From Capsulimonadaceae bacterium (GTDB lineage: Bacteria; Armatimonadota; Armatimonadia; Armatimonadales; Capsulimonadaceae): a stretch of DNA of 64,000 nucleotides. Position 1 is the first letter of the stretch. The number at the start of each line of letters is the position of its first letter. Positions 1 to 64,000 of the stretch are shown piece by piece. Both the position numbers and the translations under genes were made by a program. The stretch spans positions 1-64,000 of the forward strand of contig JARLGU010000041.1 of the NCBI GenBank assembly GCA_031292625.1, written 5' to 3'. The notes under the pieces are model-generated. The model had not been told where the DNA came from. It did not search any database and saw nothing but the letters and a program-made list of their open reading frames with translations.

Positions 1-128
1 CATGGCTCGCAATCAAAATCGAAGCCATCAAGAAGAGCGTCACGCTTTACCAAGCCCAAGCCGTCCCGTTTCGCGAGTTCTTGAAGCAGCAACTTCGGCT
101 ACCAGCGATCCCAGCCTATGCGGGATAA
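1..128 (+). CDS. C-terminal end of an unidentified protein (partial)
   Basis: An open frame enters the window from the left (first complete codon at 3-5) and stops at TAA 126-128, giving about 41 residues. The tail is rich in Lys, Gln and Leu and reads like a helical C-terminus (for example LYQAQAVPFREFLKQQLRLP). It converges on the minus-strand gene ending at 141, leaving only 12 bases between the stops. The family cannot be named from so short a piece. Codon use looks plausible, but an ORF this short could be chance. Confidence 0.35.
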   Translation, partial: WLAIKIEAIKKSVTLYQAQAVPFREFLKQQLRLPAIPAYAG

Positions 129-140
129 GCGAAAGTCCTA

Positions 141-2045
141 TTAATTCCCGGATGAGGTTGGAAGCACATATCCAGCAGAGCGCAGTGCCCGTCGAAATGC
201 CGCCATCTGGTCGTCTTGAACCACCAGGTGCCGCTCGCCCGCAAGTTTGCAGAGGCGCCCGGTGCGCGTATCACCCGCGATCATTGCTGCAATTGCTTTG
301 TCCTTACACTCGATCAAGCGCGCGATCCCGACGTCGGCGAGGAGATGACTTCGGCTTTCGAGATCGGAGAGGAAGTGGAGGACCGTATCGGGAAGTTCAT
401 GAGCGCTTCGGGCTTGCAGAAACTCTCGAAGCCTGGCGATGTCGTTTCCGGCTTCGAGAGCGGTCAACATCTTCGATTGATCTAGCTTCCATACAGAATC
501 GGAAACCTTCTCGGCATAGATGCCCAGTAGCAACATGTCGCCGCTTGGAAGTCGATCTCCTGCCTGGACGATCTCATGGTTGGGCAAAACGTGCAGCGCG
601 GGACGGCGTTCCAGCGGCGCTTCCACGTACGCATTGCTCTTTCCCAGGCAATAGGCCCCGAGTGAATTGACGCGAAAGGCCATCAAGCCATCGTAGCGGC
701 TGAAGAACTCCAGGTCGTCGGTACCCCACATATCCCTGTAATCTCTTGGGGCAAGCTCCGGTGGAATGTAGCAGACATCGATCAGGCCAAGAGTTGCTGC
801 GTATTCGAACAAAAAACACAGAAGATAGCGGCTTTCCAGGACTTGACCAGAACCGTCGTACCCGAGGCTTCCGTATTCCGCGCTGGCGACATAAAGAGAC
901 CAGAGATCCCGGGTGACTTCGAAATCGTAGTTCATGGCGGTCATATAGCGCTCAAAATCGCTCACCGACACCCATTTGCCAGGCGGGCAGTCACCGAGGG
1001 CCATGACAATCGGGGCTCGGCGTTTTGAGAGTGCCGTTAGCCCACGCTGTCCGCGCCCTGTCTGCCCCTTGATGACATCTATGCGGCGCAGTTCATCCAG
1101 GATTGTGCTCGACAGCCATTTCTTCCATAACGAGCGGAGGACGTCCACGGGAGGCATCCTCGTTGCCTTTTGTCCGGCGGCCGTGAGCCTGAGCTTCTTG
1201 CCGGAGATTTCGGCCAGACCGCCTCCCTGTAGCAGCATGGGCCACGCGAACGCTTTGATCGGTCCGATTTCGCTGCCGGTGTATTCGTCGTCATCGATCG
1301 TTTGCGGCTCGGAATAGAAGTCTCCGCCGCTGATCAACATACTGGTTTCTTTGAGCGTCGCACTGACCGGCAGCTTGGTTTTATCGCTAACCTGGATCTT
1401 CCCCGCTTCGACCGCGCGGAGCATCGAGACTGCGTCTTCCAGTGCAAGTCGCTCGGTTTCCAGTATCGTGACCGGCACGCTCATCTTGTTAACTTGCCGT
1501 TTGCGAGATCCGGTGTCGTAATCGTATGAGACCCATGCGACATCCACGGATGTGGGCGTTTCGTCCAGCACCGTAAGCGCTGTTGGTCGCGGCGGTGGGA
1601 CAAATTTGATGAGGCGCGCCCTCAGATCGGATGGCACACGGCCCTTAAAAATGAAGAGGTCGAGCACCGAAATGCTGTTGCTGCTTCCGTACATCGTACC
1701 AATCTTTTGCGCCGGGCTTCCCGTCGGCCTGCTGCCATATTTGGCAACAAAGCGTCCGGCATCGTAGACGCCGTCATCGGAATAGATCGTCTCCGCCACT
1801 GCCGCCTGTTGTAGATCGTCAAGGCGCGACCATAGGCGCGTAAGGCCATCGCCATCGTACTGCAGCACGATCACGGCGATCACATCGGCCTTTCGAGTGG
1901 GCTTCACAGGCTGGTTGAAGAGCGCCAGCATCTTCTTGAGCTCATCGACTGTAAAGTATTCCAGTATCTCTGTAAGGCTGTATTCGGTTTCTTGTGCTTG
2001 AATGATAGGCATTGGGCAGATACATCCTTTGGTCTCAGCGGCCAT
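141..2045 (-). CDS. SAP-like / XPB-type Helicase_C_3 domain protein
   Basis: About 634 residues. The N-terminal 80 residues (YSLTEILEYFTVDELKKMLA, then a PTRKADVI segment) resemble a SAP-type DNA-binding helix-extension-helix. The C-terminal part, from about LHVLPNHEIVQAGDRLPSG through LPDTVLHFLSDLESRS, resembles the Helicase_C_3 (XPB/Ssl2-like) module. No Walker A or DEAD motif is present, so this is not a helicase by itself. An upstream reading frame to 2120 overlaps a helicase remnant on the other strand and is probably not coding. I therefore chose ATG 2045, which has TTATAC 11 bases upstream and could be leaderless; ATG 2012 is the alternative. Proteins of this kind are seen near SWIM zinc-finger proteins in other bacteria, as here. 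Function unknown; DNA or helicase-associated by inference. Confidence 0.7.
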   Translation of the reverse strand: MAAETKGCICPMPIIQAQETEYSLTEILEYFTVDELKKMLALFNQPVKPTRKADVIAVIVLQYDGDGLTRLWSRLDDLQQAAVAETIYSDDGVYDAGRFVAKYGSRPTGSPAQKIGTMYGSSNSISVLDLFIFKGRVPSDLRARLIKFVPPPRPTALTVLDETPTSVDVAWVSYDYDTGSRKRQVNKMSVPVTILETERLALEDAVSMLRAVEAGKIQVSDKTKLPVSATLKETSMLISGGDFYSEPQTIDDDEYTGSEIGPIKAFAWPMLLQGGGLAEISGKKLRLTAAGQKATRMPPVDVLRSLWKKWLSSTILDELRRIDVIKGQTGRGQRGLTALSKRRAPIVMALGDCPPGKWVSVSDFERYMTAMNYDFEVTRDLWSLYVASAEYGSLGYDGSGQVLESRYLLCFLFEYAATLGLIDVCYIPPELAPRDYRDMWGTDDLEFFSRYDGLMAFRVNSLGAYCLGKSNAYVEAPLERRPALHVLPNHEIVQAGDRLPSGDMLLLGIYAEKVSDSVWKLDQSKMLTALEAGNDIARLREFLQARSAHELPDTVLHFLSDLESRSHLLADVGIARLIECKDKAIAAMIAGDTRTGRLCKLAGERHLVVQDDQMAAFRRALRSAGYVLPTSSGN

Positions 2046-2085
2046 GTCCAGGTTTGGTATAAGTTTACCTCGTCTGCGCATTCGC

Positions 2086-2367
2086 GTTCCACCCGATGCG
2101 CCGCGCGTGCTCGTTGGCATCGGTCGCTACGTTGGAGAAGGCTTGTACGACGCATGCCTCGGCACGCTCGCGCTGCCGATCTCGCTGAAGGGCGCAGTGG
2201 CGCAATACTCGGGGCGGCTCCACCGCGAGTACGATAGCAAGCGGGAAGTAATTGTCTACGATTACGTGGACGAGGCGGTGCCGATGCTGGCGCGAATGTT
2301 CGGAAAGCGGAAGGTGGGCTACTGCGCGATTGGGTACACGATATCGACAGGTGTAAGTTGCGTGTAA
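2086..2367 (+). pseudogene. Remnant of a DEAD/DEAH-box helicase (C-terminal end only)
   Basis: The plus-strand frame ending at the stop 2365-2367 encodes IGRYVGEGLYDACLGTL, then AVAQYSGRLHREYDSKREV, VYDYVDEAVPMLARMF and KVGYCAIGY. This is the helicase motif V/VI region and tail of the DEAD/DEAH (type III restriction-like) family, where the usual text is GEGFDDxRLDTLF, QYxGRLHR and YDYVD. Only the last 85-90 residues remain. Walker A, Walker B and the rest of both RecA lobes are absent. The fragment sits head to head with the XPB-like gene, whose promoter region abuts the break near 2086. The reading frame is still open, so the loss is recent or a short product persists. Family is fairly sure; status as remnant is inference. 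Confidence 0.7.
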
Positions 2368-2376
2368 GAAATCCTA

Positions 2377-3039
2377 TCAAGAACGACGCCGTCGCCAAAC
2401 CAATCCGCTGTCGCACACCTTCTTTACCTGCTGTTTTAGATAAAAGCTGACGTCATCGAGCGAAACGTCGGCACCATGCTTGAACAAGATAGGCTCGTCC
2501 ACGATGTCATCGAAGTATGTCAGGCTTTTCAGTGCCAGCGCCGAGTTGAAGCTGGGATACTTTTGATTTGCAAGATCGAGAAGCGCTGTCAAAGAGAACT
2601 GCCTAACAATGAAGTAAAGGTCGATGCAATCCTTTAGAGTTGCTCTTCCAACGACAGCTGTTAGTTTCATGCAGCCAATATCCTCGACCGAAGCGAGGAT
2701 AAGCGCGTCCGCGTCCAGCATGGGACGTACCAGCGGATAAGGATAGCCGAAATAGCTGATCTTGATGCTCTTGTCTACAACCATTGTCAGCGTGTCGCGT
2801 TCTTGCTGGATGGTCATGAGTTCATGACCAGATAGGATCGCCCCAAGCTCTTCTTGGAGCTTTTTAGGTTCGAACGACCCAATTGTGAAAAAGTAGAAAT
2901 CGATGCTGTCTCTGTGTCCGATCTGAAGCGCGAGACCGGTACCACCCGCCAGATAGAATCGACCCTTGAGCGGCGCAAATAGGGGCAAAATATTTCTACG
3001 CTTGTCATCAAGAATATCGAAGAACAGCCCAGCGCTCAT
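2377..3039 (-). CDS. AbiEii/AbiGii-like nucleotidyltransferase (toxin family)
   Basis: 220 residues. FYLAGGTGLALQIGHRDSID is the nucleotidyltransferase core of the AbiEii/DUF1814 family, and MKLTAVVGRATLKDCIDLYF matches the later conserved segment with its Lys and Asp. In type IV toxin-antitoxin pairs, relatives transfer nucleotides to RNA targets and the antitoxin is encoded just upstream. Here ATG 3039 overlaps the stop of the upstream small gene as ATGA (3036-3039), indicating translational coupling. Oddity: the metal-binding pair normally written D-x-D reads DFY, so the second Asp is a Tyr (codon TAC). The enzyme may be inactive or use a different ligand. Confidence 0.8.
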   Translation of the reverse strand: MSAGLFFDILDDKRRNILPLFAPLKGRFYLAGGTGLALQIGHRDSIDFYFFTIGSFEPKKLQEELGAILSGHELMTIQQERDTLTMVVDKSIKISYFGYPYPLVRPMLDADALILASVEDIGCMKLTAVVGRATLKDCIDLYFIVRQFSLTALLDLANQKYPSFNSALALKSLTYFDDIVDEPILFKHGADVSLDDVSFYLKQQVKKVCDSGLVWRRRRS

Positions 3040-3323
3040 ATAATTCCCATTCTCTGTGCCCTTGTCATAGGGGCAATGCCGAGAACGAGCGACCAGAGCG
3101 ACAGCGACTTCTTATCCCACTGCCCGAGCGGTATTTCATTCGCGAGGCGGGTCACCTCGTCTTGCCCATACTGTTTGAAGACCCAATTGATCGCGTCCTC
3201 GGTCCCGAAGTTGAGAACCTGCGCGACGATCAGCTTCTTGTGCGCGTCCACGTCGATCCGGTCCGTGTCGTACGACCAGAGCACGGCGCAGACGCTTTCG
3301 GGCAGATGGTTGGCTTCTTTCAT
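3036..3323 (-). CDS. Small protein upstream of the AbiEii-like toxin; probable antitoxin
   Basis: About 95 residues, soluble, with no transmembrane segment. The sequence (VLWSYDTDRIDVDAHKKLIV, then VLNFGTEDAINWVFKQYG) resembles the DUF6922-type proteins that often precede AbiEii-like nucleotidyltransferases. A perfect TATAAT at 3330-3335 lies 6 bases before ATG 3323, so the message is likely leaderless. The 4-base overlap with the next gene supports a two-gene toxin-antitoxin style operon. The antitoxin role rests on position and resemblance only; no classic DNA-binding motif is evident by eye. Confidence 0.6.
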   Translation of the reverse strand: MKEANHLPESVCAVLWSYDTDRIDVDAHKKLIVAQVLNFGTEDAINWVFKQYGQDEVTRLANEIPLGQWDKKSLSLWSLVLGIAPMTRAQRMGII

Positions 3324-3329
3324 ACTAAG

Positions 3330-3335
3330 ATTATA
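3330..3335 (-). promoter_or_regulatory. -10 box TATAAT of the toxin-antitoxin-like operon
   Basis: Perfect TATAAT on the minus strand, 6 bases upstream of ATG 3323. No convincing -35 box at 16-18 bases and no Shine-Dalgarno sequence fits between, so transcription would begin at or next to the start codon. Confidence 0.6.
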
Positions 3336-3446
3336 ACAGATTCTCAAACATGTGACGCAACAAGGCGGGCTGCGTTGTGAGGCGAACGACGGTAGAGCGT
3401 AGTTCAGTTATCGCTACCCGTTGTCTGCTTGAAAATGAAGACAGAA

Positions 3447-5213
3447 CTACAGCCATTTTTCCTTTTCGAGGAGCTTGATGAAATTGCGTTTACGCCGGAA
3501 CTCGGCGTAAAATGTGCCGACAAGCTGCAGGAATTCGTCTCTGCGACCAACAGGCGCCAGTATCTCCTGGCATTTCCGCAGTAGCTCGACCGGGTGTTCG
3601 TAGTTCCCGCTGCTCGCGTTTTCTAAGAGAGATTGGGCAATGGCACGATAGACCCGCACTGCGTCGTCAGGCTGAGCTTCCGCCCGGCGGCCAGCAAGCT
3701 GAATCCATAAGTCTTGCCCGATTTCATTGCCCTTCGACGCTGAAATGGCCTCGTTCCATGCTTCATCGTTGCGGCCTTCGTAAAGAAGGACTTTCACGAT
3801 CTCGGGAGTTGCCGAATACCAGTAGCGTCTGCCGGACGTTGATTTCGGATCCTTCTGTCTGTCACGCAGAAACTGCCAGGCCTGTTCCCGCCATTTAGGC
3901 CACGTTTGCGTTCGAGAGGCATCGTGCTCCAGATATTGAAATCCATCGAGCGTCGGTTTATCCGTAAATCGCTGCCACGCCGCGTCCATCTCATCCTCGA
4001 AGCGCTCCCGTCGGTGATAATCTTCGATCAAAAATTCGAGGAGGCGCTCGTCGGTGTCCTGAGGGAATGCCTTGCGCCCACGCTCCGCCCAGTCGAGCGC
4101 TTCGTCGTAGCGCCCAGCTTTCCGGTAGATTTGCGCGATTGTCAGATACGAATAGTCGTGGGACAAGTCCCGGCTTTTGACGGCCACAAGCGCGTCGACG
4201 TTGCCTGTAGCGCCCGCTATCGCTTCCATCAAGCGTGTAATGCGGTATCGCGACGGATTATATCCTTCTTCGCTGGAACCTGGGCCGAGAGCGGGCAATT
4301 GCTCCCATTGCTCCGATGCGAGCGCGAGCAAGGCCGCCTGTCCCTTATCGCCAAGTACGCTCTCATAAGACGGCAGCTCATGAAGAAAATCGAAATACTC
4401 CGAATACGCCAGCGTCATCGTCCAGTCGAAAAGGCGCTTCGCAAGTTCCCCGGGGACGGGATGTGCAACCTTGCACGCCCGTAGATAGAGCTTCGGTATC
4501 CGAACGAGTTCGCCGCCGACATTTCCGCCGGAATCGTCGATCTGGCCGACAGTCTCGTCGAGGCGGGCGACTGCGTATTCGATCAATCCCATCGCATCGT
4601 TTGCGTATCCGTCATCGATCAAGTCCTGCAGGGAATCGAGGACGCGGCTCATACTCGTCGACCACTCGTGCGCCGCGGCGTACTCGATGTAGCCATGCGG
4701 CACGATTCGATCGATAGCTTTACGGTAAGTTCCGATGTCTGGTCCGCTTTCGGTCGATCGCGCGACACGAAGAAGCAACTCCTCTCGCAGACCTGCGTCT
4801 TTATGGATTTGCTGCACCAGCATATCGACGAGCGCCTCGCGATCGATTGACCGCAAGTACGCGCAAACATCCTCCATTGTCACCGTGGGACGAGCACGTT
4901 CGATCGGGGCGGCGCCGAGGGCATCGCCCTTTTCAAGCCAGACGATGCCGACAGCAACGCAGTGTTTACAAAAATCTCCTCCGCTACCGATCGGGCAATC
5001 GCAAGCGTAGTGGAGCTTGTTGTCCTCGGCCCAGATCTCGACGTGATATTCCTCTCTTCCTGCAACGTCTGCGGCGATCCGTTCGCCTTCTCGAAACAAG
5101 CTATGGACGCGGCCGTTCGCAGCGTACCGCCGGCCGCGTGTAAACGATTGGCTCGATGCAAAGGTCGGTAGTGTTTCTCTCGTAAGGAGCGTATCTAGTT
5201 CGGTCGTAGCCAA
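3447..5213 (-). CDS. SWIM zinc-finger protein with helical (DUF6880/TPR-like) C-terminus
   Basis: About 588 residues. Near residues 50-90 is a SWIM finger: HYACDCPIGSGGDFCKHCVA supplies the CxC...CxH ligands. The rest is helical with TPR-like pairs (IAQIYRKAGRYDEALDWAER) and resembles DUF6880-type proteins. SWIM fingers bind DNA or proteins. The start is decided by the sequence: TTG 5213 follows AAGGAGAG by about 8 bases, whereas the upstream ATG at 5315 has no ribosome site. It lies on the same strand as the XPB-like and toxin genes, in a block that looks like accessory DNA. Specific function unknown. Confidence 0.8.
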   Translation of the reverse strand: MATTELDTLLTRETLPTFASSQSFTRGRRYAANGRVHSLFREGERIAADVAGREEYHVEIWAEDNKLHYACDCPIGSGGDFCKHCVAVGIVWLEKGDALGAAPIERARPTVTMEDVCAYLRSIDREALVDMLVQQIHKDAGLREELLLRVARSTESGPDIGTYRKAIDRIVPHGYIEYAAAHEWSTSMSRVLDSLQDLIDDGYANDAMGLIEYAVARLDETVGQIDDSGGNVGGELVRIPKLYLRACKVAHPVPGELAKRLFDWTMTLAYSEYFDFLHELPSYESVLGDKGQAALLALASEQWEQLPALGPGSSEEGYNPSRYRITRLMEAIAGATGNVDALVAVKSRDLSHDYSYLTIAQIYRKAGRYDEALDWAERGRKAFPQDTDERLLEFLIEDYHRRERFEDEMDAAWQRFTDKPTLDGFQYLEHDASRTQTWPKWREQAWQFLRDRQKDPKSTSGRRYWYSATPEIVKVLLYEGRNDEAWNEAISASKGNEIGQDLWIQLAGRRAEAQPDDAVRVYRAIAQSLLENASSGNYEHPVELLRKCQEILAPVGRRDEFLQLVGTFYAEFRRKRNFIKLLEKEKWL

Positions 5214-5698
5214 GGCGAGAACTCTCCTTGCTTGATGGTAATTTGGCAGTAGAATACCCGCAGTACATTCTGTTTGACCCACGAAACACGGCGGAACCTC
5301 GGCACGTTCGTACATCTCTGGCCCTGCTCCCAATAATTTGTCCCACAGTGGCCGACGTACGAATGGTGTCTACCTTGACGGAGTATTCTCCAACGGTATT
5401 GAAGCGCTCAACAGCCTAACGGTTGGTCAGGCAACGCGGTAACGATATTTAACATCAAGCACTTTCGTGCAATCTCAGCCATAACGACGATCCAGCCAGA
5501 TGAACGAATTTAGAAGTTCCGTCGATCAGGACGATAACGAGTAGGCGCTGAATAATGACGAGCGGGCGAAATGGGAGAGCAAATCTGAGTATTTGTTACC
5601 ACGCGACGGCTGGTTCCGAGGTAGAATCTGGTTTGAGCATGATCCCCGATTTAGTAACACGCCCTCAGATTGTTGTTTTGCGTCCGCAATGCAACGCC

Positions 5699-5818
5699 AA
5701 CAGAGTAGAAAAACCGCAATAATTGTCTATTTAGTAAGATAATCCTCTGCATCAGAAGGTCCTAGGTTCGAATCCTAGTCCGGCAGCCATCGGTTGGAAG
5801 GTGCCTTTCTACTCTGTT
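5699..5818. repeat. 13-bp perfect inverted repeat flanking the tRNA fragment
   Basis: AACAGAGTAGAAA at 5699-5711 and its exact reverse complement TTTCTACTCTGTT at 5806-5818 enclose about 94 bases that contain the tRNA 3' fragment. A 13-base perfect match at this distance is unlikely by chance. The right copy lies inside the loop of the downstream terminator. It may be the footprint of a small mobile element or recombination arms. Confidence 0.6.
5743..5789 (+). tRNA. 3' half of a tRNA gene, probably tRNA-Gln (fragment)
   Basis: The T arm is canonical: stem CTAGG, loop TTCGAAT, stem CCTAG (5763-5779). It is followed by acceptor strand TCCGGCA, discriminator G and encoded CCA ending at 5789. 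The variable loop AGGTC and the 3' anticodon strand TCAGA precede it. Upstream there is no matching 5' acceptor (TGCCGGA), no D arm and no 5' anticodon strand, so only the 3' half exists. The pair implied by A72 and G73 (T1-A72, G73) and the possible loop CTCTGCA would fit tRNA-Gln(CUG), though C at position 37 is unusual. Such 3' fragments are typical of attachment sites left by tRNA-targeting integrases. Confidence 0.7.
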
Positions 5819-5845
5819 AAATGTGCAGGAAGGCACTTTTTGTTT
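5798..5845 (+). terminator. Rho-independent terminator after the tRNA fragment
   Basis: AAGGTGCCTT (5798-5807) pairs with AAGGCACTTT (5830-5839) over 10 pairs with one G-U, around a 22-base loop, followed by TTTTTGTTT. It lies 9 bases after the CCA end, as expected for a native tRNA terminator. Confidence 0.65.
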
Positions 5846-6048
5846 GTCACTGACAGCTATTGACATGACCCGTTTTTCTCTGTAAGGTGTGTGGTGTCAC
5901 AGGGTGTCAGCTTCAGCTCATAAGGTATCAGCTTTTGAAGAAGACAACTCCAGCCAAAATCCGCATAACAGACGTGATGTCCGGCTTCATGAGGCCCAAT
6001 CCGGGCAACAGCCAGTCGTCGATCGGTGCGCCTTTTGTGGCTCCATGC

Positions 6049-6705
6049 TTACCCCCACGACTCTGCCGCCTTTAGCAGGGCTATAACACTTTCATCCGTC
6101 ACCTGCTCAAAGTCACGGTACCAGTAGCCGACCGCGCCCAGGTTTGATGGGCAGCTAAGGCAGATGACGTCATCCACGTCTATTGGGATTGTTCGTATCG
6201 TTTCTCTGGCCCCGACCGGTACCGCAAGGATGATCCTGCCGGCTCCACGTTGGCGGACGGCGTCGATTGCCGCGCGTGCGCTCACTCCTGTTGCGAGGCC
6301 GTCGTCGGCAATGATTACAGTCCGTGATCGCAAGTTAGGGAACGGAGCATCGCCGCGGTAGACGCGTTCGCGGCGTGCCAGTTCTCGATATTCGGCCTTA
6401 ATCAATCTGAAGAGCGTGGGGCCATCAATGCCGAGAGCGTGCACCGCGGGCTCGTCGACAATCAACGTGCCGTGTGACGCGACAGCGCCAATCCCTAGCT
6501 CTGGGTCGCCCGGCGCGCCGATCTTGCGGACCGTCAGTACGTCGAGTGGAGCATTGAGTGAGACGGCGATCTCATAGCCGACCGGCACGCCGCCTCTCGG
6601 CAGCGCCAAAACGATCGGCATGGCGCAACGGTAGAGCATTAGTCGCTCCCCAAGGAACCGACCGGCCTCCCGCCGGTCCGCAAATGCCCGCTCAGTTGCT
6701 TGCAT
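6049..6705 (-). CDS. Phosphoribosyltransferase family protein
   Basis: About 218 residues. TVIIADDGLATGVSARAAI is the PRPP-binding loop of type I phosphoribosyltransferases, and VLALPRGGVPVGYEIA and VRKIGAPGDPELGIGA match the family's N-terminal blocks. Such stand-alone proteins have no defined substrate; relatives are often next to hydrolases or esterases. ATG 6705 was chosen because the family text begins at TERAFADRREAGRFL. A TATTGT box 4 bases upstream might make it leaderless. It diverges from gcvT. Confidence 0.8.
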   Translation of the reverse strand: MQATERAFADRREAGRFLGERLMLYRCAMPIVLALPRGGVPVGYEIAVSLNAPLDVLTVRKIGAPGDPELGIGAVASHGTLIVDEPAVHALGIDGPTLFRLIKAEYRELARRERVYRGDAPFPNLRSRTVIIADDGLATGVSARAAIDAVRQRGAGRIILAVPVGARETIRTIPIDVDDVICLSCPSNLGAVGYWYRDFEQVTDESVIALLKAAESWG

Positions 6706-6801
6706 AACGACAATACTTACCCAAACTTTGCAACAGATACGCGGCGAGTGCACTCATCGCAGCCTGGCAATTCCAACACTTCGAGACGGGGGCTCGTGGG
6801 G

Positions 6802-6807
6802 TATAAT
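6802..6807 (+). promoter_or_regulatory. -10 box TATAAT of the gcv operon
   Basis: GGTATAAT with TATAAT at 6802-6807, 7 bases before ATG 6815. The spacing leaves no room for a leader, a Shine-Dalgarno site or a glycine riboswitch. The -35 region is weak. Confidence 0.7.
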
Positions 6808-6814
6808 TTGCGCT

Positions 6815-7909
6815 ATGAAATCGACCGCGTTGATCGAGACACATCGTGCATTGGGCGCCCGGTTTGTGGATTACGCAGGCTGGGAGATGCCGGTGCAGTA
6901 TTCGTCCGGTCCCGTTGCCGAAGTAAAAGCCTGCCGGAGTGCGGTGGGCATTTTTGATGTTTCTCACATGGGGACGGTCCGAGTGAGCGGGCCGGAGGCG
7001 CTCGATTTTATCCAGTATGTGACATCCAACGATGCGTCTCGCCTCGTGCCAGGGCAGGCGCAGTATTCGCTCCTCCTCAACGGCGCCGGCGGAGTTGTCG
7101 ACGATATTATCGTCTACAGGGTCGCAACGCAGGAATTCTTTGCCGTAATTAACGCGGGCTGCAAGGACAAGGATGTCGCATGGCTGCGCACGCATATTCG
7201 CTCGTTCCCTGGGGCGACTCTTGTTGACGAGTCGGATGCAACAAGCATCATCGCGGTGCAGGGACCCAGCGCGGTTTCTTTGGTTTCGTCGTTGACAGCG
7301 GGAGCGGTTGATTCGATCAAGAGATTTCACTTTGCGTCGACGCGCGTTTCGGGAGTATCCCTCGTTGCAGCGCATACGGGATATACCGGCGAAGACGGTT
7401 TTGAACTCATTATGCCCTGGGACGGCGCGCCGTCCGTTTGGTCTGCTCTCATCGCTGGCGGGGCGAGCCCGTGTGGACTGGCATCGCGCGATGTATTGCG
7501 GATCGAGGCGGCGTATCCGCTGTATGGCCACGAGATCAACGAGGATATTAGCCCTCTTGGCGCTGGATTGCAATGGGCCGTTAAGACGAGCAAGAAGGAC
7601 TTCATTGGACGAAACGCGTTGGTAGAGCGTGCCCAATCGGTGACGCGCGAAAAGCTTGTGGGCCTTGTTGTTGCAAGCGGGGCGCGGGCGATTCCTCGTG
7701 AGAGATGTCCGGTGTATGCGTCCACTATCGAGGACCCTGTTGGCATCGTCACGAGCGGGACGCTGTCGCCGACGCTTGGCATCGGTGTCGCTCTCGCGCG
7801 GGTAGGGGCAGGATGGGCCACGATGGGACAAGCGCTTGAGATCGATATACGTGGCAAGCGCAGCCCCGTGGAGGTCGCTCCTCTGCCGTTCTATCGCAAC
7901 GGGGTCTAG
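6815..7909 (+). CDS. gcvT: Aminomethyltransferase, glycine cleavage T protein
   Basis: 364 residues. It takes the aminomethyl group from lipoyl-GcvH and, with tetrahydrofolate, releases ammonia and methylene-THF. The N-terminal HRALGARFVDYAGWEMPVQY, followed by VGIFDVSHMGTVRVSGPEAL and VAAHTGYTGEDGFELIMP, are family hallmarks, and the length is typical. ATG 6815 gives the usual GcvT N-terminus; an in-frame extension to 6728 lies upstream of the -10 box and is not coding. First gene of gcvT-gcvH-gcvPA-gcvPB, apparently transcribed leaderless. Confidence 0.96.
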   Translation: MKSTALIETHRALGARFVDYAGWEMPVQYSSGPVAEVKACRSAVGIFDVSHMGTVRVSGPEALDFIQYVTSNDASRLVPGQAQYSLLLNGAGGVVDDIIVYRVATQEFFAVINAGCKDKDVAWLRTHIRSFPGATLVDESDATSIIAVQGPSAVSLVSSLTAGAVDSIKRFHFASTRVSGVSLVAAHTGYTGEDGFELIMPWDGAPSVWSALIAGGASPCGLASRDVLRIEAAYPLYGHEINEDISPLGAGLQWAVKTSKKDFIGRNALVERAQSVTREKLVGLVVASGARAIPRERCPVYASTIEDPVGIVTSGTLSPTLGIGVALARVGAGWATMGQALEIDIRGKRSPVEVAPLPFYRNGV

Positions 7910-8020
7910 CTTTGTCGCGGCTTGCGGCAGGCTCCGCGGCGCATCGATCGGCAGAGATTCTTCCGATCAATCTTCGACGGGTTTGAATCACGTATTCCAC
8001 GATTAAGGAAGGTAACAACC

Positions 8021-8404
8021 ATGTCCGTACCTGAAAATCTGCGGTATTCCAAGTCTCACGAGTGGGTCAGGATCGATGGCGACACGGCAACGGTGGGGAT
8101 CACCGATCACGCTCAGGAGGAGCTGGGGGATGTCGCGCTTATTCAGCTTCCCGAGGTTGGACGAATCTTGCTGGCGGACGGGGCATTCGGGGAGATCGAG
8201 AGCATCAAGGCTGTCTCCGAGCTCTACAGTCCTGTCGGCGGAGAAGTAGTTGCGATTAACGAGGCCTTGGAGGAAGCTCCCGAGACCGTGAACAACGATC
8301 CATACGGCGACGGTTGGCTGATCAAGCTCAAAGTCGCGAGCCCGGCCGACGCTGACGTGCTTCTCGATGCCGCTGGTTACAATGCGCTTCTGGAGGAATC
8401 GTAA
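8021..8404 (+). CDS. gcvH: Glycine cleavage system H protein
   Basis: 127 residues, the standard length. It carries the lipoyl arm that shuttles the aminomethyl group between the P, T and L proteins. The lipoyl Lys lies in FGEIESIKAVSELYSPVGGE. ATG 8021 has the good ribosome site AAGGAAGGT 8-9 bases upstream. It follows gcvT by 111 bases and precedes gcvPA by 2 bases. The lipoylation enzyme is probably the LipM-like protein further down the operon. Confidence 0.96.
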   Translation: MSVPENLRYSKSHEWVRIDGDTATVGITDHAQEELGDVALIQLPEVGRILLADGAFGEIESIKAVSELYSPVGGEVVAINEALEEAPETVNNDPYGDGWLIKLKVASPADADVLLDAAGYNALLEES

Positions 8405-8406
8405 TC

Positions 8407-9735
8407 GTGGCCTATATCGCCAACACTGACGCCGACCAAAAGGCGATGCTTGCCGAGATCGGTCTGGCCTCGATCGACGACTTGTTCTCGCAAATACCTG
8501 AACAAGACCGCTTTTCGGGACAACTCGACATTCCCGCGTCGCTAGATCAAATCGCGCTGCAAAAGTATATCGCGCGCCTCGCGGGCCTGAACGCCGATTC
8601 GGAGAAGTTTCCGACGTTCCTTGGCGCAGGGGTTTACGATCATTACGTGCCGCCTACGGTTGGCGCTGTCCTCGGCCGCAGCGAATTCTATACATCATAT
8701 ACGCCATACCAGCCGGAAATCTCGCAAGGTGTGCTGCAGTCGATCTATGAGTTTCAGACCCTGATCGGCGAGCTGTTTGCGATGGATGTCGCCAATGCGT
8801 CGATGTACGACGGAGCGACTGGCCTTGCCGAAGCTGCGATCATGGCGGCGGACCTGACCGGCCGCAAGCGCGTCCTCGTCTTCGAGACCGTCAGTCCGGC
8901 GTACCAGGCAGTATTGCGAACGTACCTGCGGCATTCGGCAATCGAGATCGTAGTCGTCCCCAATCGAGACGGCGCCGGCGATCTTGGGGCGCTCGAGGAG
9001 TTGCTTGGCGACGGCGACGCAGCTGTCCTTGTTCAGCATCCAAACTTTTTCGGGAATCTCGAGGCTGTCCGCGACATCGTGCGCCTGGCTCACGCTGCGG
9101 GTGCGCTGGTTATCGAATCGCCCGATCCAATCTCCCTTGCGCTTCTGGATCCGCCAGGCGCTTACGGTGTCGATATCGTCGCGGCGGAAGGCCAGTCCCT
9201 CGGCTGCCCGATGGGTTTTGGCGGGCCGTTGCTCGGCTTGTTTGCATGCAAGAGTGAGTTTATGCGCCGTCTGCCGGGCAGAGTGGTGGGCGAAACCAAG
9301 GATATCGAGGGCAAAAGAGCATTCGTGATGACGTTGCGCACCAGGGAGCAGGACATCCGCCGCGAGAAGGCGACATCGAATATCTGCACCAACGTCGCGC
9401 TATACGCATTAGCGTCAGCTGTGTATCTGGCGACAATGGGCAAGACGGGACTGCGGGAAGTCGCCGAGCTGTCGACGCGAAAGGCGCATTACGCGGCTGA
9501 CCGGATCTCGAAGATCCCTGGATTTTCGTTAACCTATCCGAATGCAACGTTCTTCAAGGAGTTCGCAATCGAGACCCCCGCTTTGGTGGATGAGATCAAC
9601 AAGGCGCTTTGGTCAGAGGGCATCGTTGGCGGCTACGCCCTTGGCGAGAAGCGCATGCTGGTCGCGGTAACTGAGCAGAGGACGTCCGAAGAGATCGATC
9701 GGTTCGTTGATGTAATGAGGCGGACGGATTGGTGA
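8407..9735 (+). CDS. gcvPA: Glycine dehydrogenase (decarboxylating) subunit 1
   Basis: 442 residues, the N-terminal half of the P protein in organisms with a split enzyme. Conserved stretches include FLGAGVYDHYVPPTVGAVLG, FYTSYTPYQPEISQGVLQSI and YDGATGLAEAA. With GcvPB it decarboxylates glycine on PLP and loads the aminomethyl group on GcvH. The start is GTG 8407 with GGAGG about 10 bases upstream, two bases after the gcvH stop, so the genes are tightly coupled. Confidence 0.95.
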   Translation: MAYIANTDADQKAMLAEIGLASIDDLFSQIPEQDRFSGQLDIPASLDQIALQKYIARLAGLNADSEKFPTFLGAGVYDHYVPPTVGAVLGRSEFYTSYTPYQPEISQGVLQSIYEFQTLIGELFAMDVANASMYDGATGLAEAAIMAADLTGRKRVLVFETVSPAYQAVLRTYLRHSAIEIVVVPNRDGAGDLGALEELLGDGDAAVLVQHPNFFGNLEAVRDIVRLAHAAGALVIESPDPISLALLDPPGAYGVDIVAAEGQSLGCPMGFGGPLLGLFACKSEFMRRLPGRVVGETKDIEGKRAFVMTLRTREQDIRREKATSNICTNVALYALASAVYLATMGKTGLREVAELSTRKAHYAADRISKIPGFSLTYPNATFFKEFAIETPALVDEINKALWSEGIVGGYALGEKRMLVAVTEQRTSEEIDRFVDVMRRTDW

Positions 9736-9828
9736 TCCCGAATTCCGCGCGAATGAGCCTTTCGCTTTTGCCGTTCCGGCCCGCGCGGCGGGACGATAGG
9801 CGTTGTTAGAGACCTATCAGGATAAATG

Positions 9829-11322
9829 ATGAGCAAACAATTAGGCGAACCACTTCTTTTTGAGCTAAGCAGGCCCGGGCGTAAGGCCGTGGAACTGCCG
9901 GTGTCGGACGTTCCGGATGCGCCGCTTGCGGATTTGCTAGCGGCTGCTGATTTCCGGGACGATTTGCCGTTGCCGGAACTCGCGGAGCCGGATGTCATTC
10001 GGCACTACACGCATCTGTCGCAGCGCAACTACTCGATCGATAGCGGGTTCTATCCTTTAGGGTCCTGCACGATGAAGTACAACCCGAAGATCAACGAAGA
10101 GGCGGCGCGACTTCCCGGGTTTGCGCGATTGCATCCGGCGACTCCGCCGCGTCTTGCTCAGGGCGCGATGCGCGTTCTGTACGATATGCAGCATATATTG
10201 GCTGAGATCGGCGGAATGGATGCGTGCTCATTGCAACCGGCCGCCGGGGCGCACGGCGAGCTGCTCGGGCTGATGCTGATTAAGGCTTACCACGAGGACC
10301 ATGGCAACGGGGCTATTAAGGACACGATCCTAACGCCCGACGCCGCTCATGGGACAAATCCGGCGTCGGCGGCGCGCTGCGGGTACCGAACGGCGGCGGT
10401 GAAGAGCCACTCGCGCGGCCGGGTCGATATCGATCACCTGCGGTCGTTGCTTAACGAACGCGTGGCTGGGATCATGCTTACAAACCCAAACACCCTGGGG
10501 TTGTTCGAGGACAACATCGACCAGATCGCGGAACTGGTGCATGGGGTGGGCGGGTTGTTATACTGTGACGGCGCGAACATGAATGCGCTCGTCGGGCGTG
10601 CAAGGCCGGGCGACATGGGCTTCGATGTCATGCACTTCAATCTGCATAAGACATTTTCGACCCCGCACGGCGGCGGAGGACCGGGATCTGGGCCGGTTGC
10701 GGTGAAGAAGGCGCTTATACCGTACTTGCCATCAGGGCTTGTTGCGAAAACCGCGGACGGCGCGTATACGTTTGAGAAGCCGGGGCCGCTTTCGATCGGA
10801 TCGGTCGCTGCGGGCTTCGGGTCGTTCATGGTGATCCTGCGAGCCTACGTCTACATTCTGACGTACGGTCGCGAGAAGATTTCTCGGATCGCCGAAAACG
10901 CCGTCCTCAATGCGAATTATCTTAGGATGCGCCTGGGGAAGGATCTGGATGTCGCGTATAATGAGCTATGCATGCATGAGTGCATATTTACGGCGAAGAG
11001 GCAACAGAAAGCGTATGGCGTAAAGGCATACGATATCGCAAAGCGGTTAATGGACTATGGGTATCATCCTCCGACGATCTATTTTCCGCTGATCGTCCAT
11101 GAGGCGCTCATGATCGAGCCGACGGAGACGGAGTCCAGAGAGACGTTGGATGCTTTCGTTGAGGCGATGCAAGCGATCCTGACGGAAGCTCGCGAAACGC
11201 CTGAACTGCTGTCCGCGGCGCCGGTTACGACGCCTGTCCGGCGGCTTGACGAGGCGACGGCCGCGCGGCATCCGTGTCTTCGCTGGAGTTGCGACGTTTC
11301 TGACGGGGCAAATGACGCGTGA
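9829..11322 (+). CDS. gcvPB: Glycine dehydrogenase (decarboxylating) subunit 2
   Basis: About 497 residues, the PLP-carrying half of the split P protein. The PLP lysine is in MHFNLHKTFSTPHGGGGPG. Other hallmarks are QRNYSIDSGFYPLGSCTMKY and DAAHGTNPASAARCGY. Two ATGs are adjacent (9826, 9829); an AGGAT ribosome site at 9819-9823 is better spaced for 9829. It is 90 bases after gcvPA and overlaps the next gene by 4 bases (GTGA), so the LipM-like enzyme is co-translated. Confidence 0.95.
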   Translation: MSKQLGEPLLFELSRPGRKAVELPVSDVPDAPLADLLAAADFRDDLPLPELAEPDVIRHYTHLSQRNYSIDSGFYPLGSCTMKYNPKINEEAARLPGFARLHPATPPRLAQGAMRVLYDMQHILAEIGGMDACSLQPAAGAHGELLGLMLIKAYHEDHGNGAIKDTILTPDAAHGTNPASAARCGYRTAAVKSHSRGRVDIDHLRSLLNERVAGIMLTNPNTLGLFEDNIDQIAELVHGVGGLLYCDGANMNALVGRARPGDMGFDVMHFNLHKTFSTPHGGGGPGSGPVAVKKALIPYLPSGLVAKTADGAYTFEKPGPLSIGSVAAGFGSFMVILRAYVYILTYGREKISRIAENAVLNANYLRMRLGKDLDVAYNELCMHECIFTAKRQQKAYGVKAYDIAKRLMDYGYHPPTIYFPLIVHEALMIEPTETESRETLDAFVEAMQAILTEARETPELLSAAPVTTPVRRLDEATAARHPCLRWSCDVSDGANDA

Positions 11323-12041
11323 ACGGCGCAGTCTTTGAAGCGTCCGAGTGGCGTTGGGTCTACGAGAAATCGCCGCGACCGCATCCGGCGGCGCAGATGG
11401 CAATAGACGCTGCGGTGATGGATTCCGTGATGCGCGGCGCGGCTCCGTCAACGGTGCGGCTCTATTGTTGGGATCGGCGGATCGTAACCGTAGGAAGAAT
11501 GCAGGATATTGGCGATGCGCGCCGAACTTATCCTGGAGATATTCTGGTGCGCCGGATGACAGGCGGCAACGCGGTCGTGCACGGCGACGACTTGACCCTG
11601 TCGGTAATCGCGCCGCAAGCCGATCTTAAGAAAGTCGCTGAGGGCGGCGGCGTGCTTGCGACGCATGATGTGGTCGTCCGGGGACTGGAGCGCGCTCTGC
11701 GAAGGATTGGCGTCGCCACGATCCGGGGGTGCGATGAACGGGGACCGCGTGGAATAGTGGACTGTTTCTCGCATGTAGCCCGCTGCGATTTGCGAAGCGA
11801 GGCGACCGGGAAGAAGCTTGTCGGGAGCGCGCAGCTTCGGAAAAATGGTATAGTCTTACAACAGATGTCGCTCCGGCCGCCGCTTGGTATCGATCCTCAC
11901 GGCAAGCCGTTCATTCGCGCTCTTCTCGAAGAGATGACGAGCGCGCTAAAGGTAGCGACGTGGCAATTTGCCCCGGTTCGTGAGGAAGAGGAAGCTCAGG
12001 CGGCTCTTCTGGCAGATTCGTGGGAGATATATGGATTTTAG
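11319..12041 (+). CDS. LipM-like octanoyltransferase / lipoate ligase family protein
   Basis: 240 residues of the BPL/LplA/LipB fold. RRMTGGNAVVHGDDLTLSV is the lipoate-binding R-x-T-GG block and GKKLVGSAQLRKNGIVLQ the lysine block. VDCFSHVARCDL carries a Cys where LipM octanoyltransferases have the catalytic Cys, which LplA ligases lack. It therefore most likely moves octanoyl from acyl carrier protein to GcvH for later lipoate synthesis. GTG 11319 overlaps the gcvPB stop (GTGA). The location beside gcvH supports the substrate assignment. A lipoate-protein ligase is the alternative. Confidence 0.8.
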   Translation: MNGAVFEASEWRWVYEKSPRPHPAAQMAIDAAVMDSVMRGAAPSTVRLYCWDRRIVTVGRMQDIGDARRTYPGDILVRRMTGGNAVVHGDDLTLSVIAPQADLKKVAEGGGVLATHDVVVRGLERALRRIGVATIRGCDERGPRGIVDCFSHVARCDLRSEATGKKLVGSAQLRKNGIVLQQMSLRPPLGIDPHGKPFIRALLEEMTSALKVATWQFAPVREEEEAQAALLADSWEIYGF

Positions 12042-12055
12042 GAGGAGGCAATCGT

Positions 12056-12460
12056 TTGGCCAGGAAAATTTTAACTTGTGATGACGAGAAAAATATCGTC
12101 CGGCTGATCCAGGTAAACCTTGAGCGGCAGGGATATGAAGTCGTCACGGCGTACAATGGCCGGGAATGCCTGGACGTTGTCGAGCGGGAGCACCCGGACC
12201 TGATTGTTCTGGATCTGATGATGCCGGAAATGACGGGATTCGAGGTGTTGGATGCGCTCAAGAAGAACCCGGAGACCGAAAATATTCCGGTGATTATGCT
12301 GACGGCGAGAACGCAGGATCAGGACGTTCTTCGCGGCTGGCAGGCGGGGGTAGAGTGCTACCTAACGAAGCCTTTCAATCCGATTGAGCTCATTACGTTC
12401 ATTAAGCGGATCTTCGCGGTAGAGGAGCAGGAAGCGTCAGAAAAGCGCTACGATCTCTAG
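12056..12460 (+). CDS. Single-domain response regulator (CheY-like)
   Basis: 134 residues, a lone receiver domain. ILTCDDEKNIVRLI has the acidic pair, IVLDLMMPEMTGFEVL the phosphoacceptor Asp, IPVIMLTART the Thr, and YLTKPFNPIEL the Lys. There is no output domain. The start is TTG 12056, set by GGAGGAGG at 12041-12048, which overlaps the stop of the preceding gene, so it is in the gcv transcription unit. No kinase is adjacent; its partner is unknown. Confidence 0.88.
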   Translation: MARKILTCDDEKNIVRLIQVNLERQGYEVVTAYNGRECLDVVEREHPDLIVLDLMMPEMTGFEVLDALKKNPETENIPVIMLTARTQDQDVLRGWQAGVECYLTKPFNPIELITFIKRIFAVEEQEASEKRYDL

Positions 12461-12503
12461 GATTAGTCGTTGACGAACTCTTGAGGATGGACGGACGGTA
12501 AGT

Positions 12504-12701
12504 ATGGTTGACCAGAAAAGCCCCTCAAAGGGCGCAATCATCGCTTTTACGACGGCTGCGGCCGCAACTGCGGCGGTCGTCGGAATTCTTTCGTATCTGC
12601 TTGTGATGCGGCGGCTCAGGGGAAACCCCGATGAGATCCTCAATCGTTGCCAGGATGCAATAACTCGGCTGGAAAAGCAACTCGCCATCGCCGAACGATA
12701 G
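12504..12701 (+). CDS. Small single-pass membrane protein
   Basis: 65 residues. Residues 10-35 (AIIAFTTAAAATAAVVGILS and onward) form one transmembrane helix, followed by a charged amphipathic tail (NPDEILNRCQDAITRLEKQL) that could form a short coiled coil. ATG 12504 lies 43 bases after the response regulator gene and before a strong terminator, so it is the last gene of the gcv unit. Family not recognised. Confidence 0.65.
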   Translation: MVDQKSPSKGAIIAFTTAAAATAAVVGILSYLLVMRRLRGNPDEILNRCQDAITRLEKQLAIAER

Positions 12702-12737
12702 ATGTAACTCGAGCAGTTAGTCGCTGGACGTTTGATG

Positions 12738-12765
12738 AGCCCTCCTTGCGAGGGCTTTTATTCTT
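12738..12765 (+). terminator. Rho-independent terminator of the gcv operon
   Basis: AGCCCTC (12738-12744), loop CTTGC, GAGGGCT (12750-12756), then TTTTATTCTTTTT. Perfect 7-bp stem with T-run on the plus strand only, just before the 3' end of the convergent ankyrin gene. Confidence 0.85.
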
Positions 12766-12770
12766 TTTAC

Positions 12771-14123
12771 CTATTTTCCGCCTTCAAGCGCGTCTGCGAC
12801 AGCCATGTTTCCCGCGTCGCGGGCGATTTGCCCTGCTGTGCGTCCTCTGGCATCGTGAGCCGTGCGGTCCGCTCCCGCTGCCAGCAGCGCTTGGACAATT
12901 GCCGGTCCCGCAGAGGCGTCCTTGACGGTTGCAGCGGCGTGCATCAACGCGCGAAGGCCGTCCAGGTCGGCTGCGTCGACATCAACGCCGTAGGCGATTA
13001 GCCGCTTTGCGCACTCGACGTGGCCGCCGCGAGCCGCGTACATGATCGCTGTCCTTCCACGCGTATCCCGAGCGCCCGCGTTTGCGTGATCCCGGATTAG
13101 CTCCAGGATGCTTGCGAGTTGTCCACGCGCGGCGGCGACCATGATCGGCGTCATTCCCGCGGGAGAGTCAGCTTTTGCGAGATCCGATCCGGACGTCGCG
13201 CGGATAAGAAGGCCGTCTAGATTCGCGGCGGACGGCGTATTGACGGATAGCCCTTCGGTCATTAGGCCTTGTATGGCTCCTACGTTCCCTGAAGCGGCGG
13301 CAAGCGAAAGGGCGCACGGGCCGTCAAGCTTGCGGTCGATGGTTGCGGCGTAGAGCATGGCAGAGGTTTCGCGGCTGTCGGCGCTCGAGCCAGAGGTTCC
13401 CTGAGCGGCGAAGAGCAGGGCGCTCCTTCCTGCGGGATCACGGGCCGCGAGATTGGCTGCGTGAGCGAGCAGCACGGTTAGGAGGTCCGGCCGTTCGTTG
13501 TACGCGGCGAGCATGAGCGGCGTGCGCCCTTGGCGATCGGCGAGGTTTATGTTCATGCGCGATGCGAGCTGCGCAAAGGCAGAGAGGCTTGCACCGCGCG
13601 GCCAGGCGCCGATGGCGGCGGCAAGCGGTGTTTGGCCGAACTTATCGGCGGCGCCAATATCCGATCCGGCGTTGATGAGCGAGACGACACAAGCGGCGCA
13701 TCCGGCCCGCGCCGCGAGGAGAAGCGGCGTTTCACCGAGGGACGTCAGGCACGTGACGCGGGCTTTGTGCAGTAGGAGCATCGACACAAGGTCGGTCCGG
13801 CCCCGCTCGGCGGCGGCCATGAGGGCGTTGCGGTCACTGGAGCCCATTGCGTTAATGTCGGCCCCCGCGTTGACCAGGGCCTGGCAGACGATCGTCGCTC
13901 CCGCGTCGGCAGCTAGGTTCAGCGCGTGGTCTCCCACCTCGCTGGTCGCATTGACATCCGCTCCATTCGCGAGAGCCCGGCGGACGCCAGCGAGGTCTCC
14001 TGCGCTCGCAGCCTGGAGAAGGCGAGAGTTCTCAATGAATCGAGCCGGCGCCGCTGGTGCGCCCGCAACGGTTGTGGAGAAAATGAGAAATAGGACGGCG
14101 ATGCGAATGTTAAGTGTGATCAT
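12771..14123 (-). CDS. Secreted ankyrin-repeat protein
   Basis: About 450 residues. The N-terminus (ITLNIRIAVLFLIFSTTVAG) is a signal peptide ending in an Ala-rich cleavage region. About ten ankyrin repeats follow, with the usual G-x-TPL/ALMxAAxxG pattern (GETPLLLAARAGC, GRTPLMLAAYNERPDLL, GRTAIMYAARGGHVECAKRL). Likely an exported protein-protein scaffold. ATG 14123 is preferred over the upstream TTG 14150 because it places the signal peptide at the terminus; no good ribosome site is visible. Convergent with the gcv operon. Confidence 0.85.
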   Translation of the reverse strand: MITLNIRIAVLFLIFSTTVAGAPAAPARFIENSRLLQAASAGDLAGVRRALANGADVNATSEVGDHALNLAADAGATIVCQALVNAGADINAMGSSDRNALMAAAERGRTDLVSMLLLHKARVTCLTSLGETPLLLAARAGCAACVVSLINAGSDIGAADKFGQTPLAAAIGAWPRGASLSAFAQLASRMNINLADRQGRTPLMLAAYNERPDLLTVLLAHAANLAARDPAGRSALLFAAQGTSGSSADSRETSAMLYAATIDRKLDGPCALSLAAASGNVGAIQGLMTEGLSVNTPSAANLDGLLIRATSGSDLAKADSPAGMTPIMVAAARGQLASILELIRDHANAGARDTRGRTAIMYAARGGHVECAKRLIAYGVDVDAADLDGLRALMHAAATVKDASAGPAIVQALLAAGADRTAHDARGRTAGQIARDAGNMAVADALEGGK

Positions 14124-14540
14124 GCGTGCTCTACTGGGCAGGGATGCCAAGGTGATGTTCTATACGGGAATGAGATCGGTCATATGTCGCGCAGATATTC
14201 TCGCAGGGAAACCACATATCCTTCGCGATTGCTTATCGTGGCTTCATCATGAGTGTGGTATTATATGGCACGAATGGGGATTCGCTGCCAGTATTTGCGT
14301 GTTCCACGTTTGCCGTGTCGGCCAACACGGTGCGGGACATCCTTGATGCCGTTCATTGGGGATGGTTTTGCACATACTGAGCGCTCAGGCAACCACATTT
14401 GCTTCATTCTTTTTTTTCGATCATGTGAAGCGCCTCCCTGTTGATCTCGAAAATTTTGAAATGGCCGCCTGTTTTTCGCGAATCTCATCGATCAATACTT
14501 ATAACGGCGATTTTAGTCAGCCGAGGACGGATACAAGTGA
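14124..14540. other. Divergent intergenic region
   Basis: 417 bases between the ankyrin gene (minus) and the TPR gene (plus). It has an imperfect hairpin CCGTGT...ACACGG at about 14313-14330 and a TATAAC at about 14502 that could serve the TPR gene. The small frame starting 14253 shows no recognisable content. Confidence 0.4.
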
Positions 14541-16859
14541 ATGATATGTCCTTATTGCGAGACGCGCAATGCGGTTAACGCATCGATTTGTGCCCACTGC
14601 GGCATTATTCTCAAGGATGCCAAGTCGCGCATGCGCCCGGAGAAGAAATTCTCATTCCGCAGCCTTATTGCGCCAATACTCATTTATGCGACAATTGGCA
14701 TACTTGTCGGCATCGTAGGAATGTATGCTGGCCGCGAACTGGTCGGCAAGGACGACCTGGCGCTGCAACGCGCGGGCGCGTTGCGGGGGCTCGGCGTCGG
14801 GTTCGTCGTCGGTATCGCGATCGTCTATTTGGTCAGTGCTGGCCGCCTTCTACTCTACAATATACTTTATCGTCAACGCGCCAATCGGCTTTCCGGACAG
14901 CTTCGTCAGCGCGAGGCAAAGGTTAAGAAGGATCTAGAAGCGCTCACCAAGGATAAACCCGCGCAGGCGCACATTCTACGGGGAATCGAGCAATTGCTGC
15001 AGGGCGAACTCGATACCAGTATACAGCAGTTTGAGCAAGCGCAGAGAATGGGGCTGGTCACTGCTGAGTTGGTGAATGCGCAGGGAGTCGCACTTGCCCG
15101 TCGCGGCAGTCTTGATGTGGCCGTGGATCGCTTCCGGCGCGTGACTGCTCAGCAGGCTAAGGAAGCGGCGCCGCGCATCAATCTCGCATCCGCGCTGCTT
15201 CGCTCCCGTGATGGCTCCCTGGCGGAAAAGGCCGTAACGGAGTTGTCGGAGGTGGTAAGGCTCAACGGGGATAACCTGCCGAATCTCCTTCGCCTCTGCG
15301 TCGCGCTGATTCAGGCTGGACGCAGTGCTGAAGCGATAGAAAAGCTTCAGGGCAAGCTTGAGCAAGCGCCGAAAGAAATCGTCGCCGATCTGCGAAACGT
15401 GCTCGGAGTCGCGCAAGCAGCGGAAGGTCACCTGAAAGAAGCCGCGGATGAGTTTCGCGCCGCGCTTATCTCCGATCCCGGTCACAGCCATGCGATGGCG
15501 AATATCGGCGTCGTGAACATTTTGCAAGAGCACACCATCGACGCGGTCGTCCAACTCGGCGAGGCCGTTCACGTGGATCCGTCGCAGGGAAAGGCTCATT
15601 GCGATTACGGATGCGCTCTGATTGCCGACGGTGCGCTCAACGAAGGAATCCGCGAGCTTCGCGAGGCGGTTGTGCAGGATCCGACGCTTGTCGAAGCGCA
15701 GTTTAACATCGGCAAGGTCTATGCGGACAACGGTCTCTACAATCATGCCGAACGCTACTGGACCACCGTTTTGAAGATCAACCCCAAGCTTTGGCAAGCC
15801 TGCATTGGTATGGGCGTCATGCATTTTCATATCGGTCCCGCCGATCGCGCCCTCGCGTGGTTTAAAGAAGCAGAGCGGCTCGCGCCGAACGAGGCAATGG
15901 TCGTTGCAGGCCTCGCATTATGTACGGCCCTGCAGGGAGACCTTCACGAAGCGGAGCGCTTATTCCAGAGGGCAATCGAGCTTGACCCAAATCAGCCCGA
16001 TGCATTGTGCAACCTCAGTTGGATATACATACAGCTCGAAAATCACGACAAAGCCGCCGAGTATGCGGAGCGCGCGATCAAGGCCAACCGATCGCTCGCG
16101 AGCGCCTATAACAATCTCGCGCTTTGCAACATTCATATGTCGGCGATTGAACTCGCCGTTGTCAATTTCCGGAAAGCCAACGAGCTGGATCCGAAGCTCA
16201 AGGGGATCCATTACAACATTGGCCACCTCCAGTATGCGATGAAGAACCTCGCGGGAGCGGTCAACGAATGGCGCCTTGCTGCCGAGGACGAGCCCAATTA
16301 TGCCGACGCGCATACGAACCTTGGCGTCGGGTTCTATCGTCAGGCTAATTTCGAGGGAGCGGTAAACTGTTTCAAACGCGTGATCGTCCTGCGTCAGGAC
16401 CGCATGGAGGACTACGCCAACCTGGGACTTGCCTATGCGCGCAGCAAGCGGCATAAGGAGGCGATTGAGCAGTTCGATATCGCTATCCAGATGGAACCGA
16501 ACAACCCAATGCTCCATTCGAATAGGGGACTGGCCTGTTTCTTCGCCAAAGAGGTCGAACAGGCGATGCGCGAGTGGCGCGTTGTGGCGCAACTCAGCGA
16601 CGCTTACTTCAAAACGCGCAGCAGCAAACAGCAGTCTGAATTTGACGAGTCTAACGTTGATGTTGTCCCGTTGCGTATCACGGAGCGAGCGACTCACTCG
16701 GAACCGCGTACGGGCAGTTTCCTGTACGCAATGCTGCCCGGCTTCTCTGTCGATCGATGGGAGCTTCTCGTCTCCGACGAAACATTGAAGGAGATGGATA
16801 TCCTTAAAGATCAGTATGCGGCTGTCAACCGGTCGCTGAGAGCCCTCAAACTCTCATAA
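14541..16859 (+). CDS. Membrane-anchored zinc-ribbon TPR protein
   Basis: 772 residues. It begins with a zinc ribbon (MICPYCETRNAVNASICAHC), then two transmembrane helices around residues 42-64 and 88-112. At least a dozen TPRs follow, from about residue 150 to 710 (AEAIEKLQGKLEQAPKEIVA; EAQFNIGKVYADNGLYNHAE; NAYNNLALC-type units). The layout suggests a cytoplasmic-membrane scaffold that organises a complex; no partner is indicated by the neighbours. ATG 14541 is needed to keep the first CxxC. Confidence 0.85.
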   Translation: MICPYCETRNAVNASICAHCGIILKDAKSRMRPEKKFSFRSLIAPILIYATIGILVGIVGMYAGRELVGKDDLALQRAGALRGLGVGFVVGIAIVYLVSAGRLLLYNILYRQRANRLSGQLRQREAKVKKDLEALTKDKPAQAHILRGIEQLLQGELDTSIQQFEQAQRMGLVTAELVNAQGVALARRGSLDVAVDRFRRVTAQQAKEAAPRINLASALLRSRDGSLAEKAVTELSEVVRLNGDNLPNLLRLCVALIQAGRSAEAIEKLQGKLEQAPKEIVADLRNVLGVAQAAEGHLKEAADEFRAALISDPGHSHAMANIGVVNILQEHTIDAVVQLGEAVHVDPSQGKAHCDYGCALIADGALNEGIRELREAVVQDPTLVEAQFNIGKVYADNGLYNHAERYWTTVLKINPKLWQACIGMGVMHFHIGPADRALAWFKEAERLAPNEAMVVAGLALCTALQGDLHEAERLFQRAIELDPNQPDALCNLSWIYIQLENHDKAAEYAERAIKANRSLASAYNNLALCNIHMSAIELAVVNFRKANELDPKLKGIHYNIGHLQYAMKNLAGAVNEWRLAAEDEPNYADAHTNLGVGFYRQANFEGAVNCFKRVIVLRQDRMEDYANLGLAYARSKRHKEAIEQFDIAIQMEPNNPMLHSNRGLACFFAKEVEQAMREWRVVAQLSDAYFKTRSSKQQSEFDESNVDVVPLRITERATHSEPRTGSFLYAMLPGFSVDRWELLVSDETLKEMDILKDQYAAVNRSLRALKLS

Positions 16860-17039
16860 ACTGGGAGCGCCACGAGGCCGGTCCGTGGAGCCTGCCGGAA
16901 GTACGCAGGCGAGTTCGACGTGCCGCGCTCTGGATACGTAAATATCCCGCATGTGGCGGTCAACGAATCGCATCGACCTGTAAGGATTATGGGTATTGAC
17001 CAATAATGGTAAAGTCCGGTCTGTTCGTCGGATTCGGGA

Positions 17040-19202
17040 ATGCCAATGTCAATACTCGCCTTGCCTCTTGTTGCTGTCGCTTTCGCACTCGCCGGCGCGG
17101 CGGTGCACGCTCAGGGTCCAGCCTCTGTAAGAGGCGCGGTTCCCGCGCGCGTGGTCGCGGCGAACCGGTCTCCGCTGTTGCAACTCGGGCACGACGGGCC
17201 TGTAACCTCCCTTTCATGCTCGCGCGACGGCCGCCTTATTGTATCCACGGGCTGTGATGGATTCCTGAAGGTATGGAATGCGTCAAACGGTCGCCTGATC
17301 GCGCAAACTACGCGGCAATCGGGATGGATCCGCTGCTCAGATATATCTCCCGATTCGAGAACCGTAGCGGCTGGGCTTGACGACGGCCGTGTGACCCTTT
17401 GGAATCCTCTTTCGGGCCGCGCGCTGGGACAGTGGCGCGTGTCGACCACCGGAGGCGTGACAGCCCTGGCATACTCGACGCGCGGCGATTTACTCGTTGC
17501 TGGATCATCCGACGGGTGTGTGCGCATCCGCCCCTCTGGATCTACTCACGGAATGACCGCGTGGACGTTTCGCGGCATGCGAATTTGCGGACTGGCCTTT
17601 TCTCCCGACGGAACGTCGCTGGCGATTGAGCTGCAAGGATTGGGGCGGGCGCCCCACGGGACAAATGGAACGCCTGATCAAGTAGAGTTGCGGGACGTCC
17701 GCACCGGGAAGCTGTGCATGACGTACCTGGTCCCGTCCGGCGTCGTTGGTCCGCTTTCGCTCTCGCGCGGTGGGACTGAATTGGCCCAATGTTGCGGCGA
17801 TGGTTCCGCGCTGGTTATCGACCTCGCGTGTCGGAAGGTTCGTTTGCACCTCGCGCGCAGGAGTTCGCCGTTCACGTCAATATGCTTTTCGCCAACTGGA
17901 CGCCTTATCTTGACCGGCGACGCGAAGGGCAGTCAGCAAATCTGGTCATCCACGCGCGGCAGCGAACTCTCCGAGCTTCAGCCGAGCGATGCTTTCGAGC
18001 CCGGCGCTCCAGTCCAATGGGCGGGATGCGACGACTTGACTGCGGCGGGCAAGGAAGACGGCGGAATCGATGTTCGCCGTATGCGCGATGGATCGGCCGC
18101 CGTTCGAGTCGGCGGCCGCAGAGCGCCGAAGATAGCGTCGGTCGCGCTGTCTCGAGGCGGCGGCCTCCTGGCGATTGGGCTCGCCGGTTCAGACAATGTC
18201 GAATGCCAGGGCCTTTTCGTGTTGCGCGAGGATATGCCGGACGCAATGTCCTGGGTAGGGCTTCGTGAGCCTTTGCTAGCGTCATCATTTTCTCCGGCGG
18301 GAGAGAGCCTGCTCACGATCTGTGCCCATGAGGCGACAATATGGGGGTGCTGGGGGACACGCCCTGTCCCTACGCGTCTTGCGTCTGACAAGGCGGGACA
18401 TCTTTTCCCCAGAGCTCTCTTCACGCGTGATGGAGCCTGTGTGCTTCTCGCTCGCACAACTGGCGGCATTGAGTTCCGCGATTCCGCCACGGGAGATGTG
18501 GTGCGCACCGTGTTGACTGGCTCCGATCCGCTTTGTGGGTACGCGCTGACCGGCGACGGCGGGCGGCTGGACGTGTTGACGGAAAAGGCAACGCTTACCG
18601 GGACGGCGCCTGAACTTCATGTCTATGATTCGGTAGGCACTCATCCCTCGGCTTCCGTGGCGCGCTACGTCTCGCACCGCGCGCTCTCCGGCGGGGAAAA
18701 TGTTGCGGTTGCCGGATCGCCGGACGGCCGCTTCTTGGTGGTAGGTTCCGAGATCCGCGACGCAACATCGGGCAAGCTCTTGTGCCGGTTGTCTTCACTG
18801 GCGCGCCACGCTGCATTTACGCGCGACACGCGACTGCTCGCTACCGACTTTGGCCAAGTTTGGAATGTGTGGGGCAGGGCGGAGAAGGCCCGGCTCGAAC
18901 TCCCGGACGGCTGTGCGTTGACGTGTCTGACCGCCAGCCGCGATGGCAGCCGCTTTATCGGTGGCTGCGACGATGGCGTCGTCCGCGTATGGAACTCGGC
19001 GACTGGCGGCCTCTTGCTGAGCGTCTATCTTGTGGCCGGGAGATCAGCCAAATCCACGCCGGAATGGATAGCCGTAAGCGTCGATGGCCGGACGGAATGT
19101 TCGGCGGGCGGCGCGGGGCTGGTTTCCGGCGGTAAAGATACCGCCGGGCTGCTGAGCCAGATCTTTCATAGGGCGCTCAACTTGCCGCCGACGATGAATT
19201 AA
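17040..19202 (+). CDS. Secreted WD40-repeat protein
   Basis: 720 residues. A signal peptide (ILALPLVAVAFALAGAAVHA) is followed by WD40-type beta-propeller repeats across the whole length (HDGPVTSLSCSRDGRLIVST; DGVVRVWNSATGGLLLSVYL). There are enough repeats for two seven-bladed propellers, though several central ones are degenerate. No catalytic domain is seen. ATG 17040 or 17046 both keep the signal peptide. It follows the TPR gene by 180 bases with no clear terminator between. Likely an extracytoplasmic scaffold. Confidence 0.82.
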   Translation: MPMSILALPLVAVAFALAGAAVHAQGPASVRGAVPARVVAANRSPLLQLGHDGPVTSLSCSRDGRLIVSTGCDGFLKVWNASNGRLIAQTTRQSGWIRCSDISPDSRTVAAGLDDGRVTLWNPLSGRALGQWRVSTTGGVTALAYSTRGDLLVAGSSDGCVRIRPSGSTHGMTAWTFRGMRICGLAFSPDGTSLAIELQGLGRAPHGTNGTPDQVELRDVRTGKLCMTYLVPSGVVGPLSLSRGGTELAQCCGDGSALVIDLACRKVRLHLARRSSPFTSICFSPTGRLILTGDAKGSQQIWSSTRGSELSELQPSDAFEPGAPVQWAGCDDLTAAGKEDGGIDVRRMRDGSAAVRVGGRRAPKIASVALSRGGGLLAIGLAGSDNVECQGLFVLREDMPDAMSWVGLREPLLASSFSPAGESLLTICAHEATIWGCWGTRPVPTRLASDKAGHLFPRALFTRDGACVLLARTTGGIEFRDSATGDVVRTVLTGSDPLCGYALTGDGGRLDVLTEKATLTGTAPELHVYDSVGTHPSASVARYVSHRALSGGENVAVAGSPDGRFLVVGSEIRDATSGKLLCRLSSLARHAAFTRDTRLLATDFGQVWNVWGRAEKARLELPDGCALTCLTASRDGSRFIGGCDDGVVRVWNSATGGLLLSVYLVAGRSAKSTPEWIAVSVDGRTECSAGGAGLVSGGKDTAGLLSQIFHRALNLPPTMN

Positions 19203-19236
19203 GCGCGATTACCGGCGGATATGTGCCCACTACCGG

Positions 19237-20316
19237 TCAATAAGCCCCACAGCGCAGCGCCGTATCGTACATGGCCAGGACGTTTTCCGTAGGCGAATTA
19301 TCTTGCAGCGCATGAGTCGGCGCAAAGCAGTATCCGCCGCCAGGCATCATGACTGCGAGCGTTTCGCGGCACACGTCGACGACATCCTGGACCGAGCCGT
19401 ACGCGACCGGACCGGCGGTGCTTATACAGCCGTGGAAGCACAGTTTACTTCCGTATCGGTCTTTGAGGTAAGCGGGAGCCATATCGGCTGCCTCGGGTTG
19501 TAGCGTGTCGACGACGGAGATTCCCATCTCCGCGAAATCGTCGAATGCCCAGCTGCTTGAACCGCAGGAGTGGATCATGACGGGCACGCCGAACGACTTC
19601 GCGAGGTCGACGACCTTCTGATGGCGCGGGCGGATCAGCTTGCGAAACATGGGGACGCTAATCATCGGTCCCTTTTGAGTTCCCAGGTCTTCTCCCATCC
19701 AGATCAAATCGATCCGTCCGCCCGCGGCCTCCAGACTTCTTGCCATCACCTCGTGCAGAATATCGATCCTCCGGTCGATAAACGCGAGGGCAGCCTCATC
19801 TTCCGTAGCGAGATCGAGCAGCGTTTGCTCCATTGTGCGAATCATGCCGGTGCTGTTGATTATGTCCGGGCCCCCCGCGCCGCCGAGTACGATGCACTTA
19901 TCCGGGTTACGTGCAATCTGTGCGGGAATCGCGCTGTAATCGTAGTCATCAGGGGATGGCATCGGCCAAGTTCGCAATAGTTCCTCGGATGCGTCCTTCA
20001 GCGGCCAGCCGGTATAGTCATTGTAGCCGCCGCTTTCGTGCTCGATCCAAACTGTCTGAATCCCCCAACAGGGATCGACGTTCTTTCCGGGAATTTCCGC
20101 ATGCAAGCGTGGCCCGGAATACGGGGCCCCAACAGTGCGAAAATCGACGTTGAGCGCATCGAGGAGCCCGCCATAATCACTGCCTCCGAGACCGAAGTGG
20201 GCCATCAATCGCCGGTTGATGCCGCCGTTACCAACGTAGTCGATCGGAACGCGATCCGGCTCACAGTGCGCTAATGTCGTCCGGACGCGATCGCGAGATG
20301 TCAACGGTTTCGTCAT
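19237..20316 (-). CDS. Uroporphyrinogen decarboxylase-family (URO-D / MtaA-like) protein
   Basis: About 359 residues. The opening SRDRVRTTLAHCEPDRVPID and the C-terminal VMIHSCGSSSWAFDDFAEMG and FAPTHALQDNSPTENVLAMY are typical of the URO-D clan members found outside haem operons. These include methylcobamide:CoM methyltransferase-like enzymes, where the HxC pair binds zinc. ATG 20316 gives the normal family start. It lies just downstream of an AraC regulator on the same strand, which argues for inducible catabolism (for example demethylation) rather than haem synthesis. The exact substrate is unknown. Confidence 0.8.
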   Translation of the reverse strand: MTKPLTSRDRVRTTLAHCEPDRVPIDYVGNGGINRRLMAHFGLGGSDYGGLLDALNVDFRTVGAPYSGPRLHAEIPGKNVDPCWGIQTVWIEHESGGYNDYTGWPLKDASEELLRTWPMPSPDDYDYSAIPAQIARNPDKCIVLGGAGGPDIINSTGMIRTMEQTLLDLATEDEAALAFIDRRIDILHEVMARSLEAAGGRIDLIWMGEDLGTQKGPMISVPMFRKLIRPRHQKVVDLAKSFGVPVMIHSCGSSSWAFDDFAEMGISVVDTLQPEAADMAPAYLKDRYGSKLCFHGCISTAGPVAYGSVQDVVDVCRETLAVMMPGGGYCFAPTHALQDNSPTENVLAMYDTALRCGAY

Positions 20317-20324
20317 TGATTTAA

Positions 20325-20342
20325 ATCGATATGCGAATCGAT
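20325..20342. promoter_or_regulatory. Inverted repeat ATCGAT-N6-ATCGAT upstream of the URO-D gene
   Basis: ATCGAT at 20325-20330 and 20337-20342, separated by ATGCGA, 9 bases upstream of ATG 20316. It could be an operator for the adjacent AraC protein or just part of the leader. An AAAAGGAG ribosome-like site lies further upstream (about 20343-20350) but is too far from the start. Confidence 0.3.
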
Positions 20343-20442
20343 CTCCTTTTAAATCAGCATAATACGTGAAACGATACCATGGCTTGCCTGTTTGATGGAA
20401 TGGAGTGGAGCGCGAATGCCTGGACAATGGCGGCATTGCCTT

Positions 20443-21405
20443 TCAGCTAAACGAAAATTGCGCGCGGAAGCGAGAAGGCGAAACGCCGTACGAGTCGTGG
20501 AATATGCGCGAGAAGTAAAATGCGTCTTCGTATCCGACGGCTCGCGCGACCTCGGCGACGTTCAGGCGGCCTTCGACGAGCAACCGGCGCGCCTCGATCA
20601 GGCGTGCGGCGCGAACATAGTGGCGTAGACTTTGACCGGTGTGCTGCTTAAAAAGCTTGCCAAAGTGGTCCGCGCTTAGCAAGGCGGCTGCCGCGAGCGG
20701 TTCCACCGCATGGTTAGCCGCCAGGTCGTGCGCGATCGCGGCGCACGCGGCTTCCACGGCTGGATGAATAGCTTTTCGCGGCAAGCGATCCAGGATAGCA
20801 TCTCGCCATGCCTCGATTACCTCAAGAAGCAATCCTCTTTGTTCGATCGGTCGGGACGTTGAACAAGAGACGCGGCTTAGCACGAGCGCCTCTATTCGCG
20901 AACGCAAGGCCGTTGCTGATCGTGGACGCAGCCAGCGCGGCGGGGCTGGCGTGAGTGGGCATGTTGGCGGGGCGGAATCGAACGTAAACGGAATCGGGCT
21001 GGTGTTAGGCCGCTGGGTTGCGTTGATGCCGGTGGCGTCGTCATCGAGATATGCGAAATGCAAGCCAAGGAGCCGGAGCGGGGCTGCGGCGCTTGAAGTC
21101 ACTTCGTGTCGTTCGTTGGGACCGTAGTAGACGATGTCGCCAGCTTCGATTTGAAACAGGTTATCGTCGACGACGGCGTCTCCCGCGCCGGATTGGACGC
21201 AGAGAATTTGAAAGTCGGAGATGTAGCGGGGACCGAACCCGCCGGACGGCTCGGCATCGTAAAAGTTCGCGTAGCGCACTACGGGAGTTAGCTTACGCCA
21301 TCCCTGCCACTCTGGTTGGTCACAATTGCTCGTTTCCACAGGGGATTGGTTCACCGGACGAGGGGTTGCGTCCTTCTTAAATGCGAACGGGGACGAACAA
21401 GCCAT
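20443..21405 (-). CDS. AraC-family transcription regulator
   Basis: About 320 residues. The N-terminal cupin region (DFQILCVQSGAGDAVVDDNL; GDIVYYGPNERHEV) would bind a sugar-like ligand. The C-terminal AraC double HTH ends with VAEVARAVGYEDAFYFSRIF and GVSPSRFRAQ. It probably controls the downstream URO-D gene 126 bases away. The start is uncertain: ATG 21405 is the first reasonable one, with no good ribosome site. Longer frames reach into carB and are Arg/Pro-rich noise. Confidence 0.85.
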   Translation of the reverse strand: MACSSPFAFKKDATPRPVNQSPVETSNCDQPEWQGWRKLTPVVRYANFYDAEPSGGFGPRYISDFQILCVQSGAGDAVVDDNLFQIEAGDIVYYGPNERHEVTSSAAAPLRLLGLHFAYLDDDATGINATQRPNTSPIPFTFDSAPPTCPLTPAPPRWLRPRSATALRSRIEALVLSRVSCSTSRPIEQRGLLLEVIEAWRDAILDRLPRKAIHPAVEAACAAIAHDLAANHAVEPLAAAALLSADHFGKLFKQHTGQSLRHYVRAARLIEARRLLVEGRLNVAEVARAVGYEDAFYFSRIFHDSYGVSPSRFRAQFSFS

Positions 21406-21465
21406 CGAAAACGGGCGGCAGGCAACAGCTCGGAGGTTTCGGCGTGCGATCCGGACAGGCGATGT

Positions 21466-21492
21466 CCAAGAGGTCCCGCGCGGACCTCTTGG
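21466..21492. repeat. Perfect 11-bp stem-loop between carB and the AraC gene
   Basis: CCAAGAGGTCC (21466-21476), loop CGCGC, GGACCTCTTGG (21482-21492). It lies 15 bases past the carB stop. On the minus strand the T-run precedes the stem, so it is not a standard intrinsic terminator. It may stabilise the carB 3' end or attenuate read-through. Confidence 0.55.
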
Positions 21493-21506
21493 AAAAACGC
21501 GTTTGC

Positions 21507-23096
21507 CTAATGCCGGTCGCGCACGTACTCGTTGATCGGCACAACCGTAAACGCCTCGCCGCCGCGCCGGGCGGCCAGGGCGTAATGAAGCGCCCGGGCG
21601 GTATCGAGGGAGGTAAGGCACGGGATCGAATGCTCGACCGTTGCGCGCCGGATCCGTTGGCCCTCTTGCTCGACTTTGCGGTCTTTCGAGACCGTGTTGA
21701 TCACCAGGGATACGCGGTTGTTGCGGATCAAATCGAGCAGGTTTGGGGAGCCTTCGGAAATCTTCTTGACCGATTCTGCTTGGAGGCCTTTTTGGTTGAG
21801 ATAGCGGGCGGTTCCAGCGGTCGCAAAGAGGCGGAAACCGAGGCGAGTGAAATCCTCGGCAATCTTAAGCGCTTCTTCCTTGTCGCTATCGGCAATCGTC
21901 ATCAAAAGACCGCTGCCGTTCGTGGGGCGCGGGACATCGATGCCGCTGGCGACCATCGCTTTGTAAAGCGCGCGCGGATAGTCGACATCGATTCCGAGCA
22001 CTTCGCCGGTGCTCTTCATCTCGGGGCCGAGGTTAATATCGACGCCGGCGAGCTTCGCAAACGAAAAGACGGGAGCTTTGACCGCAACGTTGGGTTGCGT
22101 TGGATGCAGGCCGTTGGCGTAGCCTTGCTCAACCAGACTCGTACCGAGGATCGCGTGGGTGGCGGCCCGGACCATCGGGACGCCGGTGATCTTAGAGAGA
22201 TAGGGAACAGTCCGGCTTGCGCGCGGGTTCACTTCGATCACCTGCGCCTCTTCACCGTCAATCACAAACTGGATGTTCATGACGCCGATCACCTCAAGGG
22301 CTGACGCGAGCTTGGTGGCGTAGTCGACGATTTGATTGCAAAGGTCTTTCGAGAGGGTCTGCGGCGGGTAAACGGCCATCGAGTCGCCGCTGTGAACTCC
22401 GGCGCGCTCGATGTGCTCCATGATGCCGGGCAGAACACAGTTCCCCTTGCCGTCGGCGATCACGTCGACTTCCGCTTCGCGTCCGATCACGTACTTGTCG
22501 ACGAGAATCGGCGCGCCTTCCGCCGCATCGGCTGCATAGCGCATGTAGGAGCGAAGCTCATCTTCGTTGTACACAATCTCCATCGCGCGCCCGCCCAGGA
22601 CATAAGAAGGCCGGACGAGGACGGGGTAGCCGATTTCCGCAGCGACGACGACAGCGTCTTCTGTCTTCATGATCGCGCGTCCTGGCGGTTTTGGGATGGA
22701 GAGGCCGCTGAGGAGCTGCTCGAACTTGTCGCGGTCTTCGGCGATATCGATGCTCTCATACGAGGAGCCCAGGATCTTGACCCCGGCGGCCGCAAGAGGC
22801 TTGGCGAGGTTAATCGCGGTCTGACCGCCAAACTGGACGATCACCCCTTCGATGGGCGCTTCGGCGTCAATGACGCGCAGGACGTCCTCGACAGTGAGCG
22901 GTTCAAAGTAGAGCCGGTCCGACGTATCGAAATCGGTGCTGACGGTTTCGGGATTGTTGTTGATAATGATCGCCTCGTAGCCGGCCTCTTTGAGAGCCCA
23001 GACGCAATGGACGCAACCATAGTCAAATTCGATGCCCTGGCCGATGCGGATAGGGCCGCTGCCAAGCACGATGGCTTTTTTCTTAGGGGATGTCAT
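21507..23096 (-). CDS. carB: Carbamoyl-phosphate synthase large chain, C-terminal half (split CarB)
   Basis: 529 residues that align only with the second half of the roughly 1,070-residue CarB. It starts at the ATP-grasp unit that phosphorylates carbamate ([59 protein letters not shown]). It ends with the MGS-like allosteric domain ([34 protein letters not shown]). The carboxyphosphate-forming N-terminal half is absent: upstream is a promoter and then the divergent nuoA. ATG 23096 has TATAAT 11 bases upstream and no ribosome site. A separate N-terminal half gene must exist elsewhere if the enzyme is functional. Confidence 0.92.
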
Positions 23097-23107
23097 ATCA
23101 AGGGTAG

Positions 23108-23113
23108 ATTATA
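23108..23113 (-). promoter_or_regulatory. -10 box TATAAT of carB
   Basis: GGTATAAT on the minus strand with TATAAT at 23108-23113, 11 bases before ATG 23096. The predicted transcript starts about 4-6 bases from the start codon. Confidence 0.6.
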
Positions 23114-23252
23114 CCCGGCGGCCAAGCGATGGGAAGGCTGACGCGAAGGGAATATTGTTCGCGAGGACAGACCAAGTTGGCGCGACGGCAAGGCGTACGG
23201 GTTTGAGCCGCGCACAGCCGTTGCGCGTGCGAGCGACCATTGGGCAAAAAGG

Positions 23253-23264
23253 GGTAATATTACC
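23253..23264. promoter_or_regulatory. Palindrome GGTAATATTACC in the carB-nuoA divergent region
   Basis: Perfect 12-bp palindrome about midway between the carB and nuoA starts, a position suited to an operator acting on either promoter. Otherwise the 385-base gap 23097-23481 shows only the two promoters and no gene. Confidence 0.35.
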
Positions 23265-23409
23265 GGGAACCAAGCAGACTCCGGTTGTGTTTGGACACGT
23301 TGAAAACGCGTAAATGTGGGCGTTGTGTGAATTGCGTGAGATCCGTCGTGAGACGGACGCCGCAGGCGCGATTGAATTGGTACAGTAAAAGATTCAGCGC
23401 CGTTGCGTG

Positions 23410-23438
23410 TTGACTTGCCGATTGAGTTTGTGCAATAA
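23410..23438 (+). promoter_or_regulatory. Sigma-70-type promoter of the nuo operon
   Basis: TTGACT (23410-23415), 17 bases, CAATAA (23433-23438). The transcript would have a leader of about 35-40 bases with GAGGAGG ahead of nuoA. In contrast to several other genes here, this operon has a leader and a ribosome site. Confidence 0.6.
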
Positions 23439-23481
23439 TTCACATGTCGCGCAAGCGAATACCGAGGAGGCGCTGAGTTTC

Positions 23482-23868
23482 ATGGTGACCGTCGCACCGA
23501 CGCCGGGTGATTATCTGCCCCTGCTGATTCTGATTCTGATGGGTGCGTTCATCGCGGTATTGCTCGTGGCCCTCTCCTGGATCCTTGGCCCGAAACAGCC
23601 AAGCGTCGAGAAGCTTTCCCCCTATGAATGCGGCGTTACGCCGGTTGGTACGGCGCGTGACAGGTTTCCGATTAAGTTTTACCTGATCGCGATGCTCTTC
23701 ATTCTCTTCGATATTGAAACGGTCTTCCTCTATCCGTGGGCGATCCTTTATCGCAACAATGCGTATCTCTCTCGCGGTTTTCTTCTTGGGGAAATGACCG
23801 TTTTTATCGCCATCCTTTTCGTTGGTTACATCTATATTTGGAAGAAGGGAGCCCTGGATTGGGAGTAG
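23482..23868 (+). CDS. nuoA: NADH-quinone oxidoreductase subunit A
   Basis: 128 residues with three transmembrane helices. [20 protein letters not shown], with the conserved Cys in the first loop, and [20 protein letters not shown] are subunit A hallmarks. ATG 23482 follows the ribosome site GAGGAGG by 6-7 bases. First gene of the 14-gene nuo operon; its end overlaps nuoB by 10 bases. Confidence 0.95.
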
Positions 23869-24332
23869 AGCAGAATCTGGGCATCCTTACCGTCCCGCTC
23901 AACAAGGCGGTGAACTGGGCAAGGCGTAACTCCGTGTGGCCGGCGACCTTTGGTTTGGCCTGCTGTGCGATAGAAATGATGGCGAGTACGAACTCGCGAT
24001 ACGATTTGGCCCGATTTGGGTCTGAAGCGTTTCGCGCGTCGCCTCGTCAGGCGGACCTGATGATTGTGTCCGGCCGGGTCTCCAAGAAAATGGCGCCGGT
24101 GCTTCGGCGCATCTACGATCAGATGCCCGAGCCCAAGTGGGTGATATCCATGGGAGATTGTGCGTCGTGTACCGGAGTGTTTAACAATTACGCTCTCGTG
24201 CAGGGGGTGGATACGATCGTTCCCGTCGACATGTACGTTCCGGGGTGTCCGCCAAATCCCGATGCGCTTATTTACGCGATTATGCAGCTTCAGAAGAAGA
24301 TCGATCGCGAGCATTTTGGAGACCGCAGGTAA
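23859..24332 (+). CDS. nuoB: NADH-quinone oxidoreductase subunit B
   Basis: 157 residues. It holds the N2 [4Fe-4S] cluster that passes electrons to quinone. The ligands are visible in [23 protein letters not shown] and [12 protein letters not shown]. The start is TTG 23859, supported by AAGGGAG about 8 bases upstream within nuoA; no ATG is available near the expected N-terminus. Overlaps nuoA by 10 bases. Confidence 0.95.
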
Positions 24333-24338
24333 ACCGTC

Positions 24339-24938
24339 ATGGCTGATAACGATGTTCGCCTGGGGCTGACGCCCACTGATCTTGCCTTGCGCGAGATTAC
24401 GCTGAAACGGCCGGATCCGTGGGTTGATCTCAACGCGGATGAGGATGTCGAGCTCCGGGTGGTGCAGGAGGCGTTCGCTGCCGATGTCGTGAAGACGCGC
24501 AAATTCCGCGACGAGAAGACCCTCTGGATTAAGCCGGAGAACGTCGTCGCGATCCTGACTTTGTTGCGCGACCATATAGAGACACAGTTTAGCTTTCTTT
24601 CGGATCTCACCGCGGTCGACCTGCTCAAGCTCAACGAGTCGGACGCGGAGCCCCGGTTCCAGGTTGTATACAATCTTTACTCGATGGCGACCTTTAAGCG
24701 CCTCCGTGTAAATGCTTTGGTGCCCGATGGCGAGTCGATTCATACGGTTGAAGGCGTCTGGCCCGCGGCGAATTGGCTCGAGCGCGAGGTGTACGATTTG
24801 ATGGGGATCACGTTCGAGGGTCATTCGGATCTCAGGCGGATCCAGCTTCCCGACGATTGGATTGGTCATCCCCTCCGTAAGGATGAGCCGCTTGGCGGCG
24901 AAGAGGTCGAGTTTTCGTTCAACGTGCGCGGGCGGTAA
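24339..24938 (+). CDS. nuoC: NADH-quinone oxidoreductase subunit C
   Basis: 199 residues of the 30-kDa subunit of the peripheral arm. [15 protein letters not shown] and the C-terminal [20 protein letters not shown] followed by LRKDEP are family signatures. It is separate from nuoD, unlike the fused NuoCD of enterobacteria. It begins 6 bases after nuoB. Confidence 0.94.
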
Positions 24939-25015
24939 GCGCTAGGCCGCGGGCGCCAGTTGTATTTTTGACGTGCTTGTTCGACGCAATGTGAACTGTG
25001 TTTGAGAGTGAAGTT

Positions 25016-26269
25016 ATGCCGACTCTAGATAAAACCGATTTGCCGGAGCCTCTCGCGGGCGTTAAGTTGCCGCGCGGCGTCTTCGTGGAGCGCGATGAGG
25101 AGAACGACGGTTTGATGATCGTCAACCTTGGCCCGCAGCACCCGTCGACGCACGGGGTTTTGCGGCTCGTGGTTGAGCTCAACGGTGAAACGATCGTCAG
25201 TGCGACTCCACACATTGGATACTTGCACACGGGCATCGAAAAGACGATGGAGAACCTGACCTACTACAAGGCTCTCGTCTGCACCGATCGGGAAGACTAT
25301 CTTTCGAACCTGATCAATAATACGGCATACTCTCTTGCGGTGGAGAAGTTGCTCGATGTCGATATTCCTCCGCGCGCGACACGCTTGAGGCTTATCCTCA
25401 ATGAGCTGGAGAGAATTGCGAGCCACCTGCTATGGCTTGGGACCCACGCGCTGGATATCGGCGCGATGACGCTGTTTTTCTACACGTGGCGCGAGCGGGA
25501 TCAGATCCTCGACCTCAAGGAGATGCTGTCCGGCGTTCGGATGATGACGTCGTGGATTTGCCCGGGAGGTCTGCGCGGCGACACGCCGACGGGCTGGATT
25601 GAGCGCGCACAAAAGTTTATTGACGGCTTCCCGCGCAAAATCGATGAGTACGATCGGCTTCTCACCAAGAATCCGATCTGGATCGAGCGGTTGACGGGAA
25701 TTGGCGCAATCAGTCCGCAGGATGCGATAGCGTTCGGTATGTCAGGACCGTCCCTGCGCGGATCCGGCGTCGCCTGGGATGTTCGTAAGGCGAACCCATA
25801 TATCGGCTACGAGCAATTTGAGTTCGACATTCCTGTCGGGACCAAGGGCGACGTCTACGATCGCTACCTCGTGCGCATGGAGGAGTTGCGGCAAAGCGTC
25901 CGCATTCTCGAGCAGGCGCTGAAGGATGTTCCGATTGGTCCGGTGCGCACCAGCGATCGCAAGGTGACGCCGCCGCCGCGTGCGGAACTGGACACGTCGA
26001 TGGAATCGCTGATCCATCATTTCAAGCTGTACACGGAGGGCTACCATCCGCCGATTGGCGAGGCGTACGCGGCTTGCGAATCCGGCCGGGGCGAGAAGGG
26101 CTATTACATTTACAGCGATGGCTCGAATACGCCGTACCGCGTTAAAATCAATGGCCCGTCGCTAAAGAATCTTCAGGCGCTCCCGCAACTTGCGAAAGGC
26201 CGCATGATTGCGGATGTCGTTGCGATTATCGGATCGATCGACATCGTTCTCGGCGATATCGATCGGTGA
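25016..26269 (+). CDS. nuoD: NADH-quinone oxidoreductase subunit D
   Basis: About 417 residues of the 49-kDa subunit that forms the quinone pocket with NuoB. IVNLGPQHPSTHGVLRLVVE, CTDREDYLSNLINNTAYSLA and PIGEAYAACESGRGEKGYY are diagnostic. ATG 25016 was taken; an in-frame GTG 24998 would add six residues. It follows nuoC after 77 bases. Confidence 0.95.
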   Translation: MPTLDKTDLPEPLAGVKLPRGVFVERDEENDGLMIVNLGPQHPSTHGVLRLVVELNGETIVSATPHIGYLHTGIEKTMENLTYYKALVCTDREDYLSNLINNTAYSLAVEKLLDVDIPPRATRLRLILNELERIASHLLWLGTHALDIGAMTLFFYTWRERDQILDLKEMLSGVRMMTSWICPGGLRGDTPTGWIERAQKFIDGFPRKIDEYDRLLTKNPIWIERLTGIGAISPQDAIAFGMSGPSLRGSGVAWDVRKANPYIGYEQFEFDIPVGTKGDVYDRYLVRMEELRQSVRILEQALKDVPIGPVRTSDRKVTPPPRAELDTSMESLIHHFKLYTEGYHPPIGEAYAACESGRGEKGYYIYSDGSNTPYRVKINGPSLKNLQALPQLAKGRMIADVVAIIGSIDIVLGDIDR

Positions 26270-26311
26270 GGCGAGAACGTCCGTCCCGCCTGTTTTGCGC
26301 TGGGGACCCTT

Positions 26312-26330
26312 TCCTCCCTGAAGGGGAGGA
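26312..26330 (+). promoter_or_regulatory. Hairpin TCCTCCC-N5-GGGAGGA before nuoE
   Basis: A 7-bp perfect stem with loop TGAAG, ending 17 bases before the nuoE ATG. It pairs a GGAGGA sequence with its complement. It could pause or process the message, or mask a ribosome-like sequence. A similar stem lies before nuoG. Confidence 0.4.
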
Positions 26331-26347
26331 GTTTAATTGGGAATCGT

Positions 26348-26821
26348 ATGTTTACAGTAGAAGCTAAAGAGCAGCTCGACAATATCGTAAAGAAGTATCC
26401 AACCAAGCGGGCGGCCCTATTGCCGGCGCTTTGGCTGGCCCAGGAGCAGTACGACGGCTGGTTGCCGCCCGAGGCGCTTCGCGAGGTGGCCGGTTATCTG
26501 GAAATGCCGCCAGCGGAGGTAGAAGGCGTCGCAACTTTCTACACCATGTACAACAAGGAGAAGATTGGCAAGTTTCATATCGAGGTTTGCCACAACATCG
26601 CCTGTATGGTGCGCGGCGCGGATGCCTTGATCGATCAGATCGGCGAGAAGCTCGGGATCGGCAAGGGCGAGACGACCCCCGACGGCAAGTTTACGCTGAG
26701 CGGCGCGGAGTGCCTGGGGGCATGCGCCAATGCTCCTTGCATGATGATCGGGGCAAAGTATTTCGAGGATCTCACTCCTGAGAAAGTCGACGCAATCGTC
26801 GAGGAATACAAGAAGAAGTAG
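26348..26821 (+). CDS. nuoE: NADH-quinone oxidoreductase subunit E
   Basis: 157 residues of the 24-kDa thioredoxin-like subunit carrying [2Fe-2S] cluster N1a. The ligands are in VCHNIACMVRGAD and LSGAECLGACANAPCM. LEMPPAEVEGVATFYTMYN is the conserved N-terminal helix. It lies next to nuoF, its partner in the NADH-oxidising module. Confidence 0.95.
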   Translation: MFTVEAKEQLDNIVKKYPTKRAALLPALWLAQEQYDGWLPPEALREVAGYLEMPPAEVEGVATFYTMYNKEKIGKFHIEVCHNIACMVRGADALIDQIGEKLGIGKGETTPDGKFTLSGAECLGACANAPCMMIGAKYFEDLTPEKVDAIVEEYKKK

Positions 26822-26848
26822 GCGCGCAAGGCCAGAGGATACGGACGC

Positions 26849-28159
26849 GTGAGCGAACAACCACAAATATTGTTCAAATACAGGAACGTCGAAAACTACA
26901 ACAACATCGACGTTTACATGAAGCACGAGGGCTACGCCGCCGCGCGCAAGGCGCTCCAAATGGAGCCCGACGCGGTGATCGAAGAGATCAAGGCGTCTGG
27001 ACTTCGCGGCCGAGGCGGCGCTGGCTTTCCGACTCATATCAAATGGAACGGGATACCAAAGAATTGGGACAAGCCGCATTACCTGGTGATTAATGCGGAC
27101 GAAGGCGAACCGGGGACAGCAAAAGACCGCGAGTTGATGAACAAAATGCCGCACCTGCTGGTGGAAGGCTGTATCATCGCGGCGCGGGCGATCCGCTCGA
27201 ACCGTTGCTACATCTACATCCGCGGCGAGTATATGGAGCCTGGTCAATCGGTCCGGAAGGCGATACAGGAAGCTTACGACAAGGGCTTCCTCGGAAAGAA
27301 CATTCAGGGCTCCGGGTTCGATCTCGACATCCACGTCCACATGGGCGCGGGCAGCTACGAATGCGGCGAAGAGTCCGCTCTTATGTCCAGCCTGATGGGT
27401 GAACGGGGAATGCCGCGCCATAAGCCGCCGTCCGCTCCCCTGCCGGTAATTAGCGGCGTCTGGGATTCGCCGACGATCGTTAACAACGTGGAGACCGTGG
27501 CTACCGCGGCGCCAATCCTGAATATGGGCGGCGCGGCATATGGCAAAATCGGTTCGGGTCGCAGTCTCGGCACCAAGCTGTTCACGGTTTCGGGACATGT
27601 GAATAAGCCCGCAAACTACGAATTCGTGCTCGGTACGCCGATCCGCGAGATCCTGGAGACGGCTGGCGGCCCGCTAAACGGCAAGCCGCTGAAGTTCTTT
27701 ATTCCGGGCGGATCGTCGACGCCGCTGTTCCCGGCGACCGACAAATTTCTCGACCTTCCGCTCGATTACGAGACGATGATGGCGAATGGCAGCATGCTCG
27801 GCTCTGGCGGGCTAATGTTCTTCGATGAGGGCGTTAGCGTTCCCGCGCTGATGACGCGCTTGATGCACTTCTACGCGCATGAGTCCTGCGGCAAGTGTAC
27901 GCCGTGCCGCGAAGGCACAAACTGGCTGACCAAGATCCACGATCGGATCATGGCTGGCGGGGGGCGTCATGAAGACATCGACCTGCTCCTCGACATCTGC
28001 AACAATATCGGCGGCCGGTCGTTTTGCGCTCTCGGGGACGCCGCGGCAATGCCGATCCAAGGAGCGCTCAAGTATTTCCGGCACGAATATGAGGCATTGA
28101 TCCCGGATCGCAGCCTTTCGAGCAGGATTTACGCGCCGCTGCCGGTTGCGGCGGGCTGA
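26849..28159 (+). CDS. nuoF: NADH-quinone oxidoreductase subunit F
   Basis: 436 residues. It binds FMN and NADH and holds cluster N3. LRGRGGAGFPTHIKW is the flavin and nucleotide loop, GAGSYECGEESALMSSLMGE follows, and ESCGKCTPCREGTNW supplies Cys ligands, with a fourth in FCALGDAA. GTG 26849 is the start, 27 bases after nuoE. Confidence 0.95.
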   Translation: MSEQPQILFKYRNVENYNNIDVYMKHEGYAAARKALQMEPDAVIEEIKASGLRGRGGAGFPTHIKWNGIPKNWDKPHYLVINADEGEPGTAKDRELMNKMPHLLVEGCIIAARAIRSNRCYIYIRGEYMEPGQSVRKAIQEAYDKGFLGKNIQGSGFDLDIHVHMGAGSYECGEESALMSSLMGERGMPRHKPPSAPLPVISGVWDSPTIVNNVETVATAAPILNMGGAAYGKIGSGRSLGTKLFTVSGHVNKPANYEFVLGTPIREILETAGGPLNGKPLKFFIPGGSSTPLFPATDKFLDLPLDYETMMANGSMLGSGGLMFFDEGVSVPALMTRLMHFYAHESCGKCTPCREGTNWLTKIHDRIMAGGGRHEDIDLLLDICNNIGGRSFCALGDAAAMPIQGALKYFRHEYEALIPDRSLSSRIYAPLPVAAG

Positions 28160-28348
28160 GATGAAAGATGGATAGGCTTCCGTGGCTGGCCGGAGCTTGT
28201 TTATAATGGCCGCATCGCTGGGCGGATTGCGTGCATGGACGCGTCCCTTGCGAGGCTTAATTTGAGATCCTCCTGTTTCGGGAGGAAAGGGCCCGCGTAG
28301 CGGGAATGTGGGTTTCTCGGACTGCACCGTTGTGAATGGAACGACTTT
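28160..28348 (+). other. nuoF-nuoG gap with two stem-loops
   Basis: 189 bases, the largest gap in the operon. It has stems TCCTCC/GGAGGA (28268-28286) and CCCGC-GTA-GCGGG (28292-28304), ending 44 bases before nuoG. A TATAAT at 28202-28207 could be an internal promoter. No gene is seen. Confidence 0.4.
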
Positions 28349-30274
28349 ATGGCTGAAACGATCACACAAGCACCGGAAACGGTGAACCTCACAATCGATG
28401 GGAAAAAGGTGACCGTTCCGAAGGGGACGCTGCTCATTACGGCGGCGTTTCAGGCAGGAGCGGATGTGCCGTACTTCTGCCATCATCCGAGGCTAAAGCC
28501 TGCGGGCGCTTGCCGCATGTGCTTGGTGCGCATCGAGAAGATGGCGAAGCTGCAGACGGCGTGCACCGTGCCGGTTTCGGAGGGGATGGTCGTCGACACG
28601 CTCTCGCCCGAGGTGAAACAGGCGCAGCAGGGGATACTCGAGTTTCTCCTTATCAACCATCCGCTCGACTGTCCGATTTGCGACCGCGGCGGCGAATGCC
28701 CCCTGCAGAACATGACATTCCAATATGGCCCTGGAGTAACGCGATTTATAGACGAGAAGCGTCACTTCCCAAAGCCGGTCCCGCTCAACGATTACGTTTC
28801 AATTGACCGGGAGCGGTGTATCCAGTGCTCCCGATGCACCCGGTTTCAGGCCGAGATTGCGGGGGATGGCGCGCTGGCGATTGAAAGCCGCGGGAACTCG
28901 GCGGTCATCGCGCCGTTCTCGCTGGATGGCTTCCAATCGCATTTTTCGGGAAACACGGTCGAACTCTGCCCGGTCGGAGCGCTTCTGTCGCGTCCGTACC
29001 GCTTTCAGTCCCGTCCATGGGAGTTTCACAGCACGGACAGCGTTTGCAGCATGTGCGGCGTCGGCTGCAACATTGCCGTGCAGACGCGAACGAACCAGTT
29101 GATGCGGGTCAATTCCCGATTGAACGAAGATGTTAACGAAGAATGGACCTGCGACACGGGAAAGTTCGAGCAGTACTGGGTGAATTCGGAAGAGCGCATC
29201 ACGACGCCAATGATCCGGCGTGCGTCGGTCCTGAAGCCGTGCAGTTGGGACGAGGCGTTGACTGCGGTCGCCGAGGCGTTTTCGAGCGCCGCGAAGTCCA
29301 GCTCAAATACGGTTGCCGGTATCGGCAGCACGCGAACAAGCAACGAAGAGGCTTACCTCTTCCAGCGGATCTTCCGTACGGCGCTTGGCAGCAACAATAT
29401 TGACCACCGCATGCACGATTTTCCGATCCGGCCAATGGAGACAAGCCTCGCCGCCATTGGCGAGGCGAAGGCGATCGTCGCGATTGGGTTCGACCCCAAG
29501 CAATACTTGCCAGTCGTCTGGCTGCGCATCTACAAGGCTATCTCGAATGGCAACGCGACGTATGCCCATGTCTCGTCGGTCGACGATCCGGCTGTGGAAG
29601 CGGCGCTCGCGGTCGGCGAAGGGGCGATTTTGCTGACCGACGACCATATCGCGAGCGCGGATTTGGACAAATTGACCAAGCGGGCAAAGAGCGCAGGGGC
29701 GAAGATCAACGTTTTGTTGCCTGACAACAACAGTTGGGGCGCGATTCTGATGGGCGTCCTCCCAGACCGGTTGCCTTCGCTTCAGCCGGTTGGCAATGGA
29801 GCGCGGCCGAAGTTCGAAGCCTTGTGGGGAGGACCGGTTCCCGATAAGCCGGGGCTTGCCACCTGGGACATCCTGAAGGCCGGCGCCGCCGGAGATATTA
29901 GAGCTCTATACGTGCTTGGCAGCAATCCGGTTGCGAGTTTCCCTGACCGGGATCTGGCGGCATCGGCGTTGGAGAAGATCCCGTTTGTTGTCGTGCAGGA
30001 TTTGTTCTTGTCCGAAAGCGCCCAGTATGCGAACGTCTTTCTCCCGGCATCATCGTTTATCGAAAAGGCGGGGACGTTTACCAACATCGAAGGGCGCGTT
30101 CAGCCATTCGGGGCTGCGATCCGGCCTGTGGGCGACTCGAAGCCGGACTGGCAGATCCTGTCGGAACTCTACGCACGTTTAGGGGCGTCGGCTCCGTTCT
30201 TCGGTCCCGCGGATATCGCGCGGGAAATCGCGCATTCAGCGGACAAGAATACATTCGCCGGGGATAGGCGCTAA
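28349..30274 (+). CDS. nuoG: NADH-quinone oxidoreductase subunit G
   Basis: 641 residues, shorter than the roughly 900 of E. coli NuoG. The N-terminal [2Fe-2S] ferredoxin ligands are in YFCHHPRLKPAGACRMCLV. The His-containing cluster follows (CPICDRGGECPLQ) and the next [4Fe-4S] is in RERCIQCSRCTRF. A molybdopterin-like domain follows, with CSMCGVGCNIAV. The far C-terminal region is abbreviated. It channels electrons from NuoEF to NuoI. Confidence 0.94.
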   Translation: MAETITQAPETVNLTIDGKKVTVPKGTLLITAAFQAGADVPYFCHHPRLKPAGACRMCLVRIEKMAKLQTACTVPVSEGMVVDTLSPEVKQAQQGILEFLLINHPLDCPICDRGGECPLQNMTFQYGPGVTRFIDEKRHFPKPVPLNDYVSIDRERCIQCSRCTRFQAEIAGDGALAIESRGNSAVIAPFSLDGFQSHFSGNTVELCPVGALLSRPYRFQSRPWEFHSTDSVCSMCGVGCNIAVQTRTNQLMRVNSRLNEDVNEEWTCDTGKFEQYWVNSEERITTPMIRRASVLKPCSWDEALTAVAEAFSSAAKSSSNTVAGIGSTRTSNEEAYLFQRIFRTALGSNNIDHRMHDFPIRPMETSLAAIGEAKAIVAIGFDPKQYLPVVWLRIYKAISNGNATYAHVSSVDDPAVEAALAVGEGAILLTDDHIASADLDKLTKRAKSAGAKINVLLPDNNSWGAILMGVLPDRLPSLQPVGNGARPKFEALWGGPVPDKPGLATWDILKAGAAGDIRALYVLGSNPVASFPDRDLAASALEKIPFVVVQDLFLSESAQYANVFLPASSFIEKAGTFTNIEGRVQPFGAAIRPVGDSKPDWQILSELYARLGASAPFFGPADIAREIAHSADKNTFAGDRR

Positions 30275-30277
30275 GTT

Positions 30278-31669
30278 ATGGATTTCAGCCAATTCTCACA
30301 CATATTTTGGTCGGTTCCCACGAACGAGGTTCCGGCGGCTGACTGGTGGATCGATGTCTTGCGCGCTTTCGTGCGGATTTTGGTTCCAGTCTTTTTCGTG
30401 CTGCTGCTCGTGCCGCCTTTGGTTTGGTTTGAGCGTCGTTTGCTTGGCTTTATGCAGCAACGGCAGGGGCCGAACCGCGTTGGTCCTGAAGGCATCGTTC
30501 AGACAATCGCGGATGGCGTTAAACTCTTGATGAAAGAGGACATCATCCCGAGCAACGTCGATCGTACCCTGTACGTACTCGCGCCGATCATCATGCTGAT
30601 ACCGGCCCTTGTGACCGCCGGCGTGCTCCCTTGGCATCCGAGTCTTGTGTGGGGCGCCGGTGCGCCGAACGTCGACATTGGAGTGCTGTATCTTTTGGCG
30701 TGGAGTTCGTTGGCGGTCTACGGCGTCGTAATGGCCGGATGGGCGTCAAACAACAAGTATGCGCTTCTCGGCGGCCTGCGATCGTCGGCGCAGATGATCT
30801 CGTATGAACTCGGCATGGGGATTGCGGTGGTTACGGTCGTTCTGATCTCCGGTGCGCTTTCGGTTCGCGATATCGTTTTTGACCAATCGGCGTACGGCTG
30901 GATTAAGGACGCCGCGCATACGACGGCGCATCACGCGGCGTATACGTGGGGCATCGTGCACAAGCCATGGCTGGGATTTTTAAACCCGTGGCACGTTGCG
31001 CAGTTTTTCCCGATGGGCTTTGTCGCCGCGTTCATCTACGTTGTCGCGATGCTTGCCGAGACGAACCGTTCGCCGTTCGATCTTCCGGAAGCGGAGACGG
31101 AACTGGTTGCGGGCTACCACACGGAGTATACGTCGATGAAGTTCGCCATGTTCTTCATGGGCGAGTACGCGAACATGGTGGTCGTGAGCGCGATTGCGGC
31201 GACGTTGTTCTTCGGCGGCTGGACGACTCCCATAGCGCAGCTCGATCAGTGGGACAATACGGCCGTGGGCTGGATCATACCCGCGGCGATGATCAGCGCT
31301 AAGATTGGGCTGGGGCTATACTTCTTCGTCTGGATTCGAGCGACGCTGCCGCGAATTCGATATGACATGTTGATGTCGTTCGGGTGGAAGGGCATCTTCC
31401 CAATTGCACTGGGAAATCTATTCTGTGTTGCCGTGTCGCTGACGGCTGGCTATTGGGCCGGCCTCGCGGTTTGGATCGTGTTGGCCGTTGGCGCGCTCTT
31501 GATCGTCGCCAACCTCGATTCGACAAAGCGCTTTACGGAAAAAACGAGGCGGAGGTCGGTGCTCGGTCTCTACGCGAGCGCACAGCCATTTCAGATGCCG
31601 CTGGTAAAAACGTCGAATGGCGCACCGCCGGTGGACGGACGGACGGCGGCGGAGGAACTCGTCAAATGA
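30278..31669 (+). CDS. nuoH: NADH-quinone oxidoreductase subunit H
   Basis: 463 residues with about eight transmembrane helices; the membrane subunit at the junction with the peripheral arm that completes the quinone chamber. ERRLLGFMQQRQGPNRVGPE and LAETNRSPFDLPEAETELVA are signatures. It is 3 bases after nuoG and overlaps nuoI by 4 bases (ATGA). Confidence 0.95.
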   Translation: MDFSQFSHIFWSVPTNEVPAADWWIDVLRAFVRILVPVFFVLLLVPPLVWFERRLLGFMQQRQGPNRVGPEGIVQTIADGVKLLMKEDIIPSNVDRTLYVLAPIIMLIPALVTAGVLPWHPSLVWGAGAPNVDIGVLYLLAWSSLAVYGVVMAGWASNNKYALLGGLRSSAQMISYELGMGIAVVTVVLISGALSVRDIVFDQSAYGWIKDAAHTTAHHAAYTWGIVHKPWLGFLNPWHVAQFFPMGFVAAFIYVVAMLAETNRSPFDLPEAETELVAGYHTEYTSMKFAMFFMGEYANMVVVSAIAATLFFGGWTTPIAQLDQWDNTAVGWIIPAAMISAKIGLGLYFFVWIRATLPRIRYDMLMSFGWKGIFPIALGNLFCVAVSLTAGYWAGLAVWIVLAVGALLIVANLDSTKRFTEKTRRRSVLGLYASAQPFQMPLVKTSNGAPPVDGRTAAEELVK

Positions 31670-32133
31670 GTTTGTGGGACGATATCAAAGCGCTGGCGGA
31701 GGAAGTTAAAGCGCCGCTTACCGGGCTTTCAATCACGGACTCCTATTCGCGTCAACCGCGCGTCACCATACAGTATCCGGACGTTCGGCGGCCGTTGAGC
31801 CGTCGCGCTCGATGGCGTCACGTCTTGAATCGCTATGAGAACGGCCTGGAAAAGTGTATCGGCTGCTCGTTGTGCGCGGGAGCTTGTCCGGCAAACGCGA
31901 TCTACGTGAAGGCCGCCGAGAACACGGCTGAAAACCGCGTCTCTCCGGGAGAGCGTTATGCGGAGCAATACGAGATCAATATGATCCGCTGCATCTTCTG
32001 TGGGTATTGCGAGGAAGCGTGTCCGACTCAAGCGATCCAGCTAAAAGACATTTATGAACTGGCGGACGACGAGCGTAAAGATCTCATTTATACCAAGGAG
32101 ATGATGCTCACTCCTGCGCCAGAGGAAGAGTAG
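31666..32133 (+). CDS. nuoI: NADH-quinone oxidoreductase subunit I
   Basis: 155 residues with two ferredoxin-type [4Fe-4S] motifs, CIGCSLCAGACPANAIYV and CIFCGYCEEACPTQAIQL (clusters N6a and N6b). ATG 31666 overlaps the nuoH stop as ATGA; the frame upstream of this is a shadow inside nuoH. Confidence 0.95.
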   Translation: MSLWDDIKALAEEVKAPLTGLSITDSYSRQPRVTIQYPDVRRPLSRRARWRHVLNRYENGLEKCIGCSLCAGACPANAIYVKAAENTAENRVSPGERYAEQYEINMIRCIFCGYCEEACPTQAIQLKDIYELADDERKDLIYTKEMMLTPAPEEE

Positions 32134-32225
32134 CGGCGGAAATCGTTTCTGTTCGGGGGGTGCTTAGCTTCTGTCGTCCAGAGAGGCTGTAACTCCGTAG
32201 AGAAATAAAGATTCCGGAAGAACTT

Positions 32226-32732
32226 ATGGGAACACAGATCTTATTCGCAATATTGGCGGCTGTGGCGGTCGTGTGCGGGATTGGCGTCGTTGTGTCGGCG
32301 AGCCCCGTGCGCAGTGCGCTAAACTTGGTGCTTGTGCTTTGCAGCGTCGCGTTGCTCTATCTGACGTTGAACGCATCTTTTGTAGCGGCCATACAGATAA
32401 TCGTCTACGCCGGCGCGATCATGGTGTTGTTCCTGTTCGTGGTTATGATCCTCAATTTGGGATCGCCTGAGCCGTTAGTGAACAAATTGAAACCGCAGAC
32501 TCCGCTTGCCGTGGTCGCTGGATTGGTGTTGATCGGCGTGATCGCGAGCGTAGTTGCATCGATCCCGCCGCAAGCGTCTGGAAGGCTGCTGCCGGAGGCG
32601 ACGACGGGCGCATTAACGATCGGCCTGTCACTGTTCAGTCCGGCGTGGGTGTTTCCGTTTGAGGCCGTATCCGTTCTGCTTTTAGTCGCTACGGTGGGAG
32701 CGGTCGTGCTTGCGACGCGGAGGGCTTTATAG
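32226..32732 (+). CDS. nuoJ: NADH-quinone oxidoreductase subunit J
   Basis: 168 residues with five predicted membrane helices. IQIIVYAGAIMVLFLFVVMI, which contains the pi-bulge helix, is conserved in this subunit. It lies 92 bases after nuoI and directly abuts nuoK. Confidence 0.93.
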   Translation: MGTQILFAILAAVAVVCGIGVVVSASPVRSALNLVLVLCSVALLYLTLNASFVAAIQIIVYAGAIMVLFLFVVMILNLGSPEPLVNKLKPQTPLAVVAGLVLIGVIASVVASIPPQASGRLLPEATTGALTIGLSLFSPAWVFPFEAVSVLLLVATVGAVVLATRRAL

Positions 32733-33053
32733 ATGGCAATGGCTCCTGTCCATATACCGCTTTTTTACTATCTGATCGTCAGCGCAATCCTGTTTGCGCT
32801 CGGGACGATCGGCGTGATTGTTCGCCGCAATGCGATTATCATGTTTATGTGTATTGAGTTGATGCTCAATGCCGTCAACCTTTCGCTGGTTGCGTTTTCC
32901 CGGTATCTCTCGGATATCGGAGGTCAACTCATGGTGATTTTCGTGATGGCGGTGGCGGCGGCGGAGGTCGCGGTGGGGCTCGGAATTATCGTATCCATCT
33001 TCCGCAACCGCGAGAGCATCAACATCGACACATTGGACGTTATGAAGGGCTAA
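32733..33053 (+). CDS. nuoK: NADH-quinone oxidoreductase subunit K
   Basis: 106 residues, three membrane helices. The conserved Glu residues are in [13 protein letters not shown] and [14 protein letters not shown]; they form part of the proton path. It starts on the base after the nuoJ stop. Confidence 0.95.
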
Positions 33054-33065
33054 CGAGCTGAGATT

Positions 33066-35150
33066 ATGGTGCATTCCGATCCCGAATTTGCAAAGGCGTG
33101 GCTAATTCCGGCGTTGCCGCTGTTGGGCTTTTTGTTCAATGGTCTCGCGGGAGGCCTCGTAACGAAGCGTGTCGCCGGTGCTGTGGCGACGGCCGCCGTG
33201 TTTGGATCTTTCGCGCTCGGCTTGATGCTGTTTGGGCAGCTTTCGGGCGATCCAACGGCGCATATTAACACGCTGGCTCCGTGGTTCGTGGTCCCCGGCT
33301 TTAACGGAGCGGCCCCGCTGGTCGTCAATTATGAGATCCTGATCGACCATCTTTCGCTGCTGATGATCTTAATCATCACGGGCGTCGGCGGGTTGATCCA
33401 TCTTTATTCGACTGGCTATATGGCGGCCGATAAGGGCTACACGCGCTTCTTTAGCTACCTCAACCTGTTCATCTTCTTCATGCTGCTGCTCGTCATGGGC
33501 AACAATATGGTCTTGATGTTCGTAGGGTGGGAAGGCGTTGGACTTTGCTCGTACCTGCTGATCGGGTTCTGGTACGAAAAGGAGTCTGCTGCCGCGGCGG
33601 CGCTCAAGGCGATGGTCGTCAATCGGATCGGCGATGTCGGCGTGCTGATCGGCATGTTCCTGGCATTCTGGTATTTCAAGACACTGGACTTCCACAATGT
33701 CAGCGGCACGGGATTACTCGATCTCGCCGCCAATAGCCATGTTGCGGCCGCGATTACGGCGACGCCCGCGATCGGCGCGGCGGTCACGCTGATGACGCTG
33801 GCAATTTTCTGGGGCTGCACGGGCAAGTCCGCGCAAATTCCGCTTTATACTTGGCTGCCGGACGCCATGGAAGGTCCGACGCCGGTTTCTGCTCTCATCC
33901 ATGCAGCAACGATGGTCACGGCTGGCGTTTACCTGGTAAGCCGGATGCACTCGCTCTTTGAGCTATCGACGCTCACGATGACGGTCATTTGCGTAATCGG
34001 CATGGCGACGGCGTTGTTGGCGGCGTCGATTGGTCTCGTGCAAAACGACATAAAGCGTGTGCTGGCGTACTCGACGTGCTCGCAACTCGGCTATATGTTC
34101 GCGGCCTGCGGGGCAGGAGCGTTCACGGCCGGTATGTTCCACGTTACGACGCACGCGTTTTTCAAGGCCTGCCTCTTCCTTGGCTCGGGCGCGGTTATCC
34201 ATGCGATGGAGCACGCGATGCACGAGCGCCATGAAACTGCGCATCGCGATGAGAGTGATGCGCCAGCCGCCGCCGGCGGTCCGGATCCGGACGATCCGCA
34301 GGATATGCGGAATATGGGCGGACTCAAGGGGAAGCTTCCGTTGACGCATGCTACGATGCTGCTTTCGACCGCGGCGATTGCGGGCATCCCGCTGTTTTCG
34401 GGCTTCTTCTCGAAGGACGAGATCCTGTACCAGGTTGCTCGACACCATTGGTCGCTTTGGTTTGTCGGAGTCGTCACGGCCGCGATGACGGCGTTCTACA
34501 TGATGCGGCTCATGTATAAGACATTTTATGGCAGTCCCAAGAGCGAGGATGCTCAACATACGCACGAAGCGACGCCATCGATGACGTTGCCGCTGGTGAT
34601 CCTCGGTTTCTTGGCAACCTTCGCAGGCGTGCTGGCTTTGCCAAGCATTGCGGGTTTCCCGAAGCTACCGAATTTCTTTGAGAAGTTTCTGGAACCGGCC
34701 GCTGCGCCTACCAACCCGGGAACGCTGCTTGCGCCGCATGAGCCCAGCCAGATTGTGCTGCTGGCAATTTCCGCGTTCGTTGCGCTGGGAGGCGTCGCCT
34801 ATGCGTATTACGCTTACAAGGCGAAGGATGGCCGCGATCTTCTGATCGCGCCGGAAGAGAAGCAGCACGCAACGGTTTACGAATGGGCTCTGCATAAATG
34901 GTATGTCGACGAGCTCTATTACAACATCACCACCGTGCCCGGACGCTGGATTGCCGATCATTTGTATCGCGTGTTCGATTTGCGGATCGTGGATGGGGCG
35001 GTGAATGGAGTAGGGTGGCTCGCGAGCCAGGCGGGAGCGCTTTTCCGGACGGGCCAGACGGGATACGTTCGCAACTACGCATTCACTATGCTGATTGGCG
35101 CCTTAATCGTCGTCATCGCAGTGCTTGCCGGTTTCCGGTCGATCTTCTAG
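33066..35150 (+). CDS. nuoL: NADH-quinone oxidoreductase subunit L
   Basis: 694 residues, about 16 membrane helices including the long lateral helix at the C-terminus; an antiporter-like proton-pumping subunit. IFWGCTGKSAQIPLYTWLPD and ATMVTAGVYLVSRMHSL are diagnostic. A His- and Asp-rich loop near residues 380-415 (MHERHETAHRDESDAP, GGPDPDDPQD) is longer than in many homologues. Confidence 0.95.
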   Translation: MVHSDPEFAKAWLIPALPLLGFLFNGLAGGLVTKRVAGAVATAAVFGSFALGLMLFGQLSGDPTAHINTLAPWFVVPGFNGAAPLVVNYEILIDHLSLLMILIITGVGGLIHLYSTGYMAADKGYTRFFSYLNLFIFFMLLLVMGNNMVLMFVGWEGVGLCSYLLIGFWYEKESAAAAALKAMVVNRIGDVGVLIGMFLAFWYFKTLDFHNVSGTGLLDLAANSHVAAAITATPAIGAAVTLMTLAIFWGCTGKSAQIPLYTWLPDAMEGPTPVSALIHAATMVTAGVYLVSRMHSLFELSTLTMTVICVIGMATALLAASIGLVQNDIKRVLAYSTCSQLGYMFAACGAGAFTAGMFHVTTHAFFKACLFLGSGAVIHAMEHAMHERHETAHRDESDAPAAAGGPDPDDPQDMRNMGGLKGKLPLTHATMLLSTAAIAGIPLFSGFFSKDEILYQVARHHWSLWFVGVVTAAMTAFYMMRLMYKTFYGSPKSEDAQHTHEATPSMTLPLVILGFLATFAGVLALPSIAGFPKLPNFFEKFLEPAAAPTNPGTLLAPHEPSQIVLLAISAFVALGGVAYAYYAYKAKDGRDLLIAPEEKQHATVYEWALHKWYVDELYYNITTVPGRWIADHLYRVFDLRIVDGAVNGVGWLASQAGALFRTGQTGYVRNYAFTMLIGALIVVIAVLAGFRSIF

Positions 35151-35223
35151 GGGCAACAGGGTGGTGCAGACGATTTGACTGCGTTTCCTGGGTGTATTAG
35201 CGTTCTGAGATTAACAATAAGCT

Positions 35224-36912
35224 ATGAGTGAACATCTTCTATCGATCGTTACGTGGCTGCCGCTTCTGGGAGGGTTTATCCTATTAGCGCTCCCTTATGA
35301 AAGCAAACTGCTGCATGCGCGGTTTGCGCTGGGCGTCACTCTGCTGACCCTGCTCGTATCGATTCCGCTGCTAACCGGCTTCCATGCGGCTATACCGTCG
35401 CCCTCATCGGCTTCGAGCGGTCAGTTCAGCTTTATCGAGACGCTTACAGGTTGGGGGATACCGCAGCTTGGCGTGAACTATATCCTGGGCGTGGATGGCA
35501 TCTCGCTGCTGATGGTCTTGATGACGACGGCGATCTTTCCGTTTGTGGTAGGGGCATCGTTCAAAGGGATCAAGGATCGGACGAAGATGTTCTTCTTCCT
35601 GATCCTGTTGGTGGAAACCGCCATCCTTGGAGTCTTCGACTCCTTGAACCTGGTCCTGTTCTACATCTTCTATGAGGCGATGTTGATTCCGCTTTATTTC
35701 CTGGTCGGTGTTTGGGGCGGACCGAAGCGGATACAGGCCACGATGAAGTTTTTCTTGTACACGATGGTAGGCTCCATGCTCATGCTAGTGTCCATCTTGT
35801 ACACGTATGTTCTGGTCCATACTTTCGACTTTGTCCAGGTTCAGCAACTTCTCCCGCAGGCCTTTGATGCCATGGCTAATCATACTGGCGTGGCTCATGC
35901 GCATTTGGTCGAGGTTCTATTGTTCCTTGGCTTCTTCGCCGCGTTCGCGGTGAAGTCGCCTGTTTGGCCGCTGCACTCGTGGGTGCCTGACGCGTATGCG
36001 GAGGCTCCGACCGGAGTGACCATCGTCCTGGTCGCGCTCAAGATGGGCTTGTACGGCTTCATCCGATTTAACGTATCGCTTTTCCCTACAGCGACTGCCG
36101 AGCTCGCTCCGATCGCCGTCGTCCTGGGCGTGATCGGGGTGATTTACGCCGCCCTTGTCGCGGCGGCGCAGACGGATCTCAAGCGATTGGCGGCGTATTC
36201 GTCAATTTCTCATATCGGCGTGATCGTGGTCGCCATCTTTGCGTTGACGGCTGCTGGATGGACGGGAGCGGTCATCCAGATGGTGAGCCATACGTTCACG
36301 ATGGGAGCGCTGTTCATCCTAATTGGCTATCTTTACGAACGACGCGGCACTTACGACATATCGTCGTATGGCGGCGTCTGGAAAGTCATGCCGTACTTTT
36401 CCGTTGTGTTCTTGATCGCGACGCTGTCGGCGATTGCTCTTCCGGGGACGGCCGGGTTTTACGGCGAGTTTTTGATGCTGGTCGGATCGTTCCAGACTTA
36501 TCCTTGGGCTGCGGCGATCGCAACCACTGCAGCGATCTGGTCAGCGGTGTATATGCTGTGGATGTTTAAGCGCGTGATGCACGGCAAGATCAATAAGCCG
36601 GAAGTCGAAGCGTTTACGGATCTATCCGTTACGGAAAAGTGGGCGCTGGTTCCGCTGGTCGCGATCATTCTCTGGATCGGCATCTACCCGATCCCGTTGG
36701 TTCACGTCCTGAACGGCCCGGCTGAGTTGGCGGCATCGACTGTCGTTCCCGCGCGTACGGTCCCGAACGCCTCGACAGGCACCGTGCTAGCAATACTCGG
36801 CCGGACTTTCATACCCGATCGCCGGGATTCGCGGGATCTAACCTATCTGCCGTACGATAAGTATTTTGCGTTTACAAACGCCGTCACAGGCTCAAAGACG
36901 CCGGGAGAATAG
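35224..36912 (+). CDS. nuoM: NADH-quinone oxidoreductase subunit M
   Basis: 562 residues, about 14 membrane helices, antiporter-like. The conserved helix-5 Glu lies in LFYIFYEAMLIPLYFLVGVW, the broken-helix Lys in FAAFAVKSPVWPLHSWVPDA. It follows nuoL by 73 bases and precedes nuoN by 42. Confidence 0.95.
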   Translation: MSEHLLSIVTWLPLLGGFILLALPYESKLLHARFALGVTLLTLLVSIPLLTGFHAAIPSPSSASSGQFSFIETLTGWGIPQLGVNYILGVDGISLLMVLMTTAIFPFVVGASFKGIKDRTKMFFFLILLVETAILGVFDSLNLVLFYIFYEAMLIPLYFLVGVWGGPKRIQATMKFFLYTMVGSMLMLVSILYTYVLVHTFDFVQVQQLLPQAFDAMANHTGVAHAHLVEVLLFLGFFAAFAVKSPVWPLHSWVPDAYAEAPTGVTIVLVALKMGLYGFIRFNVSLFPTATAELAPIAVVLGVIGVIYAALVAAAQTDLKRLAAYSSISHIGVIVVAIFALTAAGWTGAVIQMVSHTFTMGALFILIGYLYERRGTYDISSYGGVWKVMPYFSVVFLIATLSAIALPGTAGFYGEFLMLVGSFQTYPWAAAIATTAAIWSAVYMLWMFKRVMHGKINKPEVEAFTDLSVTEKWALVPLVAIILWIGIYPIPLVHVLNGPAELAASTVVPARTVPNASTGTVLAILGRTFIPDRRDSRDLTYLPYDKYFAFTNAVTGSKTPGE

Positions 36913-36954
36913 CGCCGCGCGTCCATTGACGCGTGAGACGAAAAGTGACTTAGC

Positions 36955-38583
36955 ATGCTCAACTTGACTGACTATCTTTCCATAGCCCCATTTCTCGTAA
37001 TCGCTCTGACCGGGGCGGCCGTCCTGTTATTCGACCTGGTCTTCCCGAAGAACAAGAATTTGCTCATTGGAACCAGCCTGCTCGGAATCGTCGGCGCTGC
37101 GTTCTTGACCGGCCGGCTCTGGTTTCAGTATGCCGAGGGGTTTTCATTTACGGTTTCAGGTGATCGCTTTGCATTGCTGTTTGAGTACGTCCTTCTGATT
37201 ATCGCCGGCCTGTCTGTTCTGCTATCGGATAGGTACCTGCAGCTCAAAAACATCAACCATGGCGAGTACTATGCGCTGCTCCTTTTCTCGACAAGCGGCG
37301 CCATGTTGATGGCGAGCGCCAAGGAGCTGATCCTGATCTTCGTCGGTCTGGAGATCTTATCGATCGCGTTGTACATTCTGGCGGGCTTTGCGCGGACAGA
37401 GGAAAAGTCCGAAGAGGCGGCCATTAAGTATTTGTTGCTAGGCGCTTTTTCGTCGGCGTTCTTCTTGTACGGCATAGCGCTGATTTACGGTGGAACGGGC
37501 TTGCTGACCGGATTGCATGGGCAGCCGGCGCCGACGACGCAGTTGGACCATATTGCGTCGATCGTGATGCTGCACGGCTTCAACGCATACGTCGTGGCCG
37601 GGATTGCATTGCTGTTCGTGGGGCTGTTTTTCAAGGCTGCGATCGTGCCGTTTCATGTCTGGAGCCCCGATGTCTATCAGGGCGCTCCAACATGCGTGAC
37701 GGCATTCATGTCGGCAGCCGTGAAAGCCGCGGCCTTCGCCGTGCTCATCCGGATTACGGAAACATTTCTGCAGATTGATCCTTCGGAATTTGGTGTTACG
37801 TCCGACGTGGCGCGACAGCTCGCACTTGCACATCACGTAATTACCGGCGTGCTCTGGGCATTTGCGGCGATTACGATGATTGTCGGCAATGTTGTCGCGC
37901 TGTGGCAAACCGACATCAAGCGTATGTTGGCGTATTCGAGCGTCGCGCACGCCGGCTATATTCTGGTCGGCGTACTTGCGTCTAACGACCAGGGCCGTTC
38001 GGCGGTTCTCTTCTATGCGCTCATCTATGCCATCATGAACTTGGGCGCGTTTGGGATCGTCATGCTCCTGTCCGACGAAAAGCAGGAGCGCAGCCGGATC
38101 GACGACTTTAAGGGGCTTGCGTATAAGCATCCCTTTACGGCCGTCTTGATGAGCATCTTTATGTTCTCGCTTGCCGGAATCCCGCCGGCTGCTGGCTTCT
38201 TTGCCAAGCTTTACCTGTTTTCGGCCGCTGTTCAGGCAGGCGACCCCGGCATCGCGGTGCTCGGATTGCTGGCAAGCGTCGTGGGCGTATATTACTACCT
38301 GATGGTTGTTGTCAAGATGTGGATGGTCCCCGAAGACAGGGACATCACCACCTTGACATGGTCCTGGGGCAGCCGCGTGGCGGTCTTGATCTGTGCGTCG
38401 GCTACGCTGCTGCTTTTTCTCTTCGCGAGCCCGGTTATTTCGACGTTCAGCGGGAGCGATGTAACCGTTTCGGCGGATGACTACTCGGCGGCATCCGCTG
38501 CGCCAGTCGAGCCGGTCGCGCCGCCGAAGGCGCTCGCCGTTCAGCCGCACGTTATCGGCGCTACAGCCATCGCGCAGCGCTAG
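36955..38583 (+). CDS. nuoN: NADH-quinone oxidoreductase subunit N
   Basis: 542 residues, about 14 membrane helices, the third antiporter-like subunit. ILIFVGLEILSIALYILAGF carries the helix-5 Glu and FKAAIVPFHVWSPDVYQGAP the conserved Lys. The last 40 residues are Ala/Val-rich and variable. Closes the nuo operon; the next gene starts 21 bases on. Confidence 0.95.
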   Translation: MLNLTDYLSIAPFLVIALTGAAVLLFDLVFPKNKNLLIGTSLLGIVGAAFLTGRLWFQYAEGFSFTVSGDRFALLFEYVLLIIAGLSVLLSDRYLQLKNINHGEYYALLLFSTSGAMLMASAKELILIFVGLEILSIALYILAGFARTEEKSEEAAIKYLLLGAFSSAFFLYGIALIYGGTGLLTGLHGQPAPTTQLDHIASIVMLHGFNAYVVAGIALLFVGLFFKAAIVPFHVWSPDVYQGAPTCVTAFMSAAVKAAAFAVLIRITETFLQIDPSEFGVTSDVARQLALAHHVITGVLWAFAAITMIVGNVVALWQTDIKRMLAYSSVAHAGYILVGVLASNDQGRSAVLFYALIYAIMNLGAFGIVMLLSDEKQERSRIDDFKGLAYKHPFTAVLMSIFMFSLAGIPPAAGFFAKLYLFSAAVQAGDPGIAVLGLLASVVGVYYYLMVVVKMWMVPEDRDITTLTWSWGSRVAVLICASATLLLFLFASPVISTFSGSDVTVSADDYSAASAAPVEPVAPPKALAVQPHVIGATAIAQR

Positions 38584-38604
38584 TTGTTGAGAGAAGGTTT
38601 TCCG

Positions 38605-39585
38605 ATGAAGGTACGCCTTGACGAATCTCATGCGGCCGTTGTGTTTGCGCTTTTGGCGACGCTCTTAATCTGCTCCTCATCGGTCGCCGCCGATGCCGCC
38701 GAGGCTTCTCCTGCAGAAGCGCCGGCGTCGGTTCCACTAGCTGCCGCGCAACCCATTCCTGTCGATAACCGGCTTCGGTACCCAGTATCGCTGGATTCCG
38801 GGCACTGGGATGCGCTGAAGACCGATACCTGGAGCCTGCCGCCGGATGTTCAGGCTGGCATTCAGGCACAGCTCGCAGGCAAACTTACGAGTACAGGCTC
38901 ATGTCTCGTCGTGGACAGGGACGCCATGCCCTCTCGTGGTGGATCTGACAAGCCGACCGCAGGCGTGATCGGGACCGGCGGGTTTGTCGTTGCTACAAAT
39001 GTGGTATCGTTTCGCGCAACGGGCGGCGGCAACACGGGCGTCGATCTCGGCCTCGTTAAGGTGGGGCAAAAGAAGGACACTACGGCGGTTACGCTGAGCC
39101 TGCGTATTGTGGATGCGCAAACCGGGCAAACAATCGACTCGGGCACCGTGACCGGAACCTACATTTCCCATTACTCGCCCAATTCGCCGGGGCTGAAGGG
39201 AACCAGCTTCGGGATGCTGGAGTTTTCGACAAGTCCGCAGGGACTCGCGCTTGACAAAGCGCTGGACATGGTTGCCGCTCGCGTCGTGATGCGCTTGATG
39301 AAGGAACCGTGGATCGCGCTTGTCGCAGCGCAAGACAAGAATACCGGCCGCATTATTATCAATGCCGGGGACCTTGCCGGCGTCCAGCCCGGCTTAATAC
39401 TCGATGTTCTCCGTGCGAGTCAACCGGTGATCGACCCTTTAACGGGCCGTAAGATATCGGATGGCGATCAGGTGAAGGTGGGCAGGATCAAGATCGCACG
39501 CGTCGACCACTACGCTGCGTACGCTGACGTTGTTGACGGCAAGGACTTCCAGCCGCGCGATCTCGTCGAACCCGCGGCGCAATAG
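38605..39585 (+). CDS. Secreted CsgG-like lipoprotein/assembly-type protein
   Basis: About 326 residues. An N-terminal signal peptide (VVFALLATLLICSSSVAADA) is followed by an Ala/Pro linker. The core (VDLGLVKVGQKKDTTAVTL, LRIVDAQTGQTIDSGTVTG, LDMVAARVVMRL) resembles the CsgG/HfaB periplasmic alpha/beta domain. ATG 38605 follows GAGAGAAGG. It probably shares the nuo transcript's tail but has no evident role in complex I. Resemblance is moderate. Confidence 0.6.
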   Translation: MKVRLDESHAAVVFALLATLLICSSSVAADAAEASPAEAPASVPLAAAQPIPVDNRLRYPVSLDSGHWDALKTDTWSLPPDVQAGIQAQLAGKLTSTGSCLVVDRDAMPSRGGSDKPTAGVIGTGGFVVATNVVSFRATGGGNTGVDLGLVKVGQKKDTTAVTLSLRIVDAQTGQTIDSGTVTGTYISHYSPNSPGLKGTSFGMLEFSTSPQGLALDKALDMVAARVVMRLMKEPWIALVAAQDKNTGRIIINAGDLAGVQPGLILDVLRASQPVIDPLTGRKISDGDQVKVGRIKIARVDHYAAYADVVDGKDFQPRDLVEPAAQ

Positions 39586-39742
39586 GGTGGCCTAACCGCA
39601 CGCTTTTCTGCCTCGCTCCTCCCAAATCCTGCAGCCTTTGGCGCGATGGCCGACGCGTTGTTCGAACCTCAATAAAACGCCTTCCGCCCCTTTAGGAAAA
39701 AGTGTCATGAGGCAATGGAGCGGCCGGAACCTCTTTTTCTCT

Positions 39743-40975
39743 TCAGATAAACTCCAGGTTGTCGTATTTGCCCCCGAGGACCCTCTCGCTGTCTGCCCCC
39801 ATCCATCGGTCGAGCACGGTCGCATACACGGATCGGAAATCCGTTGTAAACTTTAAGTCTCCCTGGTCGAGGTCCGTCAAGCTTGGATAGGCGCCGTAAA
39901 GTCCTCCCTTGACCCCGCCGCCGACGACGATCATCTCGCTCGCTGTGCCGTGGTCGGTGCCAAGACTGGCGTTCTCGTTGACCCTGCGACCAAATTCCGA
40001 AAAAGTGACGAGGGCCACTTTGTCCGCGAAACCCATTTGGCTTAGATCGTCCATAAACGATTTCACGGCGTCCCCGTATTCTCGCAACAGGTCGGGCTGC
40101 CTGCGCGATTGCTGGTTGTGCGTATCGAAGCCCCCGTAGGAGACATAGTAGACGCGCGTACCTAAATTGGCATTGATGAGCATTGCGATCTGTTGGAGGC
40201 TTTGCGAAAGACTCCCGCGGCCGTACTTGATCGTGGATTTGTACATCGCGACGCCGGCATGGATGCGATCCGCGCTGTCGTATAGTTCAGCCGCCGTTTG
40301 CTTGATGTAAGCGCCGTTGGGCGCAGTGCTATCGGCGAGCTGGATCTGGCGGAGCGCGGCCTGTCTGGCTTGCCCCTGGGCGTTGCCCGGGAAGATTACG
40401 CCGAAGTTTGCCAATCCCTGAATGGACGGCACTGCGGCATGGGCGCTTTCGATTGCCAGATTCTCCTCGCCGCCGATATTGATCCCGGTCAGTGATGATG
40501 CGCGTCCATTGCGTATCGCGTCAAGGTATTTGCCGACCCAGCCTTCGGTCTCGATCTTGTCCGGCGCGGCGGTTTGCCAGATCTCCATGGATCGGAAGTG
40601 TGAGCGGTTCGGGTTCGGGTAGCCGACACCCTGGACGATCGCGACCTGCTTTTGGTCCCAAAGCGCCTTCAGCGACGTCATGGCGGGATTCAGGCCAATG
40701 CTATCGGAGAGCGCAAGAACCTGGTTGTCTGGGATTCCAATCGTCGGCCGGGCTTTGTAATAAGCGGCGTCAGCGTATGGAATGACCGTATTCAGACCGT
40801 CGTTGCCGCCGGACAGCTGGACGACTACAAGGATCCGGTCCTGCGGGACATCCTTATGAAAGCCCATTGCCGCGCCGCCGTCCGCCCAAACCATTTTGGA
40901 CAGCCATGGCGGGACGGCAAGTCCCACCGCAACGACAGCGCTTCTTCGCAAAAGATCACGTCTCGAGACTTCCAT
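39743..40975 (-). CDS. DUF1501 protein with twin-arginine signal
   Basis: 410 residues. MEVSRRDLLRRSAVVAVGLA is a Tat signal. LVVVQLSGGNDGLNTVIPYA, VYYVSYGGFDTHNQQ and FSEFGRRVNENASLGTDHGT match DUF1501, a family related to sulfatases/alkaline phosphatases. It lies 41 bases downstream of the DUF1800 gene. The two families are almost always paired in bacteria; the pair's biochemical role is not established. ATG has GGAGAAGG upstream. Confidence 0.92.
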   Translation of the reverse strand: MEVSRRDLLRRSAVVAVGLAVPPWLSKMVWADGGAAMGFHKDVPQDRILVVVQLSGGNDGLNTVIPYADAAYYKARPTIGIPDNQVLALSDSIGLNPAMTSLKALWDQKQVAIVQGVGYPNPNRSHFRSMEIWQTAAPDKIETEGWVGKYLDAIRNGRASSLTGINIGGEENLAIESAHAAVPSIQGLANFGVIFPGNAQGQARQAALRQIQLADSTAPNGAYIKQTAAELYDSADRIHAGVAMYKSTIKYGRGSLSQSLQQIAMLINANLGTRVYYVSYGGFDTHNQQSRRQPDLLREYGDAVKSFMDDLSQMGFADKVALVTFSEFGRRVNENASLGTDHGTASEMIVVGGGVKGGLYGAYPSLTDLDQGDLKFTTDFRSVYATVLDRWMGADSERVLGGKYDNLEFI

Positions 40976-41016
40976 TGCCCTTCTCCAGTTCTTTCAAGGT
41001 CAAAGCAGGGGGCGTT

Positions 41017-42477
41017 TTACGCCATCTGATATTCCGGCGTGCCAAGGACCAGCGAGAAGACGCCGCTCAGGCGCGGACGCGGATCTGTTTCCGTCCTCGC
41101 ATACGCAACGAGGGCGTCATAAGACTGCCGTGAGACGGTAAGCGGTCCCATTCGGCGGAGAATCGTGTCGACAAGCGCGGCGGGATCGCCGCTTGCAGGA
41201 GCAAATGCCGCCGTCCGGCTTTGTGCTTGGGCGCCGGGAGCGTAAGGAAGCGCGCCAGCTAACGTATCAATGACCGCAGGCAGTTGGCTGATCGTGTTGG
41301 CAAATCGCGCCCTTGCCTGCAGGGTGTCGGTGCTGATCCACTTGCGTCCGCCGTCCCATCCCTTAACGGTTTCCGGCGCAAAGAGCTGCTGGCCCATTGA
41401 CCGCATGGCGTTGGTGAGCGCATTGAGACGAGCGAGCGGGCTAGGACCGCGCCGGCCTCTCGCGGCGGGATCCTCATCGTCGACGATCTGCTCAAGCGGA
41501 GGAGCAAAGAGATCCGTCAGACCGGCAACGCGGACGGCGCCTACAACGTAGTCCGCAGGCGACTTAAACAGTGCGAATTGGGCCTTGGGCGACCAAAAGG
41601 CGTCAGAGCGGAAAATGGTACTCACGACTTCGCGGATACTGTAGCCGCTCGCATAATAGACACGGACAAGTTCTCGAACGACATACTGGTCCGGATCTTC
41701 ATAGGCGAAGTAGCGAAACAGTTTCGTGCAAACATAAGCCGCCGTCGCAGGCAGCGAGACGAGAATGTCCACAATGTCGTCGCCGTTGAAATTGCCTGTT
41801 CGGCCCATGAATGTCTTCGTTGTATCGTCGTGTTGGTTGGGGTTGAAGTAGAACTTTTCGTCGCGCAGGTTCCATCCCGAGAAGGCGCGCGCGGACGCCT
41901 TGATGTCATCCTCGGTATAGTTTGGCTTGCCCGACGGATCGACACGGCCGCACGTGAAGAGCTCCATGAGCTCTCGCGCGTAGTTTTCGTTTGGATGGGC
42001 TCGGTAGTTCTGGTTTCCGTTGAGGTAGCGCAGCATTTCCGGGTCGCGCGATACGGCAAGGGCAAGCGTCCGGAAGTTTCCGAGAGCATGTGTGCGATAG
42101 AGTTGGTTCTGGCGGAGCATCAGAAGGCCATCGTCATCCTTGCTGGTAAAGTGATTGTGCCAAAATAGCACCATCTTCTCTTCCAATGGGCGTGGCGTGG
42201 TAAGCAATCGGTACGTCCACCACAGGCGAATCGCTTGAACGGGTATCTGGAGGTTTCCGCCTCGAATGCGCTCAGGCATCGTAATGAGCAGCCGCTCAAG
42301 CAGGGCATCGTCGTCGAAGTCAAACGGCGTGTTCTCGTAGTTGAGCACCTCGTTGGTCGCGGCTGCGCTGCCAATGCTCACGAAATGGGCGATTTGGTCA
42401 GGCGTGCCGCCAAAACCGGCGCGCCGCAACAGGTGCGCCGCATCCTCGACTTGCATTGACCGGGCAAGAGCCGCCAT
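41017..42477 (-). CDS. DUF1800 family protein
   Basis: 486 residues. DAAHLLRRAGFGGTPDQIAH, MVLFWHNHFTSK and NENYARELMELFTCG are the conserved DUF1800 blocks. No signal peptide is evident. ATG 42477 has GGGAGGCA about 5-8 bases upstream. It forms a two-gene operon with the DUF1501 gene. Function unknown; the pair is probably periplasmic or surface-associated. Confidence 0.92.
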   Translation of the reverse strand: MAALARSMQVEDAAHLLRRAGFGGTPDQIAHFVSIGSAAATNEVLNYENTPFDFDDDALLERLLITMPERIRGGNLQIPVQAIRLWWTYRLLTTPRPLEEKMVLFWHNHFTSKDDDGLLMLRQNQLYRTHALGNFRTLALAVSRDPEMLRYLNGNQNYRAHPNENYARELMELFTCGRVDPSGKPNYTEDDIKASARAFSGWNLRDEKFYFNPNQHDDTTKTFMGRTGNFNGDDIVDILVSLPATAAYVCTKLFRYFAYEDPDQYVVRELVRVYYASGYSIREVVSTIFRSDAFWSPKAQFALFKSPADYVVGAVRVAGLTDLFAPPLEQIVDDEDPAARGRRGPSPLARLNALTNAMRSMGQQLFAPETVKGWDGGRKWISTDTLQARARFANTISQLPAVIDTLAGALPYAPGAQAQSRTAAFAPASGDPAALVDTILRRMGPLTVSRQSYDALVAYARTETDPRPRLSGVFSLVLGTPEYQMA

Positions 42478-42669
42478 ACCTGCCTCCCGAATCCCTCAAC
42501 TCCGCGCGCAATGCCGGCCCCCGCCAGCCAGCGGTTTGTCAAGTGCGATAATAATGCTTAAGACGATGGCGGAGAGTGAATGTTCAATGAGAATTCGTCT
42601 TATCTAGGTTATACCCGATCTTACGCCAAGCGGTCCTCGATCGGCGGCCAACGCTAAGCGATGAGGGTG
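42478..42669. other. Short gap, no gene seen
   Basis: 192 bases between the polytopic membrane protein gene and the DUF1800 operon, both on the minus strand. A TTGACA on the minus strand near 42536-42541 and a TATAAC near 42608-42613 are possible promoter parts but do not pair at a normal distance. Confidence 0.3.
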
Positions 42670-44346
42670 TCAGCGGACAAGATTCGGGTCTTCACGGCCT
42701 GGCGCGTTGGGGATGTTGCTTTTCCAAATTGGGTTCGGCTTGGTCCGGCGGACGCCTGGCGGAAGGCGCAGCCAAATGGGGCCGGACCGGGCCGCCGGAA
42801 AGACCTCGACCCAGTACGGACTGTTGTGGAGGACATAGTAGATTTCAGGGAACGAGTGGTCGATCGACCTGGGGACCTTTCCGATGTAGCAGTTCACCTT
42901 GGCCAGATCGATCTGCCCCTGCGGCGTCATCGAATTGATCCCCGAACACATTGCTTGTACGCTATCCGGATAGGCATTGAGCGCATCGACGGCAAGAAGC
43001 GGGCCATGTTCAAAGCGCCATTCGAGATACGACGCATTGTCGTAGTCGTTGAGAACGTTGTCGGTAACGTGATGGGCAAGGATCCAATCGGCGTCGGCCG
43101 TTGGAAGCGCCTCCGATGCGGCAAGCTTAACGAAACGTCCGTTTCCGGATGGCCAGAATGTGACGATCCACGCCGCGAGGATTAAAGCGCAAAACATCGC
43201 GGCGACGAAGCGCGGAGCCCCCGCTGATCCCGGTGCGGAGTTTGAGCGCGGCCAATCCTCGAGCTTCTGTCGCAGTAGAAGAAGCGTAGGCGCGAGATTG
43301 TTGCCAAGTACCCACACGCACGTCAGGCCGACGAAATACATATAGCGCCGATAACGGAACACCTCGAATAGAAGCGCCGCCAGGATGATTATGTCAACCG
43401 CGCTACGACGAGGGTTTCTAATAAGCGCCGCAATCGAAAGAAGTGTGAGGATCCCGAGATAAGTCAAATCCATGGGGTCGAGCCATGGCGCTCCGATGAG
43501 CGGATACCATTCGATGATTTGTGAGAATGTTTGGCTCTGAATCGCAAGCAAAACCTTCCAGAGATGGTAGCCGTAAGGGTTGATCAACGAGCAAGCGATA
43601 GCAATGCCCGCGGCGCATGCGAGCAGTTGGGTAGGGACGGTCCAACGCCGATCGATGAACGACGCGATTGCGCCGAGGAGAAGGATCAACAAGCCGAATG
43701 CAAACATGCCGTGAAGGTTGACCCACAAAATAACGAGGGCCGCGATCGATAAGGCCACTTTGCAGATTGTTGCGCGAAGAAGACTGTCGGTCCGCTCAGC
43801 GCGGATTCGGTCGATCGTGACGAGGAGGAGGACATAGAGCAGCGCACTGAGCATCTCCGCTCGCGGCTGGAAGCGCACGTGAGATCCGATGACCGCGAGG
43901 CCGAAGACGAGAAGCGCACCGGGGCCCAGCAGCCCTTTTGAACGCCAATCGCACCAAAGAACTGCAAACGCGGCCATGGCGGTTATCGCTGTCGCGATAA
44001 GCATGGCGCTCGATGCGGCCTCGTCCGATTTCCCCTTGATTAGCTCGTAGATCAGGATCTCGGTTAACCAGGAGTGGGCGATCCACGGATTGTGGGCGGT
44101 CCAGAGAAAGAGGGTGTGGGTGGGAACGCAGCGATGCTCTACAATCCAACGACCGACAGCCGCATGAGCCCAGAAGTCGAACGAACCGACAGGTTGCCAG
44201 CTCACGGCGAAGATAAGCAGCGCGATCGGCGCAAATAAGAGCGCGGCGCGCCAGGCAGGCATTGGCGCTAGCGCAGCTTGCGATAACGCCGGATCGAGCG
44301 CGTTCTGATTGGATGACGCCGGCGTCGAATCGTTGTCAGGTAACAT
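42670..44346 (-). CDS. Polytopic membrane protein, GT-C glycosyltransferase-like
   Basis: About 558 residues, around 11-12 membrane helices, then a soluble C-terminal domain from about residue 430. SWQPVGSFDFWAHAAVGRWI places an Asp and His in the first periplasmic loop, like GT-C family transferases. The C-terminal part (VLNDYDNASYLEWRFEHGPL) resembles the globular tail seen in such proteins. ATG 44346 was chosen; an in-frame TTG at 44421 would place the N-terminus inside a repeated intergenic element. Confidence 0.7.
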   Translation of the reverse strand: MLPDNDSTPASSNQNALDPALSQAALAPMPAWRAALLFAPIALLIFAVSWQPVGSFDFWAHAAVGRWIVEHRCVPTHTLFLWTAHNPWIAHSWLTEILIYELIKGKSDEAASSAMLIATAITAMAAFAVLWCDWRSKGLLGPGALLVFGLAVIGSHVRFQPRAEMLSALLYVLLLVTIDRIRAERTDSLLRATICKVALSIAALVILWVNLHGMFAFGLLILLLGAIASFIDRRWTVPTQLLACAAGIAIACSLINPYGYHLWKVLLAIQSQTFSQIIEWYPLIGAPWLDPMDLTYLGILTLLSIAALIRNPRRSAVDIIILAALLFEVFRYRRYMYFVGLTCVWVLGNNLAPTLLLLRQKLEDWPRSNSAPGSAGAPRFVAAMFCALILAAWIVTFWPSGNGRFVKLAASEALPTADADWILAHHVTDNVLNDYDNASYLEWRFEHGPLLAVDALNAYPDSVQAMCSGINSMTPQGQIDLAKVNCYIGKVPRSIDHSFPEIYYVLHNSPYWVEVFPAARSGPIWLRLPPGVRRTKPNPIWKSNIPNAPGREDPNLVR

Positions 44347-44352
44347 GGCTCT

Positions 44353-44492
44353 TAGAAAGTGTGCAATAGATCGAAAAGCCTTGTAAGACGGCTCCCCGGC
44401 CGCCGTGGCCGTTTTTGACAAAGGGCCGTCACAGCGCTTTCACTGCTCAACAATGTGCGCTGGTATCGGACGCTAGCGGCAAAGGTCCGTAC
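44353..44492 (-). repeat. Diverged repeat, copy A (between accC and the membrane-protein gene)
   Basis: About 140 bases similar to copy B (46037-46175) in the same orientation. Shared blocks on the minus strand include CAGCGC, AACGGC and GCCGTCTT followed after one base by CAAGG. The GTCCGA block is identical in both. Copy A differs by small indels that shift the frame carried by copy B. It lies immediately upstream of the membrane-protein ATG. Confidence 0.65.
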
Positions 44493-44512
44493 GCGCGTGC
44501 AGATTCGATGTG

Positions 44513-45862
44513 CTAAGAGTCGCCCATGTGCTCGACGAGGAAGTTCGTCGACAGGTCGGCGGACTTGAACACAGGGTGATCGACGATGTCTCGAAGGAAC
44601 GCAACGTCCGTTTTGATGCCGTCGACATCGGTTTCCGAAAGCGCTCTTGCCAGCTTTGCGATCGCGGCGTTCCTATCGACATCCCACGCGATGATCTTGG
44701 CGATCATCGAATCGTAATAAGGCGGCACGTTGGCGCCGGCGTAAACATGCGTGTCGACGCGAATTCCAGGACCTCCTGGAAGCCGAAGACCTGTAATGAC
44801 GCCAGCGCTTGGGGCGAAACCGCGCTCCGGATCGCGAGCCGTAAGGCGCGCCTCGATCGCGTGCCCCGTCCATGTTATGTCACGCTGCGTCAAGCCGAGT
44901 TTCTGCCCTGCGGCAATCTTGATCTGAAGCTTTACCAGGTCCAGGTTCGTGACGACTTCAGTCACGCAATGCTCGATTTGAAGGCGCGTATTCATTTCCA
45001 TGAAGTAATACTCGCCGTTTGGCGCGTAGATAAACTCCACGGTCCCCGCATTTTGGTAGTTGACCGCTTTGGCGGCTTTTACCGCAGCCTCGCAGATCTT
45101 TCGCCGAATGCGGTCGTCAAGGTTTGGAGCGCGGCATTCTTCTAGAATCTTCTGATGCCTTGCCGTCTGAATGGAGCAGTCTCGTTCGCCAAGGTGCACG
45201 ACGTTGCCGTGTTCGTCTCCAATGATTTGCACTTCAATATGGCGCATTTGCTCGATGTGCTTTTCGATGTAGACGTCAGGATTCCCAAAGGACGCCTCCG
45301 CCTCCGCCTGCGCCATCTTGAGAGTGCTGCCGAGTTCCTCATCCTTGAACACCGTCCGAATGCCGCGGCCGCCGCCTCCTGCGCTTGCCTTGATCTTAAT
45401 CGGATACCCGATTTGGGCTGCAATGCGTTGCGCGTCCGCCTCATCCTTGACAGCTCCATCGCCCCCCGGAACAACCGGCACGCCAGCGCGCCGCATCGTG
45501 CTTTTGGCGGTGATCTTGTCGCCCATCTTTTCGATTGCCGAGGAGGACGGACCGATAAACTTTATGCCCATCGCGGTGCAGGCTTCGGCGAACGACGCTG
45601 ACTCGGCCATGAAGCCGATGCCGGGATGAAGCGCGTCGCATCCGGTGATCAGAGCGGCGCTCAGGATGTTTGGCGCATGCAGGTACGATTCTTTGCTTGG
45701 CGCGGGACCGATACAGACCGCTTCATCCGCCATGCGGACAGCGAGCGAATCTACGTCCGCTTGCGAATAAACGGCGACTGTCGGAATGCCCAGCTCTTTG
45801 CAGGCGCGGATGACGCGAACAGCGATGTCGCCGCGGTTGGCGACGAGAATTTTCTTGAACAT
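44513..45862 (-). CDS. accC: Biotin carboxylase subunit of acetyl-CoA carboxylase
   Basis: 449 residues, the normal length. FKKILVANRGDIAVRVIRAC opens the protein, ASAGGGGRGIRTVFKDEEL is the ATP-grasp Gly-rich loop, and the metal/biotin site is in FMEMNTRLQIEHCVTEVV (usually EHPVTE). It carboxylates biotin on BCCP in the first step of fatty acid synthesis. accB is not adjacent, which is unusual. TATAAT lies 5 bases before ATG 45862, so the message is probably leaderless. Confidence 0.95.
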   Translation of the reverse strand: MFKKILVANRGDIAVRVIRACKELGIPTVAVYSQADVDSLAVRMADEAVCIGPAPSKESYLHAPNILSAALITGCDALHPGIGFMAESASFAEACTAMGIKFIGPSSSAIEKMGDKITAKSTMRRAGVPVVPGGDGAVKDEADAQRIAAQIGYPIKIKASAGGGGRGIRTVFKDEELGSTLKMAQAEAEASFGNPDVYIEKHIEQMRHIEVQIIGDEHGNVVHLGERDCSIQTARHQKILEECRAPNLDDRIRRKICEAAVKAAKAVNYQNAGTVEFIYAPNGEYYFMEMNTRLQIEHCVTEVVTNLDLVKLQIKIAAGQKLGLTQRDITWTGHAIEARLTARDPERGFAPSAGVITGLRLPGGPGIRVDTHVYAGANVPPYYDSMIAKIIAWDVDRNAAIAKLARALSETDVDGIKTDVAFLRDIVDHPVFKSADLSTNFLVEHMGDS

Positions 45863-45867
45863 AAGCG

Positions 45868-45873
45868 ATTATA
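45868..45873 (-). promoter_or_regulatory. -10 box TATAAT of accC
   Basis: Perfect TATAAT on the minus strand 5 bases before ATG 45862. No ribosome site can fit between. Confidence 0.65.
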
Positions 45874-46036
45874 TCGAAAGACTGTTACAGGGCTCTGAGG
45901 AGCGCGATGATTGGCTACGCGACGATGCGTTCGACATCCGGCGGCGCCGCGTGCGACGCCAACGTGCCTGACCGCTGCAGAAGTATACCTTATACGACGC
46001 AGGGCCGCATACGGCGCGCCGCGACGGATCCCGCGT

Positions 46037-46231
46037 CTAGAGGCGCATGGAAAGAATCGAAAGACCTTGCAAGACGGCTTCGCGGTCGCCGTAGCCGTTC
46101 TTGGAATAGGGGCGGCGCATCAATTTCATGGGCGCCAATACGCGCTGCAATCGGACGTTGGCGGCAACAGGCCGCACGCGTGTTGACGCGGCCTTGTCGA
46201 TCGACTCCGTGAACGCCGATCGATTACGCAC
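46037..46231 (-). repeat. Diverged repeat, copy B, with a 64-codon open frame
   Basis: The repeat covers about 46037-46175 and is 190 bases upstream of accC, in a 435-base gap (45863-46297) with no other recognisable gene. On the minus strand it carries an open frame of 64 codons (46231-46037) ending SKNGYGDREAVLQGLSILSM and two more residues. Several differences from copy A fall on third positions of this frame (TTG/TTA, GGT/GGC, ATT/ATC, GTG/GTA). That hints it was or is coding. A structured RNA is the alternative. No family recognised. Confidence 0.5.
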
Positions 46232-46297
46232 CTTCTAACGGACGCTATGTGCGTGCGTGTCTCGATTCGCGCACCGTATAATGCGTCGGCGCTCTGG

Positions 46298-47479
46298 TTA
46301 GACGGGGAGCAGATCTTGCAGGTCCTCGTCTTCGAGATCGGGCAGAACGGACAGCGATTCTGGGGCGACGGTGTGCTTGGGTGTCGCGGCAACGGGAACT
46401 GGCCGGGTCGTCTGGGGATCTTCGGCCGAAGCGCTAATGACCTTCGCGTCAGGCGGTAAGTTAATGCCGCGAGCGGTCACTGTTTCACGGGAGATAATTC
46501 CCTGCTCCCACAGCCCTCGAATGGACTGCTCAAGCGTTTGCATGCCGATTGCGGCGTTCATCTCGATTGCCGAGCGAAGCTGGTGACTTTTGCCTTCGCG
46601 GATCATATTCCTAACGGCCGTGTTGCCGATCAATATCTCTTGTGCGGCGACCCGTCCTCCGCCAATTTTCGGCAGCAGAGTCTGGGCGACGACCCCGCGC
46701 AGCGACTCCGCAAGTTGGGTGCGAATCTGATTCTGCTGGTGCGGCGAGAAGGCATCGATAATGCGGTCGACCGTTTGCGGCGCGCTGGACGTATGGAGGG
46801 TTGCCAGCACGAGATGGCCTGTTTCAGCCGCCGTAATCGCCAGTGCGATTGTCTCGAGATCGCGCATTTCGCCGACGAGAATGATGTCAGGATCTTCGCG
46901 GAGGGCGGCACGAAGCGCGGAAGCGAACGTCTCCGTATGAACGCTCACCTCACGTTGATTTACGATACAGTTGCGATGAGGGTGGACGAACTCGATTGGA
47001 TCCTCGACAGTCAGAATGTGCGCGCGGCGCTCGGTGTTGATGATGTCGATGATCGCGGCAAGCGTGGTCGATTTCCCGCTGCCCGTGGGTCCGGTGACAA
47101 GGAGTAGACCATTCTCCTCGCGGCTGAGCCGAAGGACGGCGTCTGGCAGACCGAGCGCGGATGCCGATGGGACTTGCGACGGGATGACGCGAAACACCGC
47201 TCCCGCGCCTCGACGGCTCAGGAAATAGTTGGTTCGGAACCTGGCAAGGCCCGGCATCTCGATCGCAAAATCGACATCGTGAGTATGCTCAAAGCGTCGA
47301 CGAATGTCTGGGCTCATCTGCCCGTCGAGCATGCGCATCAGGGAGTCGCCGTCGAGGATCGGATACTCTAAGGGAACGATATGACCATTCATCCTGTAGC
47401 TGGGACGTGCGCCGGTCGTCAGGTGTAAATCGGATGCTCCGTCGTGAACGGTTTTACGCAGAAGCTCAATTAGGTCCAC
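46298..47479 (-). CDS. pilT: PilT-type twitching motility ATPase
   Basis: 393 residues. LLVTGPTGSGKSTTLAAIID is Walker A, ILTVEDPIEFVHPH the Asp box, DIILVGEMRDLETIALAITA Walker B, and GHLVLATLHTSSAPQTVDRI the His box; all are retraction ATPase signatures. It would disassemble type IV pili at the inner membrane. No other pilus gene is nearby. GTG 47479 is the start. The C-terminal 40 residues are Pro/acidic-rich and variable. Confidence 0.92.
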   Translation of the reverse strand: MDLIELLRKTVHDGASDLHLTTGARPSYRMNGHIVPLEYPILDGDSLMRMLDGQMSPDIRRRFEHTHDVDFAIEMPGLARFRTNYFLSRRGAGAVFRVIPSQVPSASALGLPDAVLRLSREENGLLLVTGPTGSGKSTTLAAIIDIINTERRAHILTVEDPIEFVHPHRNCIVNQREVSVHTETFASALRAALREDPDIILVGEMRDLETIALAITAAETGHLVLATLHTSSAPQTVDRIIDAFSPHQQNQIRTQLAESLRGVVAQTLLPKIGGGRVAAQEILIGNTAVRNMIREGKSHQLRSAIEMNAAIGMQTLEQSIRGLWEQGIISRETVTARGINLPPDAKVISASAEDPQTTRPVPVAATPKHTVAPESLSVLPDLEDEDLQDLLPV

Positions 47480-47658
47480 TTAGAAATGCCTCTATCTTAA
47501 AGGTTGCTTGCTATTGTATTTTGATATACAATTTACGCGCAAAAATGCAGCTAACGCTAGACCTATTATCGGTCGAGAATTGCTCGTAGTTTAGCGTGGA
47601 TTTCGCGATTAGACGATAAAGAGCCTGATTTTGGAAAGGATCGGGGAGGTTGATAACG

Positions 47659-48273
47659 TTAAGTAAGTTCGCGCCGCCATTCGAGAGCGGAGATCAGGGT
47701 CGCCTGGTCCGCGTAATCGAGGTCGCCGCCAGCAGGCATGCCGTGGGCAATGCGCGTGATTTTTATGGATGGATCGAGAGGCTTAATGATGTTGCGGGCC
47801 AGGTACATAGCGGTCGTATCGCCTTCAACCGTCGGGTTCGTTGCGAGAATGACCTCGCGCACGATGCCGCCAGACAGCCGGTCTTGCAATTCGGCAATGC
47901 GCAGCCGGTCCGGGCCTACGCCTTCCATGGGGGAGATAACGCCCTGCAATACGTGATAGACGCCACGGAATTCGTTGGTTTTTTCCATTGCGATCAAGTC
48001 ACGCGCCTCCGCCACGATACACATAAGCGACTGGTCGCGGCGTGGGTCGGTGCAAATGAAGCACGTATCCTGGTCGGTGAAATTGCCGCAAACGCGGCAG
48101 TACTTGATGGTGGTCCGCACATCCACGATCGCGGCGGCGAGCGCATGCGCCTCGTCCTCGGGGATCCGAAGGACATGAAAGGCCAGGCGCTGTGCGCTCT
48201 TTGGGCCGATGCCCGGCAGCTTCTCGAACTCGCCGACCAGGCGTGCCAGCGGTTTTGCGTAATGTGTGGACAT
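47659..48273 (-). CDS. recR: Recombination protein RecR
   Basis: 204 residues. The N-terminal HhH (FEKLPGIGPKSAQRLAFHVL), the four-Cys zinc finger (CRVCGNFTDQDTCFIC) and the Toprim domain (VILATNPTVEGDTTAMYLAR) are present. It loads RecA on gapped DNA with RecF/RecO. ATG 48273 is 14 bases past the ybaB stop, completing the common dnaX-ybaB-recR arrangement. Confidence 0.95.
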   Translation of the reverse strand: MSTHYAKPLARLVGEFEKLPGIGPKSAQRLAFHVLRIPEDEAHALAAAIVDVRTTIKYCRVCGNFTDQDTCFICTDPRRDQSLMCIVAEARDLIAMEKTNEFRGVYHVLQGVISPMEGVGPDRLRIAELQDRLSGGIVREVILATNPTVEGDTTAMYLARNIIKPLDPSIKITRIAHGMPAGGDLDYADQATLISALEWRRELT

Positions 48274-48287
48274 AATCAAATATAACT

Positions 48288-48632
48288 CTAGAACAGGCCG
48301 GGCGGCAGGTTCAGCCCTCCGGCCGGGATCAGCTTCTGAAGGCGCTCGGTGCGGATGGCGTTGGCCTTGTCGATCGCCTCGCGTACCGCGGTCGCAACCA
48401 GATCCTCGAGCATGACGACGTCATTGGGATCGACGACTTCCTTGGCGATCTTGATCTCGATTAGCTCCCCTTTGCCGTTGACAGCCGCGCGGACGACGCC
48501 TCCGCCCGATACAGCCTCGATCCGTTCCTTGGCGAGCTCGGCTTCCGTGACTTCCGCTTGCTTAACGGCCTGCTGCATGGCTTTCACCATACCGAGCATG
48601 TTGCCTGGTTTATTTCCGAAACCACCTTGCAT
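48288..48632 (-). CDS. ybaB: YbaB/EbfC nucleoid-associated protein
   Basis: 114 residues. NMLGMVKAMQQAVKQAEVTE and GGVVRAAVNGKGELIEIKIA are family signatures, and the Gly/Phe-rich N-terminus is usual. Binds DNA as a dimer. ATG 48632 has AAGGAG 7 bases upstream. Sits between dnaX and recR as in most bacteria. Confidence 0.95.
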   Translation of the reverse strand: MQGGFGNKPGNMLGMVKAMQQAVKQAEVTEAELAKERIEAVSGGGVVRAAVNGKGELIEIKIAKEVVDPNDVVMLEDLVATAVREAIDKANAIRTERLQKLIPAGGLNLPPGLF

Positions 48633-48671
48633 ATCGTTCTCCTTAAGGTAACTGGGGCCAATATGGTCCCA

Positions 48672-50426
48672 TTATGATTGCTGCTCTTCGATAATGCGCC
48701 CGCCGAATATTTCGATGACCTCATCCCTTAAAGGCGAGCCGTCCTCCATCGTGCGCTGAACGAAAGCCTCTGGCGGCTTTGGGGGCGGAGGCGCTGACTG
48801 CGATGCTGTTTGCTCGCCTGCGCCGCTGTCGCTCAGGACGCCCTTAACTTTGTATGTGCCGGGCTCCGCTCTGAGTACCTTGTTGATTACATCCTCGACA
48901 AACTGGCGCCGCTTCGGGTTCTCCAACATGTCGACAAATGCCTTGTTGTGAAACGCCAGCGCAATCGTAGCGCCATCCTGCCGAATGGGTCTGGCATCCG
49001 AGATGACCCGAACGCCTGAAGGCGACCGGGACTGCATCTGATTGATCACGTTCTGCCAGTGACTCCGCAGGAACTCCACCTGATCGGGCAAACCTTCCTG
49101 GTCGCCCAAGGGTTGTGGAGATGGGGCGCGTGGAGAAGGCGCATCGGCCACGGGCGAGGCAGACGGCGTGCTTGGCGTCCTCGTCATCGGCGGGGCAGCT
49201 GGCGACGGATGGGCGGGCGCTCTGGCCGGTCGCGGCACCGCGCCGGTGCGCTGCGTGGATGCGGATGCCGATGCAGATGCCGGAACGGAGACCGGAATAC
49301 TCTCCTGAGCGGCGGGCGCAGAGCCTGGCAGATCCATGAGACGCAGCAGGGTCACTTCTAGCAGAAGACGATGTTGAGTGACGAACTTTGTCTCACGCTC
49401 CGCATCCGCAAGAATTTCCATCATGCGCAAAAGTTTACCGGGCTCGAAGCGCCGAGCCTGCGATTCCAGCAAGGCGACGTCGCCAAGCACGTCGGATTCG
49501 CCTGCGACGCGTGCGCCGACGCGGATGTAAAGCAAGTCGCGGAAGCGGGACGCCAGGGTCTTAATAAACTGTCGCGTATCCTTGCCGTCCGTAAAGATGC
49601 GTTCAGCGACGACAAATGCCCGCGCCGCATCAGATTGTGCAACGGCATCGACTACATCGTCGATCACCTGGCCGTCCAGCGATCCGATTACATCCGTGAC
49701 GTCTCGCGCCGTAACGTTTTCGCGCTTGAACGCGAGAACCTGCTCCAGCAGGGAAAGGGCATCCCGGTAAGAGCCCTCCGCTGCGCGTGCAATCAAGCCG
49801 ACGGCATCCTGCGCCATCGTGACGCCTTCATAGCCGACGACTTTTTCTACTTGCGACGAGATGGTCGTTAACGAGCCTCGCTTAAAATCGAACTGCTGGC
49901 AGCGTGAGGCAATTGTAATAGGAATTGCATGCGATTCCGTGGTCGCGAGGATGAATATGACGCCCTGCGGCGGCTCCTCGAGCGTCTTGAGGAACGCATC
50001 CTTCGCGTCCGCCGACAGCTGATGGGCCTCGTCGACGATGAACGTCTTGTAGCGGTTCTCCATCGGACCGAATTGGACGTTCTCCCGGATACGCGCCATG
50101 TCGTTAACCGAGCGATTGGAGGCCGCATCCATTTCAATGACGTCCACGCACTGGCCTGCGCTGATCGTGCGGCACGGGACGCATTCGTTGCACGGTTCCG
50201 CAACGGGCGCATTGAGGACGCCATCCGGTCCGACGCAGTTCAGGCACTTGGCGAAAATGCGCGCGATCGTCGTCTTGGCGACGCCGCGTGTTCCGCAGAA
50301 CAGGTATCCGTTTGCGATCCGGCCTGCCGCCAGCGAGTTCTGCAGGGTTTGGACAACATGCTCCTGGCCCACGACATCGGCGAATCGTTGCGGACGGTAT
50401 TTTCGATAAAGGGAGATGTAGGCCAT
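48672..50426 (-). CDS. dnaX: DNA polymerase III subunit gamma/tau
   Basis: 584 residues. The clamp-loader AAA+ core spans about residues 1-240: YRKYRPQRFADVVGQEHVVQ, zinc Cys in CLNC and CNECVPC, and FIVDEAHQLSADAKDAFLKT as Walker B plus sensor. A Pro/Ala/Ser linker (residues 390-450) precedes a tau-like C-terminal domain. Oddity: Walker A reads GTRGVAKT (Ala codon GCC) rather than the usual GxxGxGKT. ATG 50426 follows TATAAT by 8 bases, suggesting a leaderless message. First gene of dnaX-ybaB-recR. Confidence 0.94.
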   Translation of the reverse strand: MAYISLYRKYRPQRFADVVGQEHVVQTLQNSLAAGRIANGYLFCGTRGVAKTTIARIFAKCLNCVGPDGVLNAPVAEPCNECVPCRTISAGQCVDVIEMDAASNRSVNDMARIRENVQFGPMENRYKTFIVDEAHQLSADAKDAFLKTLEEPPQGVIFILATTESHAIPITIASRCQQFDFKRGSLTTISSQVEKVVGYEGVTMAQDAVGLIARAAEGSYRDALSLLEQVLAFKRENVTARDVTDVIGSLDGQVIDDVVDAVAQSDAARAFVVAERIFTDGKDTRQFIKTLASRFRDLLYIRVGARVAGESDVLGDVALLESQARRFEPGKLLRMMEILADAERETKFVTQHRLLLEVTLLRLMDLPGSAPAAQESIPVSVPASASASASTQRTGAVPRPARAPAHPSPAAPPMTRTPSTPSASPVADAPSPRAPSPQPLGDQEGLPDQVEFLRSHWQNVINQMQSRSPSGVRVISDARPIRQDGATIALAFHNKAFVDMLENPKRRQFVEDVINKVLRAEPGTYKVKGVLSDSGAGEQTASQSAPPPPKPPEAFVQRTMEDGSPLRDEVIEIFGGRIIEEQQS

Positions 50427-50434
50427 GACGACCT

Positions 50435-50440
50435 ATTATA
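50435..50440 (-). promoter_or_regulatory. -10 box TATAAT of the dnaX operon
   Basis: GGTATAAT on the minus strand, TATAAT 8 bases before ATG 50426. There is no ribosome site in between and no good -35. Confidence 0.65.
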
Positions 50441-50488
50441 CCTCCGGGGCTAAACAACGCGCGAGAAGGAAATATCTCATCTAAGGCC

Positions 50489-50570
50489 TTGACAGGATAG
50501 ACGCTAATGAATTATCATCTTCTTGTATTCAACTTGTATACTACACGTATTCAAAAGCGCATGTGTATTC
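50489..50570 (+). promoter_or_regulatory. Promoter and repeated operator of the DapA-family gene
   Basis: TTGACA (50489-50494), 18 bases, TATCAT (50513-50518): a strong sigma-70 promoter with start near 50525. Overlapping the start are GTATTC-type repeats at 50526 (GTATTC), 50537 (GTATAC), 50548 (GTATTC) and 50566 (GTATTC). The first three are spaced exactly 11 bases, about one helical turn. GTATAC is itself palindromic. This looks like a repressor site placed to block initiation. Confidence 0.6.
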
Positions 50571-50666
50571 CGGCATACGTGCCGGGTTTACATCTTGTTC
50601 TACTTTGGGAGGCAGACAAAGTCTGACCTGTATGGAGCCTCCCGGAAGCAAGGAATTGAGGAAGCT

Positions 50667-51629
50667 ATGGCATATGACGGATCCGTTAGGGAACTGCGCG
50701 GAATCATCCCGCCAATGTTTACTCCGTTGAAGGGATTGGACGAACTGGACGCAGCAGGCCTTGAGCGGCTTATCGAGCATATTCTTGACGGCGGTGTACA
50801 CGGTCTGTTCATCCTCGGGACTACAGGCGAAGCGCTCAGTCTCAGTTACCGCCTACGCAGGGAGGTTATAGAGCGCACGTGCCGCCAGGTTGCCGGCCGC
50901 GTGCCAGTCCTCGTAGGGGTCACGGACACGGCAGTGGTCGAGACCGTGGAACTCGCTCGTTTTGCGGCGAAAGTGGGAGCGGACGCCCTGGTGGTTGCCG
51001 CGCCGCCATATTATCCGGTTACGCAGGGGGAGATGCTGAACTACGTCGAGTATCTTGCTCGCGAACTTCCGCTTCCAACATTTCTTTATAACATGCCGAG
51101 CCATACGAAATTCCAGTTCGAGCCGGAGACGGTTCGGAGCGCGATGCGGCTTGATAAAATCGTCGGCATTAAGGATAGCTCTGGCGATATGGGCTATTTT
51201 CACAACCTTTTGACTCTACTTGACGAGCGTCCGGACTTCAACGTGCTGATCGGACCGGAGGCGCTTCTCGGCGAGTCGGTTATGATGGGCGGACACGGAG
51301 GGGTCTGCGGGGGCGCGAATCTCTTTCCGCGTCTCTTCGTGGCCATGTACGATGCTGCGGCCGGCCGAAATATTCCAAATGTACTTGAACTGCAAAAGAA
51401 GATTGTGCTCCTGTCAAGAAGCCTGTATCAGATAGGCAATGCCTCGTCGTCCTTGCTTATGGGGCTTTCGGCGGCCCTAAGCTGTCTGGGAATCTGCAAT
51501 GATGAGCTTGCGCTTCCATACAGCCGGCTTTCTGATCAGAAGCGCGAGGAAATCAGACGTAATCTCGACATGCTGCGCGACGAAGGTCTTGGATCGCCCA
51601 ATCGCATCCCGGAACTTGCCGCGGTTTAA
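50667..51629 (+). CDS. DapA/NanA-family aldolase (dihydrodipicolinate synthase-like)
   Basis: About 320 residues, a TIM-barrel class I aldolase. The Schiff-base Lys is in KIVGIKDSSGDM, the Tyr in FLYNMPSHT, and GLFILGTTGEALSLSYRLRR is the family's GTTGE block. ATG 50667 starts the family sequence with GAGGA just upstream. Because it stands alone behind what looks like a regulated promoter, a catabolic lyase (sugar acid, sialic acid-like or hydroxyproline pathway) is more likely than lysine synthesis. Substrate undetermined. Confidence 0.82.
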   Translation: MAYDGSVRELRGIIPPMFTPLKGLDELDAAGLERLIEHILDGGVHGLFILGTTGEALSLSYRLRREVIERTCRQVAGRVPVLVGVTDTAVVETVELARFAAKVGADALVVAAPPYYPVTQGEMLNYVEYLARELPLPTFLYNMPSHTKFQFEPETVRSAMRLDKIVGIKDSSGDMGYFHNLLTLLDERPDFNVLIGPEALLGESVMMGGHGGVCGGANLFPRLFVAMYDAAAGRNIPNVLELQKKIVLLSRSLYQIGNASSSLLMGLSAALSCLGICNDELALPYSRLSDQKREEIRRNLDMLRDEGLGSPNRIPELAAV

Positions 51630-51643
51630 CCTTCGTTGATACG

Positions 51644-51674
51644 GCCGCTCGCCAGACTCGTCCCCGCGAGCGGC
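51644..51674 (+). terminator. Possible terminator hairpin after the DapA-family gene
   Basis: Perfect 9-bp stem GCCGCTCGC (51644-51652) / GCGAGCGGC (51666-51674) with a 13-base loop, starting 15 bases after the stop. Only TTCCCC follows, so a T-run is lacking. Confidence 0.45.
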
Positions 51675-51751
51675 TTCCCCTGGACTATATCAATTAGCCC
51701 CTCCGGCGCCCTCAGTTCGCATGCGCGAGCTTCGCAGGGTACTATTTCTCC

Positions 51752-52390
51752 ATGGAAGACGCGGAGATAGAGAGCGCGCCGGTTCCGGCCGGCGTCATTC
51801 TTCCTCGGACGTTCTATCTTGAGCCAACTCTCGTCGTCGCAAGACAACTGATCGGAAAACGGGTCGTGTCGCGCCACATTGGCGGCGATCGGGTCGGACG
51901 CATCGTTGAGACGGAGGCTTATTTGGGTGCTTCGGATGCGGCAAGCCACGCGTACAGAGGGCCCAAAGAGCGCAACCTCGTGATGTTTGGGCCGCCGGGG
52001 CATGCTTATGTCTATCTGAGTTATGGCGTTCACTGGATGCTCAATGCGTCGACTCAGCCTGAAGGCGTCGGAGAGGCCGTCTTGATACGCGCGATTGAGC
52101 CGGTCGCGGGAATCGATGAAATGAGATTGGCGTTTACGGGCTCGGCTCGGCTCCCGAAGCATCGGATCGGGAACGGCCCTGGCAAGCTTGCGCGCGCTCT
52201 CGGAATCACTCTCGCGGAGCATGGCGGGCTGGATCTTTGTGATGAAGCCAGCAGGCTGACTATCCAGGACGACGGTTGGCTTGTAGATGACTGTGATGTC
52301 GTCGTAACCCCGCGCGTGGGCATCTCGGCGGCCACCGACAAGCCGTATCGATTCTATCTTTCGGCAAGTAGGTCGGTCAGTCGCAAGTAA
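51752..52390 (+). CDS. 3-methyladenine DNA glycosylase (AAG/MPG family)
   Basis: 212 residues. LPRTFYLEPTLVVARQLIGK opens the protein, GRIVETEAYLGASDAASHA carries the catalytic Glu, and MFGPPGHAYVYLSYGVHWML and HRIGNGPGKLARALGI are conserved. It removes alkylated purines in base excision repair. ATG 51752 has TACTAT 6 bases upstream and no ribosome site, another probable leaderless start. Confidence 0.93.
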   Translation: MEDAEIESAPVPAGVILPRTFYLEPTLVVARQLIGKRVVSRHIGGDRVGRIVETEAYLGASDAASHAYRGPKERNLVMFGPPGHAYVYLSYGVHWMLNASTQPEGVGEAVLIRAIEPVAGIDEMRLAFTGSARLPKHRIGNGPGKLARALGITLAEHGGLDLCDEASRLTIQDDGWLVDDCDVVVTPRVGISAATDKPYRFYLSASRSVSRK

Positions 52391-52463
52391 CCCGCGGGGG
52401 CGCGTCCGCCATTGCGGATGCGCCGGCTGCTGGAGCGTTGCTCATTACCGAGCAGGAGACAGA

Positions 52464-55400
52464 GTGGAGACTGGTTCACAACAGAACAGCCCTGTACTCG
52501 AAGGCGAAGGCTTCCCGGATGACCGGGCAGCTCAGATCGTTGCGTCTGCCGCCGATGGCCCCAACGACGCCGCGGATGCCGCATCGCACTTGCTGCCGCT
52601 TGTTCAGCGATCAACCAATGCTCGCTCCGCCGCGCTTTTCCGAACCGTACAAGATACGGGGTTGCTCGTTCCCTGCGGCAGGCCGGCGTTCGGGTTGACG
52701 GGCGGCTTGCCGCGCCAACGTCTGACGACCGCGATGACGCGCGCGGCCGATGCCGCAGCCGCCGCATTTGTCGCGTCCGCGCGCAAGCACGGCGAAGTGG
52801 ATCCCGCGTTTGCTTCCTCGCGGCGCGTATTTCTGCGCCGCTCTCCTGGACCGCCTGGGGCAAGCATCTATGCGTTGGCCGTTGTCCGGCAAGGAGAAGG
52901 GGCGAAGACGTCGCAGGATGTTAGCGCCGTGGCTGTTGCCGCGCCGGATCCGATAACGACCGCCTTGCTGAGCGGCGTGTGGGTAGTGATCGTCGATGAC
53001 GAGGAAGCTGGCAAGCGCCCAGGGCTTGAGGCTCTGCTGCGTAGAATCCACGTCTACTGGCGTCTGCTTTTGCGTCAGCAGGCTCTCCGCGAGGCCGCGG
53101 ATACCGCGCACCGGCTGACCGAAAAGCGCTTGCGTGAGGTTGCGACAATCTATGAGATCGGCAAAGCTGTCGACAAGACGGAGATAGAGGGGCTCTTTCA
53201 CCTTATCACTATGAAGGCGGCATCGGTCATGGATGCGCAAGCGTGCTCGCTGCTTCTAAAGGAGACCAACAGCGAAGAGCTGACGATTGCTGCGTCCTGT
53301 GGGCTGGCGGACGAGGTCGTCGAGAACACGCGCGTTTTCGTAGGGCAGGGCATCGCTGGCCGAGTGGCTCAGACTGGCGACCCCCTCTTGGTCAACTACG
53401 ATGTGCGGGCGGATCCGCGATTTACGAACTTATCCATGAAAGGACTTCCAGGCATTTCGTCGTCGATTTCGATGCCGATGAAAGACGAGGCGGATAAGGT
53501 CATCGGAGTCCTGTGTATCCGGCGGCGTACGCCCGCGCCGCCATTCAGTGCGGACGACGAGCGTCTATTCGGGATCTTTGCATCCCAGGCATCGATGGCG
53601 ATCAAGAATGCCCGGCTCTATGGTGAACTTCGCAGCCGCGTAAACGAACTTTCGACCCTGTCATCGTTGGCGGAGGCGATCTCATCAAAACTTGATCTTG
53701 ACCACGTGTTGAATCAACTTGCCGACGACATTCTAAACGTCGTAGGCTACGATCGCTGCTTGATCTACTTGCGGGATGACGATCCGCAGCGGGCTTGGCG
53801 GTTGCCGCGAATTAGCCGGGGGTTCGTCGCCCTCCCCGACTATGATGCAATTGAAAGCGCCGCGAGCGGCCCTAAGCCCACCGATATGGTGGCTCTCGTT
53901 GCTGCTCGACAGACTCCGCTCATGGTGGAGGACTTAGACGGCGCATCTCCAGAGGCGCGCCTGTTTGCAAGCGCCCATGGCATCCGCTCCTTCTACGCCC
54001 ATCCGATCATTGTGAGCGAGCACACAATTGGGGTCGTTATCGTGAGCGCCGATGTGGCGGGACTTCCCTTGGGCCGTTCCAATCTCGATCTTTTGGTGAC
54101 GTTCTTGCAGCACGCGGGCATCGCAATTGAGAACGCGCGATTGTATAAGCAGATGCAAATGCGCATCGACGAGCTAAACACGCTCCACGATTTGAGCCGC
54201 TCGTTGGCCACTACGTTCCGCTTCGATAAGTCTTCGGAAACTGTCCGAAATACCGCATGTAACATTTCGCGTAGCGATGTTGCGTTCGTCTTCTTGTTTA
54301 ACGAGCGCCAGGATTCGTTACGGGTACAAAGCCACCAGGGTGCGACGGCAGGCATCGTCGATCTGCTGAGAGTGCTGCCCGACGCCACGGAAGTTGCAAG
54401 CGAGGCGCGTTTGCTCAGGGAGCCGATCCCGTTTTCGGTGCGGCAGCATGCGGGGACGGTCAGATATTTTGGCGATTCATGGCGGGAATTCGTAAGCGCA
54501 TGCGCGGATGCTTACTCGAGCCTACTACTTGTTCCGCTTGTGACGGAGGAGGTCAATGTGGGCTTTATTCTCCTTGGCCGCAAGGATAACGTTGCGTACG
54601 AGCCCGCTACGCGGAAGTTGCTTTCGATTATCGCCGCGCACGCCGCCGCGGTGCTGCGTAGCGCCGCGGCGTACGAGTATTCCATCGAGCAGCGTGTTTT
54701 GGAGCTTTCTGCGCTATACGAGCTGTCGAAAAAGGTGCAAAGCGCCCGCAGCATGGTGGATGCCTGCAAGTCGATTGTCGATATTGTTAAGAGCGTCGTC
54801 ATGTGCGACGCAGCATACCTGTCAATCGTCGATAAAGACCGGCGTTCTATGGAAGTGCTTGCTTGGCACGGATTGGCCCCCTCCGAAGCGGCGATTGAGC
54901 ATCTCGATGAGAGCGCCAGTATCGCCGCCTGGGTTGTGAAAGAGCGTATGGCGTTTTTAACGCCCGACGTGCAGGCGGATCCGCGGTTCGCTTCGACATT
55001 GTGGCGCAGGACGGTTCGTTCCGTAATGGTGATTCCCGTCTTCCTCGCAGACGATGCTTTAGGCGTTCTGCAAGTGCAAAGCGCCTCGCGCAATCTCTAT
55101 ACCGAAGACAACGTGAAGATGCTCTCTCTTATCGCTGGACAGGCTGCCGCGCTGTATCGCGAAGTGAGATCCCTGCGGGATTTAACGAGTTATACCGACA
55201 ATATATTGCACTCGATTGCCGCCGGCGTCGTCACCCTCGATGCCGAGGGACGAATTGTTACGGTCAATCAGGCAGCGGAACGAATCTTAAGAATTTCTAG
55301 CAGGCAAGTGTTGGGCATGCCGTTTCAAGACATGTTGCCAATGCTAAAAGCTGAGCAGACGGACCACGACGACACGCTGAAGCTCGTCTCGATGGCGATT

Positions 55401-56423
55401 GCCACGGGCGGCGCCGTTCAAAGGCACCGTCTGCGCTACTTTGCGACGCCCGCCGCAAGCGACGGCGTGCCAACGCCGGATACGGACGAGGTGATTGTCA
55501 ACGGAAGCGCATCGCCTCTGCGGAGCGAGCGCGGCGACGATTTGGGCGTCGTCGTCGTATTCGAGGACGTGACGAAAGAACAGGAAATGGAGCAGGAGCT
55601 GCATCGGATTAGCCGTTTGGCGGAGATCGGACAGCTTGCTGCCGGTATCGCGCACGAGCTGCGAAATCCGCTCGCCTCGATTAAGGGGGCGGCGCAAGTT
55701 CTGAAGGAGGATTTGCCAGCTCACGCGGTGAGTAAGCACGGCGAGTTCCTGGATATAATCGTCAACGAGGTGAACGTCCTTAATGGAGTTACCACGGAAT
55801 TTTTGGAGTTTTCGAGACCGGAGACGCCCCAGTTCAAATTGGCCAATTTGAACGACGTGATCTCGCGGCGCCTAGCGTTCTTGCGACCAGAGTTCGAGAA
55901 CAATGATATCGCCGTCCATGAATCGTACGATCGGACTCTCGGCGACATGAGCGTCGACCCGGCGATGATGGACCGGGTTATTACGAATATCGCCCTCAAT
56001 GCCGTTCAGGCGATGCAGGATGGCGGTACATTCATGGTCGAGACGGGCGCGATCGGATCAGGGGCGGATCAAGCGGTTTGGTCTCGCTTTTCGGATACGG
56101 GGATCGGCATGGATCCAGAACGCCGGGCGAACATTTTTACGCCGTTCTTTACGACAAAAACCAAAGGGACCGGACTCGGTCTTTCGATCGTCGAGCGGAT
56201 TATCGATGCGCATGGGGGCAGGATTCATGTCGAGAGCGAACCCGGCAAGGGGACGGCTTTTACAATATGGCTACCGGTCTCAAGCCCATACCGCGATCGT
56301 TTGACGCATGTGACGAGTCAGAACCAAGAGATTAGCGAACAGCGACTATACGCAGTGAAAAAGCTCGTACAACCGTTGACGCGCGACGTGAATCTTGATG
56401 ATGAATATCAGGCGCGGGAGTAG
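52464..56423 (+). CDS. Multi-GAF, PAS sensor histidine kinase
   Basis: 1,319 residues with no membrane helix, so a soluble sensor. After a variable N-terminal region, four GAF domains lie at about 225-390, 395-560, 570-740 and 745-915. A PAS domain (about 915-1040; SIAAGVVTLDAEGRIVTVNQ) follows, then the dimerisation domain with phosphoacceptor His at residue 1064 (AHELRNPLASIKGAAQVLKE). The ATPase has N box (MMDRVITNIALNAVQAM) and G boxes (DTGIGM, KGTGLGLSIV). GTG 52464 follows AGGAG by 6 bases. The adjacent AAA+ regulator is the likely partner. Confidence 0.93.
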   Translation: METGSQQNSPVLEGEGFPDDRAAQIVASAADGPNDAADAASHLLPLVQRSTNARSAALFRTVQDTGLLVPCGRPAFGLTGGLPRQRLTTAMTRAADAAAAAFVASARKHGEVDPAFASSRRVFLRRSPGPPGASIYALAVVRQGEGAKTSQDVSAVAVAAPDPITTALLSGVWVVIVDDEEAGKRPGLEALLRRIHVYWRLLLRQQALREAADTAHRLTEKRLREVATIYEIGKAVDKTEIEGLFHLITMKAASVMDAQACSLLLKETNSEELTIAASCGLADEVVENTRVFVGQGIAGRVAQTGDPLLVNYDVRADPRFTNLSMKGLPGISSSISMPMKDEADKVIGVLCIRRRTPAPPFSADDERLFGIFASQASMAIKNARLYGELRSRVNELSTLSSLAEAISSKLDLDHVLNQLADDILNVVGYDRCLIYLRDDDPQRAWRLPRISRGFVALPDYDAIESAASGPKPTDMVALVAARQTPLMVEDLDGASPEARLFASAHGIRSFYAHPIIVSEHTIGVVIVSADVAGLPLGRSNLDLLVTFLQHAGIAIENARLYKQMQMRIDELNTLHDLSRSLATTFRFDKSSETVRNTACNISRSDVAFVFLFNERQDSLRVQSHQGATAGIVDLLRVLPDATEVASEARLLREPIPFSVRQHAGTVRYFGDSWREFVSACADAYSSLLLVPLVTEEVNVGFILLGRKDNVAYEPATRKLLSIIAAHAAAVLRSAAAYEYSIEQRVLELSALYELSKKVQSARSMVDACKSIVDIVKSVVMCDAAYLSIVDKDRRSMEVLAWHGLAPSEAAIEHLDESASIAAWVVKERMAFLTPDVQADPRFASTLWRRTVRSVMVIPVFLADDALGVLQVQSASRNLYTEDNVKMLSLIAGQAAALYREVRSLRDLTSYTDNILHSIAAGVVTLDAEGRIVTVNQAAERILRISSRQVLGMPFQDMLPMLKAEQTDHDDTLKLVSMAIATGGAVQRHRLRYFATPAASDGVPTPDTDEVIVNGSASPLRSERGDDLGVVVVFEDVTKEQEMEQELHRISRLAEIGQLAAGIAHELRNPLASIKGAAQVLKEDLPAHAVSKHGEFLDIIVNEVNVLNGVTTEFLEFSRPETPQFKLANLNDVISRRLAFLRPEFENNDIAVHESYDRTLGDMSVDPAMMDRVITNIALNAVQAMQDGGTFMVETGAIGSGADQAVWSRFSDTGIGMDPERRANIFTPFFTTKTKGTGLGLSIVERIIDAHGGRIHVESEPGKGTAFTIWLPVSSPYRDRLTHVTSQNQEISEQRLYAVKKLVQPLTRDVNLDDEYQARE

Positions 56424-56496
56424 AGCGGCACGGACGATCGCCCTGCGCGAGCAGGGTTGTGATCGCCAATTCAGCAGGGGACGGTTACACACTCGA

Positions 56497-57798
<1,302 letters not shown>

Positions 57799-57836
57799 GT
57801 CTGTGCTAGCATCAATATCCCGATCGGTCCCAGGCA

Positions 57837-58349
57837 ATGGAATTAGAAACAAGCCGTCTCATTGTGCGCCCCATAACCATGGAAGAGGCGACCACCGTTG
57901 CTATTCGGATCACCGAGAAGATTAGCCGCTGGACAGCGCCGATTCCGTGGCCATATACATCGATGGACGCACGGAACTGGGTGCGCAACACTGAGGACGC
58001 GAAGCGTCTGGGCATTTTCCTCAAACCGGAGCTGATCCTAATCGGTGCAACCAGCATGCCAACCGTCAATGGAGACGAGGCGGGGGTTTGGATTAACGAA
58101 AAATACGAGGGATGCGGCTTTGCGACGGAAGCTGTCGATGCAGTCATTGCCTACGCGTTTATGCGAAACGGACTTGACTTGCTGGAATCCTGGGTCCATC
58201 GGGACAATGCCGCATCAAGACGCGTTCACGAGAAGCTGGGCTATTCCCTGAGCGCCGTAACGGAGAAGTTCTGGCCGAATAAAGACGCGATGGTTCCGGT
58301 GGTGGTGTACAGAATGACTCGAAGCGCCTGGCTCCTGCGCGAGGGGTAG
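57837..58349 (+). CDS. GNAT-family N-acetyltransferase (RimJ/RimL type)
   Basis: 170 residues. ETSRLIVRPITMEEA is the usual RimJ-like start, and NEKYEGCGFATEAVDAVIAY is the acetyl-CoA loop region (normally RGxGxA). NAASRRVHEKLGYSLS is the conserved C-terminal block. Probably acetylates a protein N-terminus or small amine. It follows the regulator by 38 bases and ends 5 bases from a convergent gene. Confidence 0.88.
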   Translation: MELETSRLIVRPITMEEATTVAIRITEKISRWTAPIPWPYTSMDARNWVRNTEDAKRLGIFLKPELILIGATSMPTVNGDEAGVWINEKYEGCGFATEAVDAVIAYAFMRNGLDLLESWVHRDNAASRRVHEKLGYSLSAVTEKFWPNKDAMVPVVVYRMTRSAWLLREG

Positions 58350-58354
58350 GGGAC

Positions 58355-59035
58355 TTAGCCAATGACGTCGTCTATGATGGCCTGCAGCCGGTCGTAATTG
58401 CCTTCCATCATGTCAAACAGGCGGCGGCCGGCGTCGACCAGGAAGTCGTTGGATCCGTTGTGCGCGCTGTGCGCGCTCCGGAGGCAGGCCGCCACGAGCG
58501 CGTCGGGCGAGCATCCTCCTTGCGGCGAGTTTGCAGTGTTGATGATCGTGCGCAAAAACGACACGTTTTGCGTGAGAGCCACGACTTCGACTTCGGTGCA
58601 AATATGGACCGGCCGGTGAATGCGCGGCGGCACTGGCGGTATATGCCGTTGGATTGCCCCCGACGTCGTCCTATAGGCGACAACGATTCCCGAGAACTCG
58701 GTGGTCAGTAGCTCAAATATTTGCGGTTGGTGGAGTCGAAGCTCCGCCTCGTCCGCGTAGCCGAGTGCGGCGGGACGACGTCCCTGCAATACGGAGGCCG
58801 TACATGCGCTGCTCACGATCGCGTAGATGTCCGCCTGACGGCTCGATACAAATGGATCGGGTTCGTCCCCGCTGCTGTCCAGGGCCGCTGAATAGTCCGG
58901 CGGGGTGATTTTCACGAAGGAGCCCAATGCGGGCGGGTCGATAAGACCTGTCTGCTCGTCGCCTGCTGCTCTCAGGCAGTGAGCTACGAACGACGCGGTA
59001 GACACCTCGACGATTTCACCAATTGCATCACTCAT
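58355..59035 (-). CDS. Possible HAS-barrel protein
   Basis: 226 residues, soluble. The start IGEIVEVSTASFVAHCLRAA, the central PPALGSFVKITPP and the strand-like IYAIVSSACT resemble the HAS-barrel found ahead of HerA/FtsK-type ATPases. No ATPase domain is present. The C-terminal half is helical (FLRTIINTANSPQGGCSPDA). Function unknown; the resemblance is only moderate. ATG 59035 lacks a clear ribosome site. Confidence 0.5.
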   Translation of the reverse strand: MSDAIGEIVEVSTASFVAHCLRAAGDEQTGLIDPPALGSFVKITPPDYSAALDSSGDEPDPFVSSRQADIYAIVSSACTASVLQGRRPAALGYADEAELRLHQPQIFELLTTEFSGIVVAYRTTSGAIQRHIPPVPPRIHRPVHICTEVEVVALTQNVSFLRTIINTANSPQGGCSPDALVAACLRSAHSAHNGSNDFLVDAGRRLFDMMEGNYDRLQAIIDDVIG

Positions 59036-59156
59036 GCGAACATTTTCCGATCGGCGGTTATCAAACCTTGGACACGCGGCATCTCCCGGGGCAGCCTCAA
59101 GCCGAGTATATCCGCCCAGTCACATCCGTGTCAACCAACGTGAACGTCTTCCAACT

Positions 59157-60191
59157 TCATCGGGGCGTCTCAGATGCCGTTTCAGAGAGCATTTCGTCGG
59201 CCGCCCTTATTGCGTCCTCGACCGGAACCTCATCGATCGGCCGCGTTTCCTTCGGATGGGCCGCGACGATACGGGTTGGACCGTAAAGCGGCATTTTTTC
59301 CCAATAGGGTATTGGGCCGCACAGAGCGACGAGGGGCGTTCCGACGGCGGCCGTTAAGTGCATGGCGCTGGAGTCGTTGCAGACGACCAGGTTGGCGGCG
59401 CGCAGCAACGCAATGTATTCAAGGAGCGTTGTGCTATCCGGCAAGACAAGCGGCGCATTGGTGAGACGATCAAGCTCTCTCGCGCGGTCCCGATCGACGG
59501 AGGAGTGCGATACGACAATCGTAGCGGCAAACTTTTCGGCGAGGTGATCCGCGAGGGTAGCGTACCTTTCAACCGGCCAATCTTTTGTACGGTTGCTCGA
59601 AAACGGCGACATGACGACCAAGGGGCGGCCGGGATCGATCGAATGCGTCGCTCGAAAGCCATCGATGTACTCGCCTTCGTTCGGCATGTGTCCGGCGACC
59701 ATGACCACATTGTCCGCCGGGCAGTCCAGAAGGGGCGCGAGCAGCATGTGAAAGCGCACCGTGTGCATCGATGTCGTCTCGGCGATCGATTTGGTATAGA
59801 ACAAACGCAACGGCGAAAGAGGTTTGAAGAGAAGCCCATAGGACTTCGGCGCAATGTTGAACCAGACTCCCCACCACTTTCCGGCGCTGTAGTTGATGAC
59901 GATATCGAACTTACGCTCGCGGAGACTGCGGCGCATCTTCCGTGTTTCGCGAAGGAAACCGATCCATCGTCCGCGCCGAAACCATCGCAGCCACGCGGTC
60001 GCGTCGAGCGGGATCACCTCATCGATGCCGGGCGCGCCTTCCAGTACGGATGCGTATTCCGTATGCGCGAGCCAGCTTATGTGGCATCCGGGGTATCTCT
60101 TGCGCAAGGCGTCTACGATAGGCGTCGCCATAATCATATCGCCGATAGCCCAAAGCTTGACGATAAGGATGCGGGGGGCGGGAGGCAGCAT
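59157..60191 (-). CDS. Glycosyltransferase family 9 (heptosyltransferase-like)
   Basis: About 344 residues. ILIVKLWAIGDMIMATPIVD is the GT9 N-terminal signature with the Gly-Asp acceptor loop, and MSPFSSNRTKDWPVERYATL and VVCNDSSAMHLTAAVGTPLV form the ADP-heptose site. Adds a sugar to the lipopolysaccharide core or similar glycan at the inner membrane's cytoplasmic face. ATG 60191 has TATAAT 6 bases upstream. It diverges from the GT-C gene of the same cluster. Confidence 0.92.
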   Translation of the reverse strand: MLPPAPRILIVKLWAIGDMIMATPIVDALRKRYPGCHISWLAHTEYASVLEGAPGIDEVIPLDATAWLRWFRRGRWIGFLRETRKMRRSLRERKFDIVINYSAGKWWGVWFNIAPKSYGLLFKPLSPLRLFYTKSIAETTSMHTVRFHMLLAPLLDCPADNVVMVAGHMPNEGEYIDGFRATHSIDPGRPLVVMSPFSSNRTKDWPVERYATLADHLAEKFAATIVVSHSSVDRDRARELDRLTNAPLVLPDSTTLLEYIALLRAANLVVCNDSSAMHLTAAVGTPLVALCGPIPYWEKMPLYGPTRIVAAHPKETRPIDEVPVEDAIRAADEMLSETASETPR

Positions 60192-60551
60192 GATCCAATT
60201 ATACCATCGCCGCCGCGCCGGATTCGGATGGCGCAAAGTCACGGATATACAAACAGATGCGAGCCGTAAATGCGATTGCGCCCGATGCTTGGGAGAGAAA
60301 CGGTGGTATACTTTGTCGTCTGCCCCAAATGCTCGCTCACGACCGATTGAATGTGTGCCTCGCGAACTGTAACTCTGGTTCCCATCGACACATGGCTACG
60401 CAAAGGATTGATCGAAATTACGGCTGATTTGGTTGTCTCGTAGAGTTCCTGGCGTCCCCCTCCCTGCAGGGCGCATAAGGCGCCGGAGGATGGTCGGGAC
60501 TGCCGTCAATACCCCAACGTACTCGATTATATCTGGGAGTGTGTTATCTTA
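60192..60551. other. Divergent intergenic region in the glycosyltransferase cluster
   Basis: 360 bases. On the plus strand near 60289-60440 a frame reads MLGRETVVYFVVCPKCSLTT then D, stop, and continues in the same frame with LVPIDTWLRKGLIEITADLV. This could be a short zinc-finger-like gene broken by one TGA, or chance. TATACT at 60307-60312 could be a -10 box. Confidence 0.35.
60198..60203 (-). promoter_or_regulatory. -10 box TATAAT of the GT9 gene
   Basis: GGTATAAT on the minus strand, TATAAT 6 bases before ATG 60191; leaderless arrangement. Confidence 0.65.
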
Positions 60552-62285
60552 ATGGATGTCTGTCGACGTCAACTTGACCTCGTTGTTTTTTTTGCGGCCC
60601 TTGTGCTGGTTCTTGTCTGCGTCGGCCTTGGCAACGCAACATTTTGGGACGACGAAGCGTTCGTGGTCTTCGCGGCGAAGAATTTTCTAGCGCATGGCGT
60701 TCTATCGTCCTGGGACGGGCGCAACCTCTACGCCCCTAGGAACGGCGTCGGCTTTTGCGGCACGTTTCACGTTTCGATCCCGCCTCTCGACATCTTGTTG
60801 GCGGCGCTTTCCGTTAAGCTGTTTGGCGTATCCAACGCCGCAGCGCGACTGCCGTTTGCGCTTTGTGCGGTTGCGTCGGTCCCGGTCATGGCCGAAGTGT
60901 TCCGGTTGCGGATTGGCGGCAGGCGAAGCCTCCTGGCAATTTACCTGACCGTCATATGCTTGTCGTGTGCCTTCCTGCTTCCCGCGCGCAATTGCCGGTA
61001 TTATGAAGCGTCCTTATTGCTCGCATGCGTGACTTACTATGCCTATTGGCGGGCCTTTACCGAGCGCAACGGGCTTATGTACGTTCTCTTTGTTGCGGCA
61101 TCGGTCGGCCTGTTTTATGCAAGCTATTTGTTGTGCGCGGCGTTCTTGTTGGCGGTTGCGATCGTACACCTCGTTTACTATAGGAGGGAAATGGCGCGCG
61201 CGCAATGGGTAGCTTTTGGTATATGTGCCGTCGGGATCGGGTTGCTGACGCTGCCGTATGTGCTGAGGAACCATGGGCTGGCGTTGGTGTACGACGAATA
61301 CACTCCCCCGTGGATTTGCGTTCACACCGCGCTACTCTGGTTAAATCTGCGCGACCTGAACCTGTGGAATGTATTGCCGTGGATGTTAATGGTCGGCCTT
61401 TGGCTGCTCCTCAAAGGCAGTGAGACGCCGGGCAGCTTTGCCGTAAATTTCGGCAAGGCTGCATTCCGGGTGGAGCATCCGGAAGTGCCGCTTGAGAGCG
61501 GCGAGCCGGCTCGCGAGGCCGTAATACGCCAATGGACGCTGCTGATCTTTGTCTACGTTGTCTGGATCTCTTTGCTCTCGCCGCAATTGCCAGGCGGGCA
61601 ATCGATCGCGGATATTCGCTATCTGATACCGATCCTCCCGTGGGCAGCGGCCGCGTCCGCCTATTTCATCTGGCGCATCTATCGCGTGTTCCCGCGCCTT
61701 GGCATTGGCGTCCTCGTTGTATTGACGGCCACCAACTTATTTTCGACCGTCCCCGAGCAACTCGCCGGTACATTCCGGGATGCCGCCGCAGTTCGCCTCA
61801 TGCTTCCCGCATACATAAGCGAGATTACTCGCCCGTATCCGACCTGCGACAGCGCGGTCCTCGACTACCTGCGCGGGAGGATGCGACAGGACGAGGAGAT
61901 CGTGACATCGCCGCAGTACTTCATGTACACCCTTATGGCGTACGAAGGGGATACGTTACGCACTTGTTGCATGCTGGACCAGACCAGCATGATCTCAGAC
62001 GCCGTCGTCCGTGGATTGGGAGCGCCGTTATACGATTTCAGGAGTACGCCCACATGGATAATCGTCTACAATGGACAGCAGGGCGACGAAGAACTGGTGC
62101 ACTACTATTCTCGATGGCATAAAGAGAACGGTCGTCTGTTGCGCCATAAATACCGGCTGGTAAAGACCATCAGAACAAAAACGCAGGAAATGCAGCGTCC
62201 TGAGCTCCCGTGGCACTCTTTCGGACCGCCGAAGGACCTTTCCACGCCAGGGGATCTTGTCCAGATATACCATCTAGAGAGCTAA
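60552..62285 (+). CDS. Dolichyl-phosphate-mannose/ArnT-like GT-C glycosyltransferase
   Basis: 577 residues, around 11 membrane helices in the N-terminal two thirds and a soluble tail. NATFWDDEAFVVFAAKNFLA holds the acidic pair of GT39/GT83 enzymes in the first periplasmic loop. It would move a sugar from a polyprenyl-phosphate donor onto lipid A or another envelope acceptor. ATG 60552 is used; TATATC about 13 bases upstream and a weak GGGAG are both ambiguous. Confidence 0.8.
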   Translation: MDVCRRQLDLVVFFAALVLVLVCVGLGNATFWDDEAFVVFAAKNFLAHGVLSSWDGRNLYAPRNGVGFCGTFHVSIPPLDILLAALSVKLFGVSNAAARLPFALCAVASVPVMAEVFRLRIGGRRSLLAIYLTVICLSCAFLLPARNCRYYEASLLLACVTYYAYWRAFTERNGLMYVLFVAASVGLFYASYLLCAAFLLAVAIVHLVYYRREMARAQWVAFGICAVGIGLLTLPYVLRNHGLALVYDEYTPPWICVHTALLWLNLRDLNLWNVLPWMLMVGLWLLLKGSETPGSFAVNFGKAAFRVEHPEVPLESGEPAREAVIRQWTLLIFVYVVWISLLSPQLPGGQSIADIRYLIPILPWAAAASAYFIWRIYRVFPRLGIGVLVVLTATNLFSTVPEQLAGTFRDAAAVRLMLPAYISEITRPYPTCDSAVLDYLRGRMRQDEEIVTSPQYFMYTLMAYEGDTLRTCCMLDQTSMISDAVVRGLGAPLYDFRSTPTWIIVYNGQQGDEELVHYYSRWHKENGRLLRHKYRLVKTIRTKTQEMQRPELPWHSFGPPKDLSTPGDLVQIYHLES

Positions 62286-62324
62286 CAGGGCTTCGGCAAC
62301 GTATACTGAATCTGAGCAGTAAAT

Positions 62325-63530
62325 ATGTTTCGTGTTTTCAAGCGAGCGATGTATCCCCCTGAGTTCAGACCTGCTGAACGACCCTGCAATGCAGCTCCGC
62401 GCCGATGTCCGGGCGATTGGCGCAGCGCCTCTCGCAGGATTATGATTATGCGCGTCGGCGCGAACGGCGACATTGCGATGGGGACGCCGGTCCTTTCCGC
62501 GCTGCGGTCAGCGTACCCGGATGCGCATATCACGTGGGTTGTCGAGCCAGGCGGAAGCCAGATGATCGATGCGCATCCCGATGTGGATGACATTCTCATC
62601 TGGCACGGCAGCTTTTGGAAACTGCTCACGCGCAACGGCATTTTCCCCGCTCTGATCTACTACATGTTCAAGGTTAGGCGTCAATTACTGGCTCGGAAGT
62701 ACGATATTTTCATATCGTTTCAGCCTGAGGAGTGGCCGCTCTTCGCAAAGGCCGTGGCGGCGCCGGAGTCGATTGGGGTGTTCGACACGTTCTGGCAGTA
62801 CAGCGGCGCGACGAGCACAAGCAAAAATGTTGCGCTGTACAGGCACGCCTTCACGCGGGCCGACTTGCCGGCGCATCGCGCCGACCAGTACAGACTCGCC
62901 CTGCGCGCGCTGGGATTGTCCAGCGATTGCCCATCCGCTATGAGTCTCGGTTACACTTCGGAAGACCGCGACGCGGTAGGGCGGTACCTTGCGAAAGCTG
63001 GCATCGCCGGGGCGGCCCGCATCGCCTTGATCGCGCCGAAAACAGGATGGCCGTCGAAGTGCTGGCCGCTGGAGCGCTACGCCGAGTTGTCGGACCGGCT
63101 GGTTGCGGCCGGTTTGAACGTGGTATTGATTGGCGGCGTGAAGGACTCGGATGCCCTTACACGGGTGGCAGGCGCAATGAGCAAGCCTCCGTTGATCGCC
63201 GCCGGAACGCTCAGCCTGCGCGAGATGATGGCTCTCGTGCATCGTGCGGAGCTTGTCGTCAGCGGCGACACGGGACCGATGCACATCGCGGCAGCGTTTG
63301 GCACACCTTTCGTCGCCCTGTTCGGCCCGACGTCGCCGGACGCTTATGCCCCTCGCTCGACAAGCGGCGTCGTTATCGCAAAGACCGTCCCGTGCGGACC
63401 GTGTGAGCGCAAGGTTTGTCCGATGACGGGTGAGGGCTTCGAGAAGTGCATGCGTTTGATTACCGTGGATGAGGTCCATCTCGCGTGCGTGAAAATGATC
63501 TCAGCACAAAGGGAGCTGAAAGAACCGTGA
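62325..63530 (+). CDS. Glycosyltransferase family 9 (heptosyltransferase-like)
   Basis: 401 residues. RIMIMRVGANGDIAMGTPVL is the GT9 start, about 40 residues after ATG 62325, so the true start may be later. APKTGWPSKCWPLERYAELS and SGDTGPMHIAAAFGTPFVAL, then the terminal Cys region (CGPCERKVCP), are typical. It follows the GT-C gene by 39 bases and overlaps the next gene by 4 (GTGA), so the cluster is an operon. Confidence 0.92.
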   Translation: MFRVFKRAMYPPEFRPAERPCNAAPRRCPGDWRSASRRIMIMRVGANGDIAMGTPVLSALRSAYPDAHITWVVEPGGSQMIDAHPDVDDILIWHGSFWKLLTRNGIFPALIYYMFKVRRQLLARKYDIFISFQPEEWPLFAKAVAAPESIGVFDTFWQYSGATSTSKNVALYRHAFTRADLPAHRADQYRLALRALGLSSDCPSAMSLGYTSEDRDAVGRYLAKAGIAGAARIALIAPKTGWPSKCWPLERYAELSDRLVAAGLNVVLIGGVKDSDALTRVAGAMSKPPLIAAGTLSLREMMALVHRAELVVSGDTGPMHIAAAFGTPFVALFGPTSPDAYAPRSTSGVVIAKTVPCGPCERKVCPMTGEGFEKCMRLITVDEVHLACVKMISAQRELKEP

Positions 63531-64000
63531 CGAAGCAAGACACTCTGCGTATTCCGTGGCCGCCGCGAATTGGCGTCGTGATCGGCACCTATGGATCCGT
63601 ATCGCAAATCCGCCTTCAGTTGGAGACGAGGCGCCAATTCTGGCCGGGCATTCCGGTGCTTATCCACGATGACAGCAGTCCCGAGGCCGAGGAACTCCGC
63701 CGGGTTTGCGACGAGTATGGCGCAACATATTACACGACGCCTGTCCGCGTCGGTTCGGGCGTCGGCGACATGGCGAGCATCGTCAATGGCCTGGATTGGG
63801 CGCACGAGAACGGAATCGATTTGCTCGTCAAGCTCTCGCGCCGGTTCGTGATCTGCCATGACTGGACCGATCACCTGATGCGCCTTGCATACAACACGCA
63901 GGCGGCCACCTACACAAATCCATGTTCCGAATACCGTTTTGGATGCCGCAGCGAATGCATGGCGGTGCATGTGGAGAGCTGGAGAAACAGCGACACGGTC
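63527..64000 (+). CDS. Glycosyltransferase-like protein (GT-A fold), N-terminal part
   Basis: The frame opens at GTG 63527, overlapping the preceding stop as GTGA, and is still open at the window end (158 residues). RIGVVIGTYGSVSQIRLQLE, then VLIHDDSSPEAEELRRVCDE, resemble the nucleotide-sugar strand-turn-strand of GT-A transferases. Its position in a glycosyltransferase operon fits. The Asp-x-Asp motif is not yet visible in the part available. Confidence 0.7.
   Translation, partial: MTKQDTLRIPWPPRIGVVIGTYGSVSQIRLQLETRRQFWPGIPVLIHDDSSPEAEELRRVCDEYGATYYTTPVRVGSGVGDMASIVNGLDWAHENGIDLLVKLSRRFVICHDWTDHLMRLAYNTQAATYTNPCSEYRFGCRSECMAVHVESWRNSDTV

Follow-up and report, generated by a model that had tools for sequence, protein, structure and literature searches.

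The window analysed here is a stretch of 64,000 nt (C6:1-64000) whose left edge is the end of contig C6. It carries at positions 5745-5789 what we regard, with a probability of about 93%, as the displaced 3' part of a tRNA-Gln(CUG) gene, sitting where an integrative island of ~11.4 kb, now decayed and at a later time split by an insertion sequence (IS), has its right edge, with the remnant of a second, related element beyond it. According to this reading, the element would have brought an attP site in which a terminator came after a duplicate of the tRNA 3' half, and a tyrosine integrase would have crossed this site over with the anticodon loop of tRNA-Gln. The tRNA gene would have been restored at the island's left edge (C26:4826-4901), and its former 3' end displaced to the opposite edge. 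The genes in between are those for a TOTE primase-helicase, the XPB and AbiEii-like pairs and a SWIM protein, together with a truncated integrase. After the island had been split by the IS, these genes would have come to lie on two contigs. The same tRNA-Gln would have been struck more than once: a second related element, since stripped of its body, would have left its terminator and integrase leader, which make up its left end, to the right of the orphan half. Both tRNA copies, the integrase remnant, the tandem left end, the sister islands and the IS ends with their matching duplication are apparent in the DNA itself; the joining of the two contigs, the crossover chemistry at tRNA-Gln and the order of the two insertions we infer.

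Orphan tRNA-Gln half and its intact counterpart

The segment at 5745-5789 (plus strand) reads CTCTGCATCAGAAGGTCCTAGGTTCGAATCCTAGTCCGGCAGCCA and extends from the anticodon loop to the CCA, including the 3' anticodon stem, variable loop, T arm, 3' acceptor strand and discriminator G, while the 5' half is missing. An earlier note on this DNA had recognised such an orphan 3' half and placed its start at 5743; the half is real, and identity with the intact gene begins at 5745 and ends at 5789. No tRNA was called in the window by ARAGORN or Rfam, and the orphan half was detected by neither program.

The note had also called for a whole-genome search with the 45-base fragment. When the 5.77-Mb genome was searched with up to three mismatches, the 45-mer was found at exactly two places, the window and C26:4826-4870 (minus strand), with 44 of 45 bases identical and the lone mismatch just 3' of the anticodon. 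A chance origin of this match is excluded, because it occurs at two genome places only, the reversed-pattern control yielded no match in the whole genome at the same threshold, and the 26-nt 3' part had none in 100 shuffles. The second copy sits in an intact tRNA-Gln gene with anticodon CTG (C26:4826-4901, minus strand). The proposed isotype, tRNA-Gln(CUG), was thus correct, as was the prediction of an intact tRNA upstream with the same 3' end: there is one such copy, in the right orientation and reached leftward across the contig edge. The one-base difference between the two copies counts against reading the orphan half as a displaced end; taken together with the evidence below, we consider it to be the right attachment site of the left island.

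Nothing matching the island edge was found in the phage collection. To the left of the orphan half, AACAGAGTAGAAA (5699-5711) is the reverse complement of TTTCTACTCTGTT (5806-5818, within the terminator), and this inverted pair may be an integrase site or else a leftover from an inverted element end.

Proposed joining of two contigs through an insertion sequence

The contig breaks inside an IS of 1118 bp, the right end of which, with the 3' end of a DDE transposase gene (DDE_5/DDE_Tnp_1) and a terminal inverted repeat, occupies positions 1-140 (plus strand) and is identical to C41:1-140 and C36:1-140. C6:1-140 and C26:1-139 are opposite ends of one such IS, whose complete copy is found at C41:1-1118. 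The 5-bp target duplication TTAAT at 141-145, which contains the stop codon of the XPB partner gene, flanks the IS on both the C26 and the C6 side; among the IS ends of the same polarity (C26, C27 and the far end of C6), this flank occurs at C26 only. Another pair of ends, on C41 and C36, shares the flank ATGAA, so this IS as a rule duplicates 5 bp of its target. It is present at the contig ends C6:1, C6:198860-198999, C26:1, C27:34807-34947, C36:1 and C41:1-1118, and accounts for several assembly breaks, of which C26/C6 (by TTAAT) and C41/C36 (by ATGAA) can be joined through their duplications.

Because the IS ends match and carry the same TTAAT duplication, C6:1 and C26:1 can be taken to represent one locus split by the IS. 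After joining, with the IS and one duplication discounted, the stop codon of the XPB partner lies 8 nt before the GTG of XPB; the join is also biologically sensible, since it restores the order seen in 10 other genomes, in which the partner gene directly precedes XPB. The joined locus consists of tRNA-Gln, integrase remnant, TOTE primase-helicase, XPB, [IS], XPB partner, TOTE remnant, AbiEii-like gene with DUF6922, SWIM protein and orphan half, and the computed distance from the tRNA end to the orphan half is 11,408 bp. The contig break caused by the IS had been overlooked in the earlier note, together with the tandem left end and the sister tRNA-Lys insertion described below.

Integrase remnant and cargo genes

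An integrase gene, expected near one edge of the element, was found at the tRNA edge, with its start codon ~190 nt past tRNA-Gln (ATG at C26:4635, equal to L003:4635). Only ~111 residues with the N-terminal integrase domain (PF02899) are left; since no catalytic domain remains, the island is probably unable to excise by itself. A deletion has fused the integrase remnant to the TOTE gene in a different reading frame. The TOTE gene matches the AEP-TOTE profile only from position 52 on, the first ~51 profile positions having been lost at the integrase junction. This N-terminally truncated C26 protein matches AEP-TOTE (PF22548, E 8e-61) and ResIII (E 1.5e-23), and has both the primase domain and the helicase that characterise members of the TOTE conflict system.

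On the window side, the XPB partner protein (141-2120, minus strand; the longest ORF, with the true start probably later) has a Helicase_C_3-like C-terminal part (PF13625, E 5.5e-5, below the curated cut-off). A remnant of a TOTE helicase C-terminus (2083-2343, plus strand), 79% identical to residues 573-661 of the longer C26 copy and oriented like the C26 gene, has the XPB partner on one side and the AbiEii-like gene on the other, and points to an older rearrangement within the island. It is followed by an AbiEii-like nucleotidyltransferase, the toxin-like member of a pair (2377-3039, minus strand; PF08843, E 8e-10), its DUF6922 partner (3036-3347, minus strand; PF21956, E 5e-13), and a SWIM zinc-finger/DUF6880 protein (3447-5333, minus strand; Pfam), a candidate defence protein (PADLOC PDC-S62, E 3.5e-51). 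The helicase remnant, toxin-like pair and SWIM/XPB genes, which had been assigned to the element from the window, do all lie between tRNA-Gln and the orphan half.

Conflict and defence genes are a usual cargo of islands, and the genes found here look like putative conflict or defence genes. AEP-TOTE is present in only 8 of the 61 genomes searched, and the G002 copy at 4208421 lies inside a tRNA-Lys island, with tRNA-Lys on one side of it and the orphan half on the other. Plasmids of rhizobia and others often carry TOTE relatives, and most of these plasmids are predicted to be conjugative; XPB relatives (best matches 50-67%) are spread over many phyla. In the literature collection searched, no paper on the TOTE conflict system was found.

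Terminator and remnant of a probable second element

The terminator noticed earlier after the orphan half is an intrinsic one at about 5797-5842 (plus strand), a hairpin with a T-run and an MFE of -20.9 kcal/mol. Its core occurs without mismatch at only four genome places, namely after tRNA-Gln, after tRNA-Lys and after the orphan half of each, and for this reason the terminator most likely arrived with the elements. It is followed at 5843-5985 (plus strand) by an integrase leader that lacks its integrase, has a promoter-like TTGACA and TCAGCTTTTG repeats, and probably represents the left-end remnant of a second tandem element. Positions 5745-5972 are 88% identical to C26:4870-4643 over 228 nt including the tRNA part, and near-identical for ~80 nt from 5790 onward; the similarity takes in the promoter-like and repeat motifs and stops 8 nt before the integrase ATG.

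As the similarity runs through the terminator and leader to 8 nt before the integrase start codon, the second left end would begin at the orphan half. The sequence from 5790 onward is unlikely to be native flank, because native flank would be expected not to resemble what follows the intact tRNA, and at the tRNA-Gln of G002 the two do differ. An island edge at 5789 had been proposed in the earlier note, and the left element does end there; however, the ~180 nt to the right, terminator included, are also of element type, so that at 5789 two tandem elements most likely meet, rather than an element and the native chromosome. The second element retains only its terminator and integrase leader. Its integrase and body are gone, it has no tRNA-Gln piece at its right end, and a third tRNA-Gln fragment, which would close it, was not found in the genome with up to three mismatches.

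Another contig of this genome carries a comparable structure at C62 (L020):419-3234, where an intact tRNA-Lys(CTT) at 419-494 and an orphan tRNA-Lys 3' part at ~2966-3010 are accompanied by a Fic gene and by remnants of TOTE and SWIM genes. This is a strongly deleted sister island of the same element family in tRNA-Lys(CUU). An extra SWIM scrap is present after its orphan half. A similar leader also follows this orphan half, and in the tRNA-Lys island of G002 the orphan half has integrase scraps on its right; for this integrase family, inserting more than once at the same tRNA therefore looks usual.

Integrase family in related genomes

In relatives, integrases of this family are located ~115-215 bp after intact tRNA-Gln, -Lys and -Thr genes: after tRNA-Gln(CTG) in G002 and G004 (decayed), after tRNA-Lys(CTT) in G002, G007 and G014 (broken), and after tRNA-Thr in G014 and G004 (decayed). 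Complete enzymes of the family are encoded in G002, G007 and G014. Orphan halves in the correct orientation were found 82 kb from tRNA-Gln and 144 kb from tRNA-Lys in G002, and 50 kb from tRNA-Lys in G007, and the tRNA repeats in these cases start at the anticodon loop or its 5' border. The orphan tRNA-Lys half of G007 (G007:C2:1036981-1037022) differs from the intact gene at two T-stem bases that pair together, a compensatory change, as if one copy had come from the tRNA of another host. The 82-kb island of G002 has GGTCATAG repeats at both ends (L060:15438-15475 and L061:8870-9015) and CATAGCTTTGGCG inverted at its right end, and these repeats look like integrase arm sites; a loose scan of left ends for arm motifs gave no usable signal.

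The comparison with relatives lacking the left block, which the earlier note had proposed, was made for this integrase family in genus g3, with G002 against G006. G006 is an empty site for the tRNA-Gln island of G002. On the upstream side its gene is 87% identical to the left flank in G002 as far as the CCA end of the tRNA, while the G006 sequence that begins at the anticodon corresponds to the right flank, terminator included, so that integration by this family is directly evidenced. In relatives, no conserved gene order was found around tRNA-Gln (the ribF/ruvB side and the gcv side), and hence there is no empty site at the same locus for the genome under study. The adjacency of phosphoribosyltransferase and gcvT was considered as a marker of native DNA and rejected, as it was not seen in relatives.

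We tentatively suggest, at rather less than even odds, that one integrase family reads the anticodon stem-loop CTGACTCTnnATCAG, which is common to tRNA-Lys(CUU) and the tRNA-Gln(CUG) of this genome, and so may hop between tRNA genes, each time bringing its own tRNA 3' half and terminator. The idea arises because elements with the same terminator occupy both tRNA genes here, and because the N-terminal domain of the Gln-sited remnant is closer to the Lys-sited enzyme of G002 (53% identity) than to its Gln-sited one (45%). The tRNA of the latter has an anticodon stem different from that of CTGACTCTnnATCAG.

Alternative explanations

It is unlikely that there was a single element without a tandem, the 180 nt to the right of the orphan half being native tRNA-Gln flank and the element having earlier captured the tRNA 3' half, terminator and leader as a long attP. 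The similarity in the tRNA-Lys island of G002, which also runs ~75 nt past the tRNA and through the terminator, would agree with such a capture, but here it spans the promoter-like and repeat motifs almost to the integrase start codon. Moreover, the same terminator and leader recur at the unrelated tRNA-Lys locus, integrase scraps lie beyond the G002 tRNA-Lys orphan half, and the native flank at the tRNA-Gln of G002 is different, all of which argue for two tandem elements.

That C6 and C26 are not neighbours, and that the window is only the far end of a larger tRNA-Gln island, is very improbable: other pairings are formally possible with the IS at several contig ends, but TTAAT singles out C26 among the candidate ends, and the join yields the 8-nt XPB spacing and the gene order of the 10 other genomes. 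We give hardly any credence to a decayed or partly duplicated tRNA gene with no mobile element involved. Although tRNA scraps occur in many genomes and the integrase is broken here, in five independent cases the break falls at the anticodon loop and an intact tRNA of like orientation lies upstream, and in four of the five an integrase of one family follows the tRNA, the fifth being the C62 tRNA-Lys remnant.

Comparison with known systems

Insertion of islands into tRNA genes with crossover at the anticodon loop is a textbook, common event, and the novelty is confined to the details of this well-resolved tRNA-Gln case. Starting from a 45-base scrap, it was possible to map how one tRNA was hit repeatedly, how the integrase was lost, and how an IS that came later broke the assembly. 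A tRNA-targeting integrase family is thereby seen in a little-studied bacterial family and its relatives, with TOTE genes riding in its islands (the Gln and Lys islands of this genome and the Lys island of G002). The structure resolved over two contigs, and an integrase family possibly using several tRNAs with like anticodon stems, may be of use to specialists.

In Islander, an island is recognised from an intact tDNA and a displaced fragment with an integrase lying between the two; 2083 islands with anticodon crossover and 125 tandems of two or more are counted there (PMC4383910). Judged by its rules, the intact tDNA and its own fragment lie in one replicon, as deduced through the IS join; the 3' fragment is downstream in the same orientation (tRNA plus, then fragment plus, 11.4 kb apart after the join); and the length of 11,408 bp falls within 2-200 kb. 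However, a complete tyrosine integrase (PF00589) is required and only the N-terminal domain was found, so that the island is classed as decayed rather than active. It resembles the anticodon-centred class A of Islander (PMC4383910) in its intact tRNA, displaced 3' fragment of the same orientation, integrase beside the tRNA and crossover at the anticodon loop, and differs in that its integrase is truncated, the element brings a terminator with the tRNA end, and the far edge meets the left end of a second element. Like the tandem arrays (PMC4383910), it has two element left ends at one tRNA with a tRNA fragment between; unlike them, the second element falls outside the tandem rule, having kept terminator and leader but no integrase, body or third tRNA fragment within three mismatches.

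Partial tRNA genes of integration origin have been described, one example being the copy of Gln-TTG that lies next to island PYG1 in Pyrococcus yayanosii (PMC9897764). PYG1 likewise has a 44-bp repeat of the tRNA-Gln 3' end at its far edge, whereas it is archaeal, uses Gln-TTG, measures ~21 kb and is not decayed in the manner of the present island. Finally, in comparison with the TOTE conflict system (Pfam AEP-TOTE, PF22548), the island protein is missing the start of the profile at the integrase junction, and shares with that system the TOTE primase domain, the DEAD/ResIII helicase and relatives on many conjugative plasmids.
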